Positions 1 to 46,268 of a DNA stretch of 46,268 nt are shown here, one piece after another. The DNA comes from a virus, in IMG/VR virus record IMGVR_UViG_3300044821_000073, positions 1 to 46,268 of that record. The stretch is one strand, 5' to 3'. Each line of letters starts with the position of its first letter. Position 1 is the stretch's first letter. The notes under the pieces are model-generated. The model was not told where the DNA came from, did no database searches, and saw only the letters and a list, made by a program, of their open reading frames with translations. Made by a program: the position numbers and the translations under genes.

Positions 1-127
1 CGCGCTTTACGGAAAAACTTGGGTTTATATGGTAGGCAAGTACGATGGCACTTATAATTACCTGTATATGAATGGTACCCAGGTGGACAAGGTGGCTGCC
101 GCGGCAATGACCAACGGCAATTACCCC
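1..127. repeat. Terminal redundancy, left copy
   Basis: Identical to 46142-46268 over all 127 bases. The length equals a common maximum assembly k-mer, which is how assemblers usually report a circular contig. It marks a complete circular map and is not necessarily a physical terminal repeat. Confidence 0.95.
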
Positions 128-376
128 ACTACTTTTGGGGCGTACGCTACGGGGCCGAATTATTTTACGAATGGCAGGATTGACGAAGTCCGTATCTCTG
201 ATGTTTCCCGCAGCGCCGACTGGATTAAAACCGAATACAATAACCAATTTAGTCCCTCCACCTTTTATTCAGTAGGTACTGAAACGTCTTTGGGCGGAGC
301 CGCCTCACCCCCTCCCGCAGGCACAGTAAGACTACAAGGTAACGCTATTTTCCAGGGTAACGTAATAATTAAATAA
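1..376 (+). CDS. LamG-like adhesin/tail protein, C-terminal part (gene continues from the end of the window)
   Basis: This is the last part of the gene that begins at 44118; on the circular map the two pieces join in frame (codons begin at base 2 here) to give 799 residues. The visible part finishes a LamG/concanavalin-A-like jelly-roll fold: 'YMVGKYDGTYNYLYMNG' and 'GRIDEVRISDVSRSADWI' are the usual closing strands, followed by a proline-rich linker and a short beta tail ending in VIIK. LamG domains bind sugars or proteins, so host-surface binding is the likely role; that is inference. It is followed 6 bp later by the lysis genes. Confidence 0.85.
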   Translation, partial: ALYGKTWVYMVGKYDGTYNYLYMNGTQVDKVAAAAMTNGNYPTTFGAYATGPNYFTNGRIDEVRISDVSRSADWIKTEYNNQFSPSTFYSVGTETSLGGAASPPPAGTVRLQGNAIFQGNVIIK

Positions 377-382
377 ATAACT

Positions 383-682
383 ATGAATGAGCAGACAGAC
401 CACGATTTATTGATAAGGTTAGACCAGAAGATGTCTGACGTACAAAAGGCCATTTCTGAATTACATGACGGCACCCATTCAAAGATTACTGCCCTGGAAA
501 AAGACAAGGCCGACAGGGAAGACGTTGAGGCTTTGCAGGTGTTGATAAACGAGAACATTGAAATACGAGTAAGGAAGCTGGAAACATCCACTTCCAGTTA
601 CAAGATTACCCTTGCCCTTTACTCCCTTTTGGTTGCTGGTATGCTTGGACTTTTAATGTATCATATAACTCAAGTCAAATGA
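383..682 (+). CDS. XhlA-like coiled-coil membrane protein, lysis-associated
   Basis: A 99-residue protein with a charged helical N-terminal two thirds (residues 1-70, heptad-like, predicted coiled coil) and one C-terminal membrane segment (about 76-94, LALYSLLVAGMLGLLMYHI). This is the layout of the haemolysin XhlA family, small phage proteins that work with holins and sit beside the endolysin. Its stop overlaps the lysin start by 4 nt (ATGA), which indicates translational coupling. The family call rests on layout and context, not on a unique motif. Confidence 0.6.
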   Translation: MNEQTDHDLLIRLDQKMSDVQKAISELHDGTHSKITALEKDKADREDVEALQVLINENIEIRVRKLETSTSSYKITLALYSLLVAGMLGLLMYHITQVK

Positions 683-1698
683 ACCTCTACCCCACTCTCA
701 CAAAATTATATCCTGAAAATTCCTATGGGGGACAGTGTTTTGATTTTATGCACAAGCTGGTTCTTTTCCCACACATCGGAACTCTTTTGTCTACAAAAAA
801 GCAAGGTTTACAGATGTACGGAATACCCGTTGACAGACTGGATACGATTAAAGTGGGGGATGTGCTTTTAACCAATGAGAGCCTGGTTTTTGGCCACGGC
901 TGTATGGTTAATGCGATAATAGGGGACAAGTTACAGTTGACTGAATCAAACTACCACCTTGACCTAAAAGTCCACCATACGAGGCAAATTTGGGCGCATA
1001 GTCCAGTCATTTTAGGAGTTTTTAGAGGAAACTACCTGTTTGACCTGCCTGAACCGCAGTTTCCCATCCAACTAACAGTGACCCTTTTGATGAATCATCC
1101 TATCTGGCCATCACTATTACAACATATGGCTAATTTACAGAATTGGTTTTGGGTAGCCAGCGGGCAGCGTATACAACTGATAATTGACTACAAAACAACC
1201 AACTTAGCCGGCTGGGATATTGTTTACACGGGGCCCGTGCTTGGAGGAAACAACGTAGCCATAATTAAAGAGGACTGGTTTAACCAGAATCTTTTACCAC
1301 TTTCTGATGGCGCAAACTTTACTATTTTTAACATGCCGCGGTCTGCCTGGGCAGGGACTGTATTTGATAATCCAGGGCTAATGGAGCTTGGCTATTGCTA
1401 CGAAAAAATTAATATGGGCTTTCCTGTAAAGATAATGACTGTCTGCGACGAACACGATGACTACCCGCCATACTACCCAAACTTAGGGGCTTACGCGAAA
1501 GTCGCCGCGCACGAAATTGTTCACGGGCTTTATGGATTAGCGGTAGAAACCGAGAAGTTATGTAATGGACGTACTTACAAACTTCCACCAGGAAGCGACG
1601 CCTGCCATGACTGGTTCTATGGACAGAATGGTCACCCACTGGCACCTGAAAAAGTATTTGAAGATTTTAATTATGCGAAATTGGCTTCTAAAATTTGA
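679..1698 (+). CDS. Putative endolysin: CHAP-like peptidase plus HExxH metallopeptidase-like domain
   Basis: A 339-residue protein in the lysis cassette. The N-terminal domain (1-115) looks like a CHAP/NlpC-type cysteine peptidase: 'NSYGGQCFDF' puts Cys20 at a helix start after a GGQ turn, and 'FGHGCMV' supplies a His (73) at the expected distance. The C-terminal part (about 125-320) holds HEIVH (278-282), the zinc-binding HExxH motif of zincin peptidases, with His310 as a possible third ligand. The fold outside the motifs is not recognised. The likely role is to cut host peptidoglycan cross-links at lysis. It could instead be a virion-borne wall enzyme, but the holin-like neighbours argue for lysis. 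Confidence 0.65.
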   Translation: MNLYPTLTKLYPENSYGGQCFDFMHKLVLFPHIGTLLSTKKQGLQMYGIPVDRLDTIKVGDVLLTNESLVFGHGCMVNAIIGDKLQLTESNYHLDLKVHHTRQIWAHSPVILGVFRGNYLFDLPEPQFPIQLTVTLLMNHPIWPSLLQHMANLQNWFWVASGQRIQLIIDYKTTNLAGWDIVYTGPVLGGNNVAIIKEDWFNQNLLPLSDGANFTIFNMPRSAWAGTVFDNPGLMELGYCYEKINMGFPVKIMTVCDEHDDYPPYYPNLGAYAKVAAHEIVHGLYGLAVETEKLCNGRTYKLPPGSDACHDWFYGQNGHPLAPEKVFEDFNYAKLASKI

Positions 1699-1777
1699 TT
1701 ATTGGTTAATAATTATAACCTTAACCGCACTTTCGGTTGCTTATTGGTTTTATTGGGTTAAGGTTTTGGGGAGATAG
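1673..1777 (+). CDS. Small single-span membrane protein, holin candidate
   Basis: Reading from an ATG inside the end of the lysin gene gives 34 residues: a short basic N-terminus (MRNWLLK), then one hydrophobic span (about 10-28) and a basic tail VKVLGR. The overlap with the lysin and the small-membrane-protein context favour a lysis accessory role. It is short and could be fortuitous. Confidence 0.4.
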   Translation: MRNWLLKFDYWLIIITLTALSVAYWFYWVKVLGR

Positions 1778-1778
1778 C

Positions 1779-1937
1779 ATGATAAATATTGATATTTTCA
1801 GTCTAGGCAATGAATTTAAAAGTGACTGCGGGGAAATGTTTAAAGTTATTTCTAATTTTAGCGAAGGCAAGAAGATATTTATTGAGTTAGAAAAAGCGGA
1901 GCCAGTCGAGCCGCCTGAAGAATTAATAAAGGAATAA
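1779..1937 (+). CDS. Small acidic protein of unknown function
   Basis: 52 residues from the ATG at 1779, which has the purine-rich GGGGAGAT just upstream; in-frame codons before it lack a ribosome site. The protein starts MINIDIFSLG and ends in a Pro/Glu-rich tail (EPVEPPEELIKE). No domain is recognised. It is packed between holin-like genes, with only 1 bp to the next start. Confidence 0.5.
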   Translation: MINIDIFSLGNEFKSDCGEMFKVISNFSEGKKIFIELEKAEPVEPPEELIKE

Positions 1938-1938
1938 T

Positions 1939-2127
1939 ATGATTTCACTTCTAATTACCTTGCTGATTGTATGTGTAATTGCATACGTTGTGTACCTTAT
2001 CCTGAATATGCTGCCTCTACCCGCCCCCATTAAGACGATTGTATTGATTATCTTTGCCTTGATTGTAGTGATATACCTGCTTTCCTTGTTTGGACTGGTT
2101 CCCACAGGTTTAAAATTAACTAACTAA
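1939..2127 (+). CDS. Two-span membrane protein, Thivi_2564-like; holin candidate
   Basis: 62 residues with two hydrophobic helices (about 3-22 and 31-52) joined by a short turn, LNMLPLPAPIKT. The LPLPAPIK turn and the two-helix hairpin are typical of the small Thivi_2564-type membrane family found in phages and bacteria. In this cassette a holin role is likely but not shown. Confidence 0.6.
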   Translation: MISLLITLLIVCVIAYVVYLILNMLPLPAPIKTIVLIIFALIVVIYLLSLFGLVPTGLKLTN

Positions 2128-2128
2128 T

Positions 2129-2380
2129 ATGGTAAAGACTAAATTTGGCCAGATGTTAACTTCCCGGACTTTCTGGACAGTGATAGTGATGTTGGTGTTT
2201 AACTTACTTCCGCAACTGCCGCTTGACCAGGCAGTTAAAGATTTAGTAAACACAATACTGACGGTGTTGGTTGTATACTTCAAGCTAAACCCCACTCAAA
2301 TCAACGCCCCATCTGGAAGCACAATAACCCAGACAACACCAACTACTGTTACTGTCACCACTCCGCCCGTAGTCCAATAA
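2129..2380 (+). CDS. Holin-like membrane protein
   Basis: 83 residues: a basic N-terminus, one or two hydrophobic spans (about 13-30 and 38-52), then a Thr/Pro-rich tail. The pattern (SRTFWTVIVMLVFNLLP, then VKDLVNTILTVLVVYFK) resembles small phage holins. It lies 1 bp after the previous gene and ends the lysis operon. Confidence 0.6.
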   Translation: MVKTKFGQMLTSRTFWTVIVMLVFNLLPQLPLDQAVKDLVNTILTVLVVYFKLNPTQINAPSGSTITQTTPTTVTVTTPPVVQ

Positions 2381-2507
2381 GCTAAAACCCCCGCCGAGCG
2401 TTCCCCAATGCACGTCGGTGTGGCTTTAGACCAGATATACGGCCGGCAAAACTTGCGCATCTTAATCTCAAGTTACTTTGCCGGTCGGAATTTGTAAGGA
2501 GGAAACT

Positions 2508-2672
2508 TTGACTACAACAACGGCCGAGGCTCACCCCACGACGGTTTGCTACTGCTGTCTTTGCAGGCAGGACACCGTGCATATGCTTACTATCACGGAA
2601 GATGGATACGCACTGTCGGTGTGTATTCCCTGCCAGGTACGCGCCAATATGTACGAGCAAATCCGCGACTAG
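2508..2672 (+). CDS. Small zinc-ribbon-like protein (TTG start)
   Basis: 54 residues from a TTG with a strong ribosome site (AAGGAGG at 2496-2502, 5 nt spacing), which decides this start over an upstream TTG. Two cysteine knuckles, CYCCLC near the N-terminus and CIPC about 20 residues later, suggest a zinc ribbon. The specific function is unknown. Confidence 0.6.
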   Translation: MTTTTAEAHPTTVCYCCLCRQDTVHMLTITEDGYALSVCIPCQVRANMYEQIRD

Positions 2673-2680
2673 GAGGGCTT

Positions 2681-2881
2681 ATGCCTTTAACGGAAGACCT
2701 CAAAGTAGGTGACATGGTTTGTCACCGTAATTACGCCGTCAGGCTGACGGCTAAGGTCAACGACATCGGCGACAACGCCTACTGGTGGGTTGAAACGCTC
2801 TTTACTGACAAGCCGGAGGTTACCATGCTGGCTTTCCGCCATCATACTGCAATCTCTTCCCTCCACACCAAAGCCGCCTGA
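2681..2881 (+). CDS. Small protein of unknown function
   Basis: 66 residues from the ATG that follows AGGAGGG at 2671-2677; the longer in-frame reading upstream only shadows the zinc-ribbon gene. 'DLKVGDMVCHRNYAVRLTAKV' followed by beta-rich sequence suggests a small SH3-like barrel, but this is only an impression. It is followed by a terminator-like hairpin. Confidence 0.55.
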   Translation: MPLTEDLKVGDMVCHRNYAVRLTAKVNDIGDNAYWWVETLFTDKPEVTMLAFRHHTAISSLHTKAA

Positions 2882-2921
2882 CGCCCCGTAGTTTTAGCCC
2901 GCCTGTGCTGCCCTATGGTTC

Positions 2922-2955
2922 GCCAGCTTCCCCTTAAAGCTGGCATTTTCATCAG
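2922..2955 (+). terminator. Terminator-like hairpin after the small early genes
   Basis: GCCAGCTT (2922-2929) pairs perfectly with AAGCTGGC (2937-2944) across a 7-nt loop, followed by ATTTTC. The stem is good and the T-tract weak. Confidence 0.5.
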
Positions 2956-3011
2956 ATTGATGAAGTAGAGCCATTTACTTCATCAGATTGATGAAGTAGA
3001 GCCATTTACTT
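2950..3011. repeat. Tandem 31-bp repeat with palindromic core, operator candidate
   Basis: Two perfect 31-bp copies lie head to tail (2950-2980, 2981-3011). Each contains the palindrome TTCATCA-GAT-TGATGAA, so two identical dyads sit 31 bp, about three helical turns, apart on one face of the DNA. They lie about 50-110 bp upstream of the strong early promoter. A dimeric regulator binding site is the natural reading; the regulator is unknown. Confidence 0.65.
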
Positions 3012-3030
3012 TCTGTGCATAACTTGTGTA

Positions 3031-3056
3031 CCACTTTAAGGAAAGTGGCGGTTTTG
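3031..3056 (+). terminator. Hairpin with T-rich tail upstream of the early promoter
   Basis: CCACTTT (3031-3037) pairs with AAAGTGG (3042-3048) over a 4-nt AAGG loop, followed by CGGTTTTGTT. It probably stops transcription arriving from the lysis side before the early promoter. Confidence 0.55.
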
Positions 3057-3062
3057 TTATGG

Positions 3063-3091
3063 TTGACACGATTGTAACAGAGGTGTAATAT
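3063..3091 (+). promoter_or_regulatory. Strong sigma-70-type early promoter
   Basis: TTGACA (3063-3068), a 17-bp spacer, then TAATAT (3086-3091). The expected transcription start falls at about 3098, on the A of the HTH gene's ATG, so that mRNA would be leaderless. Confidence 0.8.
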
Positions 3092-3098
3092 AAATTAT

Positions 3099-3272
3099 AT
3101 GAATACTATCAACGAAAAAGAAGTCCAGAGAATTCTGGATACAGCCAATAGGACAATCAAAATAGTTAAAGCTATCCGGGAAGGCTTATCAGCCAATGAA
3201 ATAGTGCAAAAGATCGGGTGTAACCATTCGGTAGCTAAGTATTATATTGAGTTATTAACAAACAGTGATTAA
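3099..3272 (+). CDS. Small helix-turn-helix DNA-binding protein
   Basis: 57 residues with an HTH core at about 30-52: 'GLSANEIVQKIGCNHSVAKY' follows the pattern of Hin/Trp-repressor-like HTH segments (A-x-E-I-x-x-x-x-G-x-x-x-x-V-x-x-Y). It is the first gene after the strong promoter and the tandem dyads, so it may be an early regulator and may bind the dyads itself. There is no ribosome site; the ATG lies at the predicted transcription start. Confidence 0.6.
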   Translation: MNTINEKEVQRILDTANRTIKIVKAIREGLSANEIVQKIGCNHSVAKYYIELLTNSD

Positions 3273-3305
3273 ATAAGCCCATAAGGGCAGAAAGCAAATA
3301 AGCAT

Positions 3306-3677
3306 ATGGCAGAAGATGCATTAGACAGTTTCATCGACCAGAAGAAAGCGGACAGCCCGTTTCTCTCCCTGCTCGATGGAGAATCCGTGAAAGTAAAAAC
3401 ATTGAAGTCCCTAAAGATGGTGACTAAGATAGGTTTTAGCGGCGATGAAGTGCAGTGTTTAAGGTTAGTGTGTGTAGTAGAAACCGAATACGGTGACAAG
3501 GAAAAGAACTTTGATAACCAGTCGGCTAAGTTTGCCAAACAGTTAAAGGCTAACGGCATTGTTAAGGGTTCCAGTTTTACAATTACGCGTGAAGGTGAAG
3601 GGCCAAAGACAGTGTACTTAGTTACTGAAGCAGTAAATCCCACGACAGATCCGGCAGTACAGGCAGCAGGACTGTAA
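3306..3677 (+). CDS. Possible single-stranded-DNA-binding-like protein
   Basis: 123 residues with no clear signature. The central part (about 20-110) is mostly beta strand: 'SPFLSLLDGESVKVKTLKSLK', then 'VQCLRLVCVVETEYGDKEKNF' and 'GSSFTITREGEGPKTVYLVTE'. This resembles OB-fold proteins that sit beside phage nucleases. It is two genes upstream of a RecB-like nuclease, which fits a recombination/replication role. No Shine-Dalgarno site precedes the ATG. The functional call is inference. Confidence 0.4.
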   Translation: MAEDALDSFIDQKKADSPFLSLLDGESVKVKTLKSLKMVTKIGFSGDEVQCLRLVCVVETEYGDKEKNFDNQSAKFAKQLKANGIVKGSSFTITREGEGPKTVYLVTEAVNPTTDPAVQAAGL

Positions 3678-3683
3678 CAGAAC

Positions 3684-3704
3684 CGCCCGAGTGAGCCTCG
3701 GGCG
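3684..3704 (+). promoter_or_regulatory. GC-rich hairpin in intergenic leader
   Basis: CGCCCGAG (3684-3691) pairs perfectly with CTCGGGCG (3697-3704) over a 5-nt loop, just after a stop codon and without a T-tract. It may be a processing, stability or attenuation element. The remaining GC-rich leader to 3809 is unexplained. Confidence 0.5.
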
Positions 3705-3809
3705 TCTCCTACCCTCGAGGGATGCGGTAAGGCCAGGACGGCTGCTGGGCCTGAATCAACGTCAACCGATATCCTTCAGGGCAGGAGATGTAAACTTAAA
3801 GAAATTATT

Positions 3810-3920
3810 ATGACACAAAATCCATATTTACCTGATAACGATCAGGACGTTGATAACATTAAGTTCTACGACAAGGAAAGCGACTGGAAGCCGCCTGAGG
3901 AGGAAGAGGAAGATGATTAA
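3810..3920 (+). CDS. Tiny acidic protein
   Basis: 36 residues, strongly acidic (ends PPEEEEEDD), overlapping the nuclease start by 8 nt. The overlap suggests translational coupling to the downstream nuclease; the acidic composition recalls DNA-mimic or inhibitor proteins, but nothing specific is seen. Confidence 0.45.
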   Translation: MTQNPYLPDNDQDVDNIKFYDKESDWKPPEEEEEDD

Positions 3921-4635
3921 TTTTAAAACAGATTACAAGATAGAATTAGCTCCCACTCTTTCGCAGCACTGGTACGGTGTCCACGCTAATGGCAAATTCT
4001 TAGGATACTTTCCCAGCGTTACCACCATTCTTAATGCTTACCCCCAGAGCCAGCACTTAACCCGGTGGATCGCGGACCAAGGGTGGAACGAAAGTCAGCG
4101 AATAAAGAGCGAAGCAGGAGAGCGTGGCACTAATGTCCACCGGGCTATAGAGGTACTTTTAATGGAAGAGGCCCTACAACAACAAGCATATTCTTTAGAA
4201 GAATGGTGGAAAATCTCCACTTTCGTGGATTGGTTCCACGATACAAATCCTGAAATACTGGCGACTGAAATAGCGCTATTTAGTAAAAAATATAAGTTCG
4301 CCGGCCGGGTAGATTGCATAGCCAAAATTGACGGTAAAATCACGGTCATTGACTGGAAAACTTCCGGCAGTCTATATGAACATTACCCACTCCAGTTCGC
4401 GAGTTACGCTCAGGCCGTGGAAGAGAACACTGACCTAAAGGTAGAACAGACAGCCGTAGTGCAGATGGGTACTAAAAGTAAAAAGGGATATAAATTCGAA
4501 ACTTACCCCGACTGGCATGATCACCTAAAGGTATTCAAACATGTGCAGAAAACGTGGCAGTATGACTACTTCGATAGCCGTAAAAACCCTAAAGAACCCC
4601 CAGTGCTGATACTACCGGCAGAACTTAAACTTTAA
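3913..4635 (+). CDS. PD-(D/E)XK nuclease, RecB/Cas4-like recombination exonuclease
   Basis: 240 residues from the ATG at 3913, preceded by a purine-rich GAGGAAGAGGAAG. The catalytic series of the PD-(D/E)XK superfamily is visible in order: 'GTNVHRAIE' (His76), Glu119, 'GRVDCIAKI' (Asp134), 'VIDWKTS' (Asp147, Lys149) and 'QFASYAQAV' (Gln161, Tyr165). This is the RecB-like/PDDEXK_1 subtype used by phages as an end-resecting exonuclease. No four-cysteine Fe-S cluster is present, so it is not a full Cas4. It probably acts in replication-linked recombination with the preceding beta-rich protein. Confidence 0.8.
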   Translation: MINFKTDYKIELAPTLSQHWYGVHANGKFLGYFPSVTTILNAYPQSQHLTRWIADQGWNESQRIKSEAGERGTNVHRAIEVLLMEEALQQQAYSLEEWWKISTFVDWFHDTNPEILATEIALFSKKYKFAGRVDCIAKIDGKITVIDWKTSGSLYEHYPLQFASYAQAVEENTDLKVEQTAVVQMGTKSKKGYKFETYPDWHDHLKVFKHVQKTWQYDYFDSRKNPKEPPVLILPAELKL

Positions 4636-4642
4636 CCCACTT

Positions 4643-4709
4643 CCCCTACCCATAGCCTGACCTCGGAAACACAAGCACCACCATCCGGTCTGGCGGGCTA
4701 TGGGTGGGG
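4643..4709 (+). promoter_or_regulatory. Long-range hairpin at the start of the next gene
   Basis: CCCTACCCATAGCC (4644-4657) pairs with GGCTATGGGTGGGG (4696-4709) with one G-U pair, across a 38-nt loop. The 3' arm contains an in-frame ATG (4700) of the next gene, so folding would hide it and leave the ATG at 4724. Confidence 0.5.
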
Positions 4710-4723
4710 CAGTCACTAACCTA

Positions 4724-5590
4724 ATGGAAATAATCCAACCGCCAAAAGAAATATTCGACAAGCCTGACATAACTCCGGTGGACATGGTAGGCCGTACCAC
4801 CGTAGTATTTAAAGCCACACGCATAGAGTTCCCGGAAGAAGGCGGCATACTAATCCATTACGAAGGTTGCAAATACCCGAAGAAAGGCTGGCCGACGCAG
4901 GACGGAGTATGGGCAAATAATATGGTCAAACGCCAGACGCTGATGATGATTATGACCCTACGAAGTAGGGGAATATTTCTCCCAGCCATAGGCTTTGCAC
5001 TTACTCTATGGAAGTATAAGATACAGCTGATAGAGAACGCACTCCAGCAGTATATAAGGATGGCAGATATAATCTTACAACCTTACTACTTAAAGGATAA
5101 CCGTTACTGCGTGTTCTGCCGGGAACTGCGAGAATTAATTTCTAACTTCCTTATAGGCATAGGCATTAGTATACCGGTAACCGAAAATACCGGAAAAATC
5201 TTAGCTCACCTGCTGGAATATGACGAAGCCTATAAATACCCGCTACAAGACGCGTTGACGGATGTAAACTGGAACGGGGATTTAAGGAAAGAAGTTAAAG
5301 GTATTTTAAATCGGTTAATCCAGAGAAAAAATAATAGCCTTGATAAATTCTCCCAAACGATAAACTTATTAAGCCTGGCGCTCCTGCACCCGAAAGTCAA
5401 GAAAGCCTTTAAGACAGCCATAAGCCTTAGCGATACCGATAACCTGAAACTTCTGGAAGACGATTACTATCACTGTATGCTCCGCAGCGAATATAACTTC
5501 CGGGGGATAAGTTATCAACAACGCGTAGCAGACTGGATAACGATCCACAATGGTAAGCCACCATTACAATATAAGGTAGAGATTAATTAA
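4724..5590 (+). CDS. Conserved-looking protein of unknown function
   Basis: 288 residues from the ATG at 4724; an alternative in-frame ATG at 4700 lies inside the hairpin stem. Neither start has a good ribosome site. The N-terminal 70 residues are beta-rich with the phrase 'GGILIHYEGCKYPKKGWP'; the rest is helical with several Cys (YCVFCREL). No family is recognised. Its position between the recombination nuclease and the primase fragment suggests a role in DNA metabolism. Confidence 0.6.
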   Translation: MEIIQPPKEIFDKPDITPVDMVGRTTVVFKATRIEFPEEGGILIHYEGCKYPKKGWPTQDGVWANNMVKRQTLMMIMTLRSRGIFLPAIGFALTLWKYKIQLIENALQQYIRMADIILQPYYLKDNRYCVFCRELRELISNFLIGIGISIPVTENTGKILAHLLEYDEAYKYPLQDALTDVNWNGDLRKEVKGILNRLIQRKNNSLDKFSQTINLLSLALLHPKVKKAFKTAISLSDTDNLKLLEDDYYHCMLRSEYNFRGISYQQRVADWITIHNGKPPLQYKVEIN

Positions 5591-5599
5591 GGAGAGGTT

Positions 5600-5773
5600 A
5601 TGAGCAAATACACCCAACCCCATAAAGAAACAGAAGATGAGCGCCTAGAGAGATTTGCTAAGATGGCAAGGGATTGGGCAGCGGGTAAGTTAATCAGGAA
5701 CCTAGAATACAAACCTCACAAAAGGATAGTTACAGATGAAGAATTAGATAAATTACTTGAATTAAATAACTAA
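5600..5773 (+). CDS. Small charged protein of unknown function
   Basis: 57 residues, start fixed by AAGGAGAGG 9 bp after the previous stop. Highly charged and helical throughout (KETEDERLERFAKMARDW). No domain recognised. Confidence 0.6.
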   Translation: MSKYTQPHKETEDERLERFAKMARDWAAGKLIRNLEYKPHKRIVTDEELDKLLELNN

Positions 5774-5789
5774 TATCCGGCTAAGAATT

Positions 5790-5900
5790 ATGAACATCTT
5801 TTGTAAACTTTTTGGCCATAAAGATAAATGGTGGTGGATTAATCGCTATTATTCTTGTGGTATATGTAGAAGGTGTGGATATCAAAGATGCGTTAGATAA
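5790..5900 (+). CDS. Tiny cysteine-rich protein, DUF1660-like
   Basis: 36 residues beginning MNIFCKLFGHKDKWW with CGICRRCG later. The 'CKLFGHK' start and following Cys knuckle match the small prophage proteins of the DUF1660 type (zinc-binding, function unknown). It has only a weak ribosome site. Confidence 0.5.
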   Translation: MNIFCKLFGHKDKWWWINRYYSCGICRRCGYQRCVR

Positions 5901-5960
5901 AATAAAAATATTTAAGGATAGTTTAGATAATTAACTCCTCAAAGGGAGAAAAGGAAAAAT

Positions 5961-6140
5961 ATGGAAAAAATGGAAATAGAAAAAAGATTAAAGAAAGTTA
6001 CCATAGATAAAAACCGCGCCTATCAGAATATCTTAGAATGGCTTTATGCCAATGACTGTAAATATCCTGATAAACTCCAATGGAGAGAAAAACTGCTTGA
6101 AATGCTAAAATTTAACTTTGACCATTTAAAAAACAATTAA
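5961..6140 (+). CDS. Small helical protein of unknown function
   Basis: 59 residues, start preceded by AAAAGGAAAAAT. Lysine- and glutamate-rich helices, no domain recognised. Confidence 0.55.
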   Translation: MEKMEIEKRLKKVTIDKNRAYQNILEWLYANDCKYPDKLQWREKLLEMLKFNFDHLKNN

Positions 6141-6151
6141 CGTTCGTGACT

Positions 6152-6343
6152 ATGCAAACCCTAGATGAGTGCCTAAAAAGTTTCAGGGAAGAATACAAAA
6201 AGGCTTACGGTGAAATTCTACCCCAAGACTTATTAAAAGACGGTAATGTGTGGTTTGAGGATTTTATTAGCAGCACCTGGAACGCGGCAACGATGGCTGA
6301 AAGGGAACGGGTTACGAAGATAGTTAGAAGCACCTTCCCCTAG
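6152..6343 (+). CDS. Small protein of unknown function
   Basis: 63 residues from the ATG at 6152 (a GTG lies 6 nt upstream in frame). 'LDECLKSFREEYKKAYGEI' is helical, with a tryptophan-rich middle. No clear ribosome site; function unknown. Confidence 0.5.
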   Translation: MQTLDECLKSFREEYKKAYGEILPQDLLKDGNVWFEDFISSTWNAATMAERERVTKIVRSTFP

Positions 6344-6373
6344 TAAGGTTCGTGGGAATTAACAAATAGGAAT

Positions 6374-6535
6374 ATGATTGATATACCAGAACCAAAAAAT
6401 ACTATGGGGGACGACGAAACAGTTATCCAGTTGTTAAAGATATTTTTAGGAACGGTATTTGGTATGATTATATGCGTTATACTTTGGCACATTAACCATA
6501 ATTTAACCACGATAATTAATATACTAAACAAATGA
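6374..6535 (+). CDS. Small single-span membrane protein
   Basis: 53 residues: acidic N-terminus, one hydrophobic helix (about 20-40, LKIFLGTVFGMIICVILWHI). Its TGA stop overlaps the next start by 4 nt. Function unknown. Confidence 0.55.
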   Translation: MIDIPEPKNTMGDDETVIQLLKIFLGTVFGMIICVILWHINHNLTTIINILNK

Positions 6536-6849
6536 AACCACAACAAGAAGAACATCTTGATTACATCTTAGCCAAAGCCACCCTGCTCATTGACGCCAAA
6601 TACCGTAAAGGGCAAGCCGAGAAAGGAGAAAATGACAATCTGGCGGATAAATCACCGGAAATTTTAATAGACGAAGCCATAGATGAAGCGGTGGACCAGA
6701 TGGTCTACCTACTGACAGCCAGGAAGAAGCTTAAAGATTTTCTCAAAAAATATGACTTACACGGACCAACAAATAGCGGACATGATGGAGTGGCCGGACA
6801 ACCCGGGCCGGCCGAAATATTGCCCGTGGGAGATATTCAAGCCGAGTAA
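6532..6849 (+). CDS. Small helical protein, possibly all-alpha NTP-pyrophosphatase-like
   Basis: 105 residues. Residues 20-70 ('YRKGQAEKGENDN', then 'ILIDEAIDEAVDQMVYLLTA') have the acidic helix pattern seen in MazG/dUTPase-type all-alpha nucleotide pyrophosphatases and small phage relatives, which would clean the dNTP pool. The full ExxE...ExxD set is not clear, so this is tentative. Its end overlaps the primase-fragment gene by 98 nt. Confidence 0.4.
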   Translation: MKPQQEEHLDYILAKATLLIDAKYRKGQAEKGENDNLADKSPEILIDEAIDEAVDQMVYLLTARKKLKDFLKKYDLHGPTNSGHDGVAGQPGPAEILPVGDIQAE

Positions 6850-7303
6850 ATCGTTCCTAAAGGAACTCTTAAAACAACTAAGACAACAGGCTTATGGACT
6901 CATCGAACAAAATAACCGTGACAATAGCGGATTTGCCGAAATATGCAATAAACAACAGCTGGACAAAACCAACAAAAGAATTAAAGAATGTCTTTACAGA
7001 CTTCGACCTGTTTCTTGTAGGAGTACGCACGGCATTACAGCAAACGATGTTAAACGCGCAAAAGAATCGCCTATATCGGATTACCTTGTGGGTTGGAAAT
7101 TTAGAAAAAGGGGCAGAACACTCATTGGGAAGTGCCCCCTTCCAGGACATAATGAAACTACAGGATCATTTACAGTATATACAGAACAAAACAGATGGCA
7201 CTGCTTCGGACAATGTGCAATAGGAGGCGACGTTATTGATCTGGTGGAAAAGACCCAAAACCTAGACTTTATTAAGGCAGTTCGTTTTATTTTACATTTA
7301 TGA
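6752..7303 (+). CDS. CHC2 zinc-finger primase-like protein without TOPRIM domain
   Basis: 183 residues. The C-terminal part is a DnaG-type CHC2 zinc-binding domain: 'GKCPLPGHNETTGSF' (Cys128, His133), 'WHCFGQCAIGGDVIDLVEK' (Cys151, Cys155, then the conserved GGD). The catalytic TOPRIM and helicase domains of a full primase are missing. The next large gene encodes a P-loop ATPase, so the pair may form a split primase-helicase. The N-terminal 110 residues are helical and unassigned. The start overlaps the preceding gene, as is common here. Confidence 0.75.
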   Translation: MTYTDQQIADMMEWPDNPGRPKYCPWEIFKPSKSFLKELLKQLRQQAYGLIEQNNRDNSGFAEICNKQQLDKTNKRIKECLYRLRPVSCRSTHGITANDVKRAKESPISDYLVGWKFRKRGRTLIGKCPLPGHNETTGSFTVYTEQNRWHCFGQCAIGGDVIDLVEKTQNLDFIKAVRFILHL

Positions 7304-7309
7304 TATAAT
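7301..7309 (+). promoter_or_regulatory. Extended -10 promoter upstream of the ATPase gene
   Basis: TGATATAAT matches TGnTATAAT, the extended -10 element, at the very end of the primase-fragment gene. No convincing -35 is needed for this type. Same promoter style as 17926-17934 and 40246-40254. Confidence 0.55.
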
Positions 7310-7376
7310 AAGAGTATCACCTGCGGCAGAAGGTGGAATACTCTTTAAAGCTAGCAACCCTGCCGGGTTGTTGGCC
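7310..7376 (+). promoter_or_regulatory. Structured leader with two hairpins
   Basis: Hairpin one joins AAGAGTAT (7310-7317) to ATACTCTT (7338-7345) and, past a 2-nt bulge, CACCT to AGGTG. Hairpin two is CAACCC (7355-7360) with GGGTTG (7365-7370). A run of six T follows at 7387-7392, too far for a classic terminator. It may regulate readthrough into the ATPase gene. Confidence 0.5.
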
Positions 7377-7392
7377 TCAAAGGGTATTTTTT

Positions 7393-7497
7393 ATGAGAGA
7401 AATAAATAGTGGCTCCTTTAAAAAAGGACATAAAACTTCAAAAGAAATTAGACTTAAGATAAGTCTAACATCTAGTAAATTTATTTGGAAACGATAA
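7393..7497 (+). pseudogene. NUMOD3-type fragment of a homing endonuclease
   Basis: 34 residues: 'GSFKKGHKTSKEIRLKISLT' matches the NUMOD3 nuclease-associated DNA-binding motif (G-x-F-K-K-G-H-x-x-S-x-E-x-R-x-K-I-S) found in intron-type HNH and GIY-YIG endonucleases. No nuclease domain remains, so it is probably the relic of an inserted homing endonuclease between the primase-fragment and ATPase genes. It could still be a small DNA-binding peptide. Confidence 0.55.
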
Positions 7498-7514
7498 GTT
7501 AAAACATAAACGCT

Positions 7515-8771
7515 ATGACCTTAGAACAGCTTGAAAAAAATGTCGCGACTTACTTACAACTTACCGATACTGGAATTATCAAGCTCCTCTGTGCCACAGT
7601 CATAGCTAATAGGTTGGTTTCTTTAGATCCCACTTGGCTTTTCGTGGCTACATCAAGCTCTGGCGCTAAATCCGAACTGTTACTGGCACTTTCTTACGCA
7701 GCCGGAATAATGCCTAAAGACGACTTAACCTCTAAGACCTTTGTGTCTGGGGTTAAGCGTACTGACAAAAGCTCCTCGCTGATAGACAGGCTGCCCAAAG
7801 ATGCCATAATGGTAATTAAAGATTTAACTGTACTGCTGAAAAAAGATGAGAGAGAATCAGCGTCGATTTTTAGCCAGCTTCGAATGATCTATGACGGTAC
7901 ATTCAGTAAGTCCTTCGGTACCGGCGAAGATATTGACCGTAAAGACATCCGCATGGGACTGATTGCCGGCGTAACTTCCGTTATTGAAGACTATCAGGCC
8001 GATGACGCGGCGGTAGGGCAGCGTGCGATTAAATACTACATGAAGCAGTCCCCGGATGAAGGCATAGACGATATTACTTTTGAAATTCTCGGCGGTAGGG
8101 ACGACAAGGGCATGAGGAAGATGATAGGCGAATGTTTTAAAGACTACCTGGATGGCACAAACTGGGGAGAACAGCCGGTGCCGACACTGACTGTAGAGAC
8201 CAGGCGAGACATAGCCAAGCTGTCTAATATGGCTACCAAGGCCCGGAGCAGTATAAAGAGAAAAGCCTTCAGCAGTCTTAGCCCGATAGAACGTAAAAAT
8301 TTAAGGGAAATGCCTTACAGGTTTGCCAAGCAGTTAGCGAACTTAGCCAGAGCTTTCATGATTATGAACGGCGGGGCGCTGCTGCCGCTGGATAATAAGA
8401 TACTATGCAAGATTGCAATGGACAGTATCCCTAGCAGCCGGAAAGAAGTTATGGAAGCCGCGACAGCTAATAGTTTGGGGATTACCCTCAAGGGATTAGC
8501 GGAGGTGATGAGGATCCCAGAGGAGTCAGCTAAAATTCACCTCGATGACTTAGTGGCCCTGGAGATTATAGACCGGCATAGCGGCCTGTATGATAAGAAG
8601 TTTGTTTATAAAATGCGTGACGACTACCGGCAGATAATGAGTAAATTTGAAGGCATAGAGATGGTGGAACGGGAGCTGGCTGGGACTGAAGATGTGGTGC
8701 CTTTGCCCGTAGAGCCTGAAGGAGTGAGTTTGGATGACACGGCAGCATTGACAACATTATTTAATAATTAA
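7515..8771 (+). CDS. P-loop ATPase, putative replicative helicase/primase partner
   Basis: 418 residues. 'WLFVATSSSGAKSELLLALSY' (41-61) is a Walker A-like loop (Lys52) missing the usual first glycine, and 'AIMVIKDLTVLL' (97-108) is a Walker B-like strand with Asp103. The family resembles phage D5/DUF3987-like replication ATPases. Residues about 300-375 look like a winged-helix domain ('LGITLKGLAEVMRIPEESAKIHLDDLVALEII'). It ends with an acidic, hydrophobic tail, SLDDTAALTTLFNN, that recurs twice downstream. Paired with the CHC2 protein it may unwind DNA at the fork. Confidence 0.65.
   Translation: MTLEQLEKNVATYLQLTDTGIIKLLCATVIANRLVSLDPTWLFVATSSSGAKSELLLALSYAAGIMPKDDLTSKTFVSGVKRTDKSSSLIDRLPKDAIMVIKDLTVLLKKDERESASIFSQLRMIYDGTFSKSFGTGEDIDRKDIRMGLIAGVTSVIEDYQADDAAVGQRAIKYYMKQSPDEGIDDITFEILGGRDDKGMRKMIGECFKDYLDGTNWGEQPVPTLTVETRRDIAKLSNMATKARSSIKRKAFSSLSPIERKNLREMPYRFAKQLANLARAFMIMNGGALLPLDNKILCKIAMDSIPSSRKEVMEAATANSLGITLKGLAEVMRIPEESAKIHLDDLVALEIIDRHSGLYDKKFVYKMRDDYRQIMSKFEGIEMVERELAGTEDVVPLPVEPEGVSLDDTAALTTLFNN
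8721..8771 (+). repeat. ATPase gene 3' end, copy 1 of a 51-nt repeat
   Basis: The last 16 codons plus stop of the ATPase gene (GVSLDDTAALTTLFNN). Two more 51-nt versions stand at 9548-9598 and 9822-9872, same length and frame, with the last stretch ACATTATTTAATAA identical in all. Confidence 0.85.
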
Positions 8772-8780
8772 GAGACTTAT

Positions 8781-9020
8781 ATGCAAAATTATTGCCTATA
8801 TAATTGCGGACATCATCGTTGTAAAATAATGGAAAAGCTTGATTTTTTAGACCCGCTAGACCGAGGAGTTATGGTTTCCTTTAGAGATAAATATGACAAA
8901 CTTAAGGAAAAGAAATTTCCTAACAGAGAAGACGGGTATAAGTATATGTGCCAATTAAGACAACTTAATTATGATAGAAAAAATATAATTATTACTCCAA
9001 TATATGAAAAATCCCCATAG
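8781..9020 (+). CDS. Small cysteine/histidine-containing protein
   Basis: 79 residues. The N-terminus 'YCLYNCGHHRCK' looks like a metal-binding knuckle; the rest is charged and helical. First gene of the block inserted between repeat copies 1 and 2. Overlaps the next gene by 17 nt. Function unknown. Confidence 0.55.
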   Translation: MQNYCLYNCGHHRCKIMEKLDFLDPLDRGVMVSFRDKYDKLKEKKFPNREDGYKYMCQLRQLNYDRKNIIITPIYEKSP

Positions 9021-9243
9021 AGCTTTAGAAGCGATAAATATTATTACCGGCGGGGATTTTGGTCTGGATGTAGAATGGTGGTTAACTGATAAACGAATAA
9101 AACATAAAGATAAAATGAAAATGGCTATGGCTGAACTTATTACAAAAATTTATATGATTGCCCACGCTGAAGGAAAATGTAATGCTCATAATAATTGGGA
9201 ACAAATCAAATATGATATTTTAAAAAAGCAAGATAACTTCTAA
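9004..9243 (+). CDS. Small protein of unknown function
   Basis: 79 residues, helical and lysine-rich ('KRIKHKDKMKMAMAELITKI'). Start lies inside the previous gene, implying coupling. No domain recognised. Confidence 0.55.
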   Translation: MKNPHRALEAINIITGGDFGLDVEWWLTDKRIKHKDKMKMAMAELITKIYMIAHAEGKCNAHNNWEQIKYDILKKQDNF

Positions 9244-9246
9244 CTT

Positions 9247-9534
9247 ATGAACTGGTCAAATCTACCAAACAATAAATGTCCGAAGTGTAATAAAAATCTA
9301 AAAGCCCATAGTGTATTTCTTATAGGTTGTGAAGATTCTAAATGTGATTTTGTTATTAGTATAGATAAATTTAAAGGTTTATCTATTAAGATAAAAGAAG
9401 ACCAAAATAACAGGAGTAGTGGCTATACCGATTTTTCCGATGAACCTAATTGCGCTGAATGTGGAGAGGAAAAACGAGAAGGCTACGAACATTTCGAATT
9501 TTGTTATGATTGCCATCAAGACCAAGAAAACTAA
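9247..9534 (+). CDS. Double zinc-ribbon-like protein
   Basis: 95 residues with three or four CxxC-type pairs: CPKC (about 11-14), C..(5)..C (GCEDSKCDF), then CAEC and CYDC near the C-terminus. This indicates two zinc ribbons, as in small nucleic-acid-binding phage proteins. Last gene before repeat copy 2. Confidence 0.6.
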   Translation: MNWSNLPNNKCPKCNKNLKAHSVFLIGCEDSKCDFVISIDKFKGLSIKIKEDQNNRSSGYTDFSDEPNCAECGEEKREGYEHFEFCYDCHQDQEN

Positions 9535-9547
9535 TTCAGAAGACCCC

Positions 9548-9598
9548 GGAGTCAGCCTTGAAGATAGCGCGGGTTTAGGAACATTATTTAATAACTAG
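9548..9598 (+). repeat. ATPase gene 3' end, copy 2 (relic)
   Basis: Encodes GVSLEDSAGLGTLFNN then TAG, in frame with upstream E-D-P codons but without a start of its own. Most differences from copy 1 are synonymous or conservative, so it came from a diverged homologue of the ATPase gene, not from a recent local duplication. Confidence 0.8.
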
Positions 9599-9602
9599 AT
9601 AT

Positions 9603-9821
9603 ATGAAAGATTTAATAATAAAAACCGATAGAGAAATTGAGTTTCCTGAAGACGTTAAGCAGATTCAAGGAGTCTTAGCCGAGAACGGCTATAAAGCAAC
9701 TCCTTCTCAATGTGTTGAGTTGTGGGAAAAATATTCTGACTCTATGTGTGCTGGATGGATGAGTTTAGACTGCTACACGAACGAAGACGTATTTAACTGT
9801 ATTAGCCCCTATATCGAATAA
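9603..9821 (+). CDS. Small acidic protein of unknown function
   Basis: 72 residues starting 4 bp after repeat copy 2 and ending directly at copy 3. 'IEFPEDVKQIQGVLAENGYKATPSQCVELWEKYSDSMCAGW' is helical, with a fold type like small phage regulators, but no family is recognised. Confidence 0.6.
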   Translation: MKDLIIKTDREIEFPEDVKQIQGVLAENGYKATPSQCVELWEKYSDSMCAGWMSLDCYTNEDVFNCISPYIE

Positions 9822-9872
9822 GGAGTCAGCCTTGAAGATAGTGCGAGTTTAGCGACATTATTTAATAACTAG
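9822..9872 (+). repeat. ATPase gene 3' end, copy 3 (relic)
   Basis: Encodes GVSLEDSASLATLFNN then TAG. Differs from copy 2 at only 4 of 51 bases. It abuts the preceding stop codon and ends 5 bp before the next ATG, like copy 2 (4 bp). Confidence 0.8.
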
Positions 9873-9877
9873 GATAT

Positions 9878-10156
9878 ATGTATAATTGTAAATGTTTTTA
9901 TTGCCGGCATTTTACGGAGTGGCAGACCAACAGGCACCTATGGTATTTGCCTTTATGGGAATTATGGGTATTGGTTTGGTTTGCAATACCACGATATATA
10001 AATAATAAAAACTGGGCGAAGCGTGACAAGCTGGGTTATAGATATACTCATGCTGGAGAAGTTCCTAAAGTTCCTTTTCTGGGAATGATATTTGAAAAGG
10101 AAGAAGGCGAACAAACTAACTGGAAATGGTGGAAATATATAAAAAGGGCTCAATAG
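9878..10156 (+). CDS. Small membrane-associated protein
   Basis: 92 residues. N-terminal cysteines ('CKCFYCRHF') precede a tryptophan-rich hydrophobic stretch (about 20-40, 'LWYLPLWELWVLVWFAIP'), then a basic tail. Probably membrane-bound with a metal-binding head. Function unknown. Confidence 0.5.
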   Translation: MYNCKCFYCRHFTEWQTNRHLWYLPLWELWVLVWFAIPRYINNKNWAKRDKLGYRYTHAGEVPKVPFLGMIFEKEEGEQTNWKWWKYIKRAQ

Positions 10157-10248
10157 GATGCCCCAGGACCCTCGCTGCAAGGCCGGTAGGTTATAACCCT
10201 CGCCCAATCTTCGCCCGAAGCGGGGAGATAATTAATGAAAGGAGAAGT
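10157..10248 (+). promoter_or_regulatory. GC-rich structured leader
   Basis: A GC-rich patch in an AT-rich neighbourhood with several short inverted repeats, including GGTTATAACC and CCCGAAGCGGGG, the latter just upstream of GAGATAATTAATG. I tested it as a tRNA and it does not fold as one. Confidence 0.35.
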
Positions 10249-10407
10249 ATGAAAGTAGATAGAAAAAAAGAAAATGACCAGGTGATAATTGAGCACGACG
10301 GTTTAATGGTTTCCGAAAGAACATTAGAGGAAGCAATAATAAGTTACGGTGACGGTATGTACGAGAGAGGATACGCCGCCCATAAAAAAGTAGACGCAGA
10401 TATTTAA
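10249..10407 (+). CDS. Small charged protein of unknown function
   Basis: 52 residues from the ATG after AAAGGAGAAGT, which decides the start; the reading frame upstream covers the structured leader only. Beta-then-helix composition ('DQVIIEHDGLMVSERTLEEAIISYGDG'). Function unknown. Confidence 0.6.
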   Translation: MKVDRKKENDQVIIEHDGLMVSERTLEEAIISYGDGMYERGYAAHKKVDADI

Positions 10408-10409
10408 CT

Positions 10410-10441
10410 AACGCCGCTTAGCGGCAGAAGGGAGAGAGAGT
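10410..10441 (+). promoter_or_regulatory. Hairpin followed by strong ribosome site
   Basis: GCCGC and GCGGC pair over a TTA loop (10413-10425), followed by AGAAGGGAGAGAGAG and the next ATG. Same leader style as several other small genes. Confidence 0.5.
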
Positions 10442-10675
10442 ATGAACCCAGACCAAGTGCAAAAAATAGTAGACACCATTAAAACATTAAATATAAACGT
10501 TAATGATGCTACTACTCAAAAGTTAGCAGATGCAGTAATACCAGTAGTAAGAATGTATATTTGGCAAAACTATGTTTCAATGGGGCTACAGCTAGTAGCT
10601 GGATGCGTTGCAGCGTTTACTATTTATAAAATAGTGGCAAAGATTGTAGAATACAATAAAAATAACAAAGAATAA
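10442..10675 (+). CDS. Small single-span membrane protein
   Basis: 77 residues: a helical soluble N-terminus, a membrane span (about 46-66, 'MGLQLVAGCVAAFTIYKIVAK') and a charged tail ending NNKE. Function unknown; superinfection exclusion or holin-like roles are both possible. Confidence 0.6.
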   Translation: MNPDQVQKIVDTIKTLNINVNDATTQKLADAVIPVVRMYIWQNYVSMGLQLVAGCVAAFTIYKIVAKIVEYNKNNKE

Positions 10676-10676
10676 T

Positions 10677-10871
10677 ATGGATATTTTATTGGAATTTTTA
10701 TCAGGACTTTTTGTCTATGGAGCAATTGCTGGTATAACTTTTTTATGGCGATACCAAAATAAACTTAATTATTACGACAGGGATAATTTTATACTAGGGC
10801 TAGCAACGGTATTCTTTCCGTGGGGTGCGATATGGGGATGGTTATTAGCCTTTAGAAAATCAAGTGATTAA
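10677..10871 (+). CDS. Small two-span membrane protein
   Basis: 64 residues, 1 bp after the previous gene. Two hydrophobic spans (about 3-23 and 39-56, the second FILGLATVFFPWGAIWGWLL). Last gene of the rightward early operon; the terminator overlaps its stop. Function unknown. Confidence 0.6.
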   Translation: MDILLEFLSGLFVYGAIAGITFLWRYQNKLNYYDRDNFILGLATVFFPWGAIWGWLLAFRKSSD

Positions 10872-10910
10872 AAAACACCCTTGCTATTCATTAGCAGGGG
10901 TGTTTTCTTT
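10872..10910. terminator. Bidirectional rho-independent terminator
   Basis: AAAACACCCTTGCTA (10872-10886) pairs with TAGCAGGGGTGTTTT (10892-10906) with one G-U pair, flanked by A and T tracts. It ends both the rightward early operon and the leftward operon; the left-hand gene's stop codon lies in the stem. Confidence 0.85.
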
Positions 10911-11054
10911 ACTGCCGGCGAACGCTTTGGCCATTAGGCGCTGGCGAAGTTTGGAGCGCTCTCTTTTTGCTTGCTTTACTTTTTCTAGGTAACGCTCGGC
11001 CAGCTCCGGGGCGTTCTCGGACATGTAGGCGAGGGCACTAAGATTCTTAGCCAT
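10884..11054 (-). CDS. Small basic helical protein
   Basis: 56 residues, ATG preceded on its strand by AAGAAAGGAAAATCC. A single charged helix ('PELAERYLEKVKQAKRERSKLRQRLMAKAF'). Overlaps the upstream gene by 8 nt and its stop lies in the terminator. Function unknown. Confidence 0.6.
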   Translation of the reverse strand: MAKNLSALAYMSENAPELAERYLEKVKQAKRERSKLRQRLMAKAFAGSKENTPANE

Positions 11055-11271
11055 TGGATTTTCCTTTCTTAATATTAATTGGAGGTAATGCTCGTAAAAA
11101 TTCTCTATCCATTATCATATTATATATCTGGTCTAAAGCTTTCTGGTCTTCTTTAACCCTATTTATTATTCCTTTAGAGACAAATGGATGCCTTACTGCC
11201 CACAGCCACATCATAAGCCTTCTCCATCGGCTTATTTTAACGGCGTAGCCGGGGTAATTAATTTTCTTCAT
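11047..11271 (-). CDS. Small protein of unknown function
   Basis: 74 residues from the ATG at 11271 with AAGGAG 7 nt before it; a TTG one codon upstream is less likely. Basic N-terminus with 'RWRRLMMWLWAVRHPFVSKG', then a charged helix. It overlaps the helicase stop by 14 nt, so it is probably co-translated with it. Confidence 0.6.
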   Translation of the reverse strand: MKKINYPGYAVKISRWRRLMMWLWAVRHPFVSKGIINRVKEDQKALDQIYNMIMDREFLRALPPINIKKGKSNG

Positions 11272-12655
11272 CAAGTATCTCCTTCATCACTGAATAGGGC
11301 ATACTAGCCAGTGATATTAATTGTTTATTTTCTATTAACTTATAAATCCGCTGCTCAAGTGTGCCGGCAGTAACCATGCGGACGGAGATTACTTTATCGT
11401 TACGGCCTTGTCTTCGGGCACGGGAGCAGCGCTGATCATAGCTGGAGTAGGTTAGCGGGGGGTCAAGGTGGATTACATAGTCAGCTTTGGTCAAATTCAA
11501 GCCCATCTCAAGAGCTTTTGTGCCTATAAGATACTTGATAGCAGGATCGGCCATAAATTGGTCTACTATCCCTTGCCTCAATTCCTGGCCTGTAGAGCCT
11601 TGAATTACCAAAGATGACCCAACAGGCAGACTTGCCTGGATAAAGGGTATAGCAGAGCTAAATTCGGTGAAAATGAGTGCCTTAGCGCCGTTTATAGTGC
11701 TTAAAAACTCCTTTAAAGCGGCTAATTTGCTGGATTCGTGGTTTTCCCCTAATAGTTCCGGGGAAACACAAAGCTGTCGTAACCGGGTAAATTTTACTAT
11801 ACCCGAATCCATAGTGTGCGGCGTTTCAATTTTGTTTATTTCTTCCTTGGCTATTTCTAATAAAAGGGACGAACGGATCTGACTGTAAAGTTTATTTTCC
11901 TTGGCTGTCATTGTTACCGGCAGGACTTCTTCCATTAGATCCGGCAAGTCTGGTAATAAAACTTCACGTTCACGCCTTAAGTAATAAGGCTCAAGGCGAG
12001 AGGCAAGTTCCGGCAGTCTTGATGTGCGAACATAACCCACGCGGGAAAACATATTCGGCACCATATACCGGGAAACAAAATTAATCCAAGAACCCAAAGC
12101 ACCGGGGTTAAGCAGCTCAAATAAAGAATATGCCTCCATTGGATTATTGGAAATTACCGTTCCACTCATCGCCACCTTTTTAGCCTTTACATAATCAGCT
12201 AACTTTTTCAGATTCTTATAAGTGCGATTTTTCTGGTTACATAATTTTGTACACTCATCAGCAATAATTATTGTTATAGGCAACGTAGCCATAAAACTTA
12301 AATCCGGCAGACAAAGTAATTCCTCGTAATTTATAATTAATAAGACGGGCTTTAATCCGTCCAAGGCTTTTTGCGCGGCTTGTAGTGTCAAATTTCGCTT
12401 CACTTTTGAGCCATTAAGCACAAAAGGGCTAAAATCAATACCAAATTTAATAACTTCATTTTCTAACTGATTTTTTAAAGAGGCCAAAGTAACCCATAAA
12501 CAGATTTTACCGGCAGGAGTAAACTGGCGCGCTACTGTCAAACCCTGAAGCGTCTTTCCCGTACCGGCACTATCAAAAAGCACGGGGTTGATTCCGTTGT
12601 TTAGTTTATTTATTAGGAAGTTAATTCCTATTTTCTGGTGAGGCATAATATCCAT
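11258..12655 (-). CDS. SNF2-family superfamily-2 helicase
   Basis: 465 residues. Walker A 'DSAGTGKT' (28-35), motif II 'ADECTK' (DEC at 132-134 in place of DEAH), motif III 'SGT' and the C-terminal motifs 'GTKALEMGLNLTKADYVI' and 'QRCSRARRQGR' (motif VI) appear in order. This is the compact SNF2-like translocase often found in phages, where it may remodel replication forks or protein-DNA complexes. There is no fused nuclease domain. It is the main gene of the leftward operon. A hairpin (12664-12682) stands just upstream. Confidence 0.85.
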   Translation of the reverse strand: MDIMPHQKIGINFLINKLNNGINPVLFDSAGTGKTLQGLTVARQFTPAGKICLWVTLASLKNQLENEVIKFGIDFSPFVLNGSKVKRNLTLQAAQKALDGLKPVLLIINYEELLCLPDLSFMATLPITIIIADECTKLCNQKNRTYKNLKKLADYVKAKKVAMSGTVISNNPMEAYSLFELLNPGALGSWINFVSRYMVPNMFSRVGYVRTSRLPELASRLEPYYLRREREVLLPDLPDLMEEVLPVTMTAKENKLYSQIRSSLLLEIAKEEINKIETPHTMDSGIVKFTRLRQLCVSPELLGENHESSKLAALKEFLSTINGAKALIFTEFSSAIPFIQASLPVGSSLVIQGSTGQELRQGIVDQFMADPAIKYLIGTKALEMGLNLTKADYVIHLDPPLTYSSYDQRCSRARRQGRNDKVISVRMVTAGTLEQRIYKLIENKQLISLASMPYSVMKEILDEEN

Positions 12656-12663
12656 AATCCAAA

Positions 12664-12682
12664 CCGTTACAGAGTGTAACGG
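12664..12682 (-). promoter_or_regulatory. Perfect hairpin upstream of the helicase gene
   Basis: CCGTTAC and GTAACGG pair over a 5-nt loop, 9 bp before the helicase start on the leftward transcript. It may be an attenuator or protein-binding site. Confidence 0.5.
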
Positions 12683-12696
12683 GATGAATATAAATA

Positions 12697-12984
12697 CTAC
12701 TGATTAAAATCCGCCGTAGCGGCCACGTTATTGGCGTGGATAGCTGCCTGGGCTTCGTCCAGGGCTTGCAGACAGACCGCGCGCGTATTCCATAAGTCAA
12801 GATAAGACTCGGCGCGCTTGTTGATTATGGGCTGTTGGAAACTGTAATTGTGCGTTACTGTGTGATAGAGGGCATAAGATAGTACCACGATTAACGCGTA
12901 TAGTATTTTATGCCGGCGCACGGACGAGAGCCAGTGCTTGAAACTTTGCCATTTAGTCATTTTGTTTTTATTTCTCCGTAGCAT
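12697..12984 (-). CDS. Small membrane-anchored protein
   Basis: 95 residues (87 from an inner ATG at 12960). Basic N-terminus, one membrane span (about 27-45, KILYALIVVLSYALYHTV), then a helical domain outside ('LDLWNTRAVCLQALDEAQAAIHANN'). The spanin or Rz type is conceivable, but it is far from the lysis genes. Confidence 0.55.
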   Translation of the reverse strand: MLRRNKNKMTKWQSFKHWLSSVRRHKILYALIVVLSYALYHTVTHNYSFQQPIINKRAESYLDLWNTRAVCLQALDEAQAAIHANNVAATADFNQ

Positions 12985-12998
12985 TAGCGCTCCGGCCC

Positions 12999-13025
12999 CC
13001 GCGTCCGATGTTTATCCGGGCGCGG
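12999..13025 (-). promoter_or_regulatory. GC-rich leader hairpin
   Basis: CCGCGTCCG (12999-13007) pairs with CGGGCGCGG (13017-13025) with one wobble. On the leftward RNA it sits just before the GGAG ribosome site of the membrane protein gene. Confidence 0.5.
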
Positions 13026-13037
13026 CGGGTCGGGAAA

Positions 13038-13289
13038 CTAAGGGTTTTTTTCTTCAATAGGTTTTAAATCAAAGTTATATACTACATCATTGATGGCTAT
13101 ATTTTTTATAGCTATTCCAATTTCTGGCCTTGGCCTTGGCTTATTAAATATTTCTTCTTGGATTTTATAAGCATTTTGGAGTTTTTCAACATCAGCTACT
13201 GTGTGAGTAGATCGGTTAAACTTTCTTATAACTTCCATACTTTTCTCATAGTCTGCGTATTCTTTAGCTGTTAAAACAAAGCTTTCCAT
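13038..13289 (-). CDS. Small protein of unknown function
   Basis: 83 residues, start after AAGGAAAAGTAT. Helical N-terminal half ('KEYADYEKSMEVIRKFNRS'), then a beta C-terminus. No family recognised. Confidence 0.6.
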   Translation of the reverse strand: MESFVLTAKEYADYEKSMEVIRKFNRSTHTVADVEKLQNAYKIQEEIFNKPRPRPEIGIAIKNIAINDVVYNFDLKPIEEKNP

Positions 13290-13306
13290 ATACTTTTCCT
13301 TTCATT

Positions 13307-13334
13307 CCCCGGCGTGGGGTTCGGGCCGGAGGGG
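13307..13334 (-). promoter_or_regulatory. GC-rich leader hairpin
   Basis: CCGGC (13309-13313) pairs with GCCGG (13325-13329), extended by flanking CC/GG, between two leftward genes and upstream of a good ribosome site. Confidence 0.4.
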
Positions 13335-13682
13335 TTAATTTAATTCTATTTGAGGGATTATTTTTAAATATCCTTTAATAACAAGTTTACCGATATTAAA
13401 TGTCAGCCATTGGAAAACTGTATATTTAACAAACTCTTCCGACAATCTAACATCTTTTCTTATCCATTGTTTAGTTTCGTTATCCTGTACCGAATAAGAA
13501 TAATGCGGCCAGCCGTTTATCATATTCCTACAGCCCTGCTTAAAATAAATATCCTGCGCTTCTTCATAAGTTATAGACTGATTATCTTTTAGCTTTTGGC
13601 TGATAAGTTTATACAAAGTTTCCTGCGCGGGACGCAAGGTCAAATTCGGGCGAATAATAAGTTGTAGTGGTTTTTCTTCCAT
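13335..13682 (-). CDS. Protein of unknown function
   Basis: 115 residues. 'RPAQETLYKLISQKLKDNQSITYEEAQDIY' is helical, and later aromatic-rich strands follow ('SYSVQDNETKQWIRKDVRLSEEFVKYTVFQWL'). No domain recognised. Its leader repeats a sequence found upstream of a 12-codon reading frame at 13983. Confidence 0.6.
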   Translation of the reverse strand: MEEKPLQLIIRPNLTLRPAQETLYKLISQKLKDNQSITYEEAQDIYFKQGCRNMINGWPHYSYSVQDNETKQWIRKDVRLSEEFVKYTVFQWLTFNIGKLVIKGYLKIIPQIELN

Positions 13683-13685
13683 ATT

Positions 13686-13705
13686 TCGTTATTCGTTTAA
13701 TTATT
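13686..13705. repeat. Leader direct repeat, copy 1
   Basis: TCGTTATTCGTTTAATTATT recurs at 13986-14005. On the leftward strand both copies end a few bases before an ATG, so a leader sequence with its start codon has been duplicated. Confidence 0.7.
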
Positions 13706-13717
13706 TCTTTTAAAAAT

Positions 13718-13834
13718 CTAATAAGTCCTTGTATTTATTTTTGTAATATCAGTAGGGGTATCAGGCGTTTCACCCTCATTTACAATTCTCATATTTTCTA
13801 ATTCGCCTGTTAAATCTGATAACAACCTAAACAT
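13718..13834 (-). CDS. Tiny acidic protein
   Basis: 38 residues from the ATG at 13834; the same frame extends upstream with GTG codons at 13840 and 13855. 'LLSDLTGELENMRIVNEGETPDTPTD' looks like real protein. It overlaps the preceding gene. Start and reality are uncertain. Confidence 0.35.
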   Translation of the reverse strand: MFRLLSDLTGELENMRIVNEGETPDTPTDITKINTRTY

Positions 13835-13928
13835 TTCCACATACGACAATTCCACCCATAGCCATATGTTTTTCAATAAAATCTTTTTGTAATTGCCATT
13901 CTTCTCGGCTTCGTGGTTGGAGATTCAT
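13827..13928 (-). CDS. Tiny protein of unknown function
   Basis: 33 residues after GAAAGG and an A-rich spacer. 'RSREEWQLQKDFIEKHMAMGG' is a charged helix. Function unknown. Confidence 0.4.
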   Translation of the reverse strand: MNLQPRSREEWQLQKDFIEKHMAMGGIVVCGNV

Positions 13929-13944
13929 TTTTTTAACCTTTCAA

Positions 13945-13983
13945 TTAGTTGTTTAGCTTAGTCTTTTCTTGGCAAATAGCCAT
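13945..13983 (-). CDS. 12-codon leader reading frame
   Basis: Encodes MAICQEKTKLNN directly after leader repeat copy 2. It could be a leader peptide or the remnant of a gene start copied with its leader. Confidence 0.25.
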   Translation of the reverse strand: MAICQEKTKLNN

Positions 13984-13985
13984 AT

Positions 13986-14005
13986 TCGTTATTCGTTTAA
14001 TTATT
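13986..14005. repeat. Leader direct repeat, copy 2
   Basis: Second copy of the 20-nt sequence at 13686-13705. Confidence 0.7.
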
Positions 14006-14064
14006 AGTTTATTCCGATAGCCGGAGGGCTTACGGAGTTTAACCGGCAGGGCTGATGTTCCGGA

Positions 14065-14265
14065 TTATCCATAGCTCGGATAGTCATTCACCAGCCCATA
14101 CCAGCGCGAGGGGCGCGCGCGGTCGTATATGATCGCCGCGCGCTTAAAATCTTCCGCGCCTTTATCGCGCGTTACCTGTATAAAAACAGGAGAGAGCCTA
14201 TAGGCTGGCCGTCCCCTATAAGCTCACTTCTGCCAACAATAAGAGAATCCGCGCATTAAGTGCAT
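14065..14265 (-). pseudogene. Disrupted or recoded small gene in a GC-rich island
   Basis: The frame starts with ATG at 14265 (3 nt after the upstream stop), meets TGA at 14224-14226 and then stays open to TAA at 14065. The second part, 'VTRDKGAEDFKRAAIIYDRA...WYGLVNDYPSYG', reads like real protein. The +1 frame just before it ('ADSLIVGRSELIGDGQPIGS') also reads like protein and ends at a TAA next to G-TTT-TTA. The simplest reading is a small gene broken by frameshifts. A recoding site is possible because hairpins follow (CGCGC/GCGCG, then GCGCGCGG/CCGCGCGC). TGA is a normal stop elsewhere in this genome. Confidence 0.4.
14115..14143. repeat. Very stable all-GC hairpin
   Basis: GCGCGCGG (14115-14122) pairs with CCGCGCGC (14136-14143) over a 13-nt loop. 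An all-GC 8-bp stem is exceptional next to sequence that is mostly A and T. Confidence 0.6.
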
Positions 14266-14268
14266 TAG

Positions 14269-14436
14269 TTAAATAAGTTTATAAAATTGTAAACTTTTGT
14301 AAAAACCTTGCTTTTGTGGCTTGTTGCCCCAGCAGAATAAAATGCCGATATTGGCAAACGATAACGCTAAGGTTTTAAACCAGCCGCCGCGTATTTGATA
14401 ACCATTTGACCAGTATATTTTTTCGGTTGTATTCAT
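14269..14436 (-). CDS. Small aromatic-rich protein
   Basis: 55 residues from the ATG at 14436 after GGGGAGATAAAT. A hydrophobic middle (about 17-32, 'WFKTLALSFANIGILFCWG') suggests a membrane span. The frame continues upstream to 14583 with a second possible membrane segment, so a 104-residue form is possible. Its ribosome site is part of a hairpin (CCCGC with GCGGG) that could hide it. Confidence 0.5.
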   Translation of the reverse strand: MNTTEKIYWSNGYQIRGGWFKTLALSFANIGILFCWGNKPQKQGFYKSLQFYKLI

Positions 14437-14527
14437 ATATTTATCTCCCCGCAGTTTATGCGCGGGTTTTCTTATTGTTGTATTGCCATGCGGGTTGCAC
14501 GCCTGGGCTTTTTGCCTGTATAAGGCG

Positions 14528-14556
14528 ATTATCACCACTAACAGAATAGAGGGCGG
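14528..14556. repeat. Inverted repeat 1, left arm
   Basis: 29 bp; matches the reverse complement of 14768-14796 at 24 of 29 positions, with the core ATCACCACTA conserved. Together the arms enclose one small gene (14568-14747). Confidence 0.65.
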
Positions 14557-14567
14557 AAGATTAGTTA

Positions 14568-14747
14568 TTAATTTAACTTCCATTCAATATAATTTTGTAG
14601 CAGTCTTTCAAAACTTGATGTATATATTTTTTCCCTATAGGTAAAATCTTCACTATAAGCCCAATTCCCAAACTCTACAATAAACTCCCTATAATCTTCA
14701 AAGCCTAATTTTTTTAACAAAGCTTTATTTACTACTGGCTTATCCAT
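14568..14747 (-). CDS. Small protein in inverted-repeat cassette 1
   Basis: 59 residues from the ATG at 14747 after AAAGGGGATAAT. 'NKALLKKLGFEDYREFIVEFGNWAYSEDF' is helical and acidic. Its leader resembles that of the neighbouring cassette gene (AGGGGAT...AATATGGA). Function unknown. Confidence 0.6.
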   Translation of the reverse strand: MDKPVVNKALLKKLGFEDYREFIVEFGNWAYSEDFTYREKIYTSSFERLLQNYIEWKLN

Positions 14748-14767
14748 ATTATCCCCTTTATAGTTTC

Positions 14768-14796
14768 CGTCCCCTGTTCTGGTAGTGGTGATTATT
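14768..14796. repeat. Inverted repeat 1, right arm
   Basis: Partner of 14528-14556. It ends 2 bp before the left arm of inverted repeat 2, so the two cassettes abut. Confidence 0.65.
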
Positions 14797-14798
14797 TT

Positions 14799-14823
14799 AT
14801 CATACAAGGCAAGGCAAGGCGGG
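14799..14823. repeat. Inverted repeat 2, left arm
   Basis: 25 bp starting ATCATACAAGGC; matches the reverse complement of 15073-15097 at 23 of 25 positions. Confidence 0.75.
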
Positions 14824-14836
14824 CAGTGTTAAGATT

Positions 14837-15052
14837 TTAAACTGTTATCGGATGTAAGGTTGTATATATTTTGTTATCTTTTTTTAACGCTAGGCTTGCA
14901 TTTTTTATTCTGATGTCATTTTTATTCAGCTCATAAAATGCCCTTAACAAATCATTGGCATAATCGCCATATAAGTCAAATAAATCAGGGTCAAAATCTA
15001 TATCTTTGACTGTTATGGCGTTGGTGGCTGTAAAATTTACTATTATATCCAT
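14837..15052 (-). CDS. Small protein in inverted-repeat cassette 2
   Basis: 71 residues after GAGGGGATATAATATAT. Beta-rich start ('DIIVNFTATNAITVKDIDFD') then an acidic helix. Fold and function unknown. Enclosed by 25-bp inverted repeats. Confidence 0.6.
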   Translation of the reverse strand: MDIIVNFTATNAITVKDIDFDPDLFDLYGDYANDLLRAFYELNKNDIRIKNASLALKKDNKIYTTLHPITV

Positions 15053-15072
15053 ATATATTATATCCCCTCATA

Positions 15073-15097
15073 CCCGCCTTGCTGTGCCTTGTATGAT
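15073..15097. repeat. Inverted repeat 2, right arm
   Basis: Partner of 14799-14823. It lies directly upstream of the leader of the cassette 2 gene. Confidence 0.75.
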
Positions 15098-15192
15098 GTT
15101 TTTAAAGTGCTATCGGCTCATGTAGTGCTTTAGCTTGCTAATATAGTTTTGTCGTGCCTGTTTACCTATAGAAGATAAACAGAGCGAAAAAA

Positions 15193-15360
15193 TTATATTT
15201 TTTGGTAGTGGTTGATTTTGTAAGGTGTCTTTGGTGATTGCCTTAGGCAAGAGATTGTGGTGGCTAGTATATGGTTGTGGTCTTGGCTTTTGCAGACGCG
15301 GCCTAAGGTGAGTTCGCGTTCCAGCATAAGTTGCCGGATGTTTTTATCATATTTACTCAT
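15193..15360 (-). CDS. First gene of the leftward operon, small unknown protein
   Basis: 55 residues from the ATG at 15360, about 29 nt after the predicted start of a strong leftward promoter. 'YDKNIRQLMLERELTLGRVCKS' is helical and the C-terminus basic. It could be a DNA-binding regulator, but no HTH is clear. A 7-bp hairpin (CTGTTTA/TAAACAG, 15157-15181) follows the stop. Confidence 0.55.
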   Translation of the reverse strand: MSKYDKNIRQLMLERELTLGRVCKSQDHNHILATTISCLRQSPKTPYKINHYQKI

Positions 15361-15384
15361 ATGGTTTTTTGTTTAATTTTTAAG

Positions 15385-15396
15385 TGTATAGATACA
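15385..15396. promoter_or_regulatory. Palindromic operator candidate
   Basis: TGTATAGATACA: TGTAT and ATACA are perfect inverted arms around AG. It covers the expected start point of the leftward promoter at 15396-15424, a good place for a repressor. Confidence 0.55.
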
Positions 15397-15424
15397 TTGT
15401 AGACGATAATTAAACAGTTGTCAA
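15396..15424 (-). promoter_or_regulatory. Strong leftward sigma-70-type promoter
   Basis: On the minus strand TTGACA (15424-15419), a 17-bp spacer and TACAAT (15401-15396). It drives the leftward operon from 15360. Confidence 0.8.
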
Positions 15425-15681
15425 GGGGAAAATAGCGTTAAAATGGAGATTATTGCTTAAATAAGAGTAAGAAAATTTCTTTTGGCTTAAAAATACAGTA
15501 TAATAATACCTTAGTAACAAACTAGTAAATTAAAATATTATAATGATAGATACATTAAAGAGAGCAAGGTATCAAACGTGAGCGAATTATAATAATCTTA
15601 TAGTGTATTTTTTTTAAGTGATTTTATTATAACATAAAACTTGACAAAACATAGCAGAATATCGTCTAGGAAGCGCATAAG

Positions 15682-15710
15682 GTGACAAAATAACAAATTT
15701 ATGTTATAAT
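15682..15710 (+). promoter_or_regulatory. Rightward promoter candidate
   Basis: GTGACA (15682-15687), 17-bp spacer, TATAAT (15705-15710). It points at the small reading frame at 15725. Confidence 0.55.
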
Positions 15711-15724
15711 AAAGTGAATACTAT

Positions 15725-15877
15725 ATGTACCCAAAAACAAGAAAAAAAAATTGTATATTTTTTATTTTGAATAATGGCATACAGGGTTTACGGCCTAAGG
15801 GCATTGTTTCACTGGTTGCACGGTCTTTTGTCAAGTGTCTTTTAGTTCTATTGGCTTATATAGGCCTTATAGGTTGA
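15725..15877 (+). CDS. Possible small membrane protein
   Basis: 50 residues: a basic N-terminus (MYPKTRKKN), then a hydrophobic C-terminal span ('CLLVLLAYIGLIG'). It has a plausible promoter but no ribosome site, and it could be non-coding. Confidence 0.3.
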   Translation: MYPKTRKKNCIFFILNNGIQGLRPKGIVSLVARSFVKCLLVLLAYIGLIG

Positions 15878-15957
15878 TGCATAACATAAGGTTGTACAAC
15901 AAGGTATAAAAAACATCAACAAATTGTTCTATTTTGCCCTATTGGTAAGTGCCCAAG

Positions 15958-15987
15958 CCCCCCACCCCACCCCCGCCCCACCGCCCG
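15958..15987 (-). other. G-quadruplex-forming tract
   Basis: The minus strand reads GGGCGGTGGGGCGGGGG then TGGGGTGGGGGG: four or more runs of at least four G with 1-nt loops, a textbook quadruplex motif. Confidence 0.7.
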
Positions 15988-16140
15988 TTTTTGCATTACC
16001 GGTGAACTTTTAAAATTTTGAATACCAGTGTCTGGAATTTCCCTAACTTTCAAGCCTTTCCACCCCATACCCATATACCCCACCTCCAGGTACCGGTTAC
16101 TTTTCACCCATAGCCCAGATTCTCCACACCCCCGCATAAT

Positions 16141-16178
16141 AAAAGCCGCAGACGGTAAAATCTACGGCTTTTAAATTT
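16141..16178. terminator. Terminator of the integrase gene
   Basis: AAAAGCCG (16141-16148) pairs with CGGCTTTT (16165-16172), plus an inner AGA/TCT. On the leftward strand a T-tract follows; the A/T flanks make it bidirectional. Confidence 0.8.
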
Positions 16179-16179
16179 A

Positions 16180-16953
16180 CTACGCTCTAATGGCAGTTTT
16201 TTGCTTATTATGGCACTTCATCCACGTCTCTTTTAGCCCCTCCTGCGTCACGTGCGTGTAAACTTCCGTAGTCGCCAGATAAGCATGGCCCAACATCTCT
16301 TTAATCTCTAAAATATTTACTCCATTTCCTAACATTTTCGTCGCCATGGTATGTCTTAGCATGTGCGGCCACACCCTACCCATTCCATTCTTTTTCGATA
16401 ATCGTGTCAGGTGGTACTGCACCATCCTTATGGTCCACACCCTGCCAAATATCAACCCGGGTTTCAGTGTTTTCTTTGTCTCGTCTGAAATCATCACGCC
16501 GCGCTGTTTCTGTCCCTTACCGATAATCACAAAATAATTCGGCACTTCCCAATATTCCTGCCGGCTTACCCACTCCAGTTCCGCTACCCTTACCCCCGTG
16601 TCCAACATGAACCTAATTACCGGTTCAAATTCTTTACTGGCACCCTTTAGTAATGTCGCGACTTGTTCATCCTTCAGGAAATTTACCTGAGCCGGAGTGG
16701 TTTTCAACCGATCATAATAAAGTTTCTTATCAAACATCTTTTTATAAAACGACGCGATGGCTGTGATGTGTAAGTTCACGGTGTTGTTGCCAAGCCCCGC
16801 GCTTTTAAGGTGCGAGATATAATCGGTTGTCCACTTATTTCCTTCCGGAAAAGAACCTTCGTAGTGGTTATATAACCGACTAAGCACGTTTTTATAAATT
16901 TGCTTCGTCCTGTCGGACAACTGCATGCTAACAAACTGGTCTATGAGTTCCAT
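16180..16953 (-). CDS. int: Tyrosine recombinase (phage integrase)
   Basis: 257 residues with a SAM-like core-binding N-terminus (1-88) and a full catalytic domain: Arg122 (TGVRVAE), Lys146 (IGKGQKQR), His197-Leu-Arg200-His201 (PHMLRHT), His223 (LGHA) and the nucleophile Tyr232 (EVYTH). All six residues are in place, so it should be active in integration or in resolving dimers. It is short and XerC/D-like, with no long arm-binding domain. It has its own leftward promoter (16985-17014) and terminator, apart from the early leftward operon. Confidence 0.9.
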   Translation of the reverse strand: MELIDQFVSMQLSDRTKQIYKNVLSRLYNHYEGSFPEGNKWTTDYISHLKSAGLGNNTVNLHITAIASFYKKMFDKKLYYDRLKTTPAQVNFLKDEQVATLLKGASKEFEPVIRFMLDTGVRVAELEWVSRQEYWEVPNYFVIIGKGQKQRGVMISDETKKTLKPGLIFGRVWTIRMVQYHLTRLSKKNGMGRVWPHMLRHTMATKMLGNGVNILEIKEMLGHAYLATTEVYTHVTQEGLKETWMKCHNKQKTAIRA

Positions 16954-16984
16954 ATTGTTGTTATTTAATGTTATTGCTACTTAT

Positions 16985-17014
16985 ATGGTAGCACAACACT
17001 AAACAACCTGTCAA
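16985..17014 (-). promoter_or_regulatory. Integrase promoter
   Basis: Minus strand: TTGACA (17014-17009), 18-bp spacer, TACCAT (16990-16985). Confidence 0.55.
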
Positions 17015-17017
17015 GGG

Positions 17018-17500
17018 CTATGCTTTTTCTAATGCCTCCATACACGCCTTCCAGTTATTATCGTCGATCAGTCTTCCGCTAAAATCTACCGCTGTCTTAT
17101 CTAATATCGCCCTGTGATCCTTAGGAAATCCATCGTCCGCATTCCAATCTTTAATTTCCCCTAATGGAATCCTCTTAATGTTGGTATTTATTAAAACAAA
17201 GCAGCACGAGGTCCCATCAGCGCTCACTTTACCCCCCAGCACTCCGCTACAGTAATCTTCCGGAGACATTTTTTCTAAAGCTAATTTTTCTTCTTCTATT
17301 TTTTTCTTACTTTCTGCGCGCATTTTTAGGGCTTCCGCATACGCCGGGGTCTCAGGGTATGTTTTTTCTCCGTATTCCAGGATTAAGTTTCTTATTCTGC
17401 CGGAAATATCCTCGTCTTCTTGTATTCTGTCGATTATATCGGAGTGTTTCTGATATAATTGAACAGTAATTGACCTGACTACTCTCTTTGTTTTCTTCAT
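17018..17500 (-). CDS. Possible ribbon-helix-helix regulator with coiled coil
   Basis: 160 residues. 'VVRSITVQLYQKHSDIIDRI...SGRIRNLILEYGEK' (7-46) follows the strand-helix-helix pattern of RHH repressors. A charged coiled coil (55-80) and a beta-rich C-terminus of unknown type follow. It is divergent from the VRR-NUC gene, which fits a regulator controlling both directions. It also precedes the integrase. The assignment is tentative. Confidence 0.45.
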   Translation of the reverse strand: MKKTKRVVRSITVQLYQKHSDIIDRIQEDEDISGRIRNLILEYGEKTYPETPAYAEALKMRAESKKKIEEEKLALEKMSPEDYCSGVLGGKVSADGTSCCFVLINTNIKRIPLGEIKDWNADDGFPKDHRAILDKTAVDFSGRLIDDNNWKACMEALEKA

Positions 17501-17527
17501 AGGTTTGTTGTTTAATGATATAAGAAT

Positions 17528-17556
17528 AGTCTAGTGGATAACCGTAGGGTTGTCAA
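17528..17556 (-). promoter_or_regulatory. Leftward promoter of the RHH-like gene
   Basis: Minus strand: TTGACA (17556-17551), 17-bp spacer, TAGACT (17533-17528). Confidence 0.65.
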
Positions 17557-17574
17557 GTATGCTATCCTTATCTT

Positions 17575-17919
17575 ATGGCTAAGTCACCCACTAACCAGAC
17601 GACTAACGACATCCTAAACTTCCTTTTTCAACATCGCATATTCGCCTGGCGGCAGAACTCCGGAGGTATTCCCATGGTCCACGACGGTGCCATTGTCGGT
17701 TTCCGCCCTTCGGGCAAGACCGGACAGCCGGACATTGTGGGAATATTTAATGGCCGCTACCTCGGCATAGAGGTAAAAACAGGTAAGGACCGTTTGTCTG
17801 AAGGTCAAGTTTCGTTCCACCTACAGGCCCGTAAGTCCGGCGCTCTGATTCTGGTGGTTAAAGACTTCCCTGACTTCCTATCCCAGTGGGAAAAGTTATG
17901 CACAGTTGCTAATTCTTAA
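17575..17919 (+). CDS. VRR-NUC domain nuclease
   Basis: 114 residues, essentially one VRR-NUC (PD-(D/E)XK) domain: 'GQPDIVGIFNGRYLGIEVKTGKDRLSEGQ' gives Asp53, Glu66-x-Lys68 and Gln78. Stand-alone VRR-NUC proteins in phages resemble Holliday-junction resolvases and could clear branched DNA before packaging. It stands just upstream of the packaging genes, with little leader. Confidence 0.8.
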   Translation: MAKSPTNQTTNDILNFLFQHRIFAWRQNSGGIPMVHDGAIVGFRPSGKTGQPDIVGIFNGRYLGIEVKTGKDRLSEGQVSFHLQARKSGALILVVKDFPDFLSQWEKLCTVANS

Positions 17920-17934
17920 TCCTTGTGCTATAAT
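17906..17934 (+). promoter_or_regulatory. Late-region promoter
   Basis: TTGCTA (17906-17911), 17-bp spacer, TATAAT (17929-17934) with TGC before it (extended -10). It is the likely start of the packaging/structural operon. Confidence 0.75.
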
Positions 17935-17940
17935 AATCTT

Positions 17941-18017
17941 ATATGCATTACCTGCCAGGAAAATTTAATTTTCTCCAGGCCTAGCCGACGACTTTGTTGT
18001 CGGTATTTTTTATTTTT
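17941..18017 (+). ncRNA. Short leader RNA ending in a terminator (attenuator or small RNA)
   Basis: Right after the promoter there is a long hairpin (CCTG/CAGG enclosing GAAAATT/AATTTTC, 17951-17979). A rho-independent terminator follows: CCGACGAC (17985-17992) with GTTGTCGG (17996-18003), then T-rich sequence to 18017. Transcripts would be about 75 nt unless readthrough occurs, so late genes may be controlled by attenuation or antitermination. Confidence 0.65.
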
Positions 18018-18034
18018 AAGAAAAAGGAGTCACG

Positions 18035-18199
18035 ATGTCAGGTCTCAAGAGAATCATAACCGGTGAGATGTCGGAATCTCCGCGCTCCACCGGCAAAGCT
18101 TACATGGAAGAACAGGGCCGCATGCTCGGTCCCGAGTATATTGCTAACTGCGACGGAGATGAATCCGTCGCTGTCGAGAAAAAAGAAGGAGAATACTAA
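18035..18199 (+). CDS. Small protein of unknown function
   Basis: 54 residues after AAAAAGGAG. 'SESPRSTGKAYMEEQGRMLGPEYI' is polar, and the tail is acidic. First gene after the attenuator. Confidence 0.6.
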   Translation: MSGLKRIITGEMSESPRSTGKAYMEEQGRMLGPEYIANCDGDESVAVEKKEGEY

Positions 18200-18200
18200 T

Positions 18201-18353
18201 TTGCCCTTCAAAAGTAAAGCTCAAAGACGGTACCTATATTCCCAGAAACCCCTACTGGCAGAAGAGTTTTCGCGCCACACACCACGCAACGCCAAACTTC
18301 CACAACATGTAAAAAAGAAATCCCATGCAAGACGAAAATCAGCTGCTAAGTGA
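18201..18353 (+). CDS. Small basic packaging-region protein (TTG start)
   Basis: 50 residues from a TTG with AAGGAGAA upstream. 'PFKSKAQRRYLYSQKPLLAEEFSRHTP' then 'LPQHVKKK' matches a small phage protein type that often precedes terminase genes; its role is unknown. Confidence 0.65.
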   Translation: MPFKSKAQRRYLYSQKPLLAEEFSRHTPRNAKLPQHVKKKSHARRKSAAK

Positions 18354-18696
18354 GTCCCAGAAAATTCTGGACGAGAACATGGATAATCCGGAAGTCAGGA
18401 AAGCTATTTCCGCTAATGCTAAGTATGCGGCTGATGCTTTAGGTTCACTTCTCTACTCCAGGAATGAAAATGTTGTCCTTGCCGCGGCTCGGGATATCCT
18501 TGACCGCTCCGGGTATAAACCGATAGAACGGAAGGATATTACCTCTATGGGTAACCCCCTTAACCCGACTGTAAATATTATTTCCGATGATGAATTAACA
18601 AAGATTTTAGACGCTTATGCCGGTAGAAGAAACGCTATCCCCGGGGAACTTGTCGGGGGAACAGAAAATCCAGGTACTGAAGAAGATATTCTCTGA
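18325..18696 (+). CDS. Terminase small subunit candidate
   Basis: 123 residues, mostly helical with a repeat-like helix pair ('KAISANAKYAADALGSLLYSRNENVVLAAARDILDRSGYKP'), directly before and overlapping TerL by 80 nt. Position, size and the 'AARDILDRSGYKP' phrase, common in small terminase proteins, support the call. No DNA-binding HTH is obvious. Confidence 0.6.
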   Translation: MQDENQLLSESQKILDENMDNPEVRKAISANAKYAADALGSLLYSRNENVVLAAARDILDRSGYKPIERKDITSMGNPLNPTVNIISDDELTKILDAYAGRRNAIPGELVGGTENPGTEEDIL

Positions 18697-20092
18697 GGAT
18701 ATTGAAAGTTTCGGCAGATACTTTTTCCCGCACCACCTGAAGCTTGCCACTCCGGATTTTCACCGGGAGCTGTATGAACTTTATGAAGATAAGACACTGA
18801 CACGTATAGGAATCTGCGCACCCAGGGGGCATGCAAAATCTACAGTCACCGACCTGGTTTACATGGCTTGGGAAATCGTGAATCGAACACAACGTTTTAT
18901 CCTACTGGTATCTGATACCTACTCACAGGCAGCACTTTTTTTAGAAGGTTTAAAAGCAGAGTTTGAAAGTAATGACCGGCTTAAATTATTTTATGGCGAT
19001 TTAACAACACAGAAGTGGAGTGAAGGCGAGATTATTTGTAACGGCATAATGGTAAAAGCAGTTGGTGCCGGCATGAAGGTCCGTGGACTGAAGTTTATGG
19101 AGTCCCGGCCTACTCTGGTTATCTGCGATGATTTGGAGAACGAAGAACTTACTGAAAGCATGGAGCGGCGCGCGAAGCTGGAGCGGTGGTTTAACGCTGC
19201 GGTTATCCCTTCCCTGGATATTAACGGGCGGGTAATAATCATTGGGACAATCTTGCACTACGATTCCCTGCTGGCAAAGATTGTCGGCATTGACCCTCGC
19301 ACACAGGCGACCCTCTACCGCGAATTTGAAAAACGAGTCTACCGCGCGATTAATGACTGGGGCGCGCTCTGGCCGGAGCACCTCTCTATCCGAGACCTGG
19401 ATGTTCTGAAACAGGACTACATGGCTAAGGGCCAGGGGCCTTTGTTCTACCAGGAATACCAGAATGACCCTATCTCAGATGAGAATCGTAAATTTAAGTT
19501 AGAGAAGTTTAAATATTTTTATGAAGAAGAAATCGTCGGAAGACAGTTTAACACCTACATCACTATCGACCGAGCCTACTCGCTTGATAAAACTGCTGAT
19601 GCGACGGGTATTATTGTCAACTCCGTTGACCAAGACAACAACTGGTACATCAGAATGGCTGAACGTTTTAAAGGAACAGAAAAAGATTTAATTGACAAAA
19701 TATTCGGACTTTACTCTTACTTTCATCCCGTAAAATTCGGGATAGAACAGAAAGCCTTTGAGTATACGGTCAAGCCGGCCATGGAAGACGAGATGCGGAA
19801 ACGGAATACGTTCTTTCTAGTTGAAGGTTTAAAAGATTTAGGTAAAAGCAAGGTTGCCAGGATTGAAGGATTAGTCCCTAGGTTTGAGGCAGGTACAGTT
19901 TATTTAAAGCGTGACATGGTCGACTTGATTGACGAGCTCCTAAAGTTCCCGAAAGCGAAACACGACGACCTTACTGACGCCTTGTCATACCAGCTCGAGA
20001 CCGCGGAATCCGCGAATAAAAATACAGCCAGCGTTTTTTACCCATCACGAATAAAGAAAACATCTTATGTCAATCTTAAAAACAGATTTTGA
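18617..20092 (+). CDS. terL: Terminase large subunit
   Basis: 491 residues. ATPase: Walker A 'APRGHAKST' (68-76), Walker B 'PTLVICDDLEN' (165-175) and the coupling motif 'IIIGT' (207-211). RNase H-like nuclease: 'TYITIDRAYS' with Asp318, and 'KHDDLTDAL' near 450-456. It packages phage DNA into the prohead and cuts it. A long overlap with the preceding gene and a 26-nt overlap with the portal gene tie the packaging genes together. Confidence 0.93.
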   Translation: MPVEETLSPGNLSGEQKIQVLKKIFSEDIESFGRYFFPHHLKLATPDFHRELYELYEDKTLTRIGICAPRGHAKSTVTDLVYMAWEIVNRTQRFILLVSDTYSQAALFLEGLKAEFESNDRLKLFYGDLTTQKWSEGEIICNGIMVKAVGAGMKVRGLKFMESRPTLVICDDLENEELTESMERRAKLERWFNAAVIPSLDINGRVIIIGTILHYDSLLAKIVGIDPRTQATLYREFEKRVYRAINDWGALWPEHLSIRDLDVLKQDYMAKGQGPLFYQEYQNDPISDENRKFKLEKFKYFYEEEIVGRQFNTYITIDRAYSLDKTADATGIIVNSVDQDNNWYIRMAERFKGTEKDLIDKIFGLYSYFHPVKFGIEQKAFEYTVKPAMEDEMRKRNTFFLVEGLKDLGKSKVARIEGLVPRFEAGTVYLKRDMVDLIDELLKFPKAKHDDLTDALSYQLETAESANKNTASVFYPSRIKKTSYVNLKNRF

Positions 20093-22145
20093 CGTTAACA
20101 AGCAACCGACTGCATCGGTTTGGTCTATTTCAGACTCTAAACTGACTCCGAAGAATTATAAAACTCTCGGGGTTGCCGGCACTACGACTTACAAGCTGAC
20201 CGACAAGCAGGCTGATATTCGGAACATGATTCTGCGGCACTTTTGCTTAGGGTATATTACGATGTACAAGCCGCGCGTGGAGTTTAATGACCTGTCGGTA
20301 ATTAATTGTGACACTGTGGATCAGATGGCGTTTAATACCTACCAGCCGAATAACGGCGAGGGTTTTGAAGGTGATGAGATTAATGGATGGAAGAGTAAAG
20401 CTATCCGTCCGATTGTTCGGAATAAGTGTATCAGCATAGCAGCTCACGCGACCGCGCGCCTGATTTTCCCGAAAGTTTTTGCATACGACGAATCCTCCGA
20501 TGAAGACTCTGCCGCTTCCCAGGCCATGGAATATTTGATGGAATGGTCGGGAGATAAGTGTAATTATGAAGACACTTCGGTAAAAGCTGTGGTTACCTCT
20601 CTTTGTTCTCCCGCTAGTATTGTCTACACGGAATATGCTGAGGTCTACCGGACTGTAAAGCGTCCGACGGAAAAGAAAGGTGTATTTACAGAAGAGGTAA
20701 TCCTTGATGAGTTGCTCTCCGGTTTCCAGGACCAGCAGGTGCCAGTAGACGAACTTTATATTGAAAATTTTTACGAGCCGGATATTCAGAAGCAGGGATG
20801 GCTTATTAGGCGCAGAGTAATTTCTTATTCTCTGGCGGAAGCGAAATATCACGACGTGCAGGACTTTAAGGATTTTGTCCGTCCCGGTGTTCAGCTGATT
20901 TATAATGACGCGAACGCTACGTTCTATCAGATGTATGACACCACGATGCGGCAGGAAGATGTGGAGGAAATTATTTACTGGAACCGCGGCTTAGACCTAA
21001 AGGTTGTCTTGGTTAACGGTGTGTTTATGACTCCGGCTGATAACCCGAACCCGCGCGTTGATAAAGCCTATCCGTTCACGAAGTTCGGTTATCAGATGAT
21101 TAATAACCGCTGTTTTTATTACAAGAGTCTGGCGGCTATAATCCAGCCGGACGCGAATATCGTCAATACCCTGTACCCGATGATTATTGACGGTACTTAC
21201 CTTAATGTCATGCCGCCAATGGTGGCCGTAGGCCATGAAGCCATTAGCTCTGATGTAGTGGTGCCGGGCGCTGTAACCACGTTCTCTGATCCGAACGCGG
21301 ACCTGCGCCCAATTACCACATCAATGAATCTGAAGACCGGTCTTGAGACTTTGATGAAGGTGGAGGATTCGATTAATCAGTCTAGTCTTGACCCATCCCA
21401 GCAGGGCAACCAGACTCCGGGCAACGCTACTGCTTACGAGATTTCTAAGATTGAACAGAACGCAGCCACCGTACTCGGCTTGTTTGTTAAATCTATTTCT
21501 AGTTTTGTTAAGCAGTACGGCCAGCTCCGCATGAATGATATTTTGCAGTACCTGACGATTGCGGAAGCCGGTAAGATCGAGGGTGAACTGGCCTACAAGG
21601 TTTTCCTTCTGCCGGATAAAGCTACTGGTGGAAGTGAGATGTCCCGTAAGATTAAGTTTGATTCCAGCACTCCCACGAAACTTAGTCCTGAAGATATGCT
21701 TGCTGAAAGTTATAAAGTTATGGCAGAAGCAGGGGGACCGAAAGCTAAGGTATCACTTTTAAAAGCGAATCCTGAAGCCTTCCGTAACCGTAAGTATACG
21801 CTGATGGTAAATCCTGATGTACTTAATCCGAAAAGCGAAGAACTTTCCCGCGCGCTGGACTTAGAAACTTACGATCGTGCGATTCTTAACCCTCTTGCTG
21901 ACCAGGAAATGGTAACTAAAGATTTGTTATTTGCCAGTAACCCGAAGACTAAGAAAGACCCGAGTAAGTATGTAAAGAAGCAGTCTGCGATGCCCGCTCC
22001 CGCTGCGCCTGGGCTTAACCAGCCCGGCCAGCCTTCCCCCGCCGCTAAACCTCCCGGTGCCGGTCAGATGGCTGCCGGTATGCCGTACCAGTCACCCATG
22101 GCTTCTGCGATGAAGCAGAAAAATACACAAGTTCAAGCTAAATAA
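20067..22145 (+). CDS. Portal protein
   Basis: 692 residues, starting inside the end of TerL. Size, position and a long helical C-terminal half with a Pro/Ala/Gln-rich end fit a podovirus-type portal (head-tail connector ring of twelve subunits). 'SSLDPSQQGNQTPGNATAYEISKIEQNAATVLGLFVKSI' resembles the stem helix region of such portals. It forms the DNA channel and docks the terminase. Confidence 0.8.
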   Translation: MSILKTDFDVNKQPTASVWSISDSKLTPKNYKTLGVAGTTTYKLTDKQADIRNMILRHFCLGYITMYKPRVEFNDLSVINCDTVDQMAFNTYQPNNGEGFEGDEINGWKSKAIRPIVRNKCISIAAHATARLIFPKVFAYDESSDEDSAASQAMEYLMEWSGDKCNYEDTSVKAVVTSLCSPASIVYTEYAEVYRTVKRPTEKKGVFTEEVILDELLSGFQDQQVPVDELYIENFYEPDIQKQGWLIRRRVISYSLAEAKYHDVQDFKDFVRPGVQLIYNDANATFYQMYDTTMRQEDVEEIIYWNRGLDLKVVLVNGVFMTPADNPNPRVDKAYPFTKFGYQMINNRCFYYKSLAAIIQPDANIVNTLYPMIIDGTYLNVMPPMVAVGHEAISSDVVVPGAVTTFSDPNADLRPITTSMNLKTGLETLMKVEDSINQSSLDPSQQGNQTPGNATAYEISKIEQNAATVLGLFVKSISSFVKQYGQLRMNDILQYLTIAEAGKIEGELAYKVFLLPDKATGGSEMSRKIKFDSSTPTKLSPEDMLAESYKVMAEAGGPKAKVSLLKANPEAFRNRKYTLMVNPDVLNPKSEELSRALDLETYDRAILNPLADQEMVTKDLLFASNPKTKKDPSKYVKKQSAMPAPAAPGLNQPGQPSPAAKPPGAGQMAAGMPYQSPMASAMKQKNTQVQAK

Positions 22146-22163
22146 TTAAAGAAAGGAAACGCT

Positions 22164-22526
22164 ATGCAACTTAGCATAAGAGACTGGCTCGCACTTAAGC
22201 CAGAAACAAGACAAGCAATAGCAAAAATATTCAGACTTAACCGTTCCAGTTTTACCCACGTTGTGGATAATCATGTGGAGTCCGACGGTTACACTTATCA
22301 GGACCTGTCGGTAATTACAGTGGAAGAAATGAAAGCCTTGACCCACCTGGAAAGTGATAATTTTGAAGACCAGTTTAAGCTAATTGTTAAAATGGTGGAA
22401 GGTGAAGGTAAAATAATTAAGCCGGATGAAATTCCGGTAGAAAAAAACGCTACAAATGGAAACGCCACAACAGACTCCGGAGGAAAAAGCGGAAGTGAAA
22501 AGAAAGCGCCTACTGGTAAAAAATAA
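22164..22526 (+). CDS. Small protein between portal and scaffold
   Basis: 120 residues after AAAGGAAACGCT. 'RDWLALKPETRQAIAKIFRLNRSSFTHVVDNHVESDGYTYQDLSVIT' is HTH-like, and the C-terminal 40 residues are a disordered Lys/Gly tail. The function is unknown; a DNA-binding or head-assembly role is possible. Confidence 0.6.
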   Translation: MQLSIRDWLALKPETRQAIAKIFRLNRSSFTHVVDNHVESDGYTYQDLSVITVEEMKALTHLESDNFEDQFKLIVKMVEGEGKIIKPDEIPVEKNATNGNATTDSGGKSGSEKKAPTGKK

Positions 22527-22848
22527 GCTCTATCCTTTTTTGGAAATGTCTTCCGAGAATGTGGAAGATGCGAAGAATTTTACTCAGTCAGTTACGATTG
22601 CTATAAGACAAGCCTTTAATAATAAGATGCGGAAAAGCACCCTTGGCAGTTTAAAACTTCAGGATATGTTGGATAAGGAAAGCAAAGATTATAAACGATA
22701 TAAGTTTGTTCTGGATTTATTTAAAGACGAGACCATCCACGATTCGATTGAACTGATTGATGGAATGACAAATGCAATTTCTGCATTTATTACTCGCGAA
22801 ATGTTAAAGAGAAAATTAAACACATTGGAGACTGACTTCCTTGAATAA
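22456..22848 (+). CDS. Helical protein of unknown function
   Basis: 130 residues overlapping the previous gene by 71 nt. Almost entirely helical ('DAKNFTQSVTIAIRQAFNNKM', 'DSIELIDGMTNAISAFITREML'). A shorter start at 22546 is possible. Position suggests a head-assembly helper. Confidence 0.6.
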   Translation: METPQQTPEEKAEVKRKRLLVKNKLYPFLEMSSENVEDAKNFTQSVTIAIRQAFNNKMRKSTLGSLKLQDMLDKESKDYKRYKFVLDLFKDETIHDSIELIDGMTNAISAFITREMLKRKLNTLETDFLE

Positions 22849-23071
22849 ACGCGAACTCGACGACCTCCGCGAACTCCACATGGAGTTCTCGGCCATAGCC
22901 CACCAGACTTCCACTATGGACAGTAATTCCATTTCTGACTTTTTCGGCTGGATTTATAAACAATTATCGACCCGTGTCGATGCGGAAATGACCGGGTTTA
23001 GGAAAGGACGAGAATATGCCAGTAAAAAAGAAGACTTCCCTCGCTTCCCCTCCATTACTACCAACGGTTAA
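22841..23071 (+). CDS. Small helical protein (TTG start)
   Basis: 76 residues from a TTG that overlaps the previous stop, with GGAG 11 nt upstream. 'LNKRELDDLRELHMEFSAIAHQT' is a charged helix. Function unknown. Confidence 0.5.
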   Translation: MNKRELDDLRELHMEFSAIAHQTSTMDSNSISDFFGWIYKQLSTRVDAEMTGFRKGREYASKKEDFPRFPSITTNG

Positions 23072-23345
23072 AAAAGAATTTGTTATTTCCACCACTAAGT
23101 CCCCTGCCGGAAATGTAATAATGATAGGCGACCTGAAAGCCACTGAATCTCAGATTAATGACCTAAAGGCAGAAGCTGCGACCTTCCGGAATACCTTACT
23201 CTACCAGGTATTAATTGCCACCCCGAAGAAACAGGCCATGGACGCGATATTTTATAACAGTAATTCTCTGGAAGATTTAACTATAGGAAAGACTATGCTT
23301 CGGACTCTGGATGTAATGGAAAATGTTTTGAAGTTATTGGAATAG
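23016..23345 (+). CDS. Small protein before the scaffold gene
   Basis: 109 residues after GGAAAGGACGAGAAT. Basic N-terminus, a beta stretch ('NVIMIGDLKA') and a long helical C-terminus. Function unknown. It is the last gene before the pseudoknot and terminator. Confidence 0.6.
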   Translation: MPVKKKTSLASPPLLPTVKKEFVISTTKSPAGNVIMIGDLKATESQINDLKAEAATFRNTLLYQVLIATPKKQAMDAIFYNSNSLEDLTIGKTMLRTLDVMENVLKLLE

Positions 23346-23363
23346 ACCTTTAAAAAACTGAAT

Positions 23364-23434
23364 AACGCTAAAAAACGATTGGGCATTCTTATAAGGTGCC
23401 GAATGTGTTTCTTAGCGTTTCACATTCGGTGCCC
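23364..23434 (+). ncRNA. Predicted pseudoknot RNA element
   Basis: Stem 1: CCGAATGTG (23399-23407) with CACATTCGG (23421-23429), continued by GGGCA (23381-23385) with TGCCC (23430-23434). The 13-nt loop of stem 1 contains TTAGCGTT (23412-23419), the exact complement of AACGCTAA at 23364-23371, which makes a pseudoknot. It ends 1 nt before a strong terminator, so it may decide between termination and readthrough into the capsid genes. Confidence 0.6.
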
Positions 23435-23435
23435 T

Positions 23436-23466
23436 AAAAGACTGCCTAATAAGCAGTCTTTTTAAT
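23436..23466 (+). terminator. Strong rho-independent terminator before the scaffold gene
   Basis: AAAAGACTGC (23436-23445) pairs perfectly with GCAGTCTTTT (23453-23462), 7-nt loop, T-tract. Confidence 0.85.
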
Positions 23467-23516
23467 TCCCTAACGTCGGCCGATGATACGACATTAAATA
23501 AATCATTTAAAAAGTT

Positions 23517-24059
23517 ATGGAACCAGAGAAAAAGGAAGTTGAAAAAAAAGAGGTAGATGCTTCCACTACCCAACAGGAAGTTAAAAAAGAAGAATCCGGA
23601 GCTTCCGCGGATCAAAAAGTGGTCGACTTCGCAGCCGAACTCGCCAAAAAGGATGCCGAACTGGCCAAGTTAGCCACCGAGAAGGAAAATTACCGTCTCG
23701 GAATGTTAAAGGCTAAAGGTAAAATCCAGAATGATGAGGTCGTTGACGAAGTTGACAAGCCCGATCTTGATTCTCTTATTTCTGAAAAAGTGCAGGCCGC
23801 GCTTTATTCCGAGAAAGAAAGACAACTTCAGGCTGAGAAAGACGCCTTATTACAGGACGCGTTAAAGAAAGTTAAAGAGCTTTCCACGGCGCTCTCTAAT
23901 AAGCAAGGCATATCCACCGCTGCTTCCGGCACCTCTTCCGATTCCGCCGTTACGACTACGCAATATTTTTCTAACGAACAAATTGCCGAACTCAAGGCCC
24001 GTGGATTAACGGATGAGATGATTAAGAAGGCGGCGATAAATATGCAAAATAAGCGTTAA
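23517..24059 (+). CDS. Scaffolding protein
   Basis: 180 residues, highly charged, with a coiled coil (about 35-60) and a second helical stretch (95-135), then a C-terminal helix ('FSNEQIAELKARGLTDEMIKKAAINMQ'). Composition and position just before the capsid proteins are typical of phage scaffolds that guide prohead assembly and then leave. Confidence 0.75.
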   Translation: MEPEKKEVEKKEVDASTTQQEVKKEESGASADQKVVDFAAELAKKDAELAKLATEKENYRLGMLKAKGKIQNDEVVDEVDKPDLDSLISEKVQAALYSEKERQLQAEKDALLQDALKKVKELSTALSNKQGISTAASGTSSDSAVTTTQYFSNEQIAELKARGLTDEMIKKAAINMQNKR

Positions 24060-24078
24060 TAATTAACAAATTACCAAA

Positions 24079-24585
24079 ATGCTTGGAGATATACAAATTT
24101 ACGACGAAGGCGCTTTTGGTTATCCCGGTGATGTTGAGTTCGTAGTTGCCTCTGGCACTACTGCGAACAAAATCAACGCCGGCGAACCGGTTGCGAAAGC
24201 ACTGGCTGGAGTAAACGTCACGGCACTCGCAACAAACGCTCCCGTTGTCGCGACGGATTTTCTTGCCGGCGTAGCCGCAAGTACTTCCACAGACACTGTG
24301 GCTGCTGCCGGTACCGTTAAGGTAACTAAATTAGTTCCTGGATTGTCTTGGCTGATTTCCCCGAAAGTTGCTGCAAGCTGGAATACACAATCAGCTTACG
24401 ATGCCTTAGTTGGTTCTCGTGTGCTTTTAGATTTGACTGGTACTGCCGCGGCTAAAACTGCGACTTATACCATTTTAGCCACCGATGGCGCTACTTCCGG
24501 TTGTGTTATTTTACCTTTGGATATTACAAAATATCCAGGTAAAGTTCGCTTTGCTTTCCGCAACGGCTGTAACTACTTAGCTTAA
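24079..24585 (+). CDS. Capsid decoration protein, paralogue 1
   Basis: 168 residues, mostly beta, starting MLGDIQIYDEGAFGYPGD and ending 'YPGKVRFAFRNGCNYLA'. Shares 'TSTDTVAAAGTV', 'TQSAYDALVGSRVLL' and both ends with the next gene. Size, beta content and place just before the major capsid gene suggest a head decoration or cement protein. No Shine-Dalgarno site; the leader ATTACCAAAATG is shared with paralogue 2. Confidence 0.65.
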   Translation: MLGDIQIYDEGAFGYPGDVEFVVASGTTANKINAGEPVAKALAGVNVTALATNAPVVATDFLAGVAASTSTDTVAAAGTVKVTKLVPGLSWLISPKVAASWNTQSAYDALVGSRVLLDLTGTAAAKTATYTILATDGATSGCVILPLDITKYPGKVRFAFRNGCNYLA

Positions 24586-24604
24586 TCATTAACTGATTAC
24601 CAAA

Positions 24605-25111
24605 ATGCTTGGAGATATACAAGTTTACGACTCAGGGGAATTTGGGTATCCAGGTGCTAGGCAATATAATGTTGCCTCTGGAGTCCTAGCCTCTATTAAG
24701 GCCGGTGAACCTGTACAGAAAGTTCTCGGCAGTCCTTACGTTGTCGCTATGACAACTAGCATGCCGATTACTGGTAGCGCAAGTTTAATGGTAGGAATTG
24801 CTGATACAACTTCTACTGATACAGTTGCCGCTGCTGGTACAGTTCAAGTGCTGAAGATGGTGCCTGGAGTATCTTATTTGATTGCTCCGGATACTGCTGC
24901 AACATGGGCGACACAGTCGGCTTATGACGCGTTAGTTGGTAGCAGGGTATTGCTGAAACTTACCGGCACTCTTGCCGCAGGTACACAGACTTATACCATG
25001 CTGGCTACTGATAGCGCTAATAACGGTTGTGTAGTTCTTCCATTGGATATTCAAAAGTATCCTACTAAAGTTAGGTTTGCCTTCCGCAATGCGGTAGACT
25101 ACTTAGCTTAA
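24605..25111 (+). CDS. Capsid decoration protein, paralogue 2
   Basis: 168 residues, same length as its neighbour and clearly homologous (MLGDIQVYDSGEFGYPGA start; 'YPTKVRFAFRNAVDYLA' end). The middle (residues about 20-75) has diverged most. A tandem duplication followed by divergence, perhaps for two sites on the capsid lattice. Same leader and no ribosome site. Confidence 0.65.
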   Translation: MLGDIQVYDSGEFGYPGARQYNVASGVLASIKAGEPVQKVLGSPYVVAMTTSMPITGSASLMVGIADTTSTDTVAAAGTVQVLKMVPGVSYLIAPDTAATWATQSAYDALVGSRVLLKLTGTLAAGTQTYTMLATDSANNGCVVLPLDIQKYPTKVRFAFRNAVDYLA

Positions 25112-25139
25112 TCTAATTATTAAATAACATACTAATAAT

Positions 25140-27265
25140 ATGCTCACAGAAGCCCAAAATTTTGCGGTTAGATGAATGGCTGCAATAAGTTTGACCGACT
25201 GTAAACTTTGGTGTATACTATAAATAAGATAATTAATCTTAATTATATGTTCACCAATGAGTTCAGAGAAAAAGTTCTTTCACAATATGTTAATGGTAAG
25301 TCGCAAATGCAACTGCAAAAGGAATTTGGTGTTAGTAAGCCCACAATTCTTAAATGGATTAAGGCTGCTGGAATACAAGAGCATTACTTTAAGGCGAAAT
25401 ACTTGGATAAAGATATTGTTTTAAAACTATACGACCAAGGTTGGTCAGTTCTAAAAATAGCTGAAGAGCTAAATATAGGACGGCGACCACTTGAAAGTAT
25501 ATTAAAGCAAAATAATATTTTTAAAAGAGATAATAGCCAAGCTCTTTTACAAGGCAGATACGGTAAGGATGGTAATTTAACTAAAGGCCGTCCTAGAGAA
25601 TTACTCCAAAAAGAGTTTCCTGGGTTAGAACATGCTTTGCAGATGTGGAAAGCCGCAATTCTTACACTTGATAATTTTACTTGTCAGTTATGTGGTAAAA
25701 CAAGTGAAAGTTTAGAAGCGCATCACATTATTCCGTTGTATAAAATTTATCGTGAAAATTTAAAACGATTTTTATTGGTAGATTTGAAAAATGGAGTAGC
25801 AGTTTGTAATAAGCCTTGCCATAAAAATATTGCGATGAATGAACAAAAATTTGAACAACAGTTTAAAGAACTTGTCAATAATCGGGTTAATTCGGTGGAC
25901 ATCTCAGTGCAAAAGAAATTAAAGTCTTTGCTGAGATAATACCGAGCCAAGCAAAAGGTTAAAATCTTTTGAAGGCGTAACGACTAGAAGGTGAACCTCA
26001 AGTTGAGAACATAATCCTTCCACGAGTGCCCGACACTTCTTTATGAGGGGTGAAGAGATAGTCTGAACACTACGGTGACGTAGTGATGGAAAGGATAAAG
26101 AGCCTTTCCGATAACACAATGAGTTCAAACAGAATTGGACGACGTGAACTAAAATGCGTCGTAACGCGGCTAAACGGAGAATACCCTTAATGGACAACTC
26201 CGTGCTAAATCTTCCAGGAATGGAAGTAAATGCCTAACGACTAGAAGGTGATACGAGATCCGTTATAATCCTTCCAAGAAAACCGCGAACCTTAATGGTT
26301 AAGATATAGTCTGAACATCCGCTATAGATAAAACGGATGAGGTAAAGGATAAAGAGCCTTTACGATAACAACTTTGATTTTACCAAAAATTTGACTACGA
26401 CGCGACCACTCCTGGAATTGCGACTGCGCGAACTGCCGAGTTGTTTAGACCACTCGACACCACTCACGCCGCGTATATTCAGGAAGTGTTTAAAGGTTCG
26501 GGCCTTTTCCCGAAAATTGGGGAAACCCAAACTGTTCCTACTTCGACTCCTCATGTTGCGAATAAGCAGACCGTGCTTGTCTCTGACTTTGCCAACGGTA
26601 TCGAATTATCGAAAAACTTTTTCGATGATAATATGCACGGTGTTTGGAGCAAAGCTGTCGAAGACTTTGCTATGGTTGCTCGTGTCACCCAGGATGATAA
26701 TGCCTTCCGCATCTTCCGCGGTGGTTTTACCTCAACCTTGACCGCTGATGGTTCTTATTTCTTCTCTACCCACACCTTAATTGGTGGCGGTACTGTAGTA
26801 AATAATGCTACCGGCGCTCTTACTCCGGATAACCTGTATACCGGTATTGTTGCCTTGAGGCAACAGAAAAATCAGGCAGGAGTAGTCTTGGGCAATGCGC
26901 CTGCGATTCTCTTGGTTCCTTCCGCTTTGTTTAAGAAAGCTATCGAAATTACTCAGTCCGCTTTGCTGGCTGATTCTGCCGATAACAACTTAAACGTCTA
27001 CCGCGGCGTGTATGGCCTGAAGGTCATGACCTCTCCGTGGCTCGACGCGAACATTGGTTCCGGCACAACCGGTTCTGATACCGCTTGGTTCTTGCTTGCC
27101 AATAACCACTCTGTATCTCGCTTGATTAGACAGGGTATCCAGACCTCTTTGAGGGATTGGTCCTACTCTAATAACCGCACTTACTTCTACCAGGCTAATT
27201 TTAGGGAAGAAGTATTTGTGAGTGATTATTGTGGAGCGTATGGTTCCACCGGAACAACTGCCTAG
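25140..27265 (+). CDS. Major capsid protein, split by two group I introns
   Basis: Three exons: 25140-25168, 26122-26145 and 26377-27265, 942 nt in all, encoding 313 residues. The joined N-terminus reads MLTEAQNFAV-VQTELDDV-FYQKFDYDATTPGIATA. Unspliced, the first exon runs into TGA after 11 codons. The rest ('TTHAAYIQEVFKGSGLF', 'FDDNMHGVWSKAVEDF', 'RTYFYQANFREEVFVSDYC') looks like an HK97-fold phage capsid protein. It follows scaffold and decoration genes. Expression depends on removing both introns. Confidence 0.85.
25169..26121 (+). ncRNA. Group I intron 1 (953 nt, carries a homing endonuclease)
   Basis: The upstream exon ends GCGGT; GCTGC at 25179-25183 is the internal guide (P1, ending in U-G). 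The intron ends in G (26121). P7 is GACTA (25982-25986) with TAGTC (26059-26063), within the usual R and S context (AACGACTAGAAGG, AGATAGTCTGAACA). An HNH gene occupies 25247-25939. The 3' part is clearly related to intron 2. Confidence 0.85.
25247..25939 (+). CDS. Intron-encoded HNH homing endonuclease
   Basis: 230 residues from the ATG at 25247 (an upstream in-frame TTG at 25208 is less likely). The N-terminal 100 residues hold two HTH-like DNA-binding segments ('MQLQKEFGVSKPTILKWIKAAGI' and 'VLKIAEELNIGRRPLESILKQ'), followed by an HNH nuclease: CQLC, 'LEAHHIIPL', then 'NGVAVCNKPCH'. It should cut intron-less capsid genes to spread the intron. AT-rich compared with the capsid exons. Confidence 0.85.
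   Translation: MFTNEFREKVLSQYVNGKSQMQLQKEFGVSKPTILKWIKAAGIQEHYFKAKYLDKDIVLKLYDQGWSVLKIAEELNIGRRPLESILKQNNIFKRDNSQALLQGRYGKDGNLTKGRPRELLQKEFPGLEHALQMWKAAILTLDNFTCQLCGKTSESLEAHHIIPLYKIYRENLKRFLLVDLKNGVAVCNKPCHKNIAMNEQKFEQQFKELVNNRVNSVDISVQKKLKSLLR
26146..26376 (+). ncRNA. Group I intron 2 (231 nt, no gene)
   Basis: The upstream exon ends GACGT; GCGTC at 26156-26160 is the internal guide (perfect P1 with terminal U-G). It ends in G (26376). P7 is GACTA (26239-26243) with TAGTC (26307-26311), preceded by the canonical AAGATA. Compact but apparently complete. Confidence 0.85.
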
Positions 27266-27277
27266 AATTAATTAATT

Positions 27278-27330
27278 GAGGGGGAGTTGACGTTACTCTG
27301 ATCCAGAGTAACGGGAAATAAATCCCCCTC
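27278..27330 (+). promoter_or_regulatory. Double hairpin after the capsid gene
   Basis: Outer stem GAGGGGGA (27278-27285) with TCCCCCTC (27323-27330); inner perfect stem CGTTACTCTG (27291-27300) with CAGAGTAACG (27304-27313). No T-tract follows. It may set the capsid mRNA's 3' end or limit downstream expression. Confidence 0.65.
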
Positions 27331-27347
27331 TCTCATAAAGGATAAAA

Positions 27348-27767
27348 ATGTCTATAAATACTAAACTTAGCAAGACCCATTTCAAGGGTCCGATAATCCT
27401 TGGTGGTGTCAACCTGGTTGTAAAAACTGTTGACCCGACTACTACTCCGACTGCGCACACAGCTTCTGCTACGCTGGTTGTGGCCGATTATAATACCATC
27501 CATACCAACACCTCGGCTACTGCTTCTATTACTTTGACTTTGCCAGCTGCGGCTACTGTCGGTAATAAGTGTTTGAAGATTCAATTAACTGCGGCGCAGT
27601 CTGTAGTGCTTACCCCTGCTTCTGGAGAAAAGATTTTCCTTGGCGGCAGTGGTACCGCTGACTCTACTGCGACTCTCGCTGGAGTTATCGGTAACTATAT
27701 GGATGTCTATTGTGATGGCTCTGTCCATTTTATCAATAGCTATTCCGGTGTAATTACTAAGAGTTAG
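27348..27767 (+). CDS. Head or fibre protein, beta-rich
   Basis: 139 residues after AAAGGATAAAA. Strands with Ala/Thr-rich loops ('ITLTLPAAATVGNKCLKIQLTAAQSVVLTPASGEKIF') like the small phage head-fibre or decoration proteins that end in 'GNYMDVYCDG'. Follows the capsid gene, so probably on the virion surface. Confidence 0.55.
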   Translation: MSINTKLSKTHFKGPIILGGVNLVVKTVDPTTTPTAHTASATLVVADYNTIHTNTSATASITLTLPAAATVGNKCLKIQLTAAQSVVLTPASGEKIFLGGSGTADSTATLAGVIGNYMDVYCDGSVHFINSYSGVITKS

Positions 27768-27770
27768 TTT

Positions 27771-27805
27771 TTACCCTCTGGAGCCTATCAATTGAAGGCT
27801 TCAGG
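27771..27805 (+). terminator. Imperfect hairpin
   Basis: ACCCT...GAGCCT (27771-27784) pairs with AGGCTTCAGGGT (27794-27805) apart from a 2-nt insertion. No T-tract, so attenuation or processing is as likely as termination. Confidence 0.4.
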
Positions 27806-27837
27806 GTTGTGAACATTAATTAACTAAGAAAAAAAAT

Positions 27838-28122
27838 ATGTATTACATTCGACAGGAGTATAAGCCGACGAGAATCACGGGTTCCTCTACCACAGTTGTG
27901 GCATCAGGACGAAGTTTGTTTCATAGTGTGCACTTTAACACCACTCCGGTGCTGGTCAGCGTCTATGACGCACTTTCAGTTACTGGTACTCCGATTGCTA
28001 TAATCGGTTCTGGTACCTTAGTTGGTGCCGGAGAAGTCTTTGACTACGTTTGTTCTACTGGAATTACTATAACGACAGCTAGTGGCGCTTGTGATATCAC
28101 CGTCGCAGCTTGCAATAATTAA
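27838..28122 (+). CDS. Small beta-rich structural protein
   Basis: 94 residues, nearly all beta ('RITGSSTTVVASGRSLFHSVHFNTTPVLVSVYDA'). Like small phage head proteins located before the connector. No ribosome site is visible. Confidence 0.55.
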   Translation: MYYIRQEYKPTRITGSSTTVVASGRSLFHSVHFNTTPVLVSVYDALSVTGTPIAIIGSGTLVGAGEVFDYVCSTGITITTASGACDITVAACNN

Positions 28123-28133
28123 TTTAAACTTTA

Positions 28134-29333
28134 ATGGCTTATAACGTAACAGCATTAAAATCTGAGATGCAGGCTTTCATACATGGGACTACGCTTAACA
28201 GCGTTATTGCCGTGGATCAGCTTATTTACCGTGCCGCGCGCCAGCTTCTTCTTGACGTTGACCCACAGGAAATGAAACGGAGCGTTCCTTTAGCCTCGGC
28301 TATTTACGACCGGGTTTATGACTACCCGATTCCCAGTGATGTTAAGGGAATTAAGGTTATAGATATTCGTCCTCAGGCAGACCGTAATTGGAGTGATTCG
28401 TTCTTACAGACTTATAGTAAGCCGTTTGACCTTTCTAAGGATTCCCTGGCTAACCAGTTTAATATTGACTTTAATACCGGTGTAAAAACCATTCGCATAG
28501 CCGACTCTGGACTTGTCCCCGGCGTGGTGGTTAATAGTGCTGACTCAGTTTCTTCTAACGGGACATGGGCGGCTGCCGGCACCGCCTATAACTTAACCGT
28601 GGATAATATTAATTATGTTTCCGGTAGTTCTTCCTTGAAATTTGATGCAACTACCGGCGCGGCTTATTTAGAAAACTCTACGATGAACGCGCAGAATCTT
28701 TCAGAGTGGAAAAACCAAGGGCACTTTTTCCTGTGGGTTTATATGCCGACTGCTTCGGAGTTTACGAATGTTAAACTGCGCTGGGGTTCTTCTTCCACCG
28801 CTTATTACGAACAGACTGTAACGGTAAACCAACAGGGTAATACTTTTGTTGATGGCTGGAACCTGTTGGATTTTCCATGGCTTGGCGCTGTTCAGACTTT
28901 AACTCCTACTGACACCGCGATTAATTACCTTCGGGTAACTTGTAATGTAACTGCTTTTCAGACCGCGATTCGCTTGGATAATATTGTTTTTCGCTTAGGC
29001 ACAATTTTAAATATTCTTTACTATTCTAAATACTTGTTTAGAGACGCGATAACCGGCGGCTGGCAGGAAACGATTACCGATGATAGCAACATTATAAACC
29101 TCGATACTGAAAGTTATAACCTACTGGTCTACCAGGTTGGTATTCACCTGGCTCAACAGCTCCAAGGTCTTGATGCTATGTTCTATGACGGGAATTATTT
29201 CCAGCAGCACTACGGGGACGCTCTGAATAGTTATAGATTGCAAAACCGTAGCGAGTGGCAGAAACCTACAAATATTTATTATGGTATGACTCGTCCTGGT
29301 TATTCTAAATATATGACAAGGAGAAACTGGTAA
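28134..29333 (+). CDS. Head-tail connector (adaptor) candidate with carbohydrate-binding-like insert
   Basis: 399 residues. Residues 1-110 and 300-399 are helical with the pattern of podovirus adaptor proteins ('IYRAARQLLLDVDPQEMKRS', 'LLVYQVGIHLAQQLQGLDAM'). Between them is a jelly-roll-like insert (about 130-290, 'WKNQGHFFLWVYMP...LRWGSSSTAYYEQTV') resembling a carbohydrate-binding module. It lies between the head genes and the nozzle-like gene, as T7 gp11 does. Its stop overlaps the next start (TAATG). Confidence 0.55.
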   Translation: MAYNVTALKSEMQAFIHGTTLNSVIAVDQLIYRAARQLLLDVDPQEMKRSVPLASAIYDRVYDYPIPSDVKGIKVIDIRPQADRNWSDSFLQTYSKPFDLSKDSLANQFNIDFNTGVKTIRIADSGLVPGVVVNSADSVSSNGTWAAAGTAYNLTVDNINYVSGSSSLKFDATTGAAYLENSTMNAQNLSEWKNQGHFFLWVYMPTASEFTNVKLRWGSSSTAYYEQTVTVNQQGNTFVDGWNLLDFPWLGAVQTLTPTDTAINYLRVTCNVTAFQTAIRLDNIVFRLGTILNILYYSKYLFRDAITGGWQETITDDSNIINLDTESYNLLVYQVGIHLAQQLQGLDAMFYDGNYFQQHYGDALNSYRLQNRSEWQKPTNIYYGMTRPGYSKYMTRRNW

Positions 29334-29839
29334 TGGCTCACCCACCTAAAGATATAGCAGGAGAAAAATTTCATCGTCTAACGGCGATTAAATTTGAGTA
29401 TAGAAAAAATGGTAATGACTATTGGTCTGCTTTTTGTGAGTGTGGTAATAAAGTAGTTTGTAGGAAGGGAAATATTACCGCTCCTTCTACTAAGACTAAA
29501 AGTTGTGGATGTTTGAATCATGAGAATACAGTTTTAAAAGGTAAGAATTTTAAAACTCATGGGATGAGTACAACTAAATTTTATTATGTTTGGAATGGAA
29601 TGAAACGTCGTTGTGAGAATCCTAAAACAGAAAAATATAAATATTATGGGGCTAAAGGAATTAAAGTAGAATGGAAAACTTTTGAAGAGTTCCGTGATGA
29701 TATGTACCAAGGTTATGTAGAACATTTAGAGGAATACGGAAAAGATACTTCTATTGATAGAATTGATACCTATGGGAATTATTGTAAATTAAATTGTCGC
29801 TGGGCAACAGCTAAAGAACAAGCTAATAATAAAAGATAA
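29333..29839 (+). CDS. Free-standing homing endonuclease
   Basis: 168 residues: an N-terminal zinc-finger-like part ('FCECGNKVVCRKGNI', 'SCGCLNHE'), then a nuclease-like end, 'TSIDRIDTYGNYCKLNCRWATAKEQANNKR'. This ending is a hallmark of a large family of phage HNH/Vsr-like homing endonucleases. The gene fits exactly between two TAATG junctions, so it was inserted between the connector and nozzle genes without breaking either. Markedly AT-rich. Confidence 0.75.
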   Translation: MAHPPKDIAGEKFHRLTAIKFEYRKNGNDYWSAFCECGNKVVCRKGNITAPSTKTKSCGCLNHENTVLKGKNFKTHGMSTTKFYYVWNGMKRRCENPKTEKYKYYGAKGIKVEWKTFEEFRDDMYQGYVEHLEEYGKDTSIDRIDTYGNYCKLNCRWATAKEQANNKR

Positions 29840-31722
29840 TGCCAAATAACAGTTCATATTCAATGGGGAAGAGACTGAGTTCAGCTAAAATGCATGAATT
29901 CAGTTTAATCGACAGTTTTAAAAACGGTTACCGTTCGAGAGAAGAGGTTACTATGCTCAACCCCAGCATCTTAATCCCTGGTTCTCAGAACGTAATGACA
30001 AATACTTCCGGTCGCGTGGGTATAGTAAAAGGTTACGCGATTGACGGCAGCCCTTCTGTAGTCCTTGCCCCGATTGCTTCTTCTTTTGACTGGCGAACTT
30101 CTAAAGGTAAAGAACGTAACCTACGCGCAGGTTTTCTTACTTCTGCTGGAAACGATGGAAAACTCCAGTTTAGATATGTTGATGCTTCCGGGAATGTTGT
30201 CTGGACTGACCTGCTTACCGGACTAACCTCCGTAAATTTTAACGGCACTGAATACTGGGATACAACCGAACTGCTTGTTGAAGCTTTACTGGTTAATGGC
30301 TCTGCTAATATTTATGAGTGGAACGGCGCTGAGGCTACTTTAGCTTCGGTAACGGCTAATACGATTACAAAACAAGGTTCTTCTTACTGGACAGAAGAAG
30401 GCTTTTACACTTCCGTTACCGGCAGTCCTACGGTTGTTATCGACACTACTTCTTTTGTTTACTCCGGCGGTGTTGGTACCAATACTTTAACCGGCGTTAC
30501 TCCTGATCCTACAGGTTACGGTTTTGCTGCCGGGGATTTAGTTTACCAGGGTGTTCGCATAACCCCAGTCTCCACCGTTACCGCCCTAACCGCTTCTACG
30601 GTTATGTTGATCGGGTGTTTAGATAACCAGGTATATTACGGAACGGATAACTCTAATAACTGGTTTGTTAGCAAGCAGAATAATTATAAAGACTGTAGTT
30701 TTACTGCTGGTGGTCGTGTGATGCACGAAGGTGCTAAAGGAAGCTTAGGCAGTCCGATTGTCGGGTTTATTCCCCAGGAAGATGTGATGTATGCTTCTGC
30801 CGGCAAAGATGAGTGGTATCAGTCTGTAACGACTTTAAGCTCGGATAATAAATCCGAAGCCTTTTCTTTTGCCAGGTTAAAAACTGCAAGTCTTCAGGCT
30901 GCTTTGTCCCAGGCTTTTATGAGTAAAGATAAAAATAGTATAATTTTTGTTTCTAATGAACCGGTGGTATCTTCTTTAGGCCCGGTGACTAATATATATC
31001 AGTCCCCGCAGATTGCGGATGTCAGCTACCCGATTATCAACGACATGAACGCTTACGATTTTACTGACGGCAGTATTGTTTATTGGAAGAACTTTTTACT
31101 GATAGCCGTACCGAAGTCCAGTTTGATTAGGATTTATAACATGACCGACCCGAAATATCAGTATTGGGAAGCTCCGGTTATGTACCCAATTTCCCGTTTT
31201 TCTGTTATCGGCGGAGACCTTTATGGGCACTCTTATTTAACGAGTGAGACTTATAAACTTTTTACCGGCTATAATTTTAAAGGAAATGTGATAGATGCGC
31301 GCGCGGTATTTGCTTTTAATAACTACGGCTCAAGGTTTGCCACGAAGTCTTTTAACCAGTTTTACTATGAAGGTCGCTGTACCCAGAATGGTACTTTAAA
31401 CTTAGGTATTCAGTTTGAAACGGAAGGCTGCGCGACTTTCCTGTCTTTTCCGATGCTTGGTAATTCTAAGTGGGTCTGCGCTTATAACAAAGCTCACTCT
31501 TTGGGTAAAGACTCTTTAGGTAAACAGCCGCTTGGTGGAAATATTTCAGTACCGAATGCTGACCCTCCGAAGTTTAGGAAGATAAAGACAATGCCTCGGG
31601 TGAGTTTTTATGAAGAAAGCACGAGCTTTAGTTCGGTTGAGAAAGATTTCGAATGGTCTATAATTTGTTTTGGTTCGAGTGCTTCACCTACGAGCGAGGG
31701 CAATAATAATTTGCTCGATTGA
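29839..31722 (+). CDS. Tail nozzle (tail tubular B-like) protein
   Basis: 627 residues, almost all beta with repeated blades ('NVMTNTSGRVGIVKGYAIDGSP', 'DGKLQFRYVDASGNVVWTDL', 'SFSRFSVIGGDLYGHSY'-like segments). Podovirus nozzle proteins such as T7 gp12 have this size, beta-propeller composition and place after the adaptor. It would form the distal end of the short tail. Confidence 0.65.
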   Translation: MPNNSSYSMGKRLSSAKMHEFSLIDSFKNGYRSREEVTMLNPSILIPGSQNVMTNTSGRVGIVKGYAIDGSPSVVLAPIASSFDWRTSKGKERNLRAGFLTSAGNDGKLQFRYVDASGNVVWTDLLTGLTSVNFNGTEYWDTTELLVEALLVNGSANIYEWNGAEATLASVTANTITKQGSSYWTEEGFYTSVTGSPTVVIDTTSFVYSGGVGTNTLTGVTPDPTGYGFAAGDLVYQGVRITPVSTVTALTASTVMLIGCLDNQVYYGTDNSNNWFVSKQNNYKDCSFTAGGRVMHEGAKGSLGSPIVGFIPQEDVMYASAGKDEWYQSVTTLSSDNKSEAFSFARLKTASLQAALSQAFMSKDKNSIIFVSNEPVVSSLGPVTNIYQSPQIADVSYPIINDMNAYDFTDGSIVYWKNFLLIAVPKSSLIRIYNMTDPKYQYWEAPVMYPISRFSVIGGDLYGHSYLTSETYKLFTGYNFKGNVIDARAVFAFNNYGSRFATKSFNQFYYEGRCTQNGTLNLGIQFETEGCATFLSFPMLGNSKWVCAYNKAHSLGKDSLGKQPLGGNISVPNADPPKFRKIKTMPRVSFYEESTSFSSVEKDFEWSIICFGSSASPTSEGNNNLLD

Positions 31723-31725
31723 TAT

Positions 31726-32397
31726 ATGACTGAAGAAAAAAGATTAAAACGTAATGCTTATATGAGAAAGTGGATGAAAGACCATCCTGTTGCTGTGGCT
31801 GCTCGTAAAAGAAGATGGATATTACAAAATATAGAACATGTTAAAGCACAAGGTAAGGCTAGATACGAACGGATGAAAAAAGAAAATCCTGAACATTTAA
31901 AGGCAATGATGAAGAAGGCACAAGCTAAACGTAATCTTAAAAGACCTTGGTTAAATGCAAATTTAACAGAAGAACAGAGACAGAGCAAAATAAATAATTC
32001 TAGAAAATGGAGGTTAAGTCATCCTGGGTTGTCTGCGCAAAGGAGTAGAGAATATAAAGCTAGACATGTGGAAAGAGTAAGGGCTAATCGTAGAAAATGG
32101 GCAAAGGAAAATCCTTTAAAGAATAAAATTTCTCATTTAAATAATCAGGCAAAACGAAGGCAGGCTGAAGGGTCGTTTACATGCGAAGAGTGGGAAACTA
32201 AGAAGAAAGAATATAATTATTTTTGTTCTGCTTGTGGAAAACAAGAACCGGAAATTAAGTTATCTGTTGACCATATACAGCCTTTATCAAGAGGTGGAAC
32301 AAACTATATAGATAATATTCAACCACTCTGTATGCCTTGTAACTCTAGAAAAAATGCCAAGACTATCAAATATGAAATTATAGCATTAACTTTATAA
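31726..32397 (+). CDS. Free-standing HNH homing endonuclease
   Basis: 223 residues. The first 140 are Lys/Arg-rich repeats ('RKWMKDHPVAVAARKRRW', 'RKWRLSHPG', 'RKWAKENP') typical of repeated DNA-contacting modules. Then comes a classic HNH: 'YFCSACG', 'LSVDHIQPLSRGGTNYIDNIQPLCMPCNSRK'. Inserted between nozzle and fibre genes. AT-rich. Confidence 0.85.
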   Translation: MTEEKRLKRNAYMRKWMKDHPVAVAARKRRWILQNIEHVKAQGKARYERMKKENPEHLKAMMKKAQAKRNLKRPWLNANLTEEQRQSKINNSRKWRLSHPGLSAQRSREYKARHVERVRANRRKWAKENPLKNKISHLNNQAKRRQAEGSFTCEEWETKKKEYNYFCSACGKQEPEIKLSVDHIQPLSRGGTNYIDNIQPLCMPCNSRKNAKTIKYEIIALTL

Positions 32398-32401
32398 TAA
32401 T

Positions 32402-34135
32402 ATGGATTCGTTTTTATATGTTCAAAATCAGGCCAGTACTTTAGCCGGCGCTGGCTGCGTTATCGGTGACACTACAATAATCCTTAATAGTTTTACCCAG
32501 ATTGATGGTACTCAGCTGACTATGGCTGACTTTGGCGCTATTGGGTACGCAACGATTGAACCGGATAACTCTACTCAGGAAGAGCAAATTTCTTTTTCCG
32601 GTGTGACAGCTAATGCTAATGGCACTACAAGTTTAACTGGGGTTAAACATGTTTTATTTGTTTCTCCTTATACCGAAACTTCCGGGGTTACTATAAGCCA
32701 CCCTGGTGGAGTAAAACTGATTATTTCTAATACTGCTGGATTTTATAATAAACTGACAAGCAAAGCCGACGATGAAACCATCACCGGCGACTGGACAGTG
32801 CCTACTCCGGCGACACAGAATAGTATAGCGAATAAAGGATATGTAGATAGTGCTATATCTGGTGGTGTCGGCACGGCAACAAACACTTCTTTTGGTACAA
32901 CTAAACTTTCTGTCGCCGCCCTTGTCGCCACTAACCCGATTGTGGTGGGACAGAACGATCCGAAAGTTCCGACGATAGATGTTTCTACCGTAACTGCGGG
33001 TATGGTTGCTGCACTTGCCGGAACTTCTGGAACTCCGGCTGTGGGAAATAAGTTTGTGACGGATGCGGATACTACGGGGACTGGAAGTGTAGTTAGAAGT
33101 AGTGTAACTTCTGGAATGGTTAAATTTGGCGGCACAGGCGCAGACGGAGCTTTAACGGCTTCATCTGGCACGACCACAATTGATTTAGGTAGTGCTGCTT
33201 ATGTGGAAAAAAACTATACTTCCATTGCGCTTACCGGAACAGCAAATATGGTTTTTACAAACCCACACGCTAATGGAACAGTAATAATTTTGCGTTCACA
33301 GGGAGCTGTAACTTTGACTTCTTCTGCAACGCCGATAATTGACGCTTCTAATTGTGGCGGAGCAGGAGGCACGGCAGGCGGGGCGGCGGCAGATGGAGGC
33401 GATGGCTCAAATGGAAGTTCTTTAGTTGACACTACGGCACATCAGGGTATCCATGGTGTAGCGACAGGCGGGGCAGCGGCTGGCGGCGTAGTTTATTCAA
33501 TTACTAATCAATTTTATTACACACTTTCCACTAATTTATTTGAACGTAAAATTAAACTTGCCTGTGGTCCGGGAGGTGGTGGTGGAGCTGGCGGCGCGGC
33601 GGCGGCCGGAGGAACTGGCGGAGCTGGTTCAGTCGGTGGTAGAGGCGGCGGAGTTCTAATAATTGAATGTGGCGGCGCGTGGAATTTTACTACTACAGGT
33701 GGAATTTCTGTTTCCGGCAGTAATGGAGCAGACGCTTCCAATGGAATTACCCAAGCCGGAGGCGGTGGGGCTGGCGGAGGCGGTGGCGCGGGAATGTTCT
33801 TAGGTTTATACAATACATTAACTGCGAATACAGGGACGGTTTTAGCTTCAGGAGGCGCAGGTGGAACTGGTGGAAGTGCTGTTGGAAATTCAGGGACTGC
33901 TATTGGCGGTTCTGGCGGAGGAGGGGGTGGAAATGTTGGCGGGGCGGGTGGGACAGGCGGAAATGGAACGAATAACACAGCGGCTAATAATGGAGCCGGA
34001 ATAGGCGCAGGTGGCGGTGGCGGTTGCGGAGGGAGAATGTCTTCTGGAACACTACTTAACACTAACCGAACTGGCGGAACTGGCGGCGCCGCTAACGGAT
34101 ATGCTCTTGTAACTAAAAACACCTGGTTTGCTTAA
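32402..34135 (+). CDS. Tail appendage with glycine-rich domain
   Basis: 577 residues. N-terminal part (1-130) is beta-rich; 'ATQNSIANKGYVDSAISGG' marks a fibre shaft joint. The C-terminal third (about 315-560) is dominated by Gly and Ala (runs such as GGGGGAGGAAAAGGTGG), suggesting polyglycine-II bundles as in other phage fibre tips. Receptor binding is the likely role. Confidence 0.65.
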   Translation: MDSFLYVQNQASTLAGAGCVIGDTTIILNSFTQIDGTQLTMADFGAIGYATIEPDNSTQEEQISFSGVTANANGTTSLTGVKHVLFVSPYTETSGVTISHPGGVKLIISNTAGFYNKLTSKADDETITGDWTVPTPATQNSIANKGYVDSAISGGVGTATNTSFGTTKLSVAALVATNPIVVGQNDPKVPTIDVSTVTAGMVAALAGTSGTPAVGNKFVTDADTTGTGSVVRSSVTSGMVKFGGTGADGALTASSGTTTIDLGSAAYVEKNYTSIALTGTANMVFTNPHANGTVIILRSQGAVTLTSSATPIIDASNCGGAGGTAGGAAADGGDGSNGSSLVDTTAHQGIHGVATGGAAAGGVVYSITNQFYYTLSTNLFERKIKLACGPGGGGGAGGAAAAGGTGGAGSVGGRGGGVLIIECGGAWNFTTTGGISVSGSNGADASNGITQAGGGGAGGGGGAGMFLGLYNTLTANTGTVLASGGAGGTGGSAVGNSGTAIGGSGGGGGGNVGGAGGTGGNGTNNTAANNGAGIGAGGGGGCGGRMSSGTLLNTNRTGGTGGAANGYALVTKNTWFA

Positions 34136-34152
34136 TTAACTAATTTCTCTCT

Positions 34153-35820
34153 ATGAACCCCCCCACAACTCCAACAACCGACACTCTCTCCCCGGCTTTT
34201 GCCGCGGCTCTTAAAAGTCCAGGTGGGGCTATGATTTCAGCGCCTGCTTCCTGGGATTCCCCGGCTAAGAACGTCTCGGTCGTGACCGCGGACGCGGCTA
34301 AGACCGATTATAACAATATCCAGAACTTCCAGACGTTGGAGTCCGCGCGCATATACCAGCAGAACCAGATAAACGCGGCGAATAAGGTAGCGGCTGACCA
34401 GAAAGCGGCTGAAGCTGCGGCTGCGGCCAGTGCTAACAGCGCGACTACGGGGCTGACGGGGGCGATAACGAGTGCTACGGGGGCGTTGAATGGGACGACG
34501 GGTTCTACTACCGGGGCAGGGACGACTCCTGCTAAGGCAGGAGATACACTTACTACGGCGAGTGGAAATAGCTATATTTCCACGGGCAATCCTACAGCTG
34601 ATGTTTTAGCTGGCAATAATGCTGATGTCTCGGCTCAACTAAAAGCTACTCAGACTAAATTGGCAACCGCAGGTACTACTGCGGGTCTTTCACCTGAACA
34701 ACAGACACAGATTTCAAGTTTGAGTAGCCAATTCGATTCGCTTATAACTCAACAAACTCAGACTAATGCTATGGATCAAGGTTTAAATAGCATGGCTTTA
34801 GGAAGATCGGGAGCTGACAGATACAGTCCAGAAACATCAGCTTCTGTGATGAATCATGTTGTAAGCGATGGTATTGCCAAGATTGCCGATTTAACTTCGA
34901 AAAAGAACGCGGCATTGGCACAGATGACCAGCGGATTCGAGTCAGATAACGTAAAAGCGGTCCAGTCCGCTTATGATGATTGGAATAAAGCGAATGATAC
35001 TTTGACTGCTAACTTAAAAGAAATAAATACAGTATTGAGTGCCGCTCAGAAAGCACAGAGTGATGCGGCTCAGCAAAAAATTGATAACGCTAAGAGCATG
35101 TCGACGTTTATCCAGAATAATGCTACAGGGAATACTCCTTATATTGCTTTTGGTGGTTCAATTTACTATGCTTCTGGACCAAATCAAGGTCAAGCCATAG
35201 ACCCAAGTCAATTTTCTACATTGGGAATTAATACTACTAATACAGAACAAATTACTGATCAATCAGCTTTTGATACTACGGATACAAAAAACTATAAATA
35301 TTATTCTCAACAGATGACTGCTGCTGGAGCGAAACCGGTAGATTTTAATACTTGGATGACGCAGCAAAAAAAAGCCGGAGCTTCTAATACAACCATTGTT
35401 ACGGGTGGTGGAAATAGCACAGCAGCCATAGACAATGTTAAAGCGATTATCGCTGCGCATCCAAATGATTGGCCAGGCGCGGCTGATGCGATTAATCAGA
35501 GATTAGGAAGCCCAGGAGCGGCTACAGTTTATGATAGTTTATTAAAAATTGCTTATGCTTTACCAAAAGTTACCGATCAGTTAGCTGGAGTAGTAACAAA
35601 AAGCATTTCTTCTGGTAAACCCTATACTCAGGCAGATTTTGTGGCAGATGCTCAATCAATACAAAAAGATAATCCATATGCGGATCTTTCTACTATTGAA
35701 GCGGCCATGGTTAAGTCTGGTATTCCTATGCCGGGTAAACTTTCTGCTGCTGACCAAGCCGCTGCTCAGACAGCTCAATTTTTGGGAGTGGATCCCTCAA
35801 CGATTAATTCAGGACAATAA
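34153..35820 (+). CDS. Internal virion/ejection protein candidate
   Basis: 555 residues, Ala/Thr/Ser/Gln-rich and mostly helical ('AANKVAADQKAAEAAAAASANS', 'DDWNKANDTLTANLKEINTVLSAAQKAQS'). No enzyme motif. Size, composition and place before the very large next protein fit podovirus internal (ejection) proteins. Confidence 0.5.
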   Translation: MNPPTTPTTDTLSPAFAAALKSPGGAMISAPASWDSPAKNVSVVTADAAKTDYNNIQNFQTLESARIYQQNQINAANKVAADQKAAEAAAAASANSATTGLTGAITSATGALNGTTGSTTGAGTTPAKAGDTLTTASGNSYISTGNPTADVLAGNNADVSAQLKATQTKLATAGTTAGLSPEQQTQISSLSSQFDSLITQQTQTNAMDQGLNSMALGRSGADRYSPETSASVMNHVVSDGIAKIADLTSKKNAALAQMTSGFESDNVKAVQSAYDDWNKANDTLTANLKEINTVLSAAQKAQSDAAQQKIDNAKSMSTFIQNNATGNTPYIAFGGSIYYASGPNQGQAIDPSQFSTLGINTTNTEQITDQSAFDTTDTKNYKYYSQQMTAAGAKPVDFNTWMTQQKKAGASNTTIVTGGGNSTAAIDNVKAIIAAHPNDWPGAADAINQRLGSPGAATVYDSLLKIAYALPKVTDQLAGVVTKSISSGKPYTQADFVADAQSIQKDNPYADLSTIEAAMVKSGIPMPGKLSAADQAAAQTAQFLGVDPSTINSGQ

Positions 35821-35821
35821 A

Positions 35822-38800
35822 ATGGCAGGACTTTACGATACAATGAAGGTACAACAAACTGCGACTATTCCTGTTGTGCAAGCGCAACCAAACCAGATTA
35901 TTTCCGGAGTGGTTTCGGCGAAGCCAAATGCGACAATCGTTCCTCCAAAGTTTGTTGGTCCTGTCAAAACTCCAGTCGCAACGTCAATGCCGGCAGTGCA
36001 GAAACCGCAAGCAAGCTCATTGCAACCTGCTACTGGATTATATGTCTCTCCAAAGCAAAATGATATTGCTTCAATATTGCAACCATCCTCTAATCCTCAA
36101 ACTCCTTCTACAGGTGGATTATATCAACAAATGAAAACTCAGCAGGCAAGCTTGCCTGTTACAGGAGTAAATGGGACACCAACCCCTAGGCCTGTTCCTA
36201 CTATGGGACAGGTGAATGGACAAACTGTAGCTGGAACAACTTTAACCAGTGATCCTGCGCGCTTAGCTCAGCGTGGTAGTTTAGATGTAAAACCTGAAAT
36301 TACCCCAGCTCAGGGAGAAGCTAATAGAATTGATTTTATCTCCCAGTCTTCTACTGGTGATTTACTAAAAAAGCAGTATGGTGATAACCCGGTAACTAAA
36401 GCTGCGGCATTTTTATTTACTCCCCTTGACCCTTTGACCCGAGATATTTCTGATATTAAAGAAGCTAATGATATTAAGGATCAAGTAGCTTCTGGTAAAA
36501 TAGACCAATCGGTTTATGATGGTTTAGATGTTTTACATAAAAGTGGGCTTCAGATTGTTGGAGATGTTGCCCAAGCAGTTATAACTGCTGATACGTTAGG
36601 GCTTGCCAGTGGTGCTGTAATAGATAGTGCTACAGGACAGGTATTAAAACGTTCTTTGAGTGAATTAGCGGTTGAAGGCGCAAAGCAAGGAGGTTTTGCT
36701 GGCGCGCAATTTGGCGTGGCAACAGCTTTATCTTCCGGTAGTACAGATCCTGATACTATAACTAAAATTATTACTGAAAATATTGTTGGCGGCGCGCTTA
36801 TAGGTACTGTTTTACATACTGCTTTACCCGCATTGGTTAAAGTTGTTGCTGCAACTAATGAAATAAAAAACCAAGCTATTCAAAGTTTGGTAGATAAAGG
36901 TTATACGCCAGAAGAAGCTAGAAATTTGGTTTTACAGGGCGGTTATATTGGAGGGATACCGGAAAAAGGTTCAACAAATATTAATGAGCTATCCACTCCA
37001 GAAACAACCCCAGAGTCAACCACAAAAGAAGAGGCGGTCCAACCTCAAATATTATCTCCTTTAGAACAAAAAGCAGCTTCTTCATATGGTGATAGTATAA
37101 TACCAGATTCAAAATTTTACAATGTCGATAGGTTAAATACCACTCCAGAAGGTAAAGCTGTAGTCAACGAAGCGCTTGATCAAGCTGGAGCTAAAATCCA
37201 AGAAACTGTAGGAAAAACTCTTACTCACGCGGAAGTTATTAAACGTGCTCAACAGACTTCTGTCATATTAAATGATACTATAGGTCGAGACCAGACCGCT
37301 GATATGGAAGCGGCGACTTTAAATTTGCGTAATAAGATTGTCGATATTAGCAACGGTGGTAAGGTTACTCCAGAATTGATTGATTTGATAAACAAAGATA
37401 AGGCTATGGGCGCGAATATTGCTCGACAATTAGAAGCACGGAAGATTAATGCCAATCCCGGGCAACTAACTAATTTACAAATTGTTTTAAATGCTCTAAA
37501 GGAAAAAGGGAAACTAACTGATGATATTTTAAAACAAGCTTCGGATGAAAAGGTAGATTTTAATGATCCAAAACAGGCTACGGATTTTTTTAGAAAAGTC
37601 AGTCCAACTAAAATTTCAGACTGGATTGATTTGCTTCGTTATAACAGTATGCTGTCTAGCCCAAAGACTTCTATTATAAAGATGACAGCTGACATCGGAA
37701 GTTCGGGGACAGTACGGCCTTTGACTTTGGCTATTCAAGGGCTTCAGGACGCGGCCAAGGCGGCGCTTACTGGCAGTGAGCGCGAGCATTTTGTCGGGGA
37801 AAGCGGCTCGTATATTAAAGGTTACTTCAGTTCTTTAAAGGAAGCTTGGAATAATATAACTAGTGATGTAAATACTTTAAAAGATACGGCAATTGATCCT
37901 GATACTGCTAAGATGCCATTGGCTACCAGCAAGGGTGGTAAAGCAGTAGAAGCTTTTTTAAAGGCTCCCAGTACCTTACTTAATAAAATTGAGACGTTTT
38001 TTAAAACTTTAGCTAAAGGTGGTGAAGAGGCAGCAATGAAAACCCGGCTTGCTGAAGGTGGTAAGCAAAATGAAATGTTTGCTACTCCGGAAGACGAGGT
38101 TAATGCTAATGTTCAAAAATCATTTTTTCGTGGCGGTCATGATCCGAGAGAAGGGTATGTTCTTCAAACTATTCAGGGTATGTCAGATGCTATTGGAACA
38201 ATGCGAAATAGTAAAAATCCAGTATTAAGCACTATAGCAAAATGGACTTTCCCCTTTTTAAATATCGGGACTCAACTTACTAAAGGTGGGATAGAATATT
38301 CGCCTTTAGGGATTACAACTTTATGGGGTGCGGAAAATAAGGCTGAACAGCTTGCTAAATTTACAATCGGACTTGGAGCAACCACACTTGCAGCAGGGTT
38401 AGTCGGCTCTGACAAGATTACTGGTCCGACTCCTACAAGTCCAACTTTAAAGGCTGCTTTTCAAGATTCAGGACGGCAACCGTGGAGTGTTAGAATTGGC
38501 AATAAGTGGGTATCATACCAGCGACTGCCGGTAGCACTTGCTTTTAACCTAGCCTTTGTAGCGGCGGTTAAGCAAGCGGTTGATGATGAACGTCTTACAG
38601 GGAATAAGGATCAGGCTATTGCTCAGGCTTTTGCCACTTCTGCTCAGTTTGTTACAGAAGCTAGTTATTTTAGAAACCTTGGAGAATTTGTAGATGCTAC
38701 TAAAGGAAATGTATCTGGATTTACTAACTTTTTGGCTAATTATCCACAACAGTTAATCCCTCTTAGGGCTTTAATGAGCTGGACAAATAATATTATTGAT

Positions 38801-39394
38801 CCTGTTTCCAGACAAGCGGATCCAAATCAGGGATTTATTGTTAAGCAAATGCAGTCTGTTATGATGCAGATTCCCGGATTATCTCAGAAAGTTCCGGCTC
38901 AGTTAAATTCTCAAGGACAACCTATTAAAAAGCAAAATTCTTTATTGAATAATTTTTCACCTGCTCCGATTACTTCTGTTGACCAGCCAAAAGAAAAAGC
39001 TTATCAGGAACAGCAAAAATTAGGAGTTATTAATAGCCAAGTCAGTAAAGAAAGCGCTGCTAATTCTGCAAAAGCTCAACAGCTTTATAGTAAGATTTTG
39101 CCAATGACTCCACAGCAACGCGCGGCATATCTTAAAGCTAATAAACCTTCTGCTAAAGTGATGACAGAACTTACTAAACAGATTCAGACTCATGTAAATA
39201 AGTTAGATAGTTTTCAGCAAGCCTTTAATAACGCTCCGGCAGAGACAAGAGGAAAATATTTATATCAGTCTATGAAAGGAATGACGACTCGGGAACGTGC
39301 TGAATTATTCCAATATCTGCAAAAAGGTGGGTCTATTACTCCACAAGTATTACAGGATTTAGGACAGGAAATTTCAGTAAATGGTAAACCTTAA
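35822..39394 (+). CDS. Large internal virion/ejection protein
   Basis: 1190 residues from the ATG just after the previous stop; the frame upstream only shadows that gene. It has a low-complexity N-terminus (1-140) and helical middle. The C-terminal half includes 'PSTLLNKIETFFKTLAKGGEEAAMKTRLAEGG' (about 716) and 'SGRQPWSVRIGNKWVSYQRLPVALAFNLAF' (about 880-910), typical of the large polyvalent proteins of podoviruses. Hydrophobic stretches near 260-300, 345-365 and 835-855 may help cross the host membrane. It is probably ejected with the DNA. Confidence 0.65.
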   Translation: MAGLYDTMKVQQTATIPVVQAQPNQIISGVVSAKPNATIVPPKFVGPVKTPVATSMPAVQKPQASSLQPATGLYVSPKQNDIASILQPSSNPQTPSTGGLYQQMKTQQASLPVTGVNGTPTPRPVPTMGQVNGQTVAGTTLTSDPARLAQRGSLDVKPEITPAQGEANRIDFISQSSTGDLLKKQYGDNPVTKAAAFLFTPLDPLTRDISDIKEANDIKDQVASGKIDQSVYDGLDVLHKSGLQIVGDVAQAVITADTLGLASGAVIDSATGQVLKRSLSELAVEGAKQGGFAGAQFGVATALSSGSTDPDTITKIITENIVGGALIGTVLHTALPALVKVVAATNEIKNQAIQSLVDKGYTPEEARNLVLQGGYIGGIPEKGSTNINELSTPETTPESTTKEEAVQPQILSPLEQKAASSYGDSIIPDSKFYNVDRLNTTPEGKAVVNEALDQAGAKIQETVGKTLTHAEVIKRAQQTSVILNDTIGRDQTADMEAATLNLRNKIVDISNGGKVTPELIDLINKDKAMGANIARQLEARKINANPGQLTNLQIVLNALKEKGKLTDDILKQASDEKVDFNDPKQATDFFRKVSPTKISDWIDLLRYNSMLSSPKTSIIKMTADIGSSGTVRPLTLAIQGLQDAAKAALTGSEREHFVGESGSYIKGYFSSLKEAWNNITSDVNTLKDTAIDPDTAKMPLATSKGGKAVEAFLKAPSTLLNKIETFFKTLAKGGEEAAMKTRLAEGGKQNEMFATPEDEVNANVQKSFFRGGHDPREGYVLQTIQGMSDAIGTMRNSKNPVLSTIAKWTFPFLNIGTQLTKGGIEYSPLGITTLWGAENKAEQLAKFTIGLGATTLAAGLVGSDKITGPTPTSPTLKAAFQDSGRQPWSVRIGNKWVSYQRLPVALAFNLAFVAAVKQAVDDERLTGNKDQAIAQAFATSAQFVTEASYFRNLGEFVDATKGNVSGFTNFLANYPQQLIPLRALMSWTNNIIDPVSRQADPNQGFIVKQMQSVMMQIPGLSQKVPAQLNSQGQPIKKQNSLLNNFSPAPITSVDQPKEKAYQEQQKLGVINSQVSKESAANSAKAQQLYSKILPMTPQQRAAYLKANKPSAKVMTELTKQIQTHVNKLDSFQQAFNNAPAETRGKYLYQSMKGMTTRERAELFQYLQKGGSITPQVLQDLGQEISVNGKP

Positions 39395-40008
39395 TTAATT
39401 ATGTTTAATCTTGCAAACTCTCCATAGTATTTAAGTGCTGCTTGGTTGTAGGCAACGGCGGCTTTCCTTTGGCTTTTAAATGAACCTAAAAACTTACTCT
39501 GTTCTTTGCTAATTTTTATATCTGCTCTCCATGAATTTAATAACTTATTCCAAGATACACCTTTGAAAAGAGAGCTTCCCCGTTTAGATTTTCTTTGATT
39601 CCAGGCATTTTGTTGTTTGTCACAAATTCTTAAATTTGAACTTCTGTTGTCTAGTATATCTCCAGATTTGTGATCCGTATATAGATTTTTTGGGCAATTC
39701 GTAATCATTCTATGTAAAAAAGACAACCTTTTATTAATACGAGTACAGACATATCCTGAACTGAGAGACCATTTATGCTTTTTAACTAGAAGTAAAAATT
39801 TCTTATCAAATTTTGAATAAGCAATTATTTCACTTAGCCTATTATATACCACCAATTCTAAATAATTTCCTTTATCGATAATTTGGTTTGGAGTGGATCT
39901 AGTTCTAGATAGAATTTTCCCGCGCCGATACATTTGCGCTCTGTGCTTACCACAATATTCTTTGCCAACATGTTTTCCTCCACACCCTTTAACAATACAT
40001 TTCTTCAT
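39391..40008 (-). CDS. Free-standing HNH/AP2-domain homing endonuclease
   Basis: 205 residues, the only leftward gene of the late region. N-terminal Cys/His knuckle ('CIVKGCGGKHVGKEYCGKH'), an HNH_3 nuclease ('FLHRMITNCPKNLYTDHKSGDILDNRSSNLRICD', with 'NAWN' after) and a C-terminal AP2 DNA-binding domain ('FKGVSWNKLLNSWRADI...FLGSFKSQRKAAVAYNQAA'). Its stop overlaps the end of the ejection protein gene by 4 nt. Invading selfish gene. Confidence 0.85.
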   Translation of the reverse strand: MKKCIVKGCGGKHVGKEYCGKHRAQMYRRGKILSRTRSTPNQIIDKGNYLELVVYNRLSEIIAYSKFDKKFLLLVKKHKWSLSSGYVCTRINKRLSFLHRMITNCPKNLYTDHKSGDILDNRSSNLRICDKQQNAWNQRKSKRGSSLFKGVSWNKLLNSWRADIKISKEQSKFLGSFKSQRKAAVAYNQAALKYYGEFARLNIIN

Positions 40009-40038
40009 ATATGTTTAACTCCTTAAATTTTACTATAG

Positions 40039-40112
40039 TGGTGGACGGTGGGAGAATCGAACTCCGGAGACTAATTTGATAGGTTAGTTGATAGACCACT
40101 ATCACACCGCCC
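40039..40112 (-). tRNA. tRNA-like gene with unusual anticodon arm
   Basis: 74 nt on the minus strand: acceptor GGGCGGT/ACCGTCC (one G-U), encoded A-CCA end, D-arm around AGTGGTC, T-arm GGAG-TTCGATT-CTCC with a C-C mismatch at its base. The anticodon stem is ACTAA/TTAGT, which leaves a 9-nt loop CCTATCAAA. A 7-nt loop needs a C-A mispair and gives anticodon AUC. Position 8 is not U. It may be a degenerate tRNA, an odd decoding tRNA or a tRNA mimic; identity is not assignable by eye. Confidence 0.5.
40076..40092. repeat. 17-bp inverted repeat, left arm (tRNA anticodon arm)
   Basis: TTGATAGGTTAGTTGAT is the exact reverse complement of 40193-40209. This arm is the anticodon region of the tRNA-like gene. 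Confidence 0.75.
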
Positions 40113-40126
40113 TTACCACTATACTA

Positions 40127-40190
40127 AAATCCCCATAAAGAAGTGAAGTTCCTTAAGGGGATTTATAATAAAGTCTGCTTCACCAGACTT
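40127..40190. promoter_or_regulatory. Two hairpins between tRNA-like gene and late promoter
   Basis: AAATCCCC (40127-40134) with GGGGATTT (40157-40164), and AAGTCTG (40171-40177) with CAGACTT (40184-40190). On the plus strand they could end transcription from the ejection genes; on the minus strand the first has a short T-tract. Confidence 0.45.
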
Positions 40191-40192
40191 AA

Positions 40193-40209
40193 ATCAACTA
40201 ACCTATCAA
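40193..40209. repeat. 17-bp inverted repeat, right arm
   Basis: Perfect partner of 40076-40092, lying between the hairpins and the promoter for the fibre genes. Confidence 0.75.
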
Positions 40210-40245
40210 TACCATTATAAAGTGTATAACTTCTCTTGTCAAATG

Positions 40246-40254
40246 TGGTATAAT
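40246..40254 (+). promoter_or_regulatory. Extended -10 promoter for the fibre operon
   Basis: TGGTATAAT fits TGnTATAAT. The start would lie near 40261, about 12 nt before the ATG at 40273. Confidence 0.6.
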
Positions 40255-40272
40255 TAAAGCAACGAAACCTAT

Positions 40273-41172
40273 ATGGAGCAATCCACTGACCCTAAAAAGA
40301 AGCTTAAAGGCCTACTGAAACAGGCTGCCCATGCCGTAGACCCGAGCAAGGCGGTGCATAGTGAACTGACTTCGCACACCGACCTTCTGGAATCTATAGA
40401 CGAAATTTTAAAACAGCCTCTGAAGATTGAAGACACCTCTAAGCCCATACAGGTTAAAGTTGTCCAGGAACCGTCTGAGCACCCGGTGAACGTTACCGTG
40501 ACGAACCCTCCTGCGCCCGCTGCTCCGTTCCCCGAGAAAATCCAGATGGAATGGTCAGGAAGCCCCGCAGAGAGGGCTGCCCAGTTTTTTAGTTTGCTTC
40601 AGGGTATGCCAGGGAAGGATTCGGTTGTGCCGGGGCCTAAAGGAGATAAGGGTGATCCTGGCAAAGACAGTAAAGTCCCGGGTCCACGCGGTCTTCCAGG
40701 TCCTGCCGGTAAGGACTCTACAGTACCCGGTCCTAAAGGTGATCCAGGAAAAGACGCAGAACCTCCTAAAATAGTAGACCTTGTTAAAGCTGTTATAGCT
40801 GAAATAAAGAAAACCAAAGCCTTAGACATCTCCAATATCCGTAATACCGAGTCCATTATTTCTACAGTCAGCAAGGTGAACAGTGGGTCCTTTATGTTTA
40901 ATGGTACGCGCTATAAGATTGAAGAACTCATGCACGGTGGCGGAGGATCGGGCGGTGGAAGCTTTACCATACTTACGGCCACAGGAGATGTTAATGAAAG
41001 TAATAAAGTCTTCGGGTTTTCAACTAAGCCAAGTCTTGTGATTAGTGATGGAATTTCTTATACGGAAAAAGATAACGCGGGAAATCAGCAATGGACATGG
41101 GACACTGTAGCATTTAAGGTAACTTTAGTAACTCCTTCAGCACCAACTACTTCTATACTTGCTATCCAATAA
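40273..41172 (+). CDS. Collagen-like tail fibre protein
   Basis: 299 residues. The N-terminal 110 residues are probably the virion anchor. Residues about 116-170 contain Gly-X-Y repeats ('GPKGDKGDPGKDSKVPGPRG', 'GPAGKDSTVPGPKGDPGKDA') that fold as a collagen triple helix in phage fibres, followed by a trimerising helix and a beta tip. A Gly-rich hinge (GGGGSGGG) precedes the tip. A trimeric side fibre is the likely role. Confidence 0.8.
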   Translation: MEQSTDPKKKLKGLLKQAAHAVDPSKAVHSELTSHTDLLESIDEILKQPLKIEDTSKPIQVKVVQEPSEHPVNVTVTNPPAPAAPFPEKIQMEWSGSPAERAAQFFSLLQGMPGKDSVVPGPKGDKGDPGKDSKVPGPRGLPGPAGKDSTVPGPKGDPGKDAEPPKIVDLVKAVIAEIKKTKALDISNIRNTESIISTVSKVNSGSFMFNGTRYKIEELMHGGGGSGGGSFTILTATGDVNESNKVFGFSTKPSLVISDGISYTEKDNAGNQQWTWDTVAFKVTLVTPSAPTTSILAIQ

Positions 41173-41183
41173 TTAAAAAATAT

Positions 41184-44114
41184 ATGATAAAAAAACTTAG
41201 TTCAAAGCTTGCCTACATAATTATTGGAGTAATTTTAGCCATTGCAGGAAGCGTGGTTTATGCTAGTAATGCTGGTATTTTAAATTCTACTCAGCTAGGG
41301 GATTTAATGACTGGTAAAACTAATGGCAATTACCAGCTACTTCACCCGGGCTCCGACGGTCTTGTCCTGATGGCGTCTTCGACTTCCCCTAATGGCGTTA
41401 CTTGGTCGACCGCTTCCACCACAGGAGGCTCCGGTATTTCCTCCCTAAACGGCCTCGTAGGCGCAACCCAGACTTTTGCCACAGGCACAGCCACAGGCAT
41501 TGGGCTTACTATAACATCTGCCGGTTCTACTCACACCTTTACCCCGACAGTAAGCAGTGGTTATGTCATCCCTCTCCAGACAACTTTAAACACTTACTTG
41601 ACTACTTCCACAGCCTTCACGACTTATGTCCCTTTAACCCGTAACATCAACACAACAGCTCCCTTACAAGGCGGCGGGGCTTTAAGCGGGGATTTAACCC
41701 TGTCCATCCCCAAAGCCAGCTCGACCGCTGATGGCTACCTTTCACAGACAGACTGGAGCACGTTTAACGGCAAGCAATCTGCCCTGACCTTGCCTCTGGC
41801 CGTGGCACAAGGCGGCACGGGTTCCACCACACTAAACACCAATTTGGTACCGGAGGGCGCAAACCTTTACTACACGGACGTGCGGGCAAGAGGAGCTGTT
41901 TCTGCTTCTGCCTCCCCGATTACTTATGATAGTTCTACTGGTAAAATTGGTTGGACAAATTCCAATAATTACATTACCTTAGGTTCACTTACTGGCGACA
42001 GCCCGATAACCTATAACACAGGCACAGGGCATATTGGTTTTACGAACCCCGGCTACATTAGCGGCAACCAAACCATCACGCTCTCAGGCGCGGTGACAGG
42101 CAGCGGGGCCACTTCCATTGCCACCACCTTTTCTACTACCACGGTCTCAGCGGGTTCATACACAAACACCAACCTGACAGTTGACTCTTATGGCCGCATA
42201 ACAGCGGCGGCTAACGGCACGGCGGGCAGCGGTTCTTTTACCACTTCCACTTTAGCGGGCTTAACCGATACGAATTGGCTTCTTGCGGCCGGCGCGGGCA
42301 TTTCCATTTCCACATCTACTTCACCGTCCAAAATTACCATTACTAATACAGCAACAGGCGGGGGAGCGACGACGACGATAAACAGCCTAAATGGCCCCAC
42401 TTTCACCTTTGCCACCACTAGCGGCACGGGTTTTGATTTGAAAATCACAGGCAGTGGCTCTACCCTGACCTGGAACCTACAACCCGCTACTAACTATGCG
42501 ATGGTTCTGACTGCTTCCACCACCCAATACGATACGGCTTACGTTGACAGGCTGAAATGGGATGGAGGCAGTACAGGACTTGTCGCTGCAACAGGCCGCA
42601 CCTCTTTAAATTTGGGTGACAGCGCAACACTTGCTTCCTCGACCTGGGCGAAAACCGCCAACAACCTTTCTGACCTTGCCGCTACCGCAACCGCTTGGAC
42701 AAACCTTGGCGGCGGAGCTTTGGGAAAACTGGCAGTTCCCTCATCCGGTATTGTAACCTCCAACGGCTCCGCGCTTTCCAATATTACTGACAGCTCTGCT
42801 AACTGGAACACGGCCTATACCCAGACTGAACGCTGGAATGGCGGCTCGACTGATTTAGTGGCGGCTACGGGCAGAACCTCACTTGGCCTTGGAGATAGTG
42901 CTACGCTGGCCTCTTCCACCTGGTTAAAAGTGGCCAACAATTTATCTGACTTAAACAGCAGCACTACAGCCCGAACGAACTTAGGCCTTGGCACGATTGC
43001 TACTTTAGCCATTCCTGCTTCTGGCATAGTGACTTCGAACGGTTCTGCTCTTTCGAACATTACGGACAGTTCAACAAATTGGAATACCGCTTACACGCAA
43101 ACGGAGAGATGGAATGGTGGTTCAACTGACTTGGTGGCTGCCACGGGTAGGACTTCTTTAGGGCTTGGTACGATGGCACTTCTAGCCAATACAGGTAGTT
43201 CGACAATTACCACCCTCGGCACGATTTCGAGCGGTACGTGGAACGGCGGAATAATCCCTGTGCTTTACGGAGGCACGGGCGTGGGGGCAATTACTGCCAA
43301 TGATATTTTGTTTGGGGCGTTTTCCACTTCCACTAACCTGACGTTTAATTCGACTTCCAACACTTTGGCTGTTACAGGTTCAACCACAGTTTCCAACTTG
43401 CTGACAGTCGGCACGGCTACCCCGTGGACTACACTGAACAACGGCATTACACCCCTGTACATTTCCGCTTCCAGCAGTAGGTATGCCCAATTAGTCTTAC
43501 AAAACACCTCGGCTTCTACCACCGCTTCGGGGGATGTTGTTATCCACGCCAACAACGGTACTGACAATACTTACTTCATAAACTTTGGGATTAACAGCCT
43601 ACAGAATACTGATGGCTCCTTTACGATTGCAGGTGCTGATGACGGCTACCTCTATACCTCTGACAGCTCTTTAGCTTTGGGTGTTAGCTCAAGTTCCGCC
43701 TCTACGGCCTTAAAATTCTTTACTGGCGGCTCGCTGTCCACTAATGAAAGGATGAGAATAAGCTCAACCGGACTTATCGGTATGGGGACTACAACCCCAG
43801 CTTACCGTTTATCTATAACTGGCACGGCAGCGGTAGACCCGTTTGATATTTCTTCCACTTCCGGCGTTTCCCTTTTGCACGTAACACAAGGCGGCAAGGT
43901 GGGGATAGGTTCTTCTACTCCTTCGGCTATGCTTGTGGTTTCCGATACCTCGACTACCACAGCACCGACTGTTCTGTATATCGGAGGCACCACAACGAGT
44001 GCTTCCGAACTTGGCTGTATTGCCTTATTCGATAAGACAGCTTCCAGATACGTTTATTTGTACTATTCTAACGGAGTGTATTCCACATCCACGAGTGCTT
44101 CGGTTTGTCAATAA
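41184..44114 (+). CDS. Large secreted-type fibre/adhesin with repeats
   Basis: 976 residues. It begins with a signal-like segment, 'KLAYIIIGVILAIAGSVVYAS', unusual for a virion fibre. The body is Ser/Thr/Gly-rich beta fibre. Residues about 449-670 hold three repeats built on 'RWNGGSTDLVAATGRTSLGLG', 'SGIVTSNGSALSNITDSS' and 'NWNTAYTQTE'. The end carries 'GIGSSTPSAMLVV'-type motifs common in Patescibacteria surface proteins. It may be a fibre, or an adhesin shown on lysogens. Confidence 0.6.
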   Translation: MIKKLSSKLAYIIIGVILAIAGSVVYASNAGILNSTQLGDLMTGKTNGNYQLLHPGSDGLVLMASSTSPNGVTWSTASTTGGSGISSLNGLVGATQTFATGTATGIGLTITSAGSTHTFTPTVSSGYVIPLQTTLNTYLTTSTAFTTYVPLTRNINTTAPLQGGGALSGDLTLSIPKASSTADGYLSQTDWSTFNGKQSALTLPLAVAQGGTGSTTLNTNLVPEGANLYYTDVRARGAVSASASPITYDSSTGKIGWTNSNNYITLGSLTGDSPITYNTGTGHIGFTNPGYISGNQTITLSGAVTGSGATSIATTFSTTTVSAGSYTNTNLTVDSYGRITAAANGTAGSGSFTTSTLAGLTDTNWLLAAGAGISISTSTSPSKITITNTATGGGATTTINSLNGPTFTFATTSGTGFDLKITGSGSTLTWNLQPATNYAMVLTASTTQYDTAYVDRLKWDGGSTGLVAATGRTSLNLGDSATLASSTWAKTANNLSDLAATATAWTNLGGGALGKLAVPSSGIVTSNGSALSNITDSSANWNTAYTQTERWNGGSTDLVAATGRTSLGLGDSATLASSTWLKVANNLSDLNSSTTARTNLGLGTIATLAIPASGIVTSNGSALSNITDSSTNWNTAYTQTERWNGGSTDLVAATGRTSLGLGTMALLANTGSSTITTLGTISSGTWNGGIIPVLYGGTGVGAITANDILFGAFSTSTNLTFNSTSNTLAVTGSTTVSNLLTVGTATPWTTLNNGITPLYISASSSRYAQLVLQNTSASTTASGDVVIHANNGTDNTYFINFGINSLQNTDGSFTIAGADDGYLYTSDSSLALGVSSSSASTALKFFTGGSLSTNERMRISSTGLIGMGTTTPAYRLSITGTAAVDPFDISSTSGVSLLHVTQGGKVGIGSSTPSAMLVVSDTSTTTAPTVLYIGGTTTSASELGCIALFDKTASRYVYLYYSNGVYSTSTSASVCQ
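42530..43190 (+). repeat. Internal protein-level repeats of the fibre gene
   Basis: Two full repeats and one partial, about 85-90 codons each. Proteins are near-identical in places, but the codons differ, so the repeats are old and held by selection on the protein. Confidence 0.6.
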
Positions 44115-44117
44115 TTT

Positions 44118-46268
44118 ATGCCAATAATCACTAAAACTTTCAAATGGATAATCAGGGTGGTTTTTGGTTTGTCCGTTGCGTACGCAGCAGGGACGACAAC
44201 TACCAATTTATCCCAGATGACACCCCTGCCGATTTCGCAGGATGTCGTGGCGCAAAAGATGATGGATGACCCAGCCTTTGCGCAAAAATATACTGTAGAC
44301 GGCTCATCTTTTGTCGATGTTGTTAATAACAGTCCGACAGAAAATCTACAAGTACGTATAGGCGATGAAACAGCCGACACCTTTACTCCAAGTTTGGAGC
44401 TGCGGAAATGGGATGGCCAGGCTCGCTTACGAGTAGTGCCACAACTCGAAACCCAAACTCCTGATACCGCAAAGAGCCTAAGTTTTGCCAGTAAGACTGC
44501 TGACTTCTCAAATGGTGATGACGAAAGTGTCCAGTTTTATGATGTATCAGACAGCACCACAACCCCAGAGGGAGGCTACGAAATGCAATGGTCAATGGAC
44601 AGCGAACCGGCAACGAATACTTTCAACTTTGCTTTGGAAATGGACGGGATTGACTGTTACTACCAGCCGCCGCTTACTGACCAAGAAATAAAAGACGGAG
44701 CCTTTCGCCCTGACAACGTGATTGGTTCATATGCTTGTTACTACAAAGAGAGCGGTGACTATTCACAAATGAGTGGGATGAATTACAGGACAGGCAAGGC
44801 GTTCCATATTTACCGACCCAAAGCCACGGACGCTGACGGTAACTGGATGTGGGGGACTTTGGATTTGAAAGATAACGTGTTGACCGTAACTGTGCCGCAG
44901 GACTTTTTAGACAAAGCAACCTATCCAGTTAAGGTTGACCCGACGTTTGGGTATACGACACAAGGAGCCTCAGACCAGCAGGCTGGGACAACAAATGGAT
45001 CTGCAAATCCAACGGGATTACTTAGCACACTTACTGAACCTGGCAATATTTCCAAAATAACAGCTTATACACAAGTTACAGTATTAGCCAAGAATACTAC
45101 CTCAAAGATATATTTTGGTTCGGCCGGTTCCAGGGATGTATTGATTTCTACTACTAATAATACAAGTGTCGGTCTTTCATTTGCTTGGAATAATTTTGCT
45201 TTTGCCTTTAATTATAGTATGGCGGCTACAACCTATTGGATTCAATGGAGTGGTTATGGTGGCGATGGCCCATCAACATCAATCGGACATATAATGTATG
45301 ACACCGGAGGTGACGCAAATACTTCTTATAATGTGAACGATGCTGGCATTCCTGTTTATGGGACACAAAAGTTTTCCATCTACGCCACTTATTCCCTACC
45401 TCCCAACCCTTCCGGCTATGGCCAATACCGCGCCATAACCATAAATCATAACTACGTTGCTTCATCTTCTACAACAACTATTATCAACTTTCCAGTACTT
45501 ATCAGTACGACCAGTTTTCCTTCTCTCGCTACCGTAACCAACGGAGGCAAAGTAACCAGTGATAGCGGATATGACATTATTTTTTCCCTTGCTTCAAGCA
45601 GTCCCAGCTCGAACGGACTTTTATATTATGAACGTGAAAGTTACTCATCTACTACGGGAGCCAGTAATTTTTGGGTAAATGTCCCCAAACTTTCAACTTC
45701 AACAGACACTACCATATATATGTTTTATGGTAACAGCGGGGTGACAACTGACCAGAGCAACGCCAGCGGCACTTGGAACACTAACTACAAAGGCGTCTGG
45801 CATTTGGCCAATTCAGCCACGACGGCTTCATCCACGGATTCGACAAGTAATGCCCTTAACGGGACGAACATTGCCACTGTTGCCACGACAACCGGCCAGA
45901 TAGATGGGGCAGCCCAACTGAATGGCAGCAGTGCATATATTAATGTTGCCCGAACCACCACCCTTGAACCTACACTCATTACACTTTCAGCGTGGGTCTA
46001 CCTTAACGCCACAGGGACTAACCAGGTAATAATCCAGAAAGACCACGGCGCCGCCGGATGGGCTTACATTTTAGGCGATAATCAACCTGTCGCCAATAAA
46101 ATTACGTTCGAGACAGGTACAGCCAACGCTTCCACGTCTGACGCGCTTTACGGAAAAACTTGGGTTTATATGGTAGGCAAGTACGATGGCACTTATAATT
46201 ACCTGTATATGAATGGTACCCAGGTGGACAAGGTGGCTGCCGCGGCAATGACCAACGGCAATTACCCC
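44118..46268 (+). CDS. DUF2341 and LamG-like secreted adhesin, N-terminal part (continues at base 1)
   Basis: The first 717 codons in the window of a 799-residue protein (44118-46141 plus 1-376 on the circle). Signal-like start 'FKWIIRVVFGLSVAYA'. Residues 40-270 resemble a secreted bacterial beta domain ('DNVLTVTVPQDFLDKATYPVKVDP'). A DUF2341 domain lies at about 437-555 (ends 'NYKGVWHLAN') and a LamG-like domain at about 575-760. This combination is common in Patescibacteria surface proteins. It may bind host surface glycans or be displayed by lysogens. 3 bp after the previous gene. Confidence 0.7.
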   Translation, partial: MPIITKTFKWIIRVVFGLSVAYAAGTTTTNLSQMTPLPISQDVVAQKMMDDPAFAQKYTVDGSSFVDVVNNSPTENLQVRIGDETADTFTPSLELRKWDGQARLRVVPQLETQTPDTAKSLSFASKTADFSNGDDESVQFYDVSDSTTTPEGGYEMQWSMDSEPATNTFNFALEMDGIDCYYQPPLTDQEIKDGAFRPDNVIGSYACYYKESGDYSQMSGMNYRTGKAFHIYRPKATDADGNWMWGTLDLKDNVLTVTVPQDFLDKATYPVKVDPTFGYTTQGASDQQAGTTNGSANPTGLLSTLTEPGNISKITAYTQVTVLAKNTTSKIYFGSAGSRDVLISTTNNTSVGLSFAWNNFAFAFNYSMAATTYWIQWSGYGGDGPSTSIGHIMYDTGGDANTSYNVNDAGIPVYGTQKFSIYATYSLPPNPSGYGQYRAITINHNYVASSSTTTIINFPVLISTTSFPSLATVTNGGKVTSDSGYDIIFSLASSSPSSNGLLYYERESYSSTTGASNFWVNVPKLSTSTDTTIYMFYGNSGVTTDQSNASGTWNTNYKGVWHLANSATTASSTDSTSNALNGTNIATVATTTGQIDGAAQLNGSSAYINVARTTTLEPTLITLSAWVYLNATGTNQVIIQKDHGAAGWAYILGDNQPVANKITFETGTANASTSDALYGKTWVYMVGKYDGTYNYLYMNGTQVDKVAAAAMTNGNYP
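46142..46268. repeat. Terminal redundancy, right copy
   Basis: Exact copy of 1-127; see the left copy. Confidence 0.95.

Follow-up and report, generated by a model that had tools for sequence, protein, structure and literature searches.

How can a major capsid gene be interrupted twice within a few codons, and can the 24-nt exon left between the two insertions serve both of them? The question arises at positions 25140-27265, on the plus strand, of IMGVR_UViG_3300044821_000073, a viral record of IMG/VR that was analysed over its full 46,268 nt (hereafter, the window). We conclude with high confidence that the best overall explanation is a phage major capsid gene in which two separate group I introns of a subgroup-IA-like type lie 24 nt from each other.

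The joined capsid protein

Unspliced, the capsid frame meets a stop after 11 codons, and the longest single ORF at the locus covers 274 of the 313 residues of the protein, without its true N-terminus. The initial annotation had claimed that the coding sequence becomes continuous once 25169-26121 and 26146-26376 are removed, and this is what we find: the exons then read as one open frame, 313 aa long, and the junctions are precisely those it gave (MLTEAQNFAV-VQTELDDV-FYQKFDYD). Exon 1 (25140-25168, 29 nt, ending in GCGGU) is delimited by the joined ORF and by alignment to homologues. The middle exon (26122-26145, 24 nt) encodes VQTELDDV with a split codon at each end, a segment that is uninterrupted in intron-less homologues, and exon 3 (26377-27265) includes the stop codon. 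Against Pfam, the joined product matches Mu-like_gpT (9.5e-15); against PHROG, it matches 371, major head protein (2.1e-16). Closely spaced self-splicing introns in phage genes are easily overlooked by annotation.

In a scan of viral contigs, the intron-less homologues L001 (72% identical) and L002 (62%) were found to have an unbroken N-terminus, for example MFTEAQNFAIVQTELDSVFYQNFDYD, and the joined protein is collinear with such homologues. Homologues lacking VQTELDDV had been named beforehand as an observation that would speak against the middle exon; as the intron-less homologues carry the segment, this objection falls away. When the scans were widened, a first set of 42 contigs and a second of 27 more at 40% identity or higher were obtained, about 70 related capsid contigs in total. 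Most of the 42 contigs of the first set start in frame and run unbroken across both intron sites, and within VQTELDDV, residues T13, L15 and D16 are nearly invariant among homologues. A degenerate DNA pattern for contiguous exon-2 alleles had nine matches, one of them being the contig of L031. As for named phages, the sole matches in the near-relative search were distant Mu-like heads, at less than 32% identity.

Two predicted group I introns

Intron 1 (25169-26121, 953 nt) and intron 2 (26146-26376, 231 nt, no ORF) both end in G, as initially read, and the terminal G stands at junctions fixed by homologues. A search with the Rfam group I model RF00028, which the initial annotation had advised, matches both: intron 1 at 25813-26085 with 62.8 bits, above the curated cut-off, and intron 2 at 26116-26333 with 34-35 bits (E 1e-6 to 6e-9), below it, the cut-off of 50 bits being a scoring threshold and not a structural feature.

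The cores, located by alignment and pair counts (P3-P8 and P7, at 25874-26069 in intron 1 and 26156-26317 in intron 2), were compared among 12 introns of this capsid family, and P3-P8, P7, P7.1 and P7.2 were scored. Overall, 95.9% of the cells are paired, compensatory changes affecting both sides are present in 26 of the 39 core pairs, and none of 500 shuffles matched the real core on any of five measures; when the partners are slid, pairing falls to 29-45%. The P7 helix GACUA/UAGUC, reported earlier for the two window introns, is found in both and in all 12 of the set (the pseudoknot with the guanosine-binding site). It shows no covariation because it is invariant. P7.1 is 94.8% paired, with four covarying pairs, and P7.2 is 77.8% paired; the position of these elements between P7 and the 3' strand of P3 points to a subgroup-IA-like class. 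Subgroup IA introns, of the T4 td, SPO1 and Twort type, have P7.1/P7.2 inserted between P7 and P3 and encode endonucleases. The evidence shows that both introns belong to group I, and their splicing would depend on guanosine. Each would fold its own core, use its own guide to pair with the last bases of the 5' exon (P1, with a terminal U.G), and be removed with external guanosine, to give one capsid mRNA that retains the 24-nt exon.

Intron 1 contains an ORF of 230 aa (25247-25939, ATG at 25247) of the HTH-HNH endonuclease type, with matches to Pfam HTH_28 and HNH and to PHROG HNH endonuclease (2.7e-16); the Pfam HNH score, 19.6 bits, is under its cut-off of 21.4, and we call the product a putative nuclease. 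The ORF runs to 25939 and overlaps P3, P4 and P5, so that the C-terminus of the endonuclease is written in the ribozyme core, an overlap also found in the intron of L061. Given its ORF, intron 1 is presumably the mobile one, and intron 2 probably travels with it via co-conversion of flanking DNA.

Intron hot spots in related capsid genes

Introns were found in 11 capsid lineages (13 of the roughly 70 contigs), at 11 sites. Numbered on the window capsid gene, the N-terminal sites are nt 21 (L031), 29 (window intron 1), 32 (L048), 43 (L239), 44 (L061 and L062) and 53 (window intron 2), and those of the stretch encoding FDDNMHG are nt 278 (L003), 303 (L003, L057 and L062), 306 (L013 and L055), 311 (L012) and 315 (L057). 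All 11 are confined to nt 21-53 and 278-315, neither stretch exceeding 38 nt, and not one of 300,000 random draws was equally clustered. The endonucleases divide in the same manner: the HTH/HNH type occurs only at the N-terminus and the Endonuclease_7 type only at the FDDNMHG motif, and blast between the two sets returned no matches. A covariance model built from the capsid introns had 15 matches in 909 kb around capsid genes, all 15 inside them, 12 of these being the introns that trained the model. The whole-record Rfam search missed introns detected by direct scan, such as that of L031 (78 bits), and its negatives were therefore left unused.

As each hot spot has its own endonuclease family, the places where introns accumulate seem to be set by nuclease targeting and not by the RNA. 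Related endonuclease families would repeatedly target the same short conserved DNA, and introns would settle at slightly shifted positions. We propose that the pair in the window arose because two stretches of the capsid gene are such hot spots.

Tandem introns are present in three lineages, with intervening exons of 24 nt (the window), 25 nt (AGAATTGAGTAAAGATTTGTTCGAT, in L003) and 12 nt (GACAATATGCAT, in L057), the boundaries in L003 and L057 being fixed by the homologous protein; the junctions of L003 exon 3 and of L012 were assigned by reading, not by the marker-based rebuild. In the 12-nt exon every base is engaged: P10 of the first intron occupies bases 1-6 and overlaps P1 of the second, which occupies bases 5-12. 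With exons this short (24, 25 and 12 nt, and 5-10 nt in an unrelated phage described below), the pairing elements of neighbouring introns are forced to share few bases. The value of the finding lies in this recurrence across relatives and in the hot spot pattern, and the related loci make it possible to test what the minimum exon length between two ribozymes is.

A stronger reading, which we regard as possible and advance only tentatively, is that the capsid gene is a contested landing site for two endonuclease families, each holding one conserved stretch, with micro-exons as a by-product. Each stretch would be about as long as one recognition site, and each new intron would disrupt the target of its rivals; the guide elements would be crowded, and an order of splicing would therefore be imposed.

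Two further observations concern introns of related type. At L062:5550-5815, and at the matching place in L066, lies an N-terminal capsid intron whose 3' junction, set by homology, follows A instead of the usual G. Close intron relatives with Endonuclease_7-like ORFs are found at L067:4599-4761 and L068:2893-3055 (minus strand), beside apparent capsid genes that belong to an unrelated family of phages.

Pairings around the 24-nt exon

The guide pairings initially proposed (GCGGU with GCUGC, GACGU with GCGUC) are borne out, and they are longer than described. P1 of intron 1 (25162-25185) pairs UUGCGGU (25162-25168) with GCUGCAA (25179-25185), at -8.1 kcal/mol, and P1 of intron 2 (26139-26162) pairs ACGACGU (26139-26145) with GCGUCGU (26156-26162), at -10.1 kcal/mol. 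Both are predicted helices of 7 bp with a terminal U.G at the 5' splice site, and runs of this length would arise in a random 28-nt segment with probabilities of 0.024 (intron 1) and 0.0016 (intron 2). P10 has 5 bp in intron 1 and 6 bp in intron 2, short pairings with chance values of 0.07 and 0.02.

The initial annotation had asked whether both P1 helices could form without interference across so small an exon. Here the worry is largely answered. P10 of intron 1 lies on nt 2-6 of exon 2 and P1 of intron 2 on nt 18-24, with 11 free bases between them, so that both can form. The crossed pairings are weak, -4.0 kcal/mol for exon 1 with guide 2 and +0.4 kcal/mol for exon 2 with guide 1, against the cognate values given above. 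One further pairing may bear on the order of events: intron 2 begins with GAACU, which can pair with AGUUC, the opening five bases of exon 2, at -5.4 kcal/mol versus -3.0 kcal/mol for the P10 guide of intron 1 (chance about 0.01 for a random 10-mer, several such pairings having been inspected). If it is real, intron 2 would have to leave first, since this pairing is the stronger.

The same energies bear on exon skipping, in which the 5' site of intron 1 and the 3' site of intron 2 would often be joined directly, giving an isoform shorter by eight residues. Because the exon is 24 nt long and both introns are in codon phase 2, skipping would keep the frame, and PMC10136302 reports such events for Twort orf142, with its 23-nt exon, as does PMC11878797 for phage SIOphi. 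We nevertheless consider frequent skipping unlikely in the window: exon 1 pairs far better with its own guide than with guide 2, the segment that would be lost holds the nearly invariant T13, L15 and D16, and the two introns are of different lineages whereas those of the Twort pair are highly similar.

Could one of the introns, most likely intron 2, have decayed to the point of no longer self-splicing, leaving a gene that fails or depends on host aid? Its sub-threshold Rfam score and its long branch (see below) would fit. The core helices of intron 2 nevertheless pair, with compensatory changes in P3 and P4, and it has a 7-bp P1 with U.G, a 6-bp P10 and a final G; moreover, the reading frame is intact in the exons that flank it, and a phage can hardly do without its major capsid gene. 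We regard decay as very improbable, and retain the reading of two introns that would each splice.

Origin of the two introns

The two introns belong to distinct lineages. Intron 1 is closest to the intron of L061 (79%), at the same hot spot, and intron 2, in a tree of 12 introns, to L003B (68%), at the other hot spot; the AU test rejects a topology that makes the two window introns sisters (p = 5.5e-5). That intron 2 would be a duplicate of intron 1 inserted 24 nt away is scarcely credible, because what the two share, in P7 and in their 3'-terminal stretch (blastn E 4e-9), is common to a wider intron group; the nearest relatives also differ, and the sister constraint fails.

Intron 2 sits on a long branch. 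Its origin from the second hot spot of the same gene was favoured with 12 introns; in a tree of 92 introns, where deep support is weak, it also groups with introns of other phages, and the second hot spot is no more than one possible source.

A capsid gene with 12 introns

A more extreme case than the window was met in L178, part of an unrelated 279-kb contig of a huge phage (IMGVR_UViG_3300044846_005229); the capsid region occupies L178:1-5800 on the minus strand. Over its C-terminal part, the capsid shares 59% identity with that of Synechococcus phage S-CBWM1, and its gene is split by 12 group I introns, with 11 matches over the Rfam cut-off. The 13 rebuilt exons measure 9, 27, 5, 52, 72, 10, 38, 81, 8, 37, 53, 539 and at least 31 nt. 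Once joined, they encode a protein that can be aligned with the S-CBWM1 capsid across the junctions, apart from one extra stretch of six residues at exons 5-6, the boundaries of which are less certain; the fourth intron has a 3' junction that is not preceded by G. A second copy, L181, from another sample, is 94-96% identical over much of the region. Runs of close group I intron matches are also seen in the viral contigs L180, L110, L094, L099, L166, L167, L152, L125 and L131.

Other genes in the window

Directly upstream of the capsid gene lie two tandem, similar 168-aa proteins of no known family (24079-24585 and 24605-25111), possibly duplicated decoration-type proteins. The structural region also holds three stand-alone endonuclease-like genes, at 29333-29839, 31726-32397 and 39391-40008 (minus strand); in Pfam, the second has an HNH match over cut-off, the third a weak AP2/HNH match and the first no match, and the intron covariance model detected no intron near the three. 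A tyrosine-type integrase is encoded at 16180-16953 on the minus strand (Phage_integrase 8.5e-20), so that the phage may be temperate.

Comparison with known systems

The initial annotation was right in describing two group I introns around a 24-nt exon in a major capsid gene; to call the arrangement rare, as it did, is too strong in view of Twort, of crAss-like phages and of the micro-exons of the relatives. The window introns share with subgroup IA the P7.1/P7.2 insertion and an intron-encoded endonuclease, and differ in that the endonuclease frame of intron 1 crosses P3, P4 and P5 of its own ribozyme.

The capsid arrangement has precedents. In the Zeta-group crAss-like phages, the major capsid gene is also split by several group I introns, but the gene there consists of five ORF fragments, in another phage group, and the available part of the source describes no micro-exon (PMC7886860). 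In phiNIT1, a small exon between two group I introns was recognised via cDNA reads in a ribonucleotide reductase gene, that is, a metabolic gene and not a capsid gene (PMC11878797). The experimental precedent is Staphylococcus phage Twort orf142, in which group I introns 2 and 3 flank a 23-nt exon (Landthaler and Shub 1999, as described in PMC10136302); the product was later identified as tail tube (PMC11878797). In both phages, two group I introns split a structural gene around an exon of nearly the same length, 23 nt in Twort and 24 nt here. The window gene encodes a capsid protein, however, and its introns are of separate lineages where those of Twort are highly similar; and exon skipping is reported for Twort, while the duplex energies of the window argue against it.
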